Positions 1 through 64,000 of a stretch of 64,000 nt of DNA are shown in pieces. Positions within the stretch are counted from its first letter, which is position 1. Each line of letters begins with the position of its first letter. The stretch spans positions 55,741,429-55,805,428 of the forward strand of contig CM049312.1 in assembly GCA_026874595.1 (NCBI GenBank), read 5' to 3'. The notes beneath the pieces were generated by a model. That model saw only the letters and a list, made by a program, of their open reading frames with translations. It was not told the origin of the DNA and searched no databases. This stretch comes from Sipunculus nudus. Taxonomy: Eukaryota; Annelida; Sipuncula; Golfingiida; Sipunculidae. The translations under genes were made by a program, and so were the position numbers.

Positions 1-1989
1 CAAATAATAAAGGTGACAGTGGACAACCCTGTCTTACTCCTCTAGAGACCTTAAAGAAACCGGAGTTGTATCCGTTATTCATAATACAACTACTGATATC
101 ATTATACATTGTCTTTATCATCGATATTGTCACATCATCAAAGTTCATATTTTCCAAGGATTTATATATATAGTCCCATTCTAAAAAAATCAAAAGCCTT
201 TTCATAATCGACTGTCAGTAGGAAAGCTTTTTGCTTCATGTTACTTATATTATTTATCAATGTAATTACCTTATTAATATTCTCACCTATGTAGCGTCCA
301 CTAATAAAACCGGTTTGGTCATCATTGATTAGATCAGGAATTACAGCTTTTATTCTATTTGATATGCACTTTGAAATAATCTTATAATCGCAATTTAGTA
401 AAGTAAGAGGTCTCCAGTTTTTCAAATATTGAAGATCTTTTCCTTTTTTTTGGTAATAAACTGATTATACCTTGTATTTGTGTTATTGGTAATAAGCCTG
501 TCTCAAAAGAGTAATGTACAGAATCCATGAAATAAGGTTTTATGTCCTGCCAAAATATTTTATAAAATTCTATTTGAAGTCCATCACTTCCTGGTGATTT
601 TCCGTTTTTAAAAGATCTCATACTTTGAAATAATTCTGCTTCAGTTAGCTTTCCACTCCCTGTTGCATTTTTAATTTTTCTGACCTGCATATTGTGTTTA
701 TGTATAAATGTATTAAATTTTTGTGGCCTATATGAAGGTTCAGATGTAAATAATGTTTCAAAATAGTGTGTCTCGGCTTTAATATCTCATTTGGATCATA
801 AATCATATTTCCATCATTATTCAATTTACTTATAAGTTTCTTATTATAGTTTCGTTTTTCCATGTTCAGAAAGTATTTTGTAGATTTTTCTCCTTCTTCA
901 TACCATCTTATTTTGCTCCGAACAATCGCTCCTTTTGTTTTAATCTCTAGAAATTTATTTAGTTTTTCTTCAGCTTCTTTAATTTGCAGACAAAGCAATG
1001 CATTTTGGTAATTAGGGTGATTTTTCATTTTATTTATTTCCTGTTCTAGAAGGACTATTTCTGATTTTCTTTTCTTTTTTTCATTAATACCATGACTGAT
1101 ACACGTTCTTCGTATTGACATTTTGATTGTATCCCAAAGCAAGTTAGGATTAGCTTCCTTATTTTCTTCTGCAGTTTCCTTGATACATTTTTTTTATATT
1201 TTCAACTAAGTCCTTATCTCTTAATAATGACAGATTTAAATTCCAAAATCCTGGGCCACGTTTGTTATGAAAAGTTTTAATGCAAAGATCTATTGCTGAA
1301 TGGTCTGTTTTGTAACCATGTGTTATTTTAGCACTTCTGGTGTAATTTGTCAATATTATGGAAATGAGAAAAAAATCTATTCTGCTGGCTGTATACTTGG
1401 GATTCAATCGGGACCAGGTAAATTGTCTTTTAATTGGATTTAGATAACGCCAGGATTCTATCAGATCCAATTCCTCCATCCACTTATGTAGAGTGGAGAT
1501 AACTCGACTATAGCCAGTATATGTAATTGAAGTTTTGTCTAGTTTAGTATTAATGACAGTGTTCCAATCGCCTCCAATAATATTAGTTTCATTATCAGTT
1601 GTTTCCAGTTTATGGAATAAATTCATGTAAAATTCAGGGTTAGGTCTGTTTGGGGCATATACATTGCATAAGTTTAAACGTAAATTACCAATAGTTATGT
1701 CCAACACGATGGTTCTCCCATCCTTATCCATGTAAATATTATGTATATCATGAGATAATTTATTTTTTATTAATATAGCAACACCGCGAGCATTCATATC
1801 TCCATGATTTAAAATCATCAAATGTCCCCATTCAGCTTTCCACTGCGAAGCAGTGTTGGAGGAACTATGAGTTTCTTGTAAAAGTATTATGTTATGTTGT
1901 TTCTTCTGTAGCCAATAAAATAACTGTCTTCGTTTCATGTAATTCTGCAGCCCCCTAACATTAAGTGAAAGTATTTTTACATCCTCCAT
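1..1989 (-). pseudogene. LINE ORF2, endonuclease intact, reverse transcriptase frameshifted and incomplete
   Basis: The frame from 1989 to 1159 begins MEDVKILSLNVRG and carries the AP-endonuclease signature: N10, E39 (QETH), Y111 (YAPN), D141 and N143 (GGDWN), D205 (SRID), and D229-H230 (TDH). All expected catalytic positions are present. A one-base change in a run of T near 1190 shifts the frame; the sense continues as 1142-645, then shifts again near 780 and near 425, and once more near 185. The pieces contain reverse-transcriptase landmarks: NGKSPGSDG, NWRPLTLLN, TGFISGRYI, DYEKAFD and, at the window edge, GVRQGCPLSPLLF. The catalytic YxDD box is beyond base 1. The multiple frameshifts indicate a decayed copy unless the assembly is wrong. 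Confidence 0.88.
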
Positions 1990-2628
1990 CTGAAGAATAT
2001 TGTACTAAATCTGTTCGTTAACAATTTCAATTTGCCACAAATAACATTACCAAAAATCTCTACACAATATACTACACTAACAACACATCTCTCGTTATTT
2101 AACTTTAAGTTAAATATCTTAATCACTGTTATTAACATTCCAATCTCCAAGAGTGAAACATGTCTTCGGTAATAACATGCATGCTTGCTTACATAATTTG
2201 GGAATACTGAACATATACAAATGACATAAATACAACAATACATTACTCACCAAACGTGAAGTACCAAAATATAACAACCTATGTCCGTGTCACATAAATA
2301 CTAAACCTAGCACCTCTCTAAAGCTCAAAAGTCTCTGCTTCTAACTGAGCTCGCGCCCCGTCTGGCAGTTTGTTAACGTCGCCATAGTATTCGCTCTATC
2401 ACGGTGCTACCTCTAACTTGGTGCTTAAGCAACGCACAGGGAAGCCCAGCCCCGTTCCCATCCTGCCCCGCGCAACGGAGCGCAAGACAGGCCGGAATCC
2501 GAGCTAGGCGATAACATTGAAAATCCCGCACTTACCACGTGCTCAGGTAAACATCAGAATAAGTCCAAAAACAATAACAGAATGGTCCCTTATAAGCTCA
2601 AAACCTGTTTGTTTCGTCATCTGACCTG
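1990..2628 (-). other. Spacer between LINE ORF1 and ORF2
   Basis: About 640 bp without a convincing coding frame separate the two LINE ORFs. The part from about 2340 to 2540 is clearly richer in G and C than the surroundings. L1 spacers are usually much shorter, so this may be an insertion, decayed coding sequence, or a feature of this LINE clade. Confidence 0.5.
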
Positions 2629-3612
2629 CTACTCGACCTCCGTTGTGTCAGCTGTGTTGCTAGGAGGACCCTGGATGGTTACTGGTTCCCCGTTCACATA
2701 GAGCTTCCCTCGCCAAAAACGCACTCTCTGTCCGTCATTGAATGCCGCGGTCATCTGCGGTTTGGCCCTCCGTTTCGTTTGATAATCCGCGGCAGTCAGG
2801 TCTTCAACAAACCGGGTCTGGTTTCCTTGAAGTTTCTGTTTGCTTTTTATTATGACCTCGTTTCTGATCAGTCGACTGTGAAACCTGACAATAATGTGCC
2901 TTGGTCGTTGCCCTTTTCTGCCTGTCCTGTGTGCTATTTCAATCTTATCCCTTATCTGTGTTTCATTTGCGTCCCCAAGCAGTTTATTTTCAGCGATGAT
3001 TTTTGTAGCAGTGTTCACACAGTTTTCAGCTTTCCCTACTTCCCCAACACCTATAATTCTCAAGTTCCATTCCCTCATATATCGTTCTTGTTTATTTGTT
3101 TCTTCCTGTAATTGCTTTCTAAGGTTTTCCAAATGTAATTCAGAAATTCTTGTTTTATCTTGCAAATCATTCACCTGCTTCCGTAACATATCAACCTCCT
3201 TTGAAAGTCTTTGCTCTCGGCCTTTGTATTCTTCTACTGTATTGTCCAGCGACTGTAAACCTGTTTCTAGCACATGTACAGTTTTCTTTATGTTTGTTTG
3301 CTCTGTTGTCAGTAAATCCATTTGACCTTTCAGGTCAATATGCATTTTGTTAATTTGCTCACTTAGTTCTTTGTTTGAGGTTTGAACCAGACGTTTTATC
3401 TCTGTCATAATATTTTGTTGGCCTACCTGTGTGTTCAAGTCCGTAGCAGTGGCCATTGCTCCCAGTCCCTCCTCACATGACGTGGCCTCCGTACTGCCCT
3501 GCCTCCCTGGTTCTCTCTCAATAAATTTATCCATTTCACCAACTGTCTGTCCAGGTTTTTTTTCCCGTCTTACTTCTTGTATGAGACATATTTGTACCTC
3601 TTGAGCGACCAC
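2629..3612 (-). CDS. LINE ORF1 protein (coiled coil plus RRM-like RNA-binding domain)
   Basis: An open frame of 327 codons. Residues about 64-178 form a long heptad-rich coiled coil; about 182-262 resemble the RRM-like domain of L1 ORF1 proteins (start EWNLRIIGVGE, later RHIIVRFHSR), and about 265-310 resemble the C-terminal domain (RFVEDLT...RRAKPQM...FWRGKLYVNG). In L1 elements this protein trimerises through the coiled coil and coats the element RNA in cytoplasmic particles. The first ATG (3612) is used here; an internal Met at residue 27 is an alternative start. No stop or frameshift was seen, unlike the neighbouring ORF2. Family assignment is from domain order and motif likeness; no search was run. 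Confidence 0.85.
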   Translation of the reverse strand: MVAQEVQICLIQEVRREKKPGQTVGEMDKFIEREPGRQGSTEATSCEEGLGAMATATDLNTQVGQQNIMTEIKRLVQTSNKELSEQINKMHIDLKGQMDLLTTEQTNIKKTVHVLETGLQSLDNTVEEYKGREQRLSKEVDMLRKQVNDLQDKTRISELHLENLRKQLQEETNKQERYMREWNLRIIGVGEVGKAENCVNTATKIIAENKLLGDANETQIRDKIEIAHRTGRKGQRPRHIIVRFHSRLIRNEVIIKSKQKLQGNQTRFVEDLTAADYQTKRRAKPQMTAAFNDGQRVRFWRGKLYVNGEPVTIQGPPSNTADTTEVE

Positions 3613-4137
3613 TCAAGCGACATTCAGGTAATGTTAAATCAAAAATTGACGGAGCTCTCAGAAACACGTCTCTATCCTTGAGCCATGTGACCGGAAGTAT
3701 ATATGCGTTATTACCATTCCTATTCATGCTAAGGTAGTTTAAATTTTAAAAAAAGCCGATATACTAAATAGTAAAAGTTCTTCCATAAGCGATCCTAAAA
3801 TATATGATTTATTGATTTGGTTCTATTCTGTGACCCCAAAATATATTTAATTTGATATGATCAGCATGTTAAATTATATATTTATATGTTAGGTGCAGAC
3901 ATTGTCTAGTATCATGACTGAGACTGGCCTGTTGAATGACAGAAAGGAATATCAACTCGTGACCATGACAAGTGCAGACATAAAGTGTCATGTTTAACTC
4001 TCCATTTCTGTAAACAACCCCTCCCTCCCTCCCTTTTCTTTCCTCCACCAGAAACTTTTCATTGAAATAAATATAACCGTTAACCTCATGGTATTTATTC
4101 GTAAATTAAATTTTACTTGTGAATATCATTCATAGCT

Positions 4138-4424
4138 CAGGTGCGTAGCCAGAGGGGGGCCGCAGGGGGCCATGCCCCCCCCTCCATCCGGTCGCATCCA
4201 GTACTCCCCGTCCCCACTAATATCACTTAGCCTAATAATGATTAAATTTTCAAAACAATCATGAAATTCCTATGACTGGTATCCGCAGATTTGGGAATTA
4301 TTTTTACATTTCATGATATAGGCCTATTATCTTGCAAATAGTATATTTTTTATTTATTCATCTTGAACAACTGATATTCTAAACTTGAAATAAAACATCA
4401 GTACTTATGCGGAATTATAGTGAG

Positions 4425-4471
<47 letters not shown>

Positions 4472-4568
4472 TTATTTATTTATACATATATATGCATCAA
4501 TTGCCGGTTTTTTTTTCAAATATTTCGCCCCCTCCCTCCCCTCAATCCTGCATGGCTATACGCCCCTG
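4138..4568. mobile_element. MITE with CAGGGGCGTAGCC-type terminal inverted repeats, copy 1
   Basis: The left end reads CAGGTGCGTAGCC and the right end ...ACGCCCCTG, a near match to its reverse complement. The flanks CATAGCT and AATAGCT could be a target-site duplication. It lies inside the larger repeat copy, at the same relative position as the element at 16684-17053. No transposase is encoded. Confidence 0.7.
4427..4484. repeat. TA/TATT microsatellite
   Basis: About twenty TA repeats followed by a short run of TTTA repeats. It is an expansion of the short TATATA seen at the matching place in the second repeat copy near 16981. Confidence 0.95.
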
Positions 4569-4610
4569 AATAGCTATTCGTCAAGGTTTAAAAAAAAACA
4601 AACGTGTCTC

Positions 4611-7600
4611 TGAACAATGAATTACTTACAGCATAGATAATCAGAGAAGTAAAAATTATACTTTTCCTACCTATTTTCAAAAGATCCTTGCTTTTGTCTC
4701 ACAGATGGTAAGTTTATTTTCCTTTCTCATAAGGGTGTCAATTTGTATCTTTTTGTGAGACAATTTTCAGTGATTGGAAAATTACTTTCCAGTCTTTTTT
4801 TGCAAGATAAGTTTTAGTTGCTCGTGGCTTCTTTTTCTCATGAGTGGAATTGGTTTCCAAACCACTATTTGTGAGACTCACTTGGGGTCTATCATTTGTT
4901 TGAAAATAATTTTCAGACCACCATGTGTGAGGTGGAAAATTCATATTTGTTGGTAAAAAATGTGATAGCCTAATGAGTTTTCAGTCTCCAGCCTGAGATC
5001 TAATATGTTGTACTTTCAGATTGTGGAAATTGTTAAGTAGTAGTGTAATATCAAAATAACTTATAAACGCCATGGTGTGTTGATTTTGTTCTTTAAAGTA
5101 ACATCTGAAGTAGACGTTCACACTAGAAGAAACGCTCAAATAGAAAGATTTTATGAAAATTTGTTTCAAACAAGAATCCCAGATAGCGCTGTTGTGATAT
5201 TACCGTAAATACTTATTACTGTATTTTGAAAGTACACCATAGAATCTCACTGTTGAAACTGAAGTATACGGTCTTATGTTTGAGTGGTCGAATGATTAAA
5301 GAGAGTAACTTATTTGTTGATCAAATATATAGGATACACAACCATCAAAATTGTTCCAAGCTGTACTACAGGGCAGTAGATTACATATTTAGGCTGAAGG
5401 TGATGTGTCTACACTAATCATTAACACACTAGATTTTCGTTTAATTTTTTGCATTGTTCTAAAACACCTTAAAGTCCAAGCTTTAAGTTTTGATATTGAA
5501 ACAGAAGTTCACTCATAATCATACTGTGTTTTGCAGTTTTCAAAGGCTTGGTTGTATCGTAACACATTTTGAGAGAGTATCCCTTTTGAATTTCCTTCAA
5601 AACTTTGGGAAGCCTGGTTTGTCGTCTGCTGATCTGTAGCCGTTTTGGTTCCGTTTTGGTGACAAGTGCTGCTGAGATGAAACAAAATTATCACATTGTT
5701 GTCACCTTATGTAATACGCTCCCGAGGCAGCGGAAATCTTGCGCTTCTAGAGAGGGGCAACTGATTTTCACGCTGCCAGCTTTGACCGTTTATGATATAT
5801 TTAGACACCAGATGGCGGTTCGTTGTGCGCTGAAAAATACGTGCGTATGATGTGACAAGCAGCCAACCAGATGCCAATAAACAAACACTCGACAGGCATC
5901 ATGGCTCCGCCCGTAGCTGCGCTTCAAGCGCCGCTTGATAAGTTTACGGACGAATTTTAATTGCTCCCTCTGCATTATGGCATCATCGACCGATTCGATT
6001 ATGACATTATGACTGTGTTAGCGTAGCCATGTATCTGTTGTCTGCAGAACTGAAACCAGCCAGCGAGGTGTGCAAGTAGCCTTTGTTGTCACGTTTCGTT
6101 TGAATTACAGCTCACCGGCCGGGCATCCTATGTGCCCACGTCTGGGGCAATTCTCTCTGAGCCTGTGGCCTGTTACCGGGGCGATGAGCGGTCAATCAAA
6201 ATGAAATGATTATGATTGGCCCCGTGTATTCCTCGCTTGGCAGTGTCTTCCAGCTCAAAGTCTCACCTGATTGGACAAAAATACAGTGCTCCCCTCTGGT
6301 GTAGCAATTCAGGATACGAGATCATAACAAACAGCGCTTGGGATATAGGTACTAGGCCTATAGTTAAAGCGCTGTGTAAAGAGCGTACTTATGTAAGAGG
6401 TCAATGATGTTTAATAAATATCTTGCAATTCAGTCAGATCTTGGTCGTTTCGTTTGTGTGTGCTCTGTACGTTCCCTCTCCTGACATTTAAGCATATACG
6501 TCATAAAAAATGCAGGTCATATTCGACCAACTGCTAACTGCGTATTTCTGAATTCGGTAAATGTACCATTCAATAAGATTTCCTTCCAAACATGAAATCG
6601 GATTATTGATGCAGGATGGTTCGTGGAAATTCTGGACTAAAGCATATTACCCCGAATCTCTAATCTATAACTTTCAGTTGGCGTTTCTTTTAGTCATATT
6701 GTATAAGAAATGAAGCTACATATTTAAAGGGAGCCAATCAACCATAAAGCATGTTGCATTAACACGAAAAATAGCTTCTTCCCTGTAAAATAAATCTGTA
6801 ACTGCCAAAATATTGCCTTGAAACCTTTTGCTTACTCCTGTAAATGAGTGTTAAAAACAGTGTAGGCCTATCGTGCGCGATAACAGGTGTCAACATAAAA
6901 ACAGAGCGTGGGGCCGTATGCATCGCGGGGCCATAACACGTGTCAGTCAGGAGATGCCTCGATTGACTTGGCAAAAAAAAATGTAATACATGTTCCCGCT
7001 GGCTAAAACATCACGTGTTGAGGTTCAAATTGCGACCTCCGGTCACGTGGCCATGTTTTTGTAAACAGACACACGTGGACTGTGTTTACCAACACGCAGA
7101 GCCATAAAAAGATGTTAAACAGCTATGTGGGAGGTACTGAGACTGTGTGTCCCTTAAAGTTCCATGTGTGAAAACCCTAAGCCATGACACCATGACATTC
7201 AGGCCTTTTAAAAATAAACTGATAGGGGCCAGCGACTTTAGTTAATTAAAAATTGACGCCTTGGTGGCAGGCTGCCGCTAGAATACCCTGTGGACACCAA
7301 GGGAAAATGAAAAAGGCAAATTTCGTACTTTAACTGGAGTAACTGTTAAACTGCCATATTCAATTCTCATACGTGATTTCTCAGATACCTTAATTTACAG
7401 ATATAATATTTAATTGCCATATACCTCCAGCCTGTATCGCACATTACGGTGGATATGTAGACATTTTATGAAGTGATTTTCTGGGCGTTTCATTTATATG
7501 CTGACTGGACAGAGTAGTGGCTTGTATTCTTCAACTTAACCATCTCATCACCTCACCCAAAAGAAATTTTCATTCCAATAATTAATTTTAATACACTATA

Positions 7601-7727
7601 CCTTGGGGAAATAAAATAGCCTCTACAAAGTAAACAATTATAATTCCGTTAGATGCCGCTCACGAAGTGTTATGATCTTATTCAAAGTTTACTGAATTGG
7701 GTGTTGAACTGTAGCTAGGTAGGTGTC
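4611..7727. other. Intergenic stretch, no supported gene
   Basis: No open frame here has a recognisable domain or consistent splice signals. Base composition is richer in GC and CpG between about 5710 and 6200, then again around 6880-7100. These are the only parts that could plausibly hold a promoter or an unannotated first exon; nothing more can be supported. Confidence 0.5.
6937..7077. promoter_or_regulatory. Cluster of four CACGTG E-boxes
   Basis: CACGTG occurs at 6937, 7012, 7044 and 7072. The third is GGTCACGTGGCC, close to the TFEB/MITF-type CLEAR element. Four perfect palindromic hexamers in 141 bp is far above expectation for AT-rich DNA. Function is inference; no gene start is assigned next to it. 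Confidence 0.4.
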
Positions 7728-8310
7728 ATTTTTTTTAGCTCAGCTGACTATAAGTCATCTGAGCTATAGTCATGGTCCTTTGTCCGTCGTCCGGCCGTCC
7801 GTCCGTCCGTCCGTTAACAGGGCACGTTTTGAAACCGTTGGACCTAAGAATCTGAAATTCGGCAAACAGTTAGATTTCCCCCATATCCTCTACCATACCA
7901 ACAAATTTGGTCTATAGGACTAAAATAATTCCTTTGAGATTTAAGGAAAAACTTCAATTTTCCAGTAAACCCATTGTTACACTTCAAGACTGCATAATAT
8001 CGAAACCACTGACCTGATATTAATCTTTTTTAATATATCTATCCCTCTATATTTACATACCAGAAATTAGTTCAATATTTGGTAAATTTTCGAAGTTTAG
8101 GGCCCAAACATATTGCACTTTGTAAAAAATCAGGAAATATATTTATTCCCTTAACATGAGAATTGCTGAAGCTAGAGATTTTTTGTCTGGGATATAACAT
8201 TATTCAATCAAGATTCAATTGTATACCCAAAATAAGTTCTGATTTTTTAAAAAATTTTATAAGTTATAAGCATAAATATAATATCAGTACTTTAAACGTT
8301 TGTTTCCTGT
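7728..8310 (+). mobile_element. Hairpin-headed repeat (family F1), copy a
   Basis: It begins TTTAGCTCAGCTGACT then ATA then AGTCATCTGAGCT, a near-perfect 13-bp stem, followed by a run of CCGTCCGT repeats. The body continues with GGACCTAAGAATCTGAAATTC and ATTAAGGAAAAACTTCAATT, shared with the copies at 9313, 56345 and 63841. No protein is encoded. The right end is not sharply defined. Confidence 0.8.
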
Positions 8311-9312
8311 AGCTTTTATTAAAGTTTTTATGAGACCATGTCACACCCAGGCTCTACCCAGCCTCTCTTCAGTCACCTGTATGTTACCTTGTTGACCTTT
8401 CAGGCATATTATGCACGCTTGAGGCGAGGCATACTGGTCAGCCAGGCAGCTTATAGCTGGCCACAGTTGATCCAGGTGTCCAATCCAACTCATCTAGTAG
8501 TTGGTTTGACCAGCAACATAAAAAAACAATAAATAAAGAATTTTTATTGGTTTATTATAACAACTTTAAGAAAAATTAATAAAACAGGGATTTGATAGTT
8601 GATGAGTAACAGGGAATTACATTGCAATTACTGATGTTGTATAGATCTTGTATGGATGGATGCAAATGTATTCCAAATAACGCCATGCAGTCACCTATGG
8701 TATTTTTCTTTTCAATTTTAATAATGAAAAAAAATTAAATTATTATTTTTTTCTTTTAGGGGTTATATGAAGGAAATTAATGATACACAAATATGCAGTT
8801 TATAGTATTAATCTAAATTTCCAGGTCTTTTCTAAGTGTATAAGCTTGTAACTTTATATTTATTGCAAAATTTAAAAAATTTAAATATGTCAACATTTTC
8901 AAATTTTACTCAGACAAATACTGATTAAAGATGTCAAGATGTTTCACTTATGACATTTATACTTGTGGCTGTATCAGCTCTCGCAAGACTATGTAAATGA
9001 TTAAATTTTATATTACAGGTTCCTTTATTTCAGTTAATAAAATTAAACTTGCCCATCGTTAGTTTGCTCCATGTATAATCAACAGGGGGTCTTATCCTTG
9101 GGTTATTTTTTACCCATATATGGTTTTATAGCTGAGATTACTTTTAATTTTTTCTTATACATTTTTTAAAATAAAAACATTTGAATATGATGAAAATCAG
9201 ATCTTAGACAAGTTCCTATTATGATTTCTGTAATGTTAATAATTGTCAAAAGACTCTTGCTATGTCAAGTGGGTAGATCAATGTGAAAGTAGTCCAAAGT
9301 GAACATAATAAT
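8311..9312. other. AT-rich intergenic stretch between two F1 copies
   Basis: No coding sequence is supported. The sequence is AT-rich with short homopolymer runs, and I see no further repeat relation within the window. Confidence 0.5.
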
Positions 9313-10065
9313 TTTTTAGCTCAGCTGACTATAAGTCATCTGAGCTATAGTCATTGTCCATTGTCCGTCGTCCGTCCGTCTGTCTGTCCGTCCGTCTGGA
9401 TGTCCGTCCGTAAGACTGGCACGTTTCGACACAGTTGGACCTACGAATCTGAATTTCGGCATACAGTTAGATGTCCCCATAATCTCCTACCATGCCAAAA
9501 ATTGGGTCAATAGAACTTCGTTCCTTTGAGATATTAAGGAAAAACCTCAATTTTTTATTAGAAATCTATTTTCACACTTCAGAACTGCCTAATATCAAAA
9601 CCACTCATCTGGTTTTCTTCATATTTACCATAAATATTTCTCTATATAGTTCCTATGTACATGCCAGATATTAAGTCAGTATTTTATAATTTAAAAAAGT
9701 TATGGGCCAAAACATAATGGACTTTGTAAAAAAATCAGGAAGATATTTGGTCACTTAAGACCAAAAGTGTTAAAGGTAGGGACTTTTTTCCAGTAATACA
9801 ACTTTAATTAATCAAAATTTAATTGTATACCAAAAATTAGATCAAAATTTGTTAATTTTTTTTAAATATTGGCAAAAATATAAAATTGGTACCTTAAATT
9901 TTGCCCAACTTTGGCCATGGCACGTTTTTTTCCTGTAAGTACTGTGGATTTAATATTCACACCATGTATACATAAGGATTTAATCTGTTAAAATCTAAAA
10001 TTAGAAAATAAAAGCTGCAAAATTAGGCTAGTTATTGATTTTTTTTGGAGGCTCTTGTTGTATTT
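9313..10065 (+). mobile_element. Hairpin-headed repeat (family F1), copy b
   Basis: It starts with TTTTTTAGCTCAGCTGACT and the same hairpin and CCGTC run as copy a. It then shares a long body with 56345-57075 (for example TTCACACTTCA, CTATATAGTTCCTATGTACATG, ATGGACTTTGTAAAAAA) and ends GAGGCTCTTGTTG. It is the fullest pair partner for the copy in intron 21. Confidence 0.85.
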
Positions 10066-10139
10066 CCTTACATTGTCAAGCAGTCCACTTTGATGACTGT
10101 AGGTCATTCAGTGCACATCTCTATGCTCCCCAGGCTGTT

Positions 10140-10690
10140 GACATATTTTTAGATGTCCCAAAAATCTCCTACCATACCAAAATTTGGGTCATTAGGACTT
10201 TGTTCCTTCGAGATATTAAGGAAAAAAAACTCTGTTTTCCATAAAAAAAAGCCATTGTTACACTTCAAGGCTGCCTAATATCAAAACCACTAATTTGTTT
10301 TTGATCGTATTTAGTATTCACATTCTTTTATACATTTTCTATGAACATACCAAACATAAGGTCAGTATTGGGTATTATTTTGAAGTTATGGGCCAAAACA
10401 TAATGCAATTTTTTTTAAAAATCAGGAAATATATTTACTCACCTAACTTGAGAATTGCTGAACCTAAAGACTTTTTTTCAGGAATATAACTTTATTTAAT
10501 CAAGATTCAATTGTTTACCAAAATTAGATCTGAATTTTGCAAATTTTTCAAGTTATTAGCATAAATAAAAAATCAATACCTTAAATTTTGTCCAACTTTG
10601 GCACTGTTGATTTAATTTTCCCAGCATATATGCATAAGGATTTAATCTTTTAAAATCTGAACTTTCAAAAGAAATTGATTGGAATGAATA
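10140..10690 (+). mobile_element. Truncated F1 repeat, head missing
   Basis: It shares the F1 body from AGATGTCCC...ATCTCCTACCATACC through TTATGGGCCAAAACATAATG and the tail ATAAGGATTTAATC, but lacks the hairpin head. It follows copy b almost directly, as if two insertions or a partial duplication had occurred. Confidence 0.75.
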
Positions 10691-12358
10691 GCTTTATTCA
10701 TGTTTTCATACACCATGTCAAGTGGTGTATGAAATCTAGCCCACCTAGTAGTACAGCCTTCACTTGCATTATGTAACCCACCCCAGGCAGCTTACCTTGG
10801 CCCAGCTTGGCCACTACTAGCAGGCTTTCCCTCTGCCCTGCACTCACACCCCCCCAGCTGGTGCATAAACTAGATGAATGTTATAATTTTTCTGTATTTT
10901 ATTTCATTCTTGGACATGCTACATTTTAGAGTTTGTATTGAACCACCAGGGTTACAATGATTAAAGTGTACATTTAATTGTGTCCACAAAGTGGTGTATT
11001 GCTGTGAAAGTGTGGATGTTCATGAGATAAGTAATTCCTTACTTCAGAAGAGTAAAAACTTCACCAGGTGTGAAATTGACTATTAATTCCAGTAATTAAT
11101 TAAAACTGGGATAGTAATTAGCACAATGATATTGATTTTCCCTCATTCAACCAACAGTGTGTAAACTTTATTTGAAAAGATGTTTTATTTTATCAAATTT
11201 ACTTTTATTTTATTTTGGTGAATAAAATTAAGCATGTCCTGAAAACTCCAATGTGCAAAACTTTTTAATAGTGATTCAAGTAATATTCTTGTAGATGCCA
11301 TGTTGTGGCATTATTTTCTTTTAAAATCAGTTTAAACATTTATGATTTAAAAATAATAAATATATATGTGTATGCATAATATGACCCAATGTTTTATACT
11401 CTGTATATATAATGATTGCAACTTTTGCAACAATTCTAATGTTTTAACTTAAAGTGGACCTGCTTAAAAAAATAGGATTATATATAAACTTATATGCATT
11501 ATTCTCTTGAAAGTGAAATAAAGGTATTAGTCCATTCTGTCCACTTGCCTGTCCATCTGTAAATTTTCGTATGCAACACAGTATCTCAAAACTTTTACTG
11601 TTTTTCTTCATGACAGTCTTGTCAGAGTATTAGTTTGCAATCATATATTTAGAACTTTACTATAACCAAGTAGGAGGGCCCCTTTCCTCTTAGCTTTTCA
11701 TATTCTTATATAAATGAAAAACATTACAATAGAATATTTCTACATCCACCTTCGTGCTGCCCTCACTTTTCCATTCTCCGAACACCATCCCAAAGTCAGC
11801 CTCAGTAAGCAAGAACAAGATGAATCAGATATATTCATACTTTTTTATTTTGTATAACTATTCGTCCATAGGTACCTATGTACATGCCAGAAATTATGTC
11901 AATATTGTGTAATATGTAGACATAGTGGGCATCACAATAATGTACCTTGTCAAGACTAAAGAGATATTGTGTCATACAGTCACATATCTATGAATCGCTT
12001 CATCAGCATAGTTAATCATAACATCATATCTGTCAAATTGAACGCTTGCAGACTACCATACACTTTAGATCCTTCAACAAATAGCCTTATCATCATTCTA
12101 CTACTGAGCACTTATTACTGCTGTCATTGCATTCATATTTGCTCAAATATATCACAATTTTCAACCCCTCCTAAATAAATAAAAAAATGAACCACTTTAT
12201 TTGACTCTATTAATCCATCAGTCAGGTAATTTCATTTATCATTTACTCACATATTACATTACATTCCTTTATAATAGCCCAACATGTACATGATATTCAT
12301 AAGCTTTATCGACTCGATATAGTATCACAGTGGAGAAACATTTATAGTCCAATCACGA
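10691..12358. other. Intergenic stretch with a short F1 fragment
   Basis: No gene is supported. A fragment around 11870-11955 (GTACCTATGTACATGCCAGAAATTATGTC) is F1-like. The rest is AT-rich and unassigned. Confidence 0.5.
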
Positions 12359-12393
12359 TCAGCTGAGCGCCGTGACCCATGGGTCCCTTGTTT
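12358..12393 (+). repeat. F1-type 3' terminus with GACCCATGGGTC palindrome
   Basis: The motif TCAGCTGAGCGCCGTGACC followed by CATGGGTCCCTTGTTT contains a perfect 12-bp palindrome. Its TCAGCTGAGC is the reverse complement of the GCTCAGCTGA in F1 heads. Similar ends occur at 12911, 43487 and 58204. Confidence 0.7.
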
Positions 12394-12907
12394 AATATAA
12401 ACTGTAGCATAAAACCAGGTACTTATGATCATTATTAAATTTCTGAAACTTGTATATTCTGGATTCTCAACAATTTTGGCTGGCTGAAACTGTATAAATA
12501 CCAGACATGGTGCAAATACTTTGCAAATATATTTGAATAATAAATTGTTAAAACTTTTATATTATTTGAGCTATTGCCACTCTTGGGTAGGGATAACCTG
12601 AAATTATTAAATAACAGTTACCTCATTTGCAAAAAGCATAATTCACATGACTGATAACGGACAGTTTTTTTTAAATACTTCTACTGCAATGTAGATAAAG
12701 TTAAATGGCCAAGTCACAACCTGTGTGACAATGGCACTCCATTTTTAAATATTTTAAATGACATCAGTCTTTTTCCCTGTCTCCAAGGATATTATCAAAA
12801 TCTTACATAACTTGAGTTAAACACCATCAACTCATAATACAGCTTATATTACCACACAAAACCAGCATGTGCCTCATTTCCTAATCATATTTTGTGATTA
12901 TATGTAA

Positions 12908-12943
12908 CAGGTGAGCGCCGTGACCCATGGGTCCCTTGTTTTG
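12908..12943 (+). repeat. Second F1-type 3' terminus
   Basis: This repeats GTGAGCGCCGTGACCCATGG and GTCCCTTGTTTT almost exactly, about 550 bp after the first, which suggests two separate repeat insertions or a tandem duplication. Confidence 0.7.
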
Positions 12944-14785
12944 AAACAGCACGTGAACTTAAGTCGGAGTGGAAGAGACAGCCAAAATTCTGGCACCTTC
13001 TGGGTAAAAATCCTTTTGGCCAAACACGTTCTTTCCATGATGATTGGTCAAACATTCAAAAATTTAAGATTCGAGCTAAACCGTTAATAATATGGTTTCA
13101 TTTGAATCTTTGCATGACCATGAAAACCTAGGCCTAGACATAATATTTGTTCAATTACCATGGTTAGTTCTTGAAATATTGAAGAAAGTAAAATTTTCAT
13201 GAATGTCAGTACTAATCTACACATTAAAATTTGTAAAAACGAGCTAAATCGTTATAATATAGTTTCATTTAAATCTTTCACCGTGGAAATCTGTAGGTCA
13301 CCCACATGCCCCCTTACATTTTTAGGGGTGGGGACAAAAGTACCCTTTGTCCCATCTCATTTGTGTGTGTGTGTACGTGTGTGTGTGTGTGTGTGGATTA
13401 TAGGAAGAACTTCATAGTTTCAAATATTTCCATCAATCAGTTTATAGTTTCCTCATTAATCTTTAAGTGATGCATGTCAAATGAGATGATTTTGAATCTT
13501 ACACTCTTAATTTCTTTTTGCTGTTCAAAAGTAAAATATATGAACTGTAATCTGGAAACGCAGCAGATAATGTGTATGATGAAATCATACGCTTCAGTAA
13601 ATGTGTTATGAACGAAGAAAATTATATCATGTGACTAGGATTCTCTCCTATTTTTACTTAAGGGTTTGGGGTGTTCGGAGATACTGCCCATGTGTCCTTT
13701 AGCCATCGGTCGGGGGGGGGGGCTTCTTTTGGTACTATTGCGTATAGTCTCCCTCATATTTTCTCTACAAACAGGGCTCATGTATATAATATTAAAGCTG
13801 TCATATAATAAGTCAGAAAACTTTATAAAACTGATTGCGTGAGCGTATTCCTTTGTCAAACCCAACGAGTAAAAACTTTCAGTTACCAGTGTCTATCAAA
13901 TCAAATGTCACCAGAATAACACACTGAAGATATATGATTCGTATTTGCAGGTACCGTTATATAGGCTAACGAATGCAATCTAACTTGACAAACGGATGCA
14001 TCTAAATGTTACGGCTGGATTTATGGAAATGTACATAACATGCGTTGTATTGACTTGAAAACAGTTAAGATTTTAACGACACATATTTAATAATTCTCCA
14101 AATGTATCACAGGCAAGATAATATCGCGAATGTGATTCTATAATATGCATTTCATTTTAAAATGAAAAAATATTTATATGTCTATAATAATCCATTATAA
14201 GCAGCAAAGATATGACTCTAATTTTTTCCATATTGCACGAAATTCAATTATGATTGTTATTAATCCGTACACTTATTTATATGATACGAATGTAGAACAG
14301 ATCCTGTACTGTAAACATTATAAACTACTGTGTCAATAAATGGCTATTAGTAAACCGCATAAAATGCTTACGAGACACTTAATAAACAAGAACCAACTCG
14401 TATTTGAACCAATTCGTAAAAAAATTATGTAATATTGTTTTAGAAAAGAAACTCACAAGAAAAATAACGTGATAATGAACCAATATTTAAACTGTGCAGT
14501 TATATGATTTAACCAAGAAAAAACAGTGATATGTACATAAATTACTAATCCGGCCAACGCGGCCCCTCCAGTTTAACCAATTGCGTAACCACCTGTATGG
14601 TGGAATTAATTAAATAAGCAATGGTATACCCATCGACCATTTAGGATTAATAACTCAAGCGCAACAGGTAAAGACTCGTCAAACACTTTCAATTAAGGTC
14701 TGGTTAATTACACATCAGAGGTAATGACTATAGTTGTTTAGTATCTTCTATATAATTTGTCAGGACAGGCCAACCCGTGTCTGAT
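12944..14785. other. Intergenic stretch with a diverged direct repeat and GT microsatellite
   Basis: Two diverged direct copies are seen at about 13065-13130 and 13230-13300 (GAGCTAAACCGTTA...ATATGGTTTCATTTGAATC against GAGCTAAATCGTTA...ATATAGTTTCATTTAAATC). A GT-rich microsatellite lies at 13362-13395. No coding sequence is supported. Confidence 0.6.
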
Positions 14786-15036
14786 GTGTTGTGATGGTCC
14801 ATAGAAACGTATATCACCATGGCTATGAAACGTGGAACAGGTTTATAACTGTGAGTTTTGAGGGCAAGGGACATGGTATAAGAGCAACTACATTTGTGTT
14901 TAGACCAACAAAAGTTTACAGAAATTGCCTTGTTACATCGACTAACTGGACAACAAGAGAAACAACGCCAGATTATACATAATAGGTCATATTTGGTGAA
15001 GAATCCAGTTTTTTTTTATCGTAAACACCTGCGAAA

Positions 15037-15561
15037 ATGATCGTGCTACTGACGGGCGTGTCCAGTTCAGAAAAAACAAATATCGGGAAGCTTTTGGCCA
15101 AGAAACTTGGATGGCCGTTTGCAAATGAAGAGGATTTCCGTACGAAGGAAATAAGATCGAATATTATTTCCGTTGATACTTTTGACAGAAACTGCCTGTC
15201 ATTATTGGACAATATGCACACTTACGTCAGAAAATTAGAAAATAATAGCATGTCGGGAGTGATCACGTGCCGAGCTCTGAAAAAGTGTAACCGACATCGT
15301 CTGCTGTACGGTCCCCCGATGAAATCAACAACCTTTAATCCAACAGTGTCAAGACCTGTCGAAGTGCTATTCGTACATCTTGCATTCGACAGGACAGTGG
15401 CTGACGCGAGATTGGATGAGATGCTTGGACAGTGGATGTCACATGATTTTCTGGAGGTAGAACCCCCAAGCCGCGGAGAGCCTTACATGATTGTTAATAC
15501 AAATGCATCACCAGAGGATATTGTTCAAGCAATCGTTGAAAGGTTAGATTTTGATGACTAA
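15037..15561 (+). CDS. Gluconokinase-like P-loop kinase, intronless, Walker A degenerate
   Basis: An intact single-exon frame of 174 codons. An in-frame TAA lies 15 bases upstream, so the first ATG is the likely start. The layout follows the GntK/IDNK family, which phosphorylates gluconate to 6-phosphogluconate: P-loop region at residues 6-18 (TGVSSSEKTNIGK), KKLGW at 22-26, EEDF near 31-34, a CRALKK box (SALKK in the family), FVHLAFD, the lid region, and EVEPPSRGEP (LEPP in the family). Two P-loop glycines are replaced: S10 and E12 where the usual sequence is GxSGSGKS/T. The usual HP..N..KM..G substrate segment is also missing. Catalytic activity is therefore doubtful, although the frame is open. 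The lack of introns suggests a retrocopy. Poly(A)-signal candidates lie near 15623 and 15934. Family membership is inference from motifs. Confidence 0.75.
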   Translation: MIVLLTGVSSSEKTNIGKLLAKKLGWPFANEEDFRTKEIRSNIISVDTFDRNCLSLLDNMHTYVRKLENNSMSGVITCRALKKCNRHRLLYGPPMKSTTFNPTVSRPVEVLFVHLAFDRTVADARLDEMLGQWMSHDFLEVEPPSRGEPYMIVNTNASPEDIVQAIVERLDFDD

Positions 15562-16261
15562 CGCTAGTATTGGTATGTTTGCCTGTACGTCGATATAAAG
15601 GGACCTTCATCTTGCACTGTTATAATAAAGTTAATATTTTCGCAAATAAGGCGCAACCATATACAACCTATTTTACCACAAGTATGTACAAATTAAAGTA
15701 CAACCTAATATCTATTGACAGTGATGAAACATTTGACTGTAAATATCGTATTTATTATATATTTATGGGCCTATGTATATACAAGACATTTTTCGATTAT
15801 TATTTTGTTAATGTGTAAAATTCGCAAAATGTGATAGATATTGTTATTATGTGAAGATGTGTTGAATGAAAAAAAATATTTTGTTAATATACCTCGACTG
15901 TATTTTCATGCATGATTTGTTGGATAATTTTTTAATAAATCTGCTACTTATATGATTCTTGTGTTATCGCTAATTCATTGATTTGATCTTGTTATGTTTG
16001 ATTTAATATTCCATATTTTGAAAATAACATACTACATGTATCAGATTCAGCCGTATTAAATTTAGTCATTTGCCTTAAGTATTTATAAAAGCGTTATCCA
16101 CTTCTTTGCAACTAGCTAATGCTGGTAACCATTTGATTTAGAAAATACGACAAGTGGGTGACTTTATAAAGAGGGATGAGGTATATGACTTAATTGCCCG
16201 TTTAGATATTTTTCTATATCGTTTTGCCCCCCCCCCCCCCCCAAAAAAATAAGGAAAAGTG
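15562..16261. other. 3' flank of the kinase-like gene, AT-rich
   Basis: AATAAA-type signals occur near 15623 and at 15934-15939. A run of about 17 C lies at 16226-16242, just before the duplicated unit. No further gene is supported. Confidence 0.5.
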
Positions 16262-17085
16262 CAGATGCGTTATTACCATTTCTATTCATGCTTAGGTAGT
16301 TTAACTTTAAAAACAGCCGATATGCTTAATAGTAAAATTTCTTCGATAAGCGATCCTAAAATATATATGACATTGATTTGGTTCTATTCTGTGACCACAG
16401 AATATATATAATTTGATATAATCGGCATGTTAAATTATATGTATAGATGTTAGGGGCATGACTGAGACTGGCCTGTTGAATGACTGAAAGGAATATCAAC
16501 TCGTGACGATGACAAGTGCAGACATAAAGTGTCATGTTTAACTCCCCATTTCTTTAAACAACCCCTCACCCCCCCCCCCCCCTTTTTTTTTCCACCATCA
16601 GAAACATTTCTTTGAAATAAATATAAGCGTTAACCTCATGGTATTTATTTGTAAATTAAATTTTACTTGTGAATATCACTGCCCAGGGGCGAAGCCAGAA
16701 GGGGGCCGCAGGGGACCATGCCCCCCCCCCCCCCCATTCCGGTCGCATCCAGTACTCCCTGTCCCCCGTAATTTCACTTAAGTTTAATAATGTTTACATT
16801 TTCAAAACACAATAATGGAATTCCTGTAACTGGTATCCGCAGATTTGGGAGTTATTTCTTTATTTCATGATATAAGCCTATGATCCTGCAAATATAATAT
16901 TTTTTAAATATTCATCCTGAACATCTGATATTCTTAACTTGAATTAAATCATCCGTACTTACGTGGAATTATTGTGAGGTGATATATAATCATTTGCCTT
17001 TTTTTCTCAATATTTCGTCCCCCTCCCTTCCCTATATCCTGGCTACGCCCCTGAATAGCTGTTCGTAAAGGTCTAACAGACAAAC
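16262..17085. repeat. Dispersed duplicate unit, copy 2
   Basis: This is parallel to 3704-4610 over nearly the whole length, including the nested MITE. It ends about 430 bp before rabaptin exon 1, so the proximal upstream region of that gene is bounded by repeat DNA. Confidence 0.85.
16684..17053. mobile_element. MITE with CAGGGGCGTAGCC-type terminal inverted repeats, copy 2
   Basis: It opens CAGGGGCGAAGCC and closes GGCTACGCCCCTG, which is the reverse complement with one mismatch. It is 370 bp long and non-coding. Confidence 0.75.
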
Positions 17086-17199
17086 ATGTATCATATCCGA
17101 ACTGCTTGCAAGCAGTTTTTTTCGTTTTTTTTTTAGAATCTTATGTTAATCAGTTGTGTTTTCGATGTCCAATGAATAAATCAACAACATCGTAGTAGC

Positions 17200-17515
17200 C
17201 ACGTGCTTTTGTTTATGTTTGGTTGGGCCGCTTAAAACTATATGAAAATTATAGAGAAAGACTGTGAATAAAAATAAAACCTCAATTCAGTGTAGAATAC
17301 CAGCACTTTACGCAATTAATGCAAAAAGAGATTGTCAATGTGCAGAACACGTGTGTTATATTCACAATCTTCTGTGATTGGTTTATTTTTGTGCATGAGG
17401 TAAACGGCAGCTCACTGAGCATGTGTCAAGCTCACTTCCGGGTGTCAAAAGACCAGCAAAATCTAAAGAAATCTGTGGAAATTTTTGGAATTGGTTTGTT
17501 TTACAAGCATGCAAA
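17200..17515 (+). promoter_or_regulatory. Presumed rabaptin promoter and 5' UTR
   Basis: The region before the first coding exon has no TATA box at a clear distance. It carries CACTTCCGGG at 17433, a strong ETS-type motif typical of housekeeping promoters, and CACGTG at 17201 and 17348. A TGACGTCC motif lies in the first exon. The transcription start is not known. Confidence 0.4.
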
Positions 17516-17567
17516 ATGGAAAATGAAGAATTTGGACAGATGACGTCCTTCGATGCAAATCTAAATG
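17516..17567 (+). CDS. RABEP1: Rabaptin exon 1 (residues 1-17)
   Basis: ATG in the context GCAAAATGG opens MENEEFGQMTSFDANLN, ending at a consensus donor GTAAGT in phase 1, which fits exon 2. It is assigned by phase, Kozak context and promoter-like upstream sequence; the N-terminus of this family is poorly conserved, so no homology supports it. Confidence 0.7.
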
Positions 17568-18745
17568 GTAAGTGTTGTCACTGTCTGTGTTGTCGCATGA
17601 CGCCAGGACGCCAAGTTGGCAGACGCCTCCAAACGTAATGAGTCAACTCTCAGTTTCACCACTGCTCACAGTCACAGTCAGTCTCAGACTCGCTCCCAGT
17701 GTCAGCGCTCGGAGACTTAGGGTGACTTTCCGTCTTATTTGCATTGATATATATGTCGGCCATGCTGGTTCATTCAGTTTCCAACGTCATTGATAATTAT
17801 AGGAATTATGATGCTTTTTTATTACCTGAAAGGTCAATATAATTAAAGGTCACTAAATTATAGTAAATTATTATAATAGTAATATCCCCGCCAACACACA
17901 TTCATATTATAAATATGTTATGAGCACTCATTTCAGACATTTATATTTGTCTTAGCATGAGAGTCATTATATAGACAGTTTTAAACAGAATGGCTAAAAA
18001 GTGCTTTATTTAGTGGAAAACACAAGTATATATAAATTATAACTAACTGCAAATTATTTGGTGTAGGTATCCAGTTCCACTGATACCCGCAGCATTAAAA
18101 GCTTCATATAAACTGGAGAACCTGTATCTTGTACCAGACAAAACATATAAAATCAAATAATGTTTGTATGACAGGGAAACTTTTGCATTCGGGGGCAGAA
18201 AATGTTAATGTACAGGAATGAACAAGATATTTGGCTGGAAATCTTGCTTAATTGCCAAAACTGTACTCACTTTAAAAGTTTGCGGTACGGACTAAAACCC
18301 GGATGCCACATGTCACATGTCACATGCCATAGTTTGTGGACAAAAACCTGGATGCCACATGTCACATGCCAAAATGCGGATATTGGAAGCAGGAAGCCAG
18401 TATTGAGGGTTGAGACATCGGATGCCCAACTGCTTTAAATTTATAATATGATAAAAAACGTGATCAGTGTTTCTAAAATACCTTAATTAAAGAAATTCAT
18501 AATTTTGGAGTTTTTAAACCATTAGTTAGAATCTTGGACACGCAATATTTTATCAATAAAATATATAGAAAAAAAGTAAACATTTGAAAGTTGTGAAATA
18601 TTTTTATTGTAACTTTATCACAGAATATAAAACATGAAATATTTTTATTTTATATCACAAATATCTATTAAATTATATATAGGTAAAATGAAAAATGATT
18701 AATAGTTGAAGCACTGAGCGTGTACATAAACACATGTACAAACAC

Positions 18746-18813
<68 letters not shown>

Positions 18814-21800
18814 ATTTTACTTATATCTTTTATATAAATATATCAATATGTATATATTGAATATGCATACAAACACGTATACATGAATTATATACAATGT
18901 ACCAGTCAAATATTTTACATGATGCCTTTTTCGCACAACCATGAAACATCCATTATATTGAATGGATCAACTCTGCCACATTCACAATGGTACAATATTT
19001 CACGGCCAGAAATTTTAAGCATAAATAATTTGGGAGATTACATACACAATTTATACTAACAGTGTGGACTTTTGGACGGATATATAAATTTTTTTTTCGA
19101 GTCACTTTCGGAAACGGTTCAAATAAGATTTTCTCAGAACATTTTTGGGAATTTGTAAATGAATTATAATTATAATAAACCTGTTTCTGATTGAAAAAAT
19201 TCAAAATAATATGTATTTAATTCTTAATTTATTCAATAAAAAAATTCACGTATTATTTGTCTTAAATATTATATTATGCAACTCATTGAAAATTTAATAT
19301 TTTATATGTCTGTTTGTGTGCATATGTGTGCGTATATATGTTTGCATGGGTACCTTGAAAATTTAATATTGTATATGTCTGTTTGTGTGTATATGTGTGT
19401 GTATATATGTCTGCATGGGTACCTTGCATATATATTTATTTATTAATTTATTCAATCCAAAAACTCACGTATTATATGTCTAAAATATTATATTATGCAA
19501 CTCTTTTATTTTTAATATAAAACATGAAGAGGACTGAACCTGTTCAAGAAAACCTTTATTTGCATAATATAAAAGGATACGCATAAAGAAACATAATAAA
19601 CTGGTGCACTTCAATTGTATGACTGTGAAAACAAAACTAAATAAATTGAGAGAATTTCAGCTTGGGATTTGCTGTACTTGGGCATCTTTTAACAGGCTGT
19701 ATTTCTGAGTTGGCACTTTTGCAAGAATTAAACTCACCATAACTGCAAAATACTTGCATATCACTTGACGTTTGGCTGACGTCGGGATGACGTCCGAGAT
19801 TAATATCATTTAATAAAATTATTATTAAACAATATTAACTAGCGTACCTCAGTATGATAAAAGAAATGATTTACATGTGAAGTTTTATCGGTATTTGATG
19901 AATGATTATTAAAATATGGCAAAACTTGTAAAATCGGTGTCCGACATCTGTCGTCCGGGTTTTACACACAGCCTGTGGCATCCAATCACCCGAGCGGCAT
20001 CTGGTGAGGCATCCGATTTGGCATGTGACATGTGGCATCCGGGTTTTAGTCCGTACCAAAGTTTGCTTCCTTGGGCCTGGAGTTGTTCCTGAAGTTGGGA
20101 CAATCACCAGGTGGCCTGTATAACACATCATTCTCCATACAGAATATTTTTCAAGAATGTCAAGGATAAACACAATAGATCCTGACTCTGCACTTGAGGT
20201 TGATGGGGGTATGATGTTTTATGTGGGAGAAACCTAGGGAAATCCCCATTAGACATGTTTGTTTTTACTGCTTGAGATGGAGACCTACTGGTACCTAATT
20301 CGATCGTTTAAATGACATAAAAATGTTCGAGTGATATGTTATATGCTACCACATGATAAAGACGTATTTGTTTCTTATATATATATCTGACACTTTTTAG
20401 CCAGGATATTATAGTTTTATTGTCCACTGGAATATCTGCAGTTTGCAAACACCTATTACTAGGGCTCCCTCACAGAGGAGGGAAACGCGTAAGGAAAGAG
20501 CTTGGAAGCTAGGGCTAGTATATAACATGTATATGTCAAGGCCCAGATCCCGATCTGGACCAATCGGTGATTGGTCACCGATTGGTCCAGACCAAATCCT
20601 GATCGGGGTTTAGGCTGGACCGCCGATTGGTCCAGATGCCGATCGGGATTTGGTCAGGCCTAAACCCTGATCATTAACTTGAAGGAAAGAGAATGAGTTC
20701 CTGTCTGAACTTATCAAGGTTCAGGTCAGCCCAGACCTAGATTCAGAGCATGCCTATGTCCCTGACAGGATGTCTGAAATTATAACTTAATAAGTAATGA
20801 CAAATCATATTTAGTTTGTTTTCAGTGTTAATTATTCTACCTTAATAACTAAACTAATATTTAAGTTTGATTTAATTGAGTGATTATATTTATAATTATT
20901 TTTCAAGTCCTTGTATTATTTTTCAAGTTTGATTATTATTTCCAGTATTTTTATCAGATTGTTTATTCAATTTTTATATGACAATAGTTTAAGCTGACTC
21001 ACTGTGTAAATAAGAGTATATATTTGATGCGTTTTGTAGGTAGGATAAATTGTTAGATGGATGACATATATAAGAAATTAAGTATCATATGAAGCTTTTG
21101 GTCCCTAGTTTTAAAATATGCATACCCTTAACTTGTATCAACTCATGAACAGCTTAAATTCAAGTGAAAAATCCTGATTTTATGAAAACCAACAATTTAT
21201 AACTTCTTTTATCAACATTTTCAACAATATATATGTATATATTCATATTTTTATTATATAAATTAATATATATAAACTAAATTTTTTCACACAACTTGGT
21301 TTATTATTTTCATGTCTTAACCTTATGGAATATAATGTTTACACCAAAAGCCTGCTCTTGTCTGCCATGGAATCTCAATAAGGGACTGGTCCAGACTAGA
21401 TCTTGATCGGGGTTTAGGCCAGACTGAATCTGGACCAATCGGGAATTGGTCTAGCCCAGGTGCCGATCGAGATTTGGTCTGGACCAATTCCCGATTGGTC
21501 TGGACCTATCAGCAATTGGTCCAGACCAGATCACAATCAGGATTTGATCAGGCCTAAATCCCGATCAGGATCTGGTCTTGACCAATTGCCGATTGGTCAA
21601 GATCGGGATTTGGGCCTTTACATATATATGAAGGATAAGAAAGTAATTTGATGAGAAAAAGAAAGTGACTTCAGATGTCTTAGAAGGGTTTATTGATTGG
21701 AAATGAAAAAGTGGTCAGGTGAGAACAGGTATTCTGTGATAAGAAAGGGGGAAGTAATTGATATTGTGATAACAGAAAAAAAATAATGTATTGATTTGTC

Positions 21801-24800
21801 ACTGTCAGTCTGTCAATGAAAAACATAAAGGATGAGATGTGCCATGCTTGTATAAATACATTGTTCACTGTCAATATGTGTTCTTTAAAAAGAAAGTCTT
21901 TTATTGGAAATTAAATATAAAGTTGTTATGTAGCTTTAAATTGTTAGTATCATACACTTATCTTTTACAGAAGGCATGTATTTCCTTGCCACAATTTCTT
22001 CAAATGTCCACCTAAAATTGTAATAAACAAGAAAATGGTCAGAGACCACAGTAAACTTCTGCCAGCTTCCTAATCAAACTACACAGAAATACAGGAAATA
22101 TTTGTCCCGGTTTGAAAGCTCCATTCACTGATTAATCTGTGTGTAACAAATGTCCTGGGTCTCAACAGGGATAAAATAGACATATGTATGGAAAGGAAGC
22201 ATTTGAATTAATGATGATTTAGACTACTTACAAACTTTTTCAGATTGTTCCTAGTTTGTTATCCTAACCTCCACAAAATTTCATCAAAATCTGTTAGTAC
22301 CTTTTGCAAAAGTTGCCGACAGATAAATCAGATAACCAAGGGTAAAACATAATACCTAGCTGAGGTATAAAAATAAGGGGTAAGCTCCAGCCACAGAAAA
22401 ATAATCCTTCCATCAGTGAGTTTCTACAAGCTCTTCTTATTTACACTTTAACTAAAGAATAGGTTGTTGGTTGATGGCTTGCACATTGCTCTAGTTAGCT
22501 GATTTGCGTATGGAAATCTTAATTTGTGAATCAGCTGAACAATTTTAAAAATAGGCTGTTGGGAGTGACATCATCTGTTGAATTTCTAATGCTGTTCAAA
22601 TGTTATCCAATCTGCCCACAAAGCTTGATTCAGCTCATTTGCTTCTGCCTTCATTATTAGTCTGTTCATGTATTTGTATGTTACTTACATGGCAGGCACA
22701 TCTCAAATGGTCCTGCCATCTATGGAAGGACTTTGGTACTTATATTAATGTAAACAATGCAATTTTAAGTTACCTGTTAATACCCATACTCTTTGATCCT
22801 GAATCAGATAGAATTTTTCTTATTCAAAGTTATTTAAGAGGGTATTGCTTTTTCAAGGTACCCATTATCAAATGGAGGAGTTTGGTACTATCATTTAATT
22901 CAAAATTGCACTTTCAGGTGACCCATGATTACTTCTCCCTTCCCTTTCCTCCCCTCCTCCACACACACACAAAGTATCACACTTTGGAATTTTCAAGTTT
23001 GATTGTGACTCATCATGTCAAGTCACTGGGATAAACAATGACAAAACTAGCACCATTCAGGCCCTCTGACACCAGACTAGCACCATTCTAGCCCTCTGAC
23101 ATAAAGAATCTACAATCAGCTAACTGGCTGTCAGAGTAGGCTGACCAACCAATTATAAGTGCCTACTAAGTCGGGTTGTCACAGCTAACATCAGACAGTC
23201 TATGACCAGCATCCCAGTGTTAGAGTTCCTTTACATCTTGACTGAGGACCACACTGTAAGGCTCTTATCAGGATGCATTTTTGACAAAGCCTCATGGCCT
23301 AAAAGTAATCTGTCGCTTGACAAAAACCTGAATGTTAGATTTTTTAGTGTACTGTCTAACATCATTGACCATGTGCAAGAAAAATTCAGTTTTAAAATTC
23401 ATCATTTTGGTAAATCCCTCTGCATGTTTGTTGAATTTCTGACATTGTGAATAAAAGCATGGCTCACAAAGGTTACTAGACAGCAGCCAACTTGTGGGCA
23501 ATATTGGGAATGACTCATTACCATAGGGACAACTTTTATTATTTTGTGTTTATGCATCACACACAGCCTTTTGTCAAGATTATTGGCTGTTGTCCATAAA
23601 AATCAATGCAACAGGATGGATGACCATTGAAGTATATTCTTCTGTATGGCTTGTATCACAACTCAAGTTAGGCCTGCCAGTCCAAAATAAATGCCTATGG
23701 GTTCATGTTATAACAGTTAAAACAAAACATGATCACTTTAAGAGGAAGCTAGGACAGCCCGATGATCTTCACAGACAGGTCAGCAGGGCCATAAGATTAT
23801 TATATTTATTGTATTCCCGGACAAAGTCGGGGGATACTATGTTTTCATACCGGTCCCACCACCACTGCCACCGCCGCCGCTGCATATAAATATTTCACAG
23901 ATCTTTACCAAACATGGTATATGTATAGATATGGGTGAGAGGACGACACCTTTTTAAAATGAGGTCATGACCTTGACTAGGAGAGTGTCCTTGACCTTGA
24001 AAAGTCCAAATTTGGGGAAAAACACAAAAATTCTTAAATATCTCAAGAAATCTTGCATGGATTGATCCCAAAATCAAGTTGATGGAAGATCATGGATAGG
24101 GTTGTCATGTTCCAGAAACTGGTGGCGCCACCTATTATTCTTTACTTGTTTTCGTGCCGTTTAATACCCCCAAAATTGCCACTTGACAGTACTGTGAGCA
24201 TTATAAGTAAAAAAACTAATGGACAGATTTCTTTTATATTATGCATATACATAGATTTGGGTTATGGGATGATGTTTTTTTAAATTGGGGTCATGACCTT
24301 TCCTTTGAGAGTGGCCTTGACCTTGAATATTGCCATATATGGTAAAAATCACACAAAATCATTAATATCTCAATAAGGGATGCATGGATTGGTCCAAAAA
24401 TCAACTTGACCAAAGATCTTGGATAGTAATGTCATGTACCTGAAACAGGTGGCGCCACCTGTTATACTTTTACTTGTTTTTGTTCCGTTTAATACCCCCA
24501 TCATTGCCACTTAACAGTACTGTGAGCATTTAAAAGTCAAAAACTATCAGACAGGTTTCTTTCATATTATGCATATACATAGACATGGGTTATGGGATGA
24601 TGTTTATTTAAATTGGGGTCATGACCTTTCCTATGAGAGTGGCCTTGACCTTGAATATTGCCATATATGGTGAAAATCACACAAAATCATTAATATCTCA
24701 ATAAGGGATGCATGGATTGGTCCAAAAATCAACTTGACCGAAGATCTTGGATTAATTGTCTGGGGATACTATGGTACCTGCGGTGCCAAGAAATATCTAG

Positions 24801-27800
24801 TTTCACATGTATTTATATCATAAAAATTTCTTCAATTTTCTCTGCTTATAATACATTTTTGGAGGAGGTCGCCACAGGTTGGTGGTTTAAAGGGTTAAAG
24901 TCAATTTTCTGTTGTTAATAATTTATCAGTAAAGAGTGTACAGAAGTGTACTGTAATAAATTACAGACTTTGTTTTTTCATGCCAGGATAAAGACACTCA
25001 GGATTAAACTGAGACATTTATTAACAGTATAACAACATGGAAAAAGGCAAACAAAGTAGTATTCAGCATCCATGTAGATCCTCATAGTTACTGTGGATGG
25101 CTTTGTATTTGTGAGGCAGAAAATTGATTTCTTCATTTTGAATATTTTGTGAGGATTTCATTTTTGGGATTGCACCAGAACCTATAGAATCAAAGTACAG
25201 CAGTTCTGATAATTTACATAGATTCCATTGCGGATTAATGAACCCTGTTTTCAGAGCTGAGATAACTTAACCATTTGGGCAGATCTATTTATTATGTCCT
25301 CTTTTTCATCTTAGTTGATGGGGCATGTTATTCCAAAGGATTTCACATTCACAATTACATCTTGTTTGCAAATATTGCGAAATTAAAATGCTGACGAACA
25401 AAAAGGCAAACATTGCATTCACTCTTACTCCCTCTGGCACTCTCAGACCAACTGTGAAGGCAGGCCCCTCTAAAGTTTCTGTATATAAACCCCGGGATAA
25501 CATGGTCCACAGCTGTGGAAATGCACCAGTCAGTTCTAGACATAGGTACCCTCTGATGAAGAGCCATACAGTCAGCTGAATCTGCTCTTCAGGGCAGTCA
25601 CATTGTTTGTTTACATTCGGATTATAAATTTTTCATTCATATTTCTCATATAACAAGCTACACAGTCTAAAGGCAGAGGAGCCAATAACACTAAAACATA
25701 AGCAAACTGTACAAATATTTTGAATTACATTAAAAAAAAAACAAATAGAAAAATAAAACTCTACAATTTATCATTAGTATGATTTATCAACATAAGGCTA
25801 AATTCACAGCCTTGGCCACCTAACAAAGTATATTGGACAAATGTATATTTATTATTGAAGCCCTATGCACTTAAGGTCCACTACAGTCATTACTGGCCTG
25901 ACTACAAGTGGTTAACAGACTGTTATATTACCACATTACAGGAGGCCCTTGAGGATGATGGCTGACAACTTTATGGTGTATCCCAGTTTTATAATAAATA
26001 TCTTCACCATGTAATGAGGAAGTATTGATTTTAGTTTAGCTGATGTGGGATAATGCAAAGTCTGTTGTATATCATGCCAGTCAGTGTAAAAGGGTGAAAC
26101 TGAAAACTCTGTTAAAAAGGCCAACATAAAGTTCTTCCTCTCTGCTGACACAGATAACAAACTAGGATAGGTAGGGCCAATTTTAGTAGATAATTTCTTT
26201 ATGTACAGAGCAGTTGCTGAATATTTCAGGCTTCATTATATGGAAAAATTATAAATTATTCTATATAATAGACCACTTAAATTTTGTTGAATTTATTATA
26301 AAATATATTTTGTAAAACTTTATTATGTCTAAGACCTGCCAGGATACAATCAAAAACAGGTCTGTATTTGCCTAAGACTTAGGCTAAGTATTTGTCTTCT
26401 GCTCTTCAGAGACTGCTCAGTCAGCTGGATCGTAAAATAGATATATTTATTTCATATTTACTATGTAATAAAAAATTGCTTCACTCTGTGTTGATATTGT
26501 TTGAAATTTTAGTTTCTTACAAAATAAATTTTCGAGGAATATTTAAAAGGGGGGTGGGGGTAGGGAATGAGATTAATTCTGGTTCATGAATCAAAAGACG
26601 TTTTTCAATGATAATTATTTTGAAGTAGAGAGTATAAAGAAGTGTACTTTGATGAATCATAGAATTTGTTTTATATTCAAAGATGAAGACACTCTAAATT
26701 TAAGTGAAACATATCAACTGGAAAGCAACAATTAGAAAAGACAATGAAGTGATATTTGGTGTCAGTGTGGTTCTGCTGGGGTATTCAGTGTAGCAGTCTC
26801 ACACAGACTCTCAAGGTGATGAATTAATACCTCTGGATTACATTGTCTGAAGGTATGAGAATGTTCCAGTTCTACTTCTATACTAATTAATCTGATGATT
26901 TGTTTTCAAGGAAAATAGTTTAGATGATAATATTCATTATATAAAATAAACCTAGCATGCACTTCAAGCTTTCATACTATTGCATGCAGTAGTGAGGCTC
27001 GGTCAAGATTAGGCGACACAGTGTTATTTTCCTATTACAAACTTCAAGAGGCTGAGTGTACAGCACTTTCTGCATGCTGATCAGCCCATGAATGTATGAG
27101 GCAGGTTGGACCGTCATCAAGATCCATCAGTATTCATTTCATCAACTTCATCATGTTCACATGCTTGCTTTCACAAGTATCTAGAGCATTACTAACCTTG
27201 CCATTTGGCCTGCATTTAGCATAGGTTTAGAGAGCACTGTGGCCCTTGAATACATCAGATGGTCATTAGTGCAATATGCTTGGGTCCTATCATGGCCCAG
27301 TGCTTGGGCAGATAGTGGTACTCGATTTATCAAGATATGTTTGGTAGTGGTACACCACAATAGCTGTTTCAGTTGTGAAATCCACCTTTCTTTTGGAATT
27401 AAGTCCAAACTCGGCATCACTATGGCAGCATGCATAATATCACTATGGGAATTTAGTATGAACTTTTAACACTCAATTTATCATAAAATGCTGAATCGAA
27501 TGTTTGTTTTGTAGAATACCCCAAATCTGGCTTATATGTTCATAGTTTCAAGTGTCATGCAGAAAAAATGTAAATGAAAGACCTGTAGATTTATGTGGGC
27601 TGCAGTCAAGAGAACTGTCAGTATTGATTATTTAGTCTGGCCTCTCAGTACTGTGGTTCAGGGATACAGCACAGACCCAATCAGAGATCCTGAGTTCAAA
27701 TCCCAACTGATAACCAGTGAAATGTTTCATGGTCAGCCTCCACCCAGGGAGAGCTCTTTGCAGGGTTGATTTGAAGGCTGTTCCAATAGCATTTTTCACT

Positions 27801-30800
27801 CATAATCAAGTACACCTTTCAATTTTCCTTGGTGATATGAACTATCCATAAGGATGATTACATGTCCAGAACCTGCAGGTGCTGTAGTTACAGGGCCTGG
27901 TTAACATCAGAAAATAAATTAGAGACACCTTGTATTTCTGCTTTATCATTCAGTCTGAAACTGAAATTGATTTAAGCAGATTTACGTTTAAATTGGTTAC
28001 CTCTACCAATGAAAAATTTGTATATATAAATATTTTTAAATATTGAATACTGGTCCATGTTTCAGCCATCTGTCCATTGGGAAGATTAAATGAAGACATT
28101 ATAAACTTTATCACCATCTGCAATTTGGCTATTAATTTTCATATTAATATCTATGAACTTTTCTTTAAAAGTAGGTGTCACTGAGCAGTGGTTTAAGAAC
28201 TATTGCTTTGTTTTGAAGTAGCCAAAAAAGAGTGCAGATGTTGCACTAAATTTCCTTTCAGATATCCTGATAGTCTCTTCTGAAGACCCTTTATTACTGT
28301 GTATAGTGCAATACTGTGTAAGAACACCAGTAATCTAAAAACTTGCTTTGTCTGTTGTACCTATGTTTTAAGATGTTTTTAATAATATCAGTTCTTGCCA
28401 AAGGCATCATTCAGCTTTTGATCCTTGTCAGAGCCACCAATCATGATATCAATACCGCAAACATCACATACTTAATGCATGGTCTTTAAGTTTACCGTGT
28501 GATTGCTGTTTGTTGCATTATATGTGCATTAAACTTATTTGAAACTATATTAGATATTTTTCATATGTTCATCACATAGGAATGAGTAATGCATTACCCT
28601 ATCCTGAGTCAATAAATATTGATTTTCATTTTCAGGACTTCTTGAATGCACTGCATTGTATAGTTTAGTTTACAACACAGCAGAGAATTGCTCATCTGAT
28701 CCCTGATTAATTGGAAAAAAATATATCCTTTTGAAATGTGAAAGTTATTTTTTTTGTTGCTGTCATTTAATTGTATACTATGTACCCATTGAACTTTGGT
28801 TTTCACTTTTTTTGCAAATTGGTAAACTGTTGACAGATATTATATTGCAAAAATAGACAAATTTTGCAAAAATTATGAAATTGAGTAATGCCTTTCAGTG
28901 TTTTAGAACTTCTTTTCATGAATGTTTACACTAAGTTATAATATTCAGGACATTTGTTACTTGCCCATCCATACAGTAATGAAAAAAAAATTTAATTCAG
29001 CCAAATTTATAGTATTTTTTTCATCTTTGTTTAGGCCATCGTTCTGATAGTATGTTTAGTGCTTAACAATTTCAAACTTAATGAAAATTAATGCCGAAGT
29101 CACTGTGCATCATGTGCTAGAGCAAAAGACTACAGTAAATCCTGTTTTAATGGCTGCGAGGTAATCATTTATTTGAGTGATAAAAAATTCAGATGCACAT
29201 GCCACTCTTTGCCTCGCAAATCATTAAGATGACCAGTGTTCTGCTGTGTTTAGATGTGCTTATGTTTGACTAGTGTTTGTGGCTTTTGCAATGTTTGCAG
29301 TCTGTACTAATGCTTGCGGTGGCCTGTGATGTCATTGCAGACGACGTGTCAGTATTACGTAATGAGGTCCAGAAACTGCTACAGCGAGAGCAGGCCCTAC
29401 AGCAGAGGCATGCCGAACAAGAACGCGAGTTTGGCCAGAAGAGGGCCCGATTTAAAGATTTGTTTATGAAGAAAGAAGGTGAAACACCTTTAACCATAAC
29501 ATAGATAGCTTGTCTACTAGTCTCACTTAGTCTAACCAGTTTGTCTAATTAGTAGACTAGTCGGTTGTGGTGTTTTGGTTAGTCTAATCAGTAACCTCCT
29601 AACAGATGCCAATGACATTTGTTGTAAAACTTTGGGCTTTTATTTATTAACATTCCACAATGCTGTTCTCTGCTGGTCGGCGGGAAAAGCAGGCACCTGA
29701 ATATTTGGCTTGTATGTTGTCTTACAACTTACAAGCCAGCTAGGAATCATTCTTGTACCCATAAATATCTCTGCTCAAGCCTCAACCCCTCCGCCCCACA
29801 GTACCTTTCTGATACCAATAGGACCTGCTTTTAAGGGTCTGCAGACCTGTGACATTAAGTCTTATAATGGTAACATGATTAAAGAATGTAATTTGAACTC
29901 TTGTTTTCTTAGCCAATCAAGTAAACTAGTTTAAATATTCTTAGCCAGAATATTTTATTTATAAACTTGTAATATGCCCCATCCCAGCCCTCTAAATATA
30001 ATTTATTGATTGGTGTGCTGTCCCACCTGCATAAAACACTGACCTTTGCTGGCAAGAATATTTTATTTGAAAGAAGATGGGATGTGGGAGGAAGTTGAGA
30101 CCATAGGTCAGAACACTTCACATTGGGCAACAAAACCAACATCAGAAACACACCTTGAGTTCCCTCTACCAGCAGCTTTCATCAAAGCCCCATTATCTTT
30201 GGCACCACCTGGATTTCCATCATGAAAGCTCAGGTTGTGTTCCCAGTCAAAATTATAGTTTCAGGTGTTACGCTAGTCACTTAATCAGACTGGCCTGTTA
30301 CACTGTTTATTAACTTGTGAGTTTTCTTGATCATGCCAACCATGCCAACTATATAACAGCTGATGATTACTGAAAGCACATACTGGGAGTGCTAGGCTGT
30401 ATGTTATATGTAATAGTACTTGCTCACTCTAGAAATAAATATAAAAAATCAAACCTTGTGCAATATTAATAAATTATAATATGAAAATTTACAGTGTACG
30501 TGTTAATATTCCTGTACTAAAACTGTGTCATTGTCATGCTTCTTGTATATTGAAGACAACTGTATGTTGGGGTTACATAGTGCTGTTAAAAACATGGCAT
30601 GTTTGTAGCATGGCAGATTGGCATGTGGTCTTGTGTTAAACTTAAACAGTGTTCACTGTATGTGGAATGTTTTGAATTACTGTTTCTGTGCTGCATATAT
30701 ATTGAGTTTTCATATGATTTTCACTTTCACTGAGCCATGCAGTTATTTTTGTTTATCATTGGTCATCTTGCATCCAGACAGTTTTTAGCTTAGCTGACTG

Positions 30801-33800
30801 AAAGTCATCTGAGCTATAGCAATCACTCTTTGTCTGTCATCTGTCTGTCTGTCCATCCATCCGTCTGTCAGTCTGTCAGTCTGTCTGTCTGTCAGTCTGT
30901 CTGGGCACAAATCGTAACTGCTTGACCTGGAATCTTCTAACTTGACATCCAGGGAGGTCCAGAAAAAATCTCTCTGTAATAAGGTCTCTGTCATCCATAT
31001 CCTGGGAACTGCAGAATGGTGGCGCCACCTGGCTGAAATTACACACCACTCTTTTGTGCTTCAATTAGAGCCTTACTTTTATAAGGCTTTTTGATGGGAT
31101 AAAGGTGAAGACCTTTGTTGTGGAGACATAGAAATAGGAGATTTATTTTATACAGCCATTAATCATCTACTGTTTTTAACTAAATTTAATTTTAAAGCTA
31201 GAATTTAAGTTTTGGCCAAACAACTAAAGAATAATAAAAAAAATGGACATGGTTTTAGATGTAGATTATATTTTAGATATTATGTTCTGTAAAGAATTAG
31301 AAATGTTTGTCAGACATTCACTGAGTTAAGGACAACAAATAAATTAGCTATCTTTATCATGCTGAACCTAATTACTGACCAACTGACCACAGTCATTACA
31401 ATATGTATAGGTATTATATAATGGCTCATTATGTGAGGAGTTTACACACTCCAGACCTTAAATGTACAAAATTACATTTTCAGTATTTACACTATTTTTA
31501 CAATAGTTTTTATATTAATTAATATATACATCACCAAAAGAAATGATATTGGTTATGTTGATTCATCGTCATATGATAGTTACTGAATCATTCCTGCGTG
31601 TCTGACTGACAGCCCTTGTTCATACTGTTACAGCCTTATATGTCAATATGACGCCTACTCGGTAAATCTGGAAGTCATGAAAACCAGCCAAATGAAGCAG
31701 CTATCCATTGTGATGAGCTATTAATAGAAAACTTCCTGGTTGCATTGGGCTCTCCCTGGAAACCCCCTATCTGCCTCCCACGTGCCACTGCATATCCAGG
31801 GACCAGATAAAGTATGGTTAATTTGATAATTGAGACTTTGTTAATTAACGAAATATGATAAGCAATGAGCATCATAATTCTCCTTCATATCGCTGTTGGG
31901 GATTAGAGAGGTGGGGAGGCTGAACACTAAGTCTCTTGATGGACCCTACAGGTAGGATACAAGTATATGTATATAAATGTATATGTCTTGATAGGTTAAT
32001 TATATTAGTATACAGATGGCACATGTATATGCTACATATATTTCTTTATTTGAAATATTAGAATTTTTCCATAATATTCAAAAGTTTCAGCAAAGAAGGA
32101 CAGTTTCTGCTCTTTCTCGATAGGCCACCACTAAAGAAACACTGCCAATTTCAATAACTTATCATGTACTCTTATATTAAGTAGTGTGATGTAAGCAACC
32201 ATTTATTGAGTATGAAATGGTCATTTTTATACCTTTTAAGTCCTGAATTAGTTTTTGATTAAATATATTTATAATTAGTGAAATATTAATGTTCACAATT
32301 TTTTTTTGGTTAACAAAATTTTGATTTGAAATGTATTTCATTTTTGGCGAACTTTTCTTTAAATTCAAGTTTCATTTGTGAATGAATACAGGAAAAAGGG
32401 TTGTCTTTAGTGTCTCGCAAAGGAATCAGGAAATATTTTGCTGTGCAAAAATAATATTTCTTTGGTTTGGATTTGTAGAGTGGCCATCTCATCAGAAAAA
32501 TTTAGTCAAATTAGTTTCTTCAAATCAATATAAACCTGGAAATTATTCAATTTGTTCATACTTATATCAAATTATGTCACATTACCAAACTTTATTTATA
32601 TCTGTTTGCAACCAGGCAGACATTAAATGGGGCAAATGTGAGATATCAGGTCTTTAACAAATCCAGCTAATAAACCTCATGATTGCCTTTCTCGTAAAAA
32701 TAAAAATTCAAATTCGTATTGTATCTGGAACTTCAGCTGATGAACCTGCTAGAAATGGAAAGGGGTTTTTTTTTTAGAGTTTAAAAGTATAACTTGGTCC
32801 CTTGGTAATAAAAAAAATGGTTGCGTCTTATATTGCACTGTCCTTGCAGGAAAAATTTGGCAAAATTTGTATATCTTATACTATCAACAATTGTTTAAGT
32901 CTATAATAAAAAAAAATATGATAAAAATAGTTGTGTTTTTTTTTAGATATTATTTTTATTTCAACATTTTGTAAATACAGACTGTTTTAATACCATGGAA
33001 GTGGTCTTCCATAAAAGTAATCTGGTACACCTCTCAAAAACTATATGCAGTTTTTAAAATTATACCTTAGCTCAGATGCTATATATGACATGTTTGATTA
33101 ATATATTAGTGTTGCATGAATAATAGAGGTTTAATGTATTATAAAAAATGGCAGATTTAGTATAAGGCTGTTCAGAATAATATAAAAAATACATTGATGA
33201 TTTGAATTGAAAGATGCATTGAATATTCTGCCTGGCCCAATCAAAAATTTCACCAAGGAGTTTTAACATACAACCTTTCTGGTTTCACTAATTTGCAAGC
33301 CATTTGAATGGTCCAACAAATGCCAGGAGACATCCATTGCTAAATGTAGTGCCTATTTAAGTTTATTTAACATAAATAAAACAGCTTTATCAAATTTTGC
33401 CATCTTAAGTGTATCTTTGATCTACATGTATCATTGTTATTATCAATTGTTACTCTACATATTAAATGGGTGAGCACTGGTGCTTTCTTAGTCACATCTG
33501 CCTTCATTGTCCAGTCATAACAACAAAATTATCACTGATCAAAGTTCAGAGAAATACAGGATATGATTATTTCAAGATGATTGACACCTGTCATTTTGCA
33601 GGAACATTTCAATTTGGCCTGTCAAATGCTAAGGAGTCTTCAATTCGATTATCAATTATTGCCTTTAATTTGATTATCTATTTGATTATTGTATACAGTC
33701 ACAGTATTCTGTCAGAGATGTATATACATAAACACTAAAAGTTTCCATCCCATGTGATGCTTTAAGATTAAGATTATATACCTGAGAATTTATGCAGACC

Positions 33801-36800
33801 AAGTAACATTTAAATTTTCTCATCCATTATTGTGCCAACATCAAATAAAGGATATAAGGTGACTTTCTTTCTTAAATAACAGTGCAGCTTCATCATGTAT
33901 GCTGTTTATCTGTTCCTAGGTAAGAGCTAGAGACAGAAAAGGTATGAAAATAAATGAAAATGCAGTAATTGAAATTAATTGATTATTTCATGCCTGATTC
34001 AGTTATCAATTAATGACTGGCTTTGATTCAATGCATCGATTATTTCATTAGTAAAATACATATAGTAAAAGTTATATTCATTTCACTGAGCAAAAAACTT
34101 AATCCTTTACTGTTTAGTTTAGTCTGCAGATTGTCATACTCCTACATTTCAGATTAATTTTTACAATTTATAAAAATACATTTACTCATTATTCATTAAG
34201 GATATCTTTTTGAATTTTGCAGGATTTACTGACAGGTGAATGTTCATTATGGTGATTGTGTAAGTGACGCTCCGATGTGTCTCTGTGTGTGTGTAGCATA
34301 ATCAAAAACATAGGTATTATTGTGTATAAAATTATGTTTGGATACAGAGCAGTTGATATGTTTTTGAAAATGATCCATAAACCTTCTTCATATGGAGGCA
34401 CAATTGTTGGAATAGGGATTTCCACCTATGATACAGGTCAGATGTTAAGGGTATGGACTATTATTGCAAAAGGTCTCAGGTGTATATACACATCTGAAAC
34501 ACTATTGTGAAAAGACAGCAGGTACACTGACTTGCTCTCTCACGGGCTTCTGTGGTCTTAGGGTACAGCACAGGACTCAAAACCTGGAGGTCATGAGTTC
34601 AAATCTCAGCCAAGGAGTGGTGAGATTTTCACAGTCAGACCCCACTCAGTTTTAGTGCTCTGCAGGTTTAATGGGAAGGCTGTATCCCGCAGCCATGCAT
34701 CACTCACAAGGGAATGCATCTTTGGGAGGTTCCTTTGTGTTCCCAATCCCAACTGGTGAATCCTTTATTTCAAAATAAATGGAATGAAGTGAATGCTACT
34801 GACCTGTCACAATGTCCCAAACCAAAATGACCCTGTAGATGCACATACTTAGGATATGTATTAGACAAATCAACAATTAAAAAATGGAGGTGGTTTCCTC
34901 CACCCCAAAAAATTCCAAAACAGACTACTTCTTTTATAACAGATGAGCCATCCGCTTAATGACCCCAGGAGTAAGAGACATGCTCTTAGAATTTTGTTAG
35001 ATTATCATTGTGAAAATGGTTGTACACTGAAGCATTTCTGATTTTTTGATTGTGTTGAGTTTGGATTCATGGATATACAAACAGTATACACATCTTTTGA
35101 ATATTCCCTTATACAACCTTATGAATATTCATAAATCTGTGAAGTTTTTGTATAAAAATATATATCTTACCATTGTTACCCATAGTTCACGTTTTAGATT
35201 ATATCTGATATTTATGAACTGCACTTTATAATTGCTCATACATATATATTAATATTCATGAGCTGCATTCATAAGGTACAAAACATGAATATTCCTGATA
35301 CAAATGAGCAGGGAACTTCATGAATATTCATGTTTTACAGAAGAGCTCCAGCAGGTCCGGCTGGCCCTGGCATCCTCTGAGGAATCCAGGAATGAACTGC
35401 AGCACAAGCTGGATAACCTGGAGCAAGAGGTGAACGATGTCAGGACCACAGCGGCCATCACGGAGGCTTCACGTGAGGACGAGGTCTATGAGATCAGGAA
35501 GAAACACCAGGAGGAGGTGGCCTCCCTCCACAGCATCATGAAAGGTGACCTCACTACTAACCTGCCATCTGGTGGCTGCTCTGCAAACCTCTGTCCTTCA
35601 TTACTTGACCTCTTAAATGTTTTACTGTAGATGTATTAATGACAGAAAGCAGAACATGAACTGACAACTTGTAGAGACATTATGATAAAATTCATAAAGC
35701 AAAATCTTAGGGTAAAAAAAAAAGGATAACAGTTTACAGATACTAAGTGGCAGAGAAGAATTCAGATACACTTGACAACATGGAAACAGCAGCTGCGACT
35801 ACACATGTGCAACTGCCAGTACAGATTTTGGTCTCAAATGTATAAAACCACAGGTTTATTAAGGAATGTAATAAAAAGTAGAATTGCACCAAGCAGAGCA
35901 CATACCTCCACCAAGACGAAACAATCCTACTGGAGACACCCATTTATCCAGATCTTATCATGAATTAACGAGATAAACCATACCTCATCCCTTCACAAAA
36001 TTTGTTGAAATTGTGCCAGTAGTTTATGCATTATATGTTCACAGACAACCTACAAATGTACAGACTTGATTTGAGACATAACCTCCTTCAGATTATTTCA
36101 GGACTTTAAGTGTCAGAATACAGATAATTTACTGGAAGAATGGTATTCCAACTGCAAAATATGGGATGAAACATAGACTCAATACAGAATACAGAGTGAC
36201 ATGACACAGAGGTACATAGCCAGTCACAGAAAACAAGTGCAGGGCTCCCTCTGGGGTCCTGAAGAATAATTGGAGTTATACAATAGTTTTCTGCTGTATA
36301 AAATAGAATAAATATAGGAGATTTCACAGGGTACCTGCCTTCATATTCATGAGGATAAAACCTTCGCGATTTTCACTTTTTCATTGTTTGCCAGGGTTCA
36401 GTTTTCACCAGCACCCCATATAATAACCTACACAAAACATATCAACTGTTAAGGGGTGAACCCACCAAAGCCGACACGCGTCCCAACACGTCTCTCAACA
36501 TGCTTTACGACACAGATGACGTCTAGTGTGTCTCGACGTCTGCCTGTGTCGTGGCAGTGGACCAGCTCACACGACACATCGTGGAGAAGCACACATCACA
36601 AGAAGCGTGTTGGCTTTGCATTGCGGGCCTTGCGACACGATCAAACATATTCGATTTTTTCGTGCGATGAAAACGCGTGTCGGGTTGCGTCGGTTTCTTC
36701 TCAACACAACTCAACACGGATCGTGCAGTTGAACTGGACGTGGGACGCACTTTTCACGGAACATACCGACATGCAGCACTACATGGAGTGAGTGGGTCAA

Positions 36801-39800
36801 TGTCAAGGTCACTTCCAGCCAATCAGGAGACCATGTTCTGTTGTCTTGCATCGGTCCTGCCTAGGACTGGGTATCGGTCTGCCTATTTAGGTACAATACG
36901 TATTGCAATACACTCAATTTGATATCTGATATGTATTGAAGATACACTCCATTTTTCTTTGTATATCATTACTGCATAAAAGTTCTGAATATATAATGTT
37001 TCTTATTTTTTTAATAAACAGCATATTCACTATATTCTGCATTTTATACTTGATATTGAATAAATAAAAAACACCAAATCAGTTAATAAAAAAACTGATA
37101 AAAAAGCTTTATTTTATGTATCATGTCCTTTATAGCAGGTCCTTTAAAACAAAAAAAAAACCTGAGCAAAACCGCAGGGGATGCTCTTCCTCTTTAGGGT
37201 GGATATAATCTCATACCACAGCATGGCGGCAGCATGTCCTCATCCCTTTTTAGGGAAATGGACAAGGTCTCATGTGTCCCCTTCTCTTTTTAGGGGAATA
37301 AAACGCGTACTTTTATACTTAACGATTTCGATATCATATTTTCAGTTTCTTGTTTCTTAATATTTATATCAATTCTCTTTCAATTGCGCACCTCATCACA
37401 AGAAATTTCGGATATTGTGAATGTTCAAACAAATAATGAAAACTAAGCAAAAATACATTTTATTCTCCAATTATACATACCGTATTATGTGTTGGAAAAT
37501 GATATTGAGAAAGTTTTTTTCTGGCTGGTGGCTATACTGTCCTCATTATCATGAACCGGGCTTTTGCCCGAACTCGGTGGATTGCCCCCCTCATATTTCC
37601 TGAAAAACAGGGCTGATGTGAGTATAGCTCAAATGTGCCCAATTGTCATCGGAGCTTTTGTCTTGTTTAAGTCTTAAAATTCAAAATATAAAAATATAAA
37701 GTGGCTATAGCTTTATTGCTAAACACTTGCAACAGATAATCTAAATAGGTCAACTTCCGACCAACACGTGATAATCTCCGTGTCATGAACCCCATTGTGT
37801 GTCGCTGGTGTGTCGGTCAATTGGTTTGTTATTTTGGCTGCATGACACACTTCACCACACGCCAGGCCACGCAAACCGACACAACCAAGTGTCGGTGTGT
37901 GTCGCCTGATTTCTGTGTCGGCCTGCATCGCGCTGTGTCGAGATGTGTGTCAGCCTTGGTGGGTCCACCCCTTTATATGAATTATCATATTAGATCATGA
38001 TATGTGTGCAAAATGGTAACGATTATACGGGGACCCAAGTGAATATGGAAGGAGTAGAAATAACTGTGTATTGTTAGAGGATAATCTTGAAGATAAGATT
38101 TGACATCAATTATAAAATCAATCTTTTTCCTTTCGATTTGCCCCGCTGATGGGCCTCTTTTCATGAAGGTTAAATTTTCGTGATAGTTTCTTTTTTTGGC
38201 AAATATCATGAATTTGAAACCCTCCCGAACAATAAGGTAACCACAGAACTTACCGTGACCATCAGTTCTGTGACCAGCAGGTGAAGGTCTGTTTACTTGG
38301 TTTAGAGTTCTGCACATGTAACTGCAAAACTTACCTGGACATTTCTACAACAGAGCTGAATGTATTCAATAATAATGGCTATAAATATCAATAATTATTA
38401 AGGAATATAAGTTTGATCAGAAACATTATTGTGCAGTGAAAAATTATTGGAAAATGTTTGAAATTATGGTCTGAATACTGGAAAATAAAGGAGATTACAG
38501 GAGACATTTTTTCAATAGTAAAATATAAGAAATGAAGCAGGAAGTGGAAGCCCTGCAAGTGATATACCACAATACATAAACCAATGGTATATAAACCACA
38601 TTATAGGATCAATAATTTATACTGATATATGGCCATGGACTGTGATTAGGTGATGATTATAAGTGCTACAAGCCAAACCGGTGTGCATTATATAAATGAT
38701 ATAGAACACCAGTATACAGTCAGTACTAAATGATAGATTATGATTACAGATGCTGTAAGCCAGGCTGCTGGGGATACAGCAGCTAAGTATGAGCAGGAAC
38801 GACAGCGGCTGGTGAAGGCTAATGAACAAATGGAGCAGGAATTAAATGAGCTGCACAGCAAGCTGTCACAGGAAAGGTCAGTCATATACCTTCTAGTCTA
38901 GCAGTCATTAAGAGTTTGTCTGAAAATGTTGTATGCTCTCTGTTCATCAGATTGTAATGTTTTCAGCATTTGGATCTCATCATTTGTTTTGGTGAACAAT
39001 TTGCATATATACAAGTGAGGTCCACTGTGAGGATTGGTACAGTGTTGGCATTGTTAGCTAGTTGTCTGGCCCATTTTATGGACAGTATATATGATTATTA
39101 TAATACAGTAGAACATATCTGAAAGACCACCTCTCTGACAAGACAACATGTCTGTAAAGACCATCCTGGAGTGAACCAAAAGCATTCACATTGGTTATAA
39201 CTAACCTGTCTAATAAGATCACCTGTGATTTTTACCACTTTTTGCCAGTCCCACAGGTGGTCTTATCACATAGGTTTCACTGTATATTGGAAATAAGCAT
39301 TATCATTGCATATTGCTGAAAGTAATACGGTAAAATAATAATGGAGGTCTTGATTTTTAAACATAATGTTAATTATTTGTATCCCCAGACAAAGTCGGGG
39401 GGATACTATGTTTTCATACCGGTCCCGCCGCCGCCGCATATAAATCTTGTTGGCGTGATAACCCAAAAAATATTTCACGGAACTTTACCAAACTTGGTAT
39501 ATGTATAGATATGGGTAAGAGGACGACGCCTATTTAAAAAGAGGTCATGACCTTTACTAGGAGAGTGTCCTTGACCTTGAATAGGTCCAATTTTGGGGAA
39601 AATCACACAAATTCTTTAATATCTCAAGAAATCTTGCATGGATTTATCCCAAAATCAAGTTGATGGAAGATCATGGATAGGGTTGTCATGTTCCAGAAAC
39701 TGGTGGCGCCACCTATTATTCTTTACTTGTTTTCGTGCCGTTTAATACCCCCAAAATTGCCACCTTACAGTACTGTGAGCATTATAAGTCAAAAACTAAT

Positions 39801-42800
39801 GGACAGATTTCTTTTATATTATGCATATACATAGGTATGGGTTATGGGATGATGTTTATTTAAATTGGGGTCATGACCTTTCCTATGATAGTGGCCTTGA
39901 CCTTGAATATTGCCATATATGGTGAAAATCACACACCTCTTATGATATCTCCAGTGTTGATAGCCATATGGATTTCAAACATGACTTATGTATGGCCCAC
40001 CACTAAAGTAAGAACCTTATAGGTTCTAGGGTCATGAGGTCAAAAGTCAAGGTCACTGGACTGGCATTTTAAAAGATACTGTGGATGCATTTTTAGGCCA
40101 AACTTTCATCCCAGGTCTTCCATCTTGAATATATAGCTCACGTGCCAATAGTGGATGATCCATATAAATTTTGGGGTCACAAGGTCAAAGGTCAAGGCCA
40201 CAGGAGCTATCTGTAAAAAAATTAGTTTTTGGATAATTCCTGCTTTTATTGATGTTTTGATTTCAAATTTGACTTATATATGTCCCATTGAAAAAGGAAG
40301 ACTCCAATTGATTTTGGGTCATGAGGTCAAAGGTCAAGGTCACAGGACACATCTTTAAAAAGATTGTGGATGCATTTTCAGCCAAACATTTCATCTCAGA
40401 TCTTTCATCTTGCACATATAGTTCACCTGCCAAGAGAAGAAGACCCCTATCAGTTTTGAGGTCACAAGGGCAAAGGTGAAGGTAACAGGAGCCATCTGTC
40501 CAAAAATTAGTTTCTGGATGATAATTCCTTCTTTTATTGATGTATGGATTTCAAACTTGACTTGTATTTGACCCATTGGAAAAGCAAGACCCAAATTGAT
40601 TTCTGGGTCATGAGGTCAAAGGTCAAGGTCACAGGAAACCTCTTAAAAAGATTGTGGATGCATTTTCAGCCAAACAATTCATCTCATATCTTTCATCTTG
40701 CACATATAGATCACCTGCCAAGAGTGGAAGACCCCTATCAATTTTGAGGTCACAAGGTCAAAGGTGAAGGTCACATGAGCCATCTGTCCAAAAATTAGTT
40801 TCTGGATGATAATTCCTGCTTTTATTGATGTATGGATTTCAAACTTGACTTGTATATGTCCCATTGGAAAAGCAAGACCAAATTGATTTTGGGGTCATGA
40901 GGTCAAAGGTCAAGGTCACAGGACACCTCTTTAAAAAGATGTGGATGCATTTTCAGCCAAACATTTCATCTCAGATCTTTCATCTTGCACGTATAGTTCA
41001 CCTGCCAAGAGAGGAAGAACCCTATCAATTTTGAGGTCACAAGGTCAAAGGTGAAGGTCACAGGAGCCATCTGTCCAAAAATTAGTTTCTGAATGATAAA
41101 ACCTTCTTTTATTGATGTATGGATTTCAAACTTGACTTGTATTTGACCCATTGGAAAAGCAAGACCTGAATTGATTTTGGGGTCATGAGGTCAAAGGTCA
41201 AGGTCACAGGAAACCTCTTTAAAAAGATTGTGGATGCATTTTCAGCCAAACAATTCATCTCAGATCTTTCATCTTGTACATATAGTTCACCTGCCAAGAG
41301 TGGAAGACCCCTATCAATTTTGAGGTCACAAGGTCAAAGGTGAAGGTCACAGGAGACATCTGTCCAAAAATTAGTTTCTGGATGATAATTCCTGCTTTTA
41401 TTGATGTATGGGTTTCAACTTGACTTGTATATGTCCCATTGGAAAAGCAAGACCCAAATTGATTTTGGGGTCATGAGGTCAAAGATCAAGGTCACAGGAC
41501 ACATCTTTAAAAAGATGTGGATGCATTTTCAGCCAAATATTTCATCTCAGATCTTTCATCTTGCACATATAGTTCTCCTGCCAAGAGAGGAAGAACACTT
41601 TCAATTTTGAGGTCACAAGGTCAAAGGTGAAGGTCACATGAGCCATCTGTCCGAAAAAATTAGTTTCTGGATGATAATTCCTGCTTTATTGATGTATAGA
41701 TTTCAAACTTGACTTGCATATGTCCCATTGGAAAAGCAAGACCCAAATTGATTTTAGGGTCATGAGGTCAAAGGTCAAGGTCACAGGACACATCTTTAAA
41801 AAGATCAAGGTCACAGGACCAACATCTTCAACAAGATTGTAGATTGTTAGATGGAAGAAACAATAAATATGCCGAGTGTCAGTATAAGCTGCTAAAAATG
41901 GGGGTCTATTCTTAAAGGGGGGGGGGGGGGGGCCTACTATGTCTGGGGATACTCTGGCACCTGCGGTGCCAAGAAATGTCTAGTTAATTAATATTAAATT
42001 ATTCATACATATATGTATCCAGTCATTAATATTTTATAGTATTACATTACATTCTTTTAATAAAAACAAAGCCGGAAGCTAAAGACAGAAATTAATAGTC
42101 TAATTTTAATAGGGAGGGATTCCTGGCATCGGTTGCAAAGTCTCTGAAAAAGGTGGGAGCAGTCCCCCAGTTACAGACCCAGAGTGAGGCTGAGAACCTG
42201 GAGGAGAGCATGAAGAAGGTAAGCATGGAGTGGACAGTATAATTTAAAAATACAACACTTAACCAAGAACATATGTGTCTTTATTAACTGGTATTTGATT
42301 TTGAGTGAGGTAAGAGACTAAGAGTGGAGTGGACAGTATACTGTAGCTCATAGAAGTATAACACTAAACCAAGAATATATATGTCGTTAAAAACAGGTAT
42401 TTGACTAAGAGTGGAGTGGACAGTGTATCGTGTCTCGCAAAAGCACAGCACCGTACCTTTAAGTGTGTTTATGTTAATATGTTTGATGCTTGGTCCATGC
42501 ACGTAAAAAAATAAATATATATTTACTTCAAGTCTAAAATTAGATTGACCCATATATTTCCACCCAACCCAAAGTTTCTTAAAGTCAAGCAAAGGTGTTT
42601 CAAAGCCCATTATTTTATTATATACTGCATTTGCCTTTAAGATAAAGGTAACAATAGAATTGAAGGTCAGATTTTTAACAAACTGGACCCTTTTGCTGCC
42701 AGAAAATTTAAAAAAATATTTTCCACCAAAAAAATAGGAGGTTGTTTGATTTGTGATAACTGATATAAGCTGTTTGCACTTCTATGAGCACTGACACAGT

Positions 42801-45800
42801 GCTTACAGCACTAACATATGGTCCAGGAGACCTCCCCGCCACCCCACACCCACCCCCATTAAAGAAATGTATATCACAACCAAAGCTTAGTATTTCTGAT
42901 ACTTTCAGCACTAGATTTTCAGAAAAGACTAAAAACAAGATGTATTGCTCAATTTAAATAATTCCTAAATACTGACCATGATGTAACACTTGCAAATAAG
43001 GGCTAACTCTTTGTTATGGATGCAATGCTCCTAAAACATAACAAACCCCCATGACCTGACCAGTATTTACTGTGATGTTTTTGAAGAGACTGTAGTTTGT
43101 AGCATCACCACCAGATGTCTCTACCATCCACTGCTGATCTCTCTACTTACTGTGATGTATTACAGGCCCAGGAGGATGCTGAGGTGCTGAAGTCTGTGGT
43201 GCTTCCCCTGGAGGAGGAGATCAACATGCTGAAGAGCAAGCTGAGGGATGCTCTGGACAGCAACCAGAGGCTGGAGGCTCAGGTACAAGGGTTTACTCCT
43301 CTGTTTGTATACTGTTAATTGCTTAATTTTTGCAAGGATTTCAAATTAGAGAAAGGGCAAATATCACCAAAATGAAACCTTTTTGAATAACAAACCCCAT
43401 AAACACAGGTGAACAGATTTCTATACTATAATCTCATTAGTGTCTCATGTAAAATATGTTATCCAACAAATTGTCATCAGGCTGAGAGTCATGACCCCTG
43501 GGTCACTTGTTTTAATATTTTTCAATAATGAATATCCTGTCCTTGTTCCTTTGGTAACTCTGTATAGGTTTCTTGATGGTGAGATCAAAAAACCTATGTG
43601 AATTACTACAAGGAAACAAATTGCAGAAATTTAACCTCATGAATATAAATCCAATTACAGTAGATTACATTGCACTCTAGATTATACCTAGCCCTGTATA
43701 CTCTACTTTATGCTTTAAACTTTCCCTTTTCCTTTCTTTCACATTTTTTCACCTTTTTTTCTCACTTTCTCTAATGCACATACAGTAATTCTTACTCTAC
43801 TTATGAACTAGTTTACATAAATGGATACATCTCTCACCCTCCTTTATCGATCACAATGTACAACATAGGTTCTGTACTGAGGTGACCTATAACCAGCACA
43901 AGTTACTCTGCTTTTATCTAGTGATTTTATTCCTATTTTACAGTGGTAATATCTATGAAGATACAGACTGACCTCTGCATATTTCAGCCACTCAGTGTAT
44001 TGCACATTTGTTTGTAGCTTCATCCTGAGGGAGTAGAGGAAAAGAAACTTTCAGCTTCAGAAGTTGATGAAAAAGTGAGTCAACATTTTATTTAAGCAAA
44101 TAATGCAACATTTGTCATGCTCTTGGATTACAAATACAGGAATTTGGCTTGTCGTGGCAATTTGATAGGCATTTGGCTTGTCGTGGCAATTCGATAGAAA
44201 AGGCATTTATCTCAGTTTATTGCTATATTGCCAATACAATACTGCTGTACTGCTTGAAATAAGTTAGAAATAATAAAAATATACCATTTTATTTGCTACT
44301 GGATATGTTACTTCACCTTGCTTTGTTCCATGACCTGTTGTTGGGCGTTTTGTTTGTGAAACTTTTGACAAAATTTAATATTTAAAAAGCATGATATCAT
44401 CATAGCAGTCACATCTTATGAAGTGGATTAACCAGTTTCTGCTTTTGTTTCATATAAATAAAGAGGCATCTGTATTCATCAGGCTTACATGAGAAAATTA
44501 TTGTTAAGTGTTCCCAAACGTATGGTTGAAAGTGAACCATTGGTTGAAATGAAAGTGACACAGTAATTCTCTAATACAGAATTAAACTTAATTTATCAGT
44601 GTACCACTTTACATCTGCTTTCCAGCAGCAAATATAAAGTAAAAGATGTTGCATGTTTTTTTTAGGTTAAGGAGCTGAGTAAAACCCTTGAGGTTGAGAA
44701 GGCTTCCCGCACAGATCTAGAGATGTATGTGGCTGTACTCAATACCCAGAAAAATGTTCTCCAGGAAGATGCAGATAAACTCAGATCTCAGCTTCATGAA
44801 GGTATGTATAAGATGCACCCAGGCACATGCTAATACATACATATTCCATACCCTGAAAAATGTGCAACAGGAAGATGCTGGTAAATCTTAGCTGCACAAA
44901 AGTTGGAAAAGAGAAATGCAAAGATAGACAGACAGACACACACACACACTCGACACCAGAAGAATGTTCTTTTAGCTCAAACCTCAGTTTCATGAAAGTG
45001 GGCATGACAGACAGGCAGACACACATACACATTTACACTGGTAGAAAAAATGATTGATTTCAGCTGCCAAGTAGTATCCAGTAGTTTCTCTCACCTGGTA
45101 TGTTTTACAAAGTGATGTAATGACTTGTAATATTATGCCTTTTTAGTTTGTCGTCTATTGGAGATTGAGAAGCGGGAGCACACAGAGTTAAAGCGTACCT
45201 GGCAGATGGCTAATGATCAGTTCTTGGAGTCTCAGCGTCTGATGATGATGGACATGAGACGCATGGAATCTGTCCTGTCATCAGAACAACAACGACAAAT
45301 CTCAGGTAAGTTTTATAGACCAGCTTTTCTGGTCTACGGGTACTCAAAACCAGGCGGTCCTGTGATCAAAGCTCAGCTGAGAGCAGTGATATTGTACATG
45401 TTCCGCCCCAGCCAGGGTGAAAGCATTGCAGGCTTTATGGGTAGGCTGTGTACCAGCAGCCATGTTCACTCACAAACAAGTGCACCTTCCGGGGATGCCT
45501 TGATGGTAGGACCTAGCAGTGGTGAATATAACACACTAGGGACCTGCAGGTGTGGTAGTCAGCAGGCCTGGTTAATACTAGGATATAAAAAGACGGGAAG
45601 CTTGTGCTACCACCCTGTGAAAAAGTCCTAAACTGAAACAGAATTCTGCAGATCTACATATACTTAGTTGAATTAACATTTAAATAATGGAAGCAGTTAC
45701 CGACACCAATAATATTATTAAAAAAAATCTCAGTTCATTACTGTACATATAGACTGATATTACTAAAGACAGGAACCATTTTTCCATCAAGGGACTGTAT

Positions 45801-48800
45801 GTGTTGCCTGAAATATTAACAGTACTTTGGAATAATTTCTTGAAAAGTGGTCAGGAAAATGTCATATATATACGAATAGAGATAGTTCTGTAAATGAATG
45901 GTGTCATTTTCAGCTTCATGATCCAAAGCCCATGCAGTTAGTATTTACCCTTGTAGATCTTGATTATGGAAGCTGCCTTTGTAAGTCTGCAGATTTGCAA
46001 TTTTTGTGTTATTTATCTACAAGCTGATGTACAAATATCCTTCCCTCAGTGGTTATATGTTCTAGTTCTGAAATGACATATCCATGTCTTGCTACACATA
46101 TTTTAGAACTAGGTGAGACTGATGGATATGCTATGCCATTGTTTCACAAAAGTGTTGTGCATTTTATCAAGCAAATTTTTTTTTCTATGATATCACTGAT
46201 TGGTAACCAAATGACAGAAATATGTACTACTGAAGACTCATTAACTTTGGCTACTCACATCTTTTAAAACAGGGAGTATACTAAAATACAGAGATGATTT
46301 TTTGTTCAACAGAATTAAAGAAGAAAGATGCTGAAAGGGAAGCCCAGGAGAAACGTGTACAAGCCCTGGAAGAGCAGCGTCTGCAGCAGGAGCAGAAAAA
46401 AGCACTTCAAGGTCAGTCAGGGTCAAGGTCACTCCCAAGGTCAATAAAAAATTTCATTGAGGCCAACATTGAAAATAAGATGTAATGGCCAGTTGACTTA
46501 AAATTATTATTTTTTAGGCTTACTGTCATAGATTATGTGCACTGCTATAAAGATTGTTTACTTTGTATTACAAATCAAGGTTGGTCAGTTAAACTCTTTC
46601 ATGATTCATTTAATGAGTAAGATTTTGTCACATTTTTGCCTCCTGTACAGTTGAACTGAAGTCTTTGATATATCAGGAACTTGTATGTTTATAGTAATAC
46701 TTAGTATTTACCCTTTTTGATAATTTTAATTTTCTCTGTCCATTGTTCATTTTGAATTCCAGATGCTGAGAACAGAGATGTCTCCCACTCCCCTAGTCCT
46801 TCTTTAGACTTAATAGGAACATTAGATGTAAGTATTCACCTCAATGGTCACATAATGGTACATTATATAAGTAATATACCTAACTATGATACTACTCAAG
46901 TTATGTAATAAAAGTTTAACCATTTTGATCAATACAAGTTGGCCAGCTGGTATGGTGGATACCTACATTACTGTATTTTGTCACAATTGGCTGAAACATT
47001 AAGTTGACTTAATTATATTTTGTCATATTTATTAACAGATATCTGTGTATAATTCTATAATAATATGATATTTTGTTGTAGCTAATTGTAAATGGAGAAA
47101 AATTTGTTAAGATCAACTAGTTTATAACTTGATGACTCTGAAACACCAGATTATTTTGATAATTTTCTGTTACTGTTCTGATATTTGTCTTTTCTTCTGT
47201 AGCCAACTAAAAAAGCTCCCTCTAAAAGCTCCTTGACTAGTGAAGACCTGAAATTTGACACAGACAGTGTCAATTTGGAGACCACTGGAAACTTGTTAGA
47301 CTTAGATGATTCCCAGGAGATCCGATCACTGGGTGACGGTGACATCAGCAGATCCACTCCGGATCGCCAGCTGTCAGTGGGTCTTACAGAGGCTCAACAG
47401 AGAGCCATCACAGGTAACCACTGCTTTTCTAAACACAGTGAGGTCAGTTGTTGTTGTAAATCTGGAAATTAAGTGTCATGTGATTTTGAAGTTTATACAC
47501 TGATACAAAAAACTTCCACTCCTCTGTTACAGTCATCTCTTTATTATGGTCACATCTCTTTTACACACACTTCTGTATTGAGATAAGATAAGATAAGATA
47601 GAGTTTATTGCTATATATATGTAATAAAATCATCACATACAATAGTATTTGGCTTGACTGGCTTGCTTAAACAAACACATTCAGTTTATTAGATCTTGTG
47701 GAATTTAGAATCAGGTGGGCCCTAACCTCTCCATTATATGCATTTCCTTTTACAAGCATAACCTAGGTTTCATTTTTAAAATGAGCGCTGTTGACATCTT
47801 TCTATTTGCAGTACATTAATCAGCCACTATTTTTGTTTATTGAATACAGCACCCACTGCAGAGGTTGAAGCTAGTTCCAGTCTGGTTGCCCAGGCCAAGG
47901 CCTCTGCAGAAAATCTGTCCCTTGTGGGCAAGCGTCTAGTCAGTGAAAAAGAATGGCAGATGTTACAACATGAGGTGAGATTGTGATGTCATACATCAGA
48001 TAGTGATAGTGACACAGCAGCTGGATATAAAATCATTGTCCAGCATATATAACAGATATTTATCACTGAGCAAGTCAGACAAACTGACTTAGTTGTTCAG
48101 GTTTGGCAGAGGTATGCACTTTCAATGAGTGTTCTCTAATGTTTATGACTTGAATTCCAGCAGCACTGAGTAATAAATAAATTTAATGAATGTCAGATAA
48201 AATGTTATCGTTGCTCAGCTTTCAGAGAGGTGTATGCTTCGCTTATTGCTCTTGAGTCTACATTGTCTTATTTTTTTGGTTGATTGATTGATTTTTCGAT
48301 TTTTGATTTACAGTTGCGAAGTGCCAGAGAGAAGCTTGGGAAACCCTGTGATATGTGTAATAACTACGAGTCTCAGCTGCAGGCCGCTCAGGAGAGCGAG
48401 AAGAAATCAGCAGCCCAGTCCCGCACACTGGAGAGACAGCTCCAGGCTGAGAGGCAGGCTGCCACAGCACAGGCACAGTACTGTCAGGAACTGGAGGAAA
48501 ATCTCAAAGGTGTTGCCGAGGAGGCACTACAACAGGTACATTCATGTTCTTCATTTGCATAAACGTTCACATCTTGCTGATATGATTGCCCGACCAGCCA
48601 AAGTGGTTGTGTTAGTGGGGTGTTTGTGTTAGCAGGAGCTTTTGATGATGGTATACATAAGTCAAGGACCAAAAATAGTGGTTGTCTTACTGGGGTGGTC
48701 ATGATATGAGGTGGTTGTCAAGCAAGATTTCACTGTATATATTCTTATTCTTGCTCATTTGAAAATTTATCATCATATTTAATCATATATTTCATTCCTG

Positions 48801-51800
48801 ATGTTATTATTTATCTTTATTTTTTGTTATTTTAACTGTTTAACAAGTATTATTTTGATACTTTGGTGTGATATATAATATGTATCATAGTAAGAAGGAA
48901 AAAAAAGAAAATGGCTTTATGTCATTTTGTTATTGTTCAGTATTTTAAATTATGACTAGACCAATAATAGAAGTACAGGTAATGCCAACAGTTTTGATAA
49001 TCTTAAAATAATTTTTCCTTTTTACTTATATAATTCTAGTTATATATTTTGTTCTGGTAACTTTAGTTTATTTGCAACAGAGGCTTATTTTATAACATAG
49101 AAAGCATCCCAGAGTTGTTGTGTTAAGCTGGTTAACACTGCTATTGTAACATTACAGCTTATTACAATAGCACTTCTGACTCTGTATGATTGTGTACGAA
49201 TGTGTGTAAACTAGCATCTGACATGTGACAAGCTTTTGTATGATACCACAGGTCCCAGGAACAGTAAGTAACAATACTAAATTAACATTCCTAGCTGTTT
49301 AGATGTCTTTATGTTACTGTCACTGTTCATGTATCTCAGTTCTCTTTTCCTGTCCCAACAGATCATTCATAGGCCCTGGATATTCTGCAACACCTCTGAT
49401 GGTCATGGGGTCTTATTAAAAATTCCTGTTTAACATCTAAATCATGAAGTTTTGGCCTTTTTTGGGACAACTTTACTACTAAACTCAGATATTAAATGAA
49501 ATGAAATTACAAAAATATGTATACCAACAGAAAGAACACTGTAACAGGTATAAAATAATGTATACGTCATGGGTCTAATATGGATTTAAAACAACTTTTG
49601 GATTGATTTTAGATATAGGGGTTTTCCCAGTTGGGCTACTTTAAAGGTAATAAGGGTAAAGGATTGAGTGCATGGGTGAAGAAAAACAACTATATGACAT
49701 AAATTTTATTGACCACAAGTTTATTAAAAAAGACAAGTAATTTTCAGTTTGTTCGAAATTTTGCCAGATGTATATAAAAATCAATTAGTACCCTTTTAAT
49801 GAGATTATGGTCAATAGCCAATCAGCACTACCCAAACAAATTACTGCACTACCTCATCATGCTTTTGACCTTCTCATGAATATTAATAGGACCCTGTGAC
49901 CTTATTAACCAAACAATTTCTCCTTGAATCCTACACTCCTCACATAATGGTTATACACTGCAGTCATTCAAGATCTCCTTTGTTTTAACTGCTGCTTTGT
50001 TTAACAAGTTTATTTTTGGTTTTGACACCAGGGCTGGCACAGGGCCAAGAATCAGCAGGGTGTCATGGATTTAAAACTTGGAGTTGGATGCACAATGTGA
50101 TACCATGCTCTCGTTGGTCTGATTATAATTATTTGCCCTATGCCAGCCCTGGTGGTGAGACCCAGAGAATCTTGTTATACAAAGCAGGAGTTAAAACAAA
50201 GGAAATTTGGAATGATTGCAGTCTATACTTATATAACGACTGCATGAGGAGTGCATTTGAATTCATACAAAACCCAGATCCATTCTCTAGCATAATTAAT
50301 CAAAATTATGACTAACCTGCTATTTCAAAAGTTCATAAGCACTTTGTATTATAAATAGTAAGTACAACCATCTGGTGGCAAACATAGTGCACAATCTGGG
50401 GCCTACCTGCATGTCAGTTGTATCTACGCAATCTTAGCAATGACAAATTTCTTGCCCGCTACAGGGTGGCTCCGATTTTGAAAAATGATATAGGCTGTTT
50501 GGCTGGAATTAAAAAAAAAAAATGTAAGCATAATTTGTGGACACCTGATTGTCCAGTTAATTTTATGTCAAATTCACATGTCTGAAATTATAGATCAACT
50601 CATGTGTAGCAGATTGTATAAATTGTTATGCCACCATAACATCTTCAGCAAGCCAATCCACAAAAAAACCCAACCCTCCTTTTGACTTCTTGGTCGCTTA
50701 CTAACCTCCTGGCGAAAAAATTCATACCACATGATAATTATATGTATTTTCTAAGGTTCTACTTATTGAATCCTTAACTGTTTCATTTCTTCCAGCCATT
50801 TGAACATTAATATTCTATGGCTGTGCAGTATCCTCTTTAGACCAGTATTTATTATGAAAATTGTGTATGCCATTGAAAGTTATACTGAGTACATTTATAC
50901 AATTTATCAATACTTCAGCTAAATCATACAGATTTCATTCAGTATAGTTGATATTAAACATTTGATTCAACTACACTTTACAAAGAAATATAAATCATTC
51001 TGTAGAAATCCATGAAAAGATAAATTGTTTCTCATTTCACATGGAGACTGGGCTTTTCTGAGAATTAATTCAGTCAGTTTGATGTGAGGGGAAGGACATT
51101 CTTATTATCTTCTGAACATTTGGGATCTCCTGGTAAACTTTGATTGCCATTTCTGTATATTTTCAGTTATCAGCTGTAACTACCAAACTGGAGGAGTCTG
51201 AGAAGTACACACAAGAGCTGAGACAACAGTTTGTGCAGTCACAGGCCAGTCTTCAGGACCAGCTGGTCAGTGCTGCAACCCCACTGTATGACTCCGGATT
51301 AGAGTCTGGAGTGCTGCTACTTATTCTTTTAAAATTATAGTTTTAAGGGAATGCTTCTTTTTAAATATGGTTAAACTGGTTTTCAAATGATAATACCGTT
51401 ATATATTTGATTGAAACTACAGTTAGCCCATAGACCCAAAATTCTCAAATTTTTAAGAAATAAACTTTTTGTTTTAAGTTGTTTTGTTAATCTGAGATAC
51501 ATTTAAAGATATCTTAACTTGACTGAGCTCGTACAAAATTTATAATCCCAATTACAGGTGCTTCTTAGACATTGATATGTAATTTAATGATTTTGAATAT
51601 TTATTTTATTTTTAGAAAACACTGACAGAGAATAGGGAAGAGGTACAAAAAGAGGTGAGACATTCATGGAGTAGAGATATATAAGCAGTGTGGTGTGATA
51701 TGTGATGTAACAGTGTACAAAATTGGAAATCCATTAATTGTCCCTGTATCATACAAATAATAGTTATTATTGATGAATTGTTATCAGTCTTTGTATAAAC

Positions 51801-54800
51801 CTGAAAGTATTTTAAGCTCATGTATACTGCCAGAGAGAGGATATCAGTTATCTACATCAGAATTCTTCAACTACCAATAATTCTACAATATAAGTTATAT
51901 AATAGTGTTAAGTATTACAAGTATTTGACCATGAAGCGTACATTTATAAACCCATTTTAAGCAATTGATGTCCTAATCTGATGACCTTTAGTACAGTCAA
52001 ACTTGCCTAACGACTGCCTCTGTTTAGTGACCACCTCAGAATAATGACCAATTGTTCACAGTCGCTATTCTTTTTTGCTCTTCATATAAGACCTTGCTTA
52101 CAAAATTGGTGGTCGTAATTTCAGGGTTTTACTGTTGATTTCTTACAGAAAGTTTCTACTCTAATTGTAAAGAGCCTTTAGCCCTTTAGATATATACCAA
52201 GAGGTTATGGGGTGCTAATATAAATATGAATATATTAATTTCCAGTTGACCAGACTGCAGGAGGAGAATGAGAACCTGGTGGGGAAACATTCCAAACATG
52301 CACAACAGATGCAGGAGGAAAGCATCGACCTACCCAATAATCTAGAGGTATGTCAGCTTGTAAAACAACATGGTTTATACCATAGGCATATTTATACCCA
52401 TGGGTCCAGTTTTTCACCCTATTCAGTCAAAAAGTGTCCTACAGAAAATTCAAAATCACTGTATAACACTGAAAATCTCTCGGAGATTTAATGGGTTTTA
52501 AGTCACTGTATTTGTATGTTTCATCTCATAATTGTATTTGGTTTATTTATCAGGAGATGCAGCTCTTACTGTTAAGATACAGAGAAGATATCATCAGTGC
52601 TAAAGTAGCCAAAGAGCACATCGAAGAAAACCTCCGCAGTGAGATTCTGTTCCTGAAGGCCCAGGTCATGTCAGAGCAACAGGAAAAGGCCACACTGGAG
52701 GAGACTTTAACGCAAGAAATAACTCACCTGCAGGAACAGCTAGGTAGGTCCTTAACCTGGGAGATAACTCACCTGAAGGAGCAACTAGGTAGGTCATTAA
52801 ACTGGGAGATAACTCACCTGAAGGAGCAACTAGCTAGGTCATTAACCTGGGAGATAACTCACCTGCAGGAGCAGCGAGGTAGATCTTTAAACTGGGAGAA
52901 AACTCACCTGCCGGAGCAGCTAGGTAGGTCATTAACCTTGAGATAACTCCAGCTAGGTAGGTCATTAACCTGGGAAATAACTCACTTGCAGGAGCAACTG
53001 GATAGCTCATTAACCTAGAGATAACTCACCTGCAGGGGTTACTGGGTAGGCCATTTATATGGGACAGTCTTGGAATGGTTGATGTCTCTGGTAGAAGCTA
53101 CATATAGAATAATCTGCAATGAATATTTAAACTATTAAACAATTTCTGAACATAATACTCCTTCAAACTATGTATGTTGGATCCTGTCCCTGGAGATTCC
53201 ATAAAGGTTAGTAAAATTCTCAACTCAAGGACTTACATTGTACGTAGCTGTAGCTTTCAGCCATATCTCACAATCATTGTCAGCAGGCTGGCATGCTTGA
53301 TAATGACTCTAGATGCCCTAATCCAGCTACAGGAGGGTGGGATGATAAAAATGAGCATCTACAGGAAAGCCACATATACCGATCAGTATTTGAAATTAGC
53401 ATCACATCACCCTCTGGAACACAAGCATTCTGTGGTCCTCACTCTATTCCAAAAAGCCCAGAATTTTGTGTGTGAGGAGGACAACCATGTAGGGGAAAGG
53501 AGGCACATACGTCAAGCATTAAGAGCCAATAGTTACACCGACTGGATATTGAGGGGTACCATCAGGGAAAAAGACAACAACCAAGAGAGAAAGTAATACC
53601 ACTTTTAAAACCAGACGTATAATGTTTGGCTTACCATATATAAAGAACACCTCAGAGAAACTCCAGAGAATCTTCCAGAAATATGACATCCAAGTGTTCT
53701 ACAAACCAGCCAACCCATTGAGATCGATCCTGGTAAGACCAAAGGACAAGACAAAACTCAGCAAGAAGACAGGGTGCCGTCTATGACATTCAGTGTGGTG
53801 ACTGTGGAAAGCACTACATTGGGGAGACTGCTTGTCTGCTGGGAAAACAAACCCAGGATTATAAAAAAAACAGCCTTGTCCCAGTTTATGAACACCAGAG
53901 GGATACTGGACACCTGATGCAGTGGAACTCTATTAATACCCTAGAGTCAGACTCAGTTGATATCAGGAGAAATATAAAGGAGGCACTCAACATTCAACCC
54001 CACTGACCTGCCCGAAATTGCAGTTTGGGCCTGGAACTTCCGCAGATTTACCACCACTTGGTTTTTTTGGGTAAAGGTAACTGCCTCAATTTTTTCAATG
54101 CTTGCTTCACTAAGTATTATGTACATCTGCAGAATTCCTTTCCGGTTTCAGACTACATGACAGGGCCTTACATGCGATAATTCTGGCATCAATCAGGCTT
54201 GGTGTATCACTCCTGCAGGCCCTGGGTGTGTCTCATTCCCATTGCTGGGTCATAACACCGAGGAAACCCCCAAAGGCACACTCGTTTGTGAGGGAAACAC
54301 AACTGTTGGGCACAGTCTCCCCATTAAGACTGCAGAGCGTTCAACCTGGATATGGGCTGACGGTGAAACATCTCACCGCCTCGGCTGAGATTCTAACTCA
54401 CAATCTCCGGGCTTTGAGTCTTGTGCTGTACCCCTGAGCCACAGAAGCCTGTTACAACCACTTGTTGTGTCATGATCCCTGTGGTCATGTGACAATGCCT
54501 GAGTCACTGTCTAGCACACCAGCCTGCTGCCGATGATTATGAGATATGGTCGAAAGCTACAGCTACGTACATTGTAAGTCCCTGAGATGAGAATTTTTCT
54601 AACCTTTATAATACTGCTTGTTAGTGAAAAAGATACAGAGAACTCAGTTGTAATATTAATTTCATTAAAGCAAATCTTATCCCGCTTATCTCTCTCATTT
54701 ATATTCCGATGATATTTTATCTCTTAAATGACTTCTCATGTTTATATCCAGCATTGCTACAGAGTGTCAAGTCAGAGCTGGAACACCAGCATGAATTGAA

Positions 54801-57800
54801 GACAGATGCTGAGGGCAAGCTGAAGGAGACAGAGGGGACTCTAAAATCAATACAGGCAAAGTCGAAACAGCTCATCAGTGGCCTGCAGGGCCAGGTGGAA
54901 ACACACTCAAAGGCCAGGGTAAGTTACCAGAAACTTACTAAACATGAAATCACATTAATCATTCCAGACTGTTAACCAAACTTCATCCTTTATCCTCATT
55001 GGTAATGTTGAACTTGCAAATGTGCAAGTCAAGAATCTTGCAAATCTTTAACCTTGCTTGTGTTGTGTTACTTATTAACAGTAAATTAACTCCTTCCTTT
55101 TGGTCCAGGACTTTTAAATGCCTTTAAATAACACTGGTTTGTTAGCATCAAATTGCAAGGCATCATTGTCCAAAGTATCAACACACAATGGCTGCAAACT
55201 TGCACAGTACCAAATAAAACAAAAACAATGAATTGACCAAAAAAATTTTAAAATCAAGTTTTTTGTAAACAGAAACATCCAGGTTGTGCTGATATCCATT
55301 CTGTATGGATTACCATCACCTGTTTGTAGACGGAGTTGGAGAATGAAGTTGCCTCTCTCAGGGCCAAGATCCAGTCCCTGCAGATTGACTTGGACAATAG
55401 TGAAGCTGTTCAGCGAGACTTTGTAAAATTATCTCAGTCATTACAGGTTAGTTATCCATGTCTTTTTACAGGAAGATCTTTGTGCACATTTTGATTAGAT
55501 TATTGTATTTTAACTCTATATAACTTTAATTTATGTTACTTTTCCCCATTACAAAAAATAAAAAATTTTTTAAGAAATTATTTGAAAATTTAGAAGTACA
55601 AAAGATGAATATTGAGAAAATTAAGACCTTGATATAGAACTAAAAATACAATGGTTAAGTTTAGGAAAGGAACAATATGACTTATATCTTGAATAATCTT
55701 TTTTTCTGCTTATAGATCCAGTTAGAAAAGATACGAGCTGCAGAACATGAGGTTCGGTGGCAACATGAAGAAGATGTAGAAGACTGCAACAACTGCAGAC
55801 AAGCGTTCTCTGTTACCCGCAGAAAGGTACGTTATCATAATCAGTTCTTAGACCCTTTACACTGAAGTACAGGTATTGGATTAAACATAAATGGACTCTA
55901 ATGATTATCATGTTGTCTTGTTTGTGGTCGTTGATATGGCATGTTTTGTATATGCTGGGTCTACAAAATTGTAGCTTGAGATACCCTATTTGCAGGTTTT
56001 CCAATAGGCCTCTTAAGGTAGCCCCATTTACATATAATGTAGGTGAAACATGGGCTCCTACATTCAGCTATATAAAATAATACTTATTATTAAATTTTTG
56101 TAAAATTATCATGCAGCTCTTGACTAATCAGTGTTTATTTAGATTTGGAAACCTTCAGTGAAAATATGTTACTGTACCTAATTTTCTCATCAAAGTTTAA
56201 GATATAATCAAGGCCAAGTGTCTTTTGTATTAAAGTGATAATTGTATCAGCCAAAACAGAGTTTTGCAAATACTATGTTTTCAGTCAGACGCCGCCGCCG
56301 CCGCATAGGTTTCCCAAGAACTCCTCCGTAACCACTGGGCAGAATTTTTAGCTCAGCTGACTATAAGTCATCTGAGCTATAGTCGTGGTCCATTGTCCGT
56401 CGTCCGTCCGTCCGTCTGTCCATCTGTAGATGTGACACATTTTGAAACCGTAAGACCTAGGTATCCAAAATTCAGCATAATGTTAGATGTCCCCAAGATC
56501 TCCAACCAAGCCGAAAACTGGGTCTTTGCGACTTTGTTCCTTTGAGAAATTAAGGAAAAACCTCAATTTTTTATTAAAAACCTATTTTCACACTTCAGGA
56601 CTGCCTATTATCAAAACCACTCATCTGTTTTTCCCCATATTAACCATAAATATTCCACTATATAGTTCCTATGTACATGCGAGAAACTAAGTCTGTTAAG
56701 TATAAATTCTTTAAGTTATGGGCCTGAATATAATGGACTTTGTAAAAAATCAGGAAAAATATTTACTCACTTAACATGAAAAATTTTGAAACTAGAGTTC
56801 ATTTCCCAAGTATATAACTATGTTTAATTAAGATTCAATTGTTTACCCAAAATTAGATGTGAATTTTGTAAATTATTAAGTTATTACCATAAAGATAAAA
56901 TCAGTACCTTAAATTTTGCCCAACTTTGACCATGGCACATTTTTTTCCTGTAAGTACTATTGATTTAATTTTCACAGCATATAAACATAAACATTTAATT
57001 TGTTTAAATCTGAAATTTGAAAATAAAAGCTTGAAAATTAAGCTAGTTATCAATTTTTTTCTTGAGGCTCTATTGTAGTCATTTGCTTTAATTACAGATT
57101 ACAGATGCAGGGTCCCACTCCAGGTCACTGGAAGTCAGCTGTGCCAGGGTTTCTGATTTGTTACAGTCACTGGGGGAGATCCCCTGCTGTGACAGGTGTA
57201 CACTTATTCTCATATCACCACCCTAATCCCCCCCCCCACAAACCCAACCCACCAAGTGTTATGCAGTAATTGTTATTGTTTTCACTGTATCTCCTTAATT
57301 GTAATGCTGTTTCCACTTCAATATGCAAAAACTTTCCTTGAAAAAGTAATTCAAGGTGTAATCCAGAAGATGCAATGTTGTGTAATGTAGCATTTTTCAA
57401 GAAATCAATTTTCTTTTAAATTATTTTAACAAATATAATTGAACCCATCAGTATGCCTAAATTTATCAAATATGAAGCACATTATGGATAAATAAAGACA
57501 CGATTAAAAATTGTGAAATCTGAATCAAATATTATTTTTAGATATTTATTGTTTTGCAGATTTAAAAGATATATTTTTGTGGTGAAAAATAAATAAACAT
57601 TTGTATGCATGATGTGGTGTTATCTGACAAGATTGAGATTTATGATGATGCAATTGAGAATTATGAATCAACATTTATATTCAGATATATATGTTATATT
57701 GGAAATGTATAGAAATATAAACTTAAATTTAAAAAAAATTGATGTGATAAAAAAATGAGGATTTAATACAAACATTTGTTCATTTTATTCCTGCCTCAGC

Positions 57801-59679
57801 AGAATTTGAGATCAGGCATTGTTTGCCCTGTTTTATGTTGTTAATTTGTTATATTTCAACTTTATACATTTCATAAAAAAATACATATATATTTAATAAT
57901 ATATATTATACAAAAAAAAACAGATTCAATTGAACAAATGTGTAAACTACTGAAATGTCAACAGTTAATCAAAAAGCCAACTAATGATCATGGTAATAGT
58001 ACAGATCATTTGTTCACAAACTGCTCACATGCTTAAGTTTCAACATTAGGAAACACATGGTCAGGTCACAAAATATTTGCAACAATTTCTTGCTCATCAG
58101 TACAAACCAATCATATAAACCAACCATGGCCTTTATCACCTCTGCCTCTTACACTTGATCTCCATTTGATATTATTTAAGATTTTTACCTTCAAGGTCAA
58201 CTTCAGCTGAGCACAATGACCTATGGGTCCCTTGTTTTTAATTCAGAATTATGATCGGGTCACATGTGAACTGCTGGGCCCTCATTTTTGGTTGACCTCT
58301 GACCTTTTCTCTCTGCCCAGCGTCCATTTGTTGGTCTGTTTCCATCCAAAAACCCACATATCTTGGGAACCATCTGACCAATCAAGCTAAAAATTTTGCA
58401 CAAATTTAGCCCTTGGATAGCTTTATAACATACACTAAAAATGGTGGTGCCACCTGCAACCACTTTTGCACAGCATCCATCTGTTCATCTGCCATGGGAT
58501 AAAATCACTCATATCTCTGCATTGGTTGGACGGTCCATCTGAAATTTTGCATGTGTATACATTCTGGACAGCTTTCTTGATTTTATGACAGGTGGCGCCA
58601 CTTACATTCACGTTTACGCTGCAGACATCCAAGCTCGTATCTCAGGAACTGTTTGACCGATTGGGCCAAAATGTTGCATATGTATAGATCTCACATAGCT
58701 CTTTATCATATGCAAAACTGGTGGCGCCACCTGCAACCATTTTTGCACAGCATCCGTCTGTTTGTCTGTTGTGGGATAAAACCACTCATATCTTAGTTGT
58801 GGTTTGACTCATATGCCTAAAATTTTGCATGTTTATACATCTTGGATAGCTTTCTCAATTTTGTGGCAGGTGGCGCCACCAACAGTTATGTTTATGCTGC
58901 AGACATTCAAACTTATATCTCAGGACTGGTTTGACATATCCCCCTGAAATTTTGTATGTGTATAGATCTCACATAGTTCTTAATCATACACAATATTGGT
59001 GGGGCCACCTGCCACCATTTTTGCACAGCGTCCTTCTGTTTGTCTGCTGTGGGATAAAATCACTCATATATAAGTAGGGGTTTGACTTTCTGCATATTTA
59101 TATATATATTAATATATTTAACTTGGACAGCTTTCTGGATTTTGTGGCAGGTGGTGCCACTTACATACAGATTTTGGCTGCAGACATCCATGCTAATATG
59201 CAACACACCTCACTTTATTTCCCCTTGCCACTCAATCCATGCCTCACTCCACCCGTCCCTCTCTGATTTTGGCGAGACACATAGTCGCTTGTCAACTACC
59301 CGTATTCTAGTTATGGAAACAAGTAAGATATCATATTTTTAACTTTCATTTTACATAGAGTCAATGACTTAAATCTATAGTTTTATTTCAAGTGTTGAGG
59401 AAAGATTGTGAAATAAAAGTAAAATTTAGTAAGTAAAATTAAGTGCAATGGTTTACTAAACTTTGTTTAAAAAATTTGTTTAATATCTTGTTTTATCTTC
59501 CTATGTTGTAGCATCACTGTAAGCACTGTGGGAAAATCTTCTGTTCTGACTGCCTGACGAAAAATGTAAACAGTGGCCCCCATTTACGGCCCTCAAAGGT
59601 TTGTGATGTTTGTCATACCATATTGGTGCAAGACGCAACGCCATATTTTAGCACAGAGCCACCAATCACACCAGACTAA
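17516..59679 (+). CDS. RABEP1: Rabaptin (Rab GTPase-binding effector protein 1-like) with C-terminal FYVE finger, 22 coding exons
   Basis: Rabaptin-5 is a coiled-coil effector on early endosomes that binds active Rab5 and Rab4 and partners the exchange factor Rabex-5. The joined exons (listed separately) give 2811 nt and 936 residues; human RABEP1 is 862. Near-identical stretches to the vertebrate protein include DLEMYVAVLNTQK (exon 8), NDQFLESQRL (exon 9), KPCDMCNNYE (exon 14) and VQRDFVKLSQSLQ (exon 20). Domain order: N-terminal coiled coils 18-400, acidic and serine-rich hinge 399-490, CDMC at 544-547, coiled coils 550-850 with the Rab5-binding-type segment in exons 18-21, then a FYVE finger 859-915 with all eight Cys. 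Vertebrate rabaptin ends without FYVE; some invertebrate homologues are known to carry one. The GGA-binding FGPLV of vertebrates is not seen in the hinge. Every junction is GT/AG with consistent phase. The first exon is the least certain part. Confidence 0.93.
18749..18810. repeat. TA microsatellite
   Basis: About 30 uninterrupted TA repeats inside the inverted-repeat-bounded element. Confidence 0.97.
19218..19505. repeat. Nested tandem duplication in intron 1
   Basis: Two adjacent copies of a 70-bp unit (19288-19357 and 19358-19427; TATATGTCTGTTTGTGTG...GCATGGGTACCTTG) are flanked by two copies of another unit (TTTATTCAAT...CACGTATTAT...ATTATATTATGCAACTC) at about 19228 and 19445. Confidence 0.8.
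20526..21630. mobile_element. Foldback-type element built of palindromic GACCAATCGG modules
   Basis: The outer 30 bases match as inverted repeats (20526-20555 against 21601-21630, 27 of 30). Both ends continue as arrays of self-complementary modules: 20554-20568 and 20577-20591 form a perfect 15-bp stem with an 8-base loop. The right end carries a second stem, GGTCTGGACCAATT with AATTGGTCCAGACC. The middle is AT-rich and non-coding. Confidence 0.8.
23811..24800 (+). mobile_element. Helentron/HINE-like non-autonomous element (family F2), copy 1
   Basis: It starts GTATTCCCGGACAAAGTCGG and GGGATACTATG and ends TGTCTGGGGATACTATGG, then TACCTGCGGTGCC (imperfect stem) and AAGAAATATCTAG before T. 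Internal units of about 329 bp share GGTGGCGCCACCT and the block GTCATGACCTT...GTGGCCTTGACCTTGAATATTGCCATATATGG. It matches the copy at 39379-41983 in its first 600 bp and last 50 bp. Confidence 0.75.
27640..27910 (+). mobile_element. tRNA-derived SINE, copy A
   Basis: A box-A-like start (TGTGGTTCAGGGATACAGCAC) and box-B-like GAGTTCAAATCCC lie at tRNA-like spacing. The body has GGTCAGCCTCCACCCAGGG and a tail CCTGGTTAACATCAG shared in part with the copies at 34538, 45319 and 54165. Confidence 0.75.
29341..29478 (+). CDS. RABEP1: Rabaptin exon 2 (residues 18-63)
   Basis: Acceptor GTCATTGCAG, donor GTGAAA, phase 1 to 1. It encodes QEREFGQKRARFKDLF, matching the vertebrate QEFNQKRAKFKELY block at the start of the coiled coil. 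Confidence 0.93.
30783..31080 (+). mobile_element. F1-headed repeat, variant subfamily
   Basis: It has the F1 hairpin head (TTTTAGCTTAGCTGACTG and AGTCATCTGAGCTATAG) and a CTGTCTGT run. After 30905 it diverges to a body with GGTGGCGCCACCTGGCTG, so it is a different subfamily or a chimera with the F2-like module. Confidence 0.75.
34538..34800 (+). mobile_element. tRNA-derived SINE, copy B
   Basis: GGCTTCTGTGGTCTTAGGG, then TACAGCACAGGACTCAAAACC and box-B-like GAGTTCAAATCTCAGCC. It is the best-preserved head of the family and matches the reverse complement of the copy at 54165-54455. Confidence 0.85.
35341..35544 (+). CDS. RABEP1: Rabaptin exon 3 (residues 64-131)
   Basis: Acceptor TGTTTTACAG, donor GTGACC, phase 1 to 1. 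It encodes coiled coil ending HQEEVASLHSIMK, matching vertebrate REEVASLQAIMK. Confidence 0.95.
35545..38749 (+). other. Intron 3
   Basis: Mostly occupied by a non-autonomous DNA element at 36451-37973. The rest is unassigned. Confidence 0.7.
36451..37973. mobile_element. Non-autonomous DNA transposon with 27-bp TIRs and CGACAC subterminal repeats
   Basis: 36451-36477 (AAGGGGTGAACCCACCAAAG and CCGACAC) pairs with the reverse complement of 37947-37973 at 24 of 27 positions. Both subterminal zones (36470-36740, 37790-37950) are crowded with CGACAC/GTGTCG hexamers, GC-rich compared with the AT-rich core. No transposase frame is present. Confidence 0.8.
38750..38876 (+). CDS. RABEP1: Rabaptin exon 4 (residues 132-173)
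   Basis: Acceptor TGATTACAG, donor GTCAGT, phase 1 to 2. It encodes AAKYEQERQRLVKANEQMEQ, a charged coiled coil aligned with the vertebrate HQRLEQER region. Confidence 0.93.
39104..39284. mobile_element. TA-flanked MITE (TACAGT termini)
   Basis: The left end TACAGTAGAACATATCTGAA and the right end CATAGGTTTCACTGTA are inverted repeats that continue into ACCACCT/AGGTGGT. TA on both sides fits a Tc1/mariner-type target duplication. About 181 bp. Relatives occur at 51992-52135 and, as a half copy, at 48575-48739. Confidence 0.7.
39960..41830. repeat. Tandem array, about six units of ~288 bp, rich in AGGTCA half-sites
   Basis: The landmark TCTTTCATCTTGCACATATAG recurs at about 40413, 40701, 40988, 41277 and 41564. 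Each unit carries GAGGTCAAAGGTCAAGGTCA and a second GAGGTCACAAGGTCAAAGGT block. AGGTCAAAGGTCA is perfect at 40182, 40324, 40613, 40900, 41188 and 41765. Confidence 0.92.
41918..41933. repeat. Poly-G tract
   Basis: A run of about 16 G just before the F2 3' terminus; prone to assembly and sequencing length errors. Confidence 0.9.
42113..42218 (+). CDS. RABEP1: Rabaptin exon 5 (residues 174-209)
   Basis: Acceptor TTTTAATAG, donor GTAAGC, phase 2 to 0. It encodes SEAENLEESMKK, matching the vertebrate EENLENEMKK just before AQEDAE. Confidence 0.94.
43166..43282 (+). CDS. RABEP1: Rabaptin exon 6 (residues 210-248)
   Basis: Acceptor GTATTACAG, donor GTACAA, phase 0 to 0. It encodes AQEDAEVLKSVVLPLEEEI, near-identical to the vertebrate AQEDAEKLRSVVMPMEKEI. 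Confidence 0.97.
44018..44074 (+). CDS. RABEP1: Rabaptin exon 7 (residues 249-267)
   Basis: A 57-nt exon, acceptor TTTGTTTGTAG, donor GTGAGT, phase 0 to 0, encoding LHPEGVEEKKLSASEVDEK. It has no clear vertebrate counterpart and could be skipped without a frame change. Confidence 0.8.
44666..44801 (+). CDS. RABEP1: Rabaptin exon 8 (residues 268-312)
   Basis: Acceptor TTTTTTTTAG, donor GTATGT, phase 0 to 1. It encodes RTDLEMYVAVLNTQKNVLQE, nearly identical to vertebrate rabaptin: the strongest single anchor for the gene identity. Confidence 0.98.
44846..45010 (+). pseudogene. Two decayed tandem copies of the 3' half of exon 8
   Basis: 44850-44905 (TACCCTGAAAAATGTGC then ACAGGAAGATGCTGGTAAAT) and 44956-45003 (ACCAGAAGAATGTTCT, a gap, then CCTCAGTTTCATGAAAGT) parallel exon 8 from ACCCAGAAAAATGTTCTCC to CTTCATGAAGGTATG. 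Spacing is about 107 bp per unit. Both carry gaps or stops and the second has lost its middle; no sign of use as exons. Confidence 0.7.
45147..45305 (+). CDS. RABEP1: Rabaptin exon 9 (residues 313-365)
   Basis: Acceptor CCTTTTTAG, donor GTAAGT, phase 1 to 1. It encodes TWQMANDQFLESQRL, matching vertebrate TWQKANDQFLESQRL. Confidence 0.97.
45319..45605 (+). mobile_element. tRNA-derived SINE, copy C, directly after exon 9
   Basis: CTGGTCTACGGGTACTCAAAACC heads a body with CAGCAGCCATGTTCACTCAC and a tail GCAGGCCTGGTTAATAC. It starts only about 14 bp after the exon 9 splice donor. The box B is degenerate (GTGATCAAAGCTC). Confidence 0.75.
46313..46411 (+). CDS. RABEP1: Rabaptin exon 10 (residues 366-398)
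   Basis: Acceptor GTTCAACAG, donor GTCAGT, phase 1 to 1. It encodes ELKKKDAEREAQEK..., a Glu/Gln/Lys-rich coiled coil starting like the vertebrate EELKKKDQED. Confidence 0.93.
46763..46827 (+). CDS. RABEP1: Rabaptin exon 11 (residues 399-420, hinge)
   Basis: Acceptor TTGAATTCCAG, donor GTAAGT, phase 1 to 0. It encodes the Ser/Pro-rich start of the hinge, DAENRDVSHSPSPSLDLIG. Assigned by phase and position. Confidence 0.85.
47203..47413 (+). CDS. RABEP1: Rabaptin exon 12 (residues 421-490, hinge)
   Basis: Acceptor TTCTTCTGTAG, donor GTAACC, phase 0 to 1. An acidic, Ser-rich hinge with LLDLD at 451-455, a clathrin-box pattern. It ends GLTEAQQRAIT, like the vertebrate MLTKDQERAIK. Confidence 0.93.
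47582..47601. repeat. GATAA pentanucleotide microsatellite
   Basis: Four AGATA/GATAA repeats in intron 12; short and simple. Confidence 0.8.
47850..47974 (+). CDS. RABEP1: Rabaptin exon 13 (residues 491-532)
   Basis: Acceptor TGAATACAG, donor GTGAGA, phase 1 to 0. It encodes KRLVSEKEWQMLQHE, matching vertebrate YRLVSETEWNLLQKE. Confidence 0.96.
48314..48535 (+). CDS. RABEP1: Rabaptin exon 14 (residues 533-606)
   Basis: Acceptor TTGATTTACAG, donor GTACAT, phase 0 to 0. It encodes EKLGKPCDMCNNYESQLQ, the conserved CDMC block of the family (C544, C547), then coiled coil. Confidence 0.98.
48575..48739. mobile_element. Partial TACAGT-type MITE
   Basis: The right end AGCAAGATTTCACTGTATAT matches the right ends of the elements at 39104 and 51992. 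The body has repeated GTGGTTGT motifs. The left terminus is not seen. Confidence 0.5.
48740..51166 (+). other. Remainder of intron 14
   Basis: AT-rich. It includes a 127-bp inverted-repeat element at 50027-50153. No coding sequence fits the gap: exon 14 joins exon 15 smoothly when compared with the vertebrate protein. Confidence 0.65.
50027..50153. repeat. Small inverted-repeat element (ACCAGGGCTGGCAC)
   Basis: 50027-50044 (ACCAGGGCTGGCACAGGG) and 50136-50153 (CCCTATGCCAGCCCTGGT) are reverse complements at 17 of 18 positions, enclosing about 90 bp. Confidence 0.65.
51167..51265 (+). CDS. RABEP1: Rabaptin exon 15 (residues 607-639)
   Basis: Acceptor TATTTTCAG, donor GTCAGT, phase 0 to 0. Coiled coil LEESEKYTQELRQQFVQSQ, aligned with the vertebrate ASEILLEELQQGLSQ region. 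Confidence 0.92.
51616..51654 (+). CDS. RABEP1: Rabaptin exon 16 (39 nt, residues 640-652)
   Basis: A very short exon, acceptor TATTTTTAG, donor GTGAGA, phase 0 to 0, encoding KTLTENREEVQKE, matching the vertebrate LMQSREQVSEE. Confidence 0.9.
51992..52135. mobile_element. TACAGT-type MITE in intron 16
   Basis: The left end TACAGTCAAACTTGCCTAACG and the right end TTTCAGGGTTTTACTGT are inverted repeats with GTGACCACC/GGTGGTCGT subterminal blocks. About 144 bp; non-coding. Confidence 0.65.
52246..52347 (+). CDS. RABEP1: Rabaptin exon 17 (residues 653-686)
   Basis: Acceptor AATTTCCAG, donor GTATGT, phase 0 to 0. It encodes LTRLQEENENLVGKHSKH, matching vertebrate LVRLQKDNDSLQGKHSLH. Confidence 0.97.
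52554..52743 (+). CDS. RABEP1: Rabaptin exon 18 (residues 687-749)
   Basis: Acceptor TTTATCAG, donor GTAGGT, phase 0 to 1. It encodes LRYREDIISAKVAKEHIEEN and ILFLKAQ, matching vertebrate LKYREDIINVRTAADHVEEK and ILFLKEQ. The 3' end is the first unit of a 45-bp tandem repeat that copies the donor, so longer versions of this exon ending at 52788, 52878 or 52923 keep the same phase. Confidence 0.95.
52716..53054 (+). repeat. 45-bp minisatellite duplicating the exon 18 end and splice donor
   Basis: AACTCACCTG recurs at 52721, 52766, 52811, 52856 and 52901, exactly 45 bp apart. Worn units follow to about 53054. Each unit reads as 15 codons (EITHLQEQLGRSLTW and variants), and the frame stays open to a stop at 52944-52946. 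GT donors in the same register are kept after 52743, 52788, 52878 and 52923; in unit 3 the position reads CT instead of GT. Confidence 0.95.
53310..54010 (+). pseudogene. Penelope-like retroelement remnant (RT C-terminus and GIY-YIG region)
   Basis: The frame 53174-53596 contains SIYRKATYTDQYLKLASHHP and LEHKHSVVLTLF...HIRQALRANSYTDW, as in proteins with a Penelope-type reverse-transcriptase C-terminus. After a frame break near 53600, LPYIKNTSEKLQRIF, VYDIQCGDCGKHYIGETACL and YEHQRDTGH resemble the linker and GIY-YIG nuclease region. Frameshifts and internal stops are present, and the main RT domain is absent. It sits in intron 18 in the same orientation as the gene. Confidence 0.8.
54165..54455 (-). 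mobile_element. tRNA-derived SINE, copy D (minus strand)
   Basis: The reverse complement reads GGCTTCTGTGGCTCAGGGGT, then ACAGCACAAGACTCAAAGCCC and GAGTTAGAATCTCAGCC, matching copy B at 34538. The 3' part includes GGGCCTGCAGGAGTGATAC. Confidence 0.85.
54752..54918 (+). CDS. RABEP1: Rabaptin exon 19 (residues 750-805)
   Basis: Acceptor TTTATATCCAG, donor GTAAGT, phase 1 to 0. Coiled coil ALLQSVKSELEHQHELKTDA, aligned with vertebrate SSLKAELERIKVEKGQ. Confidence 0.94.
55330..55446 (+). CDS. RABEP1: Rabaptin exon 20 (residues 806-844)
   Basis: Acceptor TGTTTGTAG, donor GTTAGT, phase 0 to 0. It encodes NSEAVQRDFVKLSQSLQ, matching vertebrate VSEQVQRDFVKLSQTLQ in the Rab5-binding C-terminus. Confidence 0.98.
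55716..55826 (+). CDS. RABEP1: Rabaptin exon 21 (residues 845-881, first half of FYVE)
   Basis: Acceptor CTGCTTATAG, donor GTACGT, phase 0 to 0. It opens IQLEKIRAAE (vertebrate VQLERIRQAD), then departs into WQHEEDVEDCNNCRQAFSV and TRRK: the WxxD-like start and first zinc-binding CxxC (C868, C871) of a FYVE finger. Confidence 0.97.
56345..57075 (+). mobile_element. Hairpin-headed repeat (family F1), copy e
   Basis: It has the same head hairpin and CCGTC run as copies a and b and the same body as copy b through to GAGGCTCTATTG. A short F2-head-like fragment (ACTATGTTTTCAG...GCCGCCGCCGCCGCATA) lies immediately upstream at 56272-56306. Confidence 0.85.
57098..57226 (+). other. Candidate alternative last exon of rabaptin
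   Basis: After a plausible acceptor (TTGCTTTAATTACAG), a frame in phase with exon 21 runs ITDAGSHSRSLEVSCARVSD... for 42 codons to TAA at 57224-57226. A GT at 57196 would end a 98-nt exon that breaks the frame, so it can only be a terminal exon. It would remove the second half of the FYVE finger. No homology supports it. Confidence 0.25.
58203..58240 (+). repeat. F1-type 3' terminus in intron 21
   Basis: TTCAGCTGAGCACAATGACC and TATGGGTCCCTTGTTTTT, a mutated version of the ends at 12358 and 12908. Confidence 0.65.
58290..59190. repeat. Three-unit tandem repeat, ~277 bp per unit
   Basis: Each unit has GGTGGCGCCACCTGCAACCA (or a close variant), TTTTGCACAGCGTCC, TGTGGGATAAAATCACTCAT, then CAGGTGGCGCCAC and GCTGCAGACATCCA. 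The landmark recurs near 58443, 58721 and 58997. Confidence 0.88.
59512..59679 (+). CDS. RABEP1: Rabaptin exon 22 (residues 882-936, second half of FYVE and stop)
   Basis: Acceptor CTATGTTGTAG, phase 0. It opens HHCKHCGKIFCSDC, completing the RRKHHC signature, then KVCDVC. Zinc ligands are C884, C887, C892, C895, C912 and C915. It ends FSTEPPITPD and TAA. Confidence 0.98.
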   Translation, partial: HHCKHCGKIFCSDCLTKNVNSGPHLRPSKVCDVCHTILVQDATPYFSTEPPITPD

Positions 59680-60840
59680 CGGGAGCCATAACCAACATCA
59701 TCAGAGTATACTTTTATTTATTAACATAGTGATATATTTATAGATATGATGTTATCTTTTGTTTGATGTTGAGATAAATCTGTTCATTCATTGTGCAACA
59801 GTTACAAACTGTACAATTTATAACAGTTAATCCTACAGATTTAGATATCAAGGGTCAAGGTCATTCAGTCTGTTCATTGAAGGTCAAGGTCATTCAGTCA
59901 TTAGATTAGGTCAAGGTCATATGCTATGATTTTATCTTGACACCATGGTCAAGGTCTGTATATTATGATTTTAAAAGTCTATCAAAGTGTAATATATGTT
60001 CAAATGGCATTTTACTTTATCTCTTAATTTATGGTTGCCAGTATTAACAGATTAATATATTGTTGTTGTAATATTATATTTGACTTTCCTCCCATGTGTT
60101 TCTCCTGTACAGTAATTCATCAATTTCTTGATTTAACAAGAACAATTTTATGACCAGTTCCAACATTGTTCTAGACATGCATGTAAATTCATATAATTCT
60201 TGGGTACACCAGTCACTCATATCTTTGCATTTTGATACCTATTTCTGCATTGAATAGTTATAGATGTCGGACATATTACAATATTAAAAGAAATGGTCTT
60301 CACTGAAGTCATCTCAGGTAATACTTAATTTCTTAAATGAAACATACAGGTGATGTCACGCATTACTTCCATAAACCTGGGAAAGCTATTTAAAAGAATA
60401 GTATTATGATACAATAATCTTTCATATTGTCAATTTAAAAAGTGGAAATATTTTGTCATTATGTAACATCCTATATGATCTTTATACCAGTACTCCAGTG
60501 TGTCCCAGATAAACATTTTTTCCTGTATGCATTTGCATTGCCTTCTGTGCTGTCAGTTTATTCAGAATATTCAGACGATTCTGCAGGCTAAAAATTTTTT
60601 AATTTTGTATTCAAAATGTTTTTGTTTAGTTGATTATTGCATGGTTTCCACATGGTATCAGACACAAAAGAGTAAAAAAATTATAAAGAAAAAGATACAA
60701 TAAACGTCACAGAAATGGAGAGCCATTAATAATGTAGCACTCTCTGATAAACTTACAACAGAAGAGCAATATTTAATTTTGAGTTTCAATTTTAATTTTA
60801 ATTTCATTGAGACTGAATATGCAAGAACTCAATAAAATTA
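59680..60840 (+). other. Likely rabaptin 3' UTR and candidate poly(A) signals
   Basis: AATAAA occurs at 60699-60704 and 60831-60836; later ones near 61448 and 62437 are also possible. Near 59850-59950 the sequence CAAGGTCA recurs four or more times. The true transcript end is not fixed by sequence alone. Confidence 0.45.
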
Positions 60841-63840
60841 GACCCCATGACTAATTCTGACTCCTCAGTATTTAATACATGCATCATCTGGTGTACAAAT
60901 TAGATTTTCTGAGTTCAACCTACCTTTTCAATGCTTGTGCGTGTAACTTAAACAAACACACACTGTACGTCTGCTGTCATGTTATGTATTTCCTTCATGT
61001 AGTGTGCAATTTTAAACTTTCTGTCAAAAGTAGTGACTGTGTTATGATGTCATGGTTTCATGTTAGGTCCTACTACTCTAGTGTTTCCTGGGCCAGCCAG
61101 CCCTTTACTAAGAAGTACTGTCTGGTTCACCTTGGAGAAATTCAACCATGCTTATCTTACAGATGGCATCCTGTATCCTGACAGATATTGAAAGAAACCT
61201 TGATTTTATGTTATTTATATTGTTGACTTATTGGTGTCAGCTGTAAAACACTATCCACCATGACTTGTCAATGTTGTCAGTATTGTATGGGACAATTTGA
61301 TATTAGAAACTCAGGCATGCACTGTACATTACAAGCACTCAACTGGCAGGCCTTAAACATGAATTACTACAACAACATTTCTTTTTTGATTACCACTGTA
61401 GCTTTTAATACTAACTATCTCAAATAATTTGCTGCTTTCTATCTTTGAAATAAACAGCATATAATTGCACTGAAACTGATACCACGAGAGATTGAAATAC
61501 ACACTTTTCCGGTAATATAGTTAAGTGTAAATATTTGTAATATTTGTATAAAATGTAATACAGGACACTTAATTCTGTTCTTTAGCAGACTTTTTTTTTG
61601 TTAGCAATTATATTCCACCCCTTTTGATCTCTTTAATGTATTTCACAGATGATTGTATGTTTCACCTCTTTTAGAGTGATTTCCTCATGTCATTGTTTAG
61701 TAAATACTTAACACTGAATTAATTAAGTGATAAATCATCTAAATAAGACCCCCCCTCCCCCTTTCACTCTGTGACCATATGCTTATCAGACCACACTCAC
61801 ACATTTCATATACAGTAAAGTGTCATTTATCCAAACAGCTTGACAGACAGGGGCTTTGCATAGATAAATGATCATTCAGATAAAAGATTTCGCAGGATTC
61901 CCCATGATTACTAAAACCTTTGCATTATCAGCTACTGACACACATGTGCAAATTTATTAACCCAGTCAAAAATAAACTGTGTCACTAACATTTTCATAAC
62001 TTTTTCTATTAATTTAATCAATCCATCATGTAAAATTAATTGAAATTATTAATTCGAATGACTTATCCCTGCAAATATATATATGCTTAGAATTAGACAG
62101 TTTTTTTACAAACCTTTTGAATATTTGTTCATTGTACAGATTTTGGAGAAATGATCATTTGTATGTTCTGATTTTTCAGTTTTGGTTGAACAATTTTTTG
62201 GATAAAGGGTGTTCGGATAAATGATGCTCTACTGTACATAACATATTAGCCAGGTACCCTCCCAATGTTAAATAAATTGTTGGTTACAGGGAAATGATGC
62301 ACCTACAGAAACTACTGTAAAGAAAATGTTGACTTTAATTATATTCCTAACAAATCATACACAAAACTTAGCTTAGACATGTCCACTTACATATGACTAC
62401 AACAGATATTTAATTAATTTAGTCTACTACTTGGAAATAAAGCTTTGTTTTACAGAACTCTGTCGGATTAATGTACTGTCAGATGTATTTTGCTATTATT
62501 TTAGTATTAGTAAAGATGGAGAGTGATTACATTTATCATATCATTTAATTAATAAAAATGAATACTAACAGACAGTAGCTCCTAAAAATGTTTATGATTA
62601 AATTTTATAATGGTTGAGTCATTAATTATATAATATTAATAGATCCCTATTTTTATTCTCTAACATCTTATACATATTTCCTTCCTTTGTATAATTAGTG
62701 CTGTAAATGGTAATTTATTGTTTAAAATTGATGTTATAAAATGAACATGTGTATCATTATAGACATGTAATCGGTATACGGTAAATAGAAATGTTAAATA
62801 TCTTAATCTTGTTAGCTTCTGTGAAGCACATGGATGTTGAGTTTCTGGTTGATGTAATTTAATATTAAGACAGTTTTGTCATCAGTAGGTAAAGTACATA
62901 TTGTTAATGCATTAATTATACTGGTACATAGTTGTTCCTCCCTGGGATCCATGTTGCTATAACTGTTGAAACATCATTGTGTTACTATCATCATATGAAT
63001 TTGTCCTATACCTCTGTGTTTTTAATGTTGTGAGTCACAAATATTGTGTAAAAGCCTGGGAGTTACAGCCAGTAGACATGTGTATTAATAGTGAGCATAA
63101 ATTGTTGTTTATCTAAGGTTACACACACACACTTACACATACAAATCAATCTTAAATTCTAGAGACCTACAGTTTCGACACACCTGATCTGTAAAATGAA
63201 ATCTGAAGCCAGGGTCTCATGTTGTAAAATTGTCTGTTGTAGGAGCCATACCATAAACATTGTTCAATAGCATGTATGTTGGAACCTGTCAGTTTTACAG
63301 TAAAGAAAAGATGGGAAGTGGTGTAAACGATGTGAGAGCATTTGGAACCAAGTTCCTTGAAAAACTTAGAAAGATCCATGATTGTAAGAAGGGCATATCA
63401 TGAAAGACCCTGTCACATAATAATAATAATGATACGATTGTCTCTGAACATTGACATATTCCTCCACCAAAGAAAACCATCCAGACTTGGTTAAAATTTG
63501 CTTCTGTTATCCAATGGGTTTCGCAGATGCTGTCATATTTATTTTCAATTTCAAGGATGCAAGTCAGTGCAGAGAAAAATCCCCAGTTTACAAGTGGTAA
63601 TCATAAATTCTGAGCAGTAGTGACTGCTCTTATCTTTTGGTTACCATGATGTAATTGTTCCATTAATACCATGGGTTCCAAACCCAGCATTTTTTGTTTG
63701 AATCATTATCATATCTTAAGTAGTGCCAATTCATGCTTTTGCTTCAATCCCGTCAGAGAAATCATTGAGTGTGAAATGTATCATTGAAAATGATTTAAAC
63801 TGTATTTTGTCCATATGCACCATTTAAAGAACTCAAGCAA
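60841..63840. other. Downstream flank, no supported gene
   Basis: AT-rich; contains the MITE at 61811-62236 and a short CA run near 63123. Open frames such as 60879-61181 show no domain. Confidence 0.5.
61811..62236. mobile_element. TA-flanked MITE with ATTTATCC termini
   Basis: 61811-61836 (TACAGTAAAGTGTCATTTAT, then CCAAAC) pairs with the reverse complement of 62211-62236 at 22 of 26 positions. TA flanks fit a Tc1/mariner or pogo-type element. 426 bp, non-coding. Confidence 0.8.
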
Positions 63841-64000
63841 GTTTTTAGCTCAGCTGACTATTAGCCATCTGAGCTATAGGGATGGTCCTTTGGCTGTTGT
63901 CCGTCCGACATGCTGTTCATGCCTTAACAAGGCACGTATTGAACTGTTGGACTATAAATCGGAAATTCTACATACAGCTATATGTTCCCAAGTTCTCATA
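63841..64000 (+). mobile_element. Hairpin-headed repeat (family F1), copy f, cut by window end
   Basis: TTTTTAGCTCAGCTGACTAT and AGCCATCTGAGCTATAG, then TTGTCCGTCCG and a body with GTTGGACTATAAATCGGAAA. It runs off the window. Confidence 0.8.

Follow-up and report, generated by a model that had tools for sequence, protein, structure and literature searches.

In a 64-kb stretch of DNA from the sipunculan Sipunculus nudus (64,000 nucleotides, hereafter the window), a minisatellite lies across the end of a coiled-coil exon and its splice donor. This arrangement raises the question of whether the multiplied donors are regularly used, and thereby lengthen the encoded coil, or whether the exon still ends at its original donor while the copies are tolerated. 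The former had been proposed in an earlier note on this DNA, which described an array of donors whose choice could make coil length variable between transcripts and, by copy number, between individuals. The features on which the answer depends are compiled in Table 1.

Table 1. Repeat units, donor-related segments and exons of the rabaptin locus in window coordinates; a slash within a motif marks the exon-intron or intron-exon boundary.
Feature	Position	Strand	Details
45-bp minisatellite	52719..53036	+	TRF; unit consists of exon end and intron start
Unit 1	52716	+	start; exon frame reads EITHLQEQLGRSLTW
Unit 2	52761	+	start; exon frame reads EITHLKEQLGRSLNW
Unit 3	52806	+	start; exon frame reads EITHLKEQLARSLTW
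Unit 4	52851	+	start; exon frame reads EITHLQEQRGRSLNW
Unit 5	52896	+	start; exon frame reads EKTHLPEQLGRSLTL
Unit 3 donor position	52831..52839	+	TAG/CTAGGT, GT lost
Segment added by D2	52744..52788	+	TAG/GTAGGT, +15 residues
Segment added by D4	52744..52878	+	GAG/GTAGAT, weaker U1 pairing, +45 residues
Segment added by D5	52744..52923	+	TAG/GTAGGT, +60 residues
First in-frame stop after exon start	52944..52946	+	TAA
Bases from stop to D6	52947..52956	+	TAG/GTAGGT, phase 1; an mRNA spliced at D6 would contain the TAA
Rabaptin exon ("exon 18" of the earlier note)	52554..52743	+	63 codons and 1 base; Pfam Rab5-bind; ends at D1, TAG/GTAGGT
Next rabaptin exon	54752..54918	+	acceptor CCAG/CATTG, phase 1 in; unbroken Rab5-bind match over the junction
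Exon with conserved Rab5-side coil	55330..55446	+	Rab5-bind model 259-299; match to human rabaptin, PDB 1tu3
Exon after Rab5-side coil	55716..55826	+	

Judged by its matches to protein family profiles, the array-bearing exon belongs to a rabaptin gene. The open reading frame (ORF) holding this exon matches Pfam Rab5-bind (E 5.8e-18), and further exons of the window match Pfam Rabaptin as well as Rab5-bind. Both families (PF03528 and PF09311, respectively) are represented above their curated cut-offs, with 69.5 bits for Rabaptin in an upstream exon (cut-off 26.7) and 179.8 bits for Rab5-bind in the protein joined through the first donor, D1 (cut-off 33.6). The same joined protein matches human rabaptin (PDB 1tu3, E 2.2e-9) over residues 153-204, which mostly stem from the exon with the conserved Rab5-side coil, and EEA1 (PDB 1joc, E 2.1e-5); PDB searches with the ORF of exon plus array (best E 0.29) and with the ORF of the next exon (best E 1.4) gave matches at chance level. 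Since an acceptor at 54762 (CTACAG/AGTG) runs into stops when joined to D1, the acceptor at 54751 was taken for the next exon. A profile search of the genome returned no second rabaptin locus or haplotig, and all matches at E <= 0.001, four of four to Rab5-bind and four of four to Rabaptin, lie in the window on the plus strand. Further downstream, a sub-threshold similarity to a FYVE finger is seen in the exon that follows the Rab5-side coil (Pfam E 2e-4; 21.8 bits against a cut-off of 27.8), extending over positions 1-24 of the 67 in the model. The sequence HHCKHCGKIFCSDC... about 3.7 kb downstream (about 59510-59640) resembles the remainder of this finger; human rabaptin-5 is not known to contain a FYVE finger. 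Within the intron that follows the array, ORFs at 53156-54006 resemble, on visual inspection, fragments of a Penelope-like retroelement, and two ORFs of this element compared with Pfam gave nothing over cut-off.

The minisatellite that spans the end of the rabaptin exon and its donor is a real feature and not a product of chance. TRF, applied to the window, reports it with 7.4 copies, 80% matches and a score of 391, and units 1 to 5 follow each other in exact steps of 45 bp with 38-43 of 45 bases identical in pairwise comparison. The exact 45-bp period that had been described for the array holds for these five units but not beyond them, as unit 6 shares only 11-17 of 45 bases when read in their register and TRF gives a 33-bp period where the register breaks. 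Searches of the 1.43-Gb assembly by DNA and by pattern, in which very common words were skipped and the best candidates alone were scored, returned this locus alone, and membership of the array in a repeat family is hence unsupported. A search for structured RNA between 52200 and 55000 gave no Rfam match at gathering score. A further tandem array, with a 288-bp period and 6.4 copies (39967-41805; TRF), lies between two rabaptin exons, of which one ends at 38876 and the other begins near 42117. Altogether, 7.1% of the window consists of TRF arrays, so that a splice site within an array is no great surprise.

With donor coordinates given as the last exon base, the nine bases TAG/GTAGGT are identical at 52743 (D1), 52788 (D2), 52923 (D5) and 52956 (D6), D4 at 52878 reads GAG/GTAGAT, and all five donors leave phase 1. 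Hence, the tandem units span the donor in the manner of the human ABCA7 array considered below: units 1, 2, 5 and 6 carry the same 9-mer, which is altered in unit 4 and has been lost from unit 3. Computed pairing with the 5' end of U1, in the form present in both U1 loci fetched, amounts to -10.3 kcal/mol for D1, D2, D5 and D6 and to -6.6 kcal/mol for D4. Elsewhere in the gene, 15 donor strings were sought, of which TGCAGCATGAG was not found, and the exon at 51167 was assigned no donor; 14 other donors were scored and range from -6.4 to -12.2 kcal/mol, with one of them stronger than D1. D2, D5 and D6 thus equal D1 in donor bases and U1 pairing and surpass 13 of these 14 donors, so the donor itself gives D1 no edge, which speaks against a dominance of D1. 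As to U1 itself, snRNA matches on contig C6 are clustered at 50.26-50.37 Mb on one strand and at 88.24-88.30 Mb on the other, with a spacing of mostly about 2.8-2.9 kb, and among the matches listed (42 of 18832 candidates scored) all 42 score 162 bits.

Joining of five exons yields open translations of 229, 244, 274 and 289 residues with D1, D2, D4 and D5, respectively. In consequence, several statements of the earlier note are borne out: its four donors leave phase 1 and fit the next exon, both by sequence and in the joined translations, later donors can add 15, 45 or 60 residues without a frameshift, and unit 3, reading CTAG/CT, has lost its GT. Its list of donors was sound for the four named but overlooked the fourth identical donor at 52956 and the in-frame TAA ahead of it. 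D2, D4 and D5 therefore combine matching phase with an open frame, as a change of coil length by splicing demands; D6 is in phase and lies behind the stop, which its isoform carries. The anatomy of the locus, with identical donors, matching phase and an insert predicted to be helix-compatible, does allow an in-frame choice of donors as had been envisaged.

Which of the donors belongs to the family pattern is indicated by the Rab5-bind profile. The D1 isoform matches in one stretch (residues 1-202 against model positions 110-307 of 307), whereas the D2, D4 and D5 isoforms match in two stretches at 172.4, 175.8 and 172.3 bits, the best of which ends at residue 99-100, directly beside the insert. 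The D1 match holds four more residues than model positions, at a place that the output does not show. Because the exon at 55330 begins at model position 259 and the D1 junction bridges to it unbroken, splicing at D1 would yield the normal family length within four residues. Owing to this unbroken fit at near-normal length, D1 is probably the ancestral donor, and the split matches favour its predominance over D2, D4 and D5. On the other hand, the longer forms lose just 4-7.5 bits relative to D1, which is a small difference, and the ORF of exon plus array, when not joined to the next exon, matches beyond D1 as far as 52826 in unit 3; the repeats are thus coil-like enough to align to Rab5-bind, a point that weakens the case for D1 and lends some weight to regular use of several donors.

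Neither the open frame nor the sequence of the copies points to selection for length. An open frame after a 45-nt boundary duplication is the usual outcome and unremarkable, because 371 of 450 duplications enumerated from the donors of this gene (15 donors including D1, 30 splits each, one extra unit in every case) stay open; with the split of 28 + 17 nt this applies to 15 of 15, or to 14 of 14 without the D1 donor. Moreover, one in every three periods would be divisible by three a priori. Compared with the unit consensus, units 1-5 show 16 differences, 7 synonymous and 9 non-synonymous, in which no coding selection is detectable: the non-synonymous share expected is about 72% and that observed is 9/16 (binomial p 0.17), a test of low power since it comprises 16 differences and ignores the shared ancestry of the copies, and one that speaks neither for nor against constraint. 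In neutral simulations, 30% of the arrays remained without any stop. The changes judged most radical are L>R in unit 4 and I>K and Q>P in unit 5, and in both units the 3-4 hydrophobic spacing is broken. While the absence of a selection signal, the radical changes, the common openness of such duplications and the abundance of arrays in the window are in accord with a dominant D1, the weakness of the selection test counts on the opposite side.

Taken together, the most probable explanation is that of a boundary minisatellite with D1 as ancestral and main donor, the later donors being cryptic or of minor use. Accordingly worded, the mechanism would have begun with a tandem duplication of the exon end together with the intron start (28 and 17 nt, respectively, in the present register), which would then have expanded to a minisatellite and thereby multiplied the donor. 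D1 would most likely be the main donor in use, and the later ones would be cryptic or give rise to minor isoforms, with in-frame insertions from D2, D4 and D5 and a premature stop from D6. That the frame stays open and the insert is helical would be explained by the derivation of the unit from a coiled-coil exon and by its period being divisible by three, rather than by selection for variable length. Whereas the array, its donors and their phases, the profile fit and the lack of a selection signal in a weak test are shown, the restriction of the array to a lineage, the usage of its donors and any copy-number change between individuals are inferences.

An alternative, and the model of the earlier note, holds that several donors are regularly used, lengthening the coil by 15, 45 or 60 residues with a copy number that varies in the population. 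This reading gains from the strength and identity of D1, D2 and D5, their common phase and the open isoforms, and likewise from the predicted structure. Exon plus array, taken as 130 residues without the next exon, are predicted as a single helix over residues 2-129 (mean pLDDT 92.5, with 97 and 94 over residues 91-110, falling to 84 and 66 in the final two blocks) by a single-sequence model with a pTM of 0.48, and the clean units keep a hydrophobic spacing of 4-4-3-4, equivalent to a 15-residue period. Given this continuous predicted helix and the spacing, a lengthening that leaves the helix unbroken appears feasible, at least through D2. However, coil-like sequence readily appears helical in a single-sequence model, the insert splits the family match, the seam residues are altered in units 4 and 5, and the donor has gone from unit 3 and is of lower strength in unit 4. 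Regular use of several donors is therefore regarded as unlikely. In its fullest form, in which a 15-residue minisatellite that keeps the helix seam multiplies the donor and yields rabaptin tethers of several lengths, set by donor choice and the array length of the individual, the idea is to be considered more doubtful still. That the coil differs in length among transcripts and individuals is thus possible but unproven.

The later donors might instead mainly give rise to a poison form, in which use of D6 brings the TAA into the transcript and lowers rabaptin output by nonsense-mediated decay. D6 indeed shares the nine donor bases of D1, the TAA ends 10 nt ahead of it and more exons lie downstream, and in human ABCA7 retention of one repeat unit is described as leading to a frameshift and a premature stop (PMC5954066); yet an open frame in the rabaptin exons examined suggests that frequent splicing at D6 would not be tolerated, and this scenario is accordingly rated improbable. 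Least probable is that the exon has simply grown, with D5 constitutive and the longer coil as the normal protein of the species, for although the frame is open to D5 and a helix is predicted, the family fit is unbroken with D1 alone and the hydrophobic seam is disturbed in units 4-5.

The mechanism proposed in the earlier note is of a known kind, as precedents are described for a donor-bearing minisatellite, for AGGT duplications and for competing donors. The closest parallel is the VNTR in intron 18 of human ABCA7, whose 25-bp unit starts with the GT of the exon 18 donor; as in rabaptin, the minisatellite directly flanks the exon, includes its donor and consists of slightly varying units (PMC5954066). 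As described there, an isoform keeping one unit occurs beside the canonical one, a close similarity that favours a dominant D1, and allele sizes lie between about 12 and about 427 units, whereas the rabaptin array is known from one assembly. Use of the donor one unit downstream has been observed in ABCA7; in addition, retention of the 25-bp unit shifts the frame, while the 45-bp unit of rabaptin preserves it and also holds the exon end.

Tandem AG/GT copies likewise create alternative splice sites in AGGT duplication and intron gain (Rogers model, fission yeast, potato RdRp; PMC4974935), and the introduction of that paper mentions a 24-bp AGGT segment of fission yeast that was multiply duplicated in tandem, with introns across the copies. 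In rabaptin, by contrast, an existing donor was multiplied at its own boundary, and there is no sign of a new intron. Tandem splice sites (PMC2423196; TassDB2, PMC2878309) similarly comprise adjacent donors of one exon with closely similar isoforms, though the sites described for TassDB2 are 2-12 nt apart and those of rabaptin mostly 45 nt or more (33 nt between D5 and D6) and placed in a minisatellite. A tie between minisatellites and alternative splicing is also reported for the intronic CeRep25B of Caenorhabditis elegans near alternative exons (PMC4039745), which is thought to act as an intronic regulatory motif as opposed to the row of donors in rabaptin. With respect to competing donors, SRSF1 and hnRNP A1 are described to shift the choice, and in DOK7 the intron-proximal donor is preferred (PMC5585400), which would argue against D1, although the preferred donor is there also the stronger. 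The tetramerization domain of VASP (cited in PMC4721544) shares with the rabaptin unit a 15-residue helical repeat, a likeness in period alone. What is distinct here is a unit that comprises whole codons, includes the exon end and is predicted to be helix-compatible; among the matches listed (titles and abstract starts) in open-licence literature on donor minisatellites, duplicated splice sites, rabaptin and boundary-spanning VNTRs, no rabaptin array or in-frame donor minisatellite was found.

If the later donors are used, the array would parallel the ABCA7 VNTR while keeping the frame, and it would allow competition among identical donors at fixed spacing to be studied in a natural setting. 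It would also show how DNA slippage can alter the length of a coiled-coil tether. If they are unused, the locus would provide a clean example of a boundary minisatellite that is tolerated by the splicing machinery.
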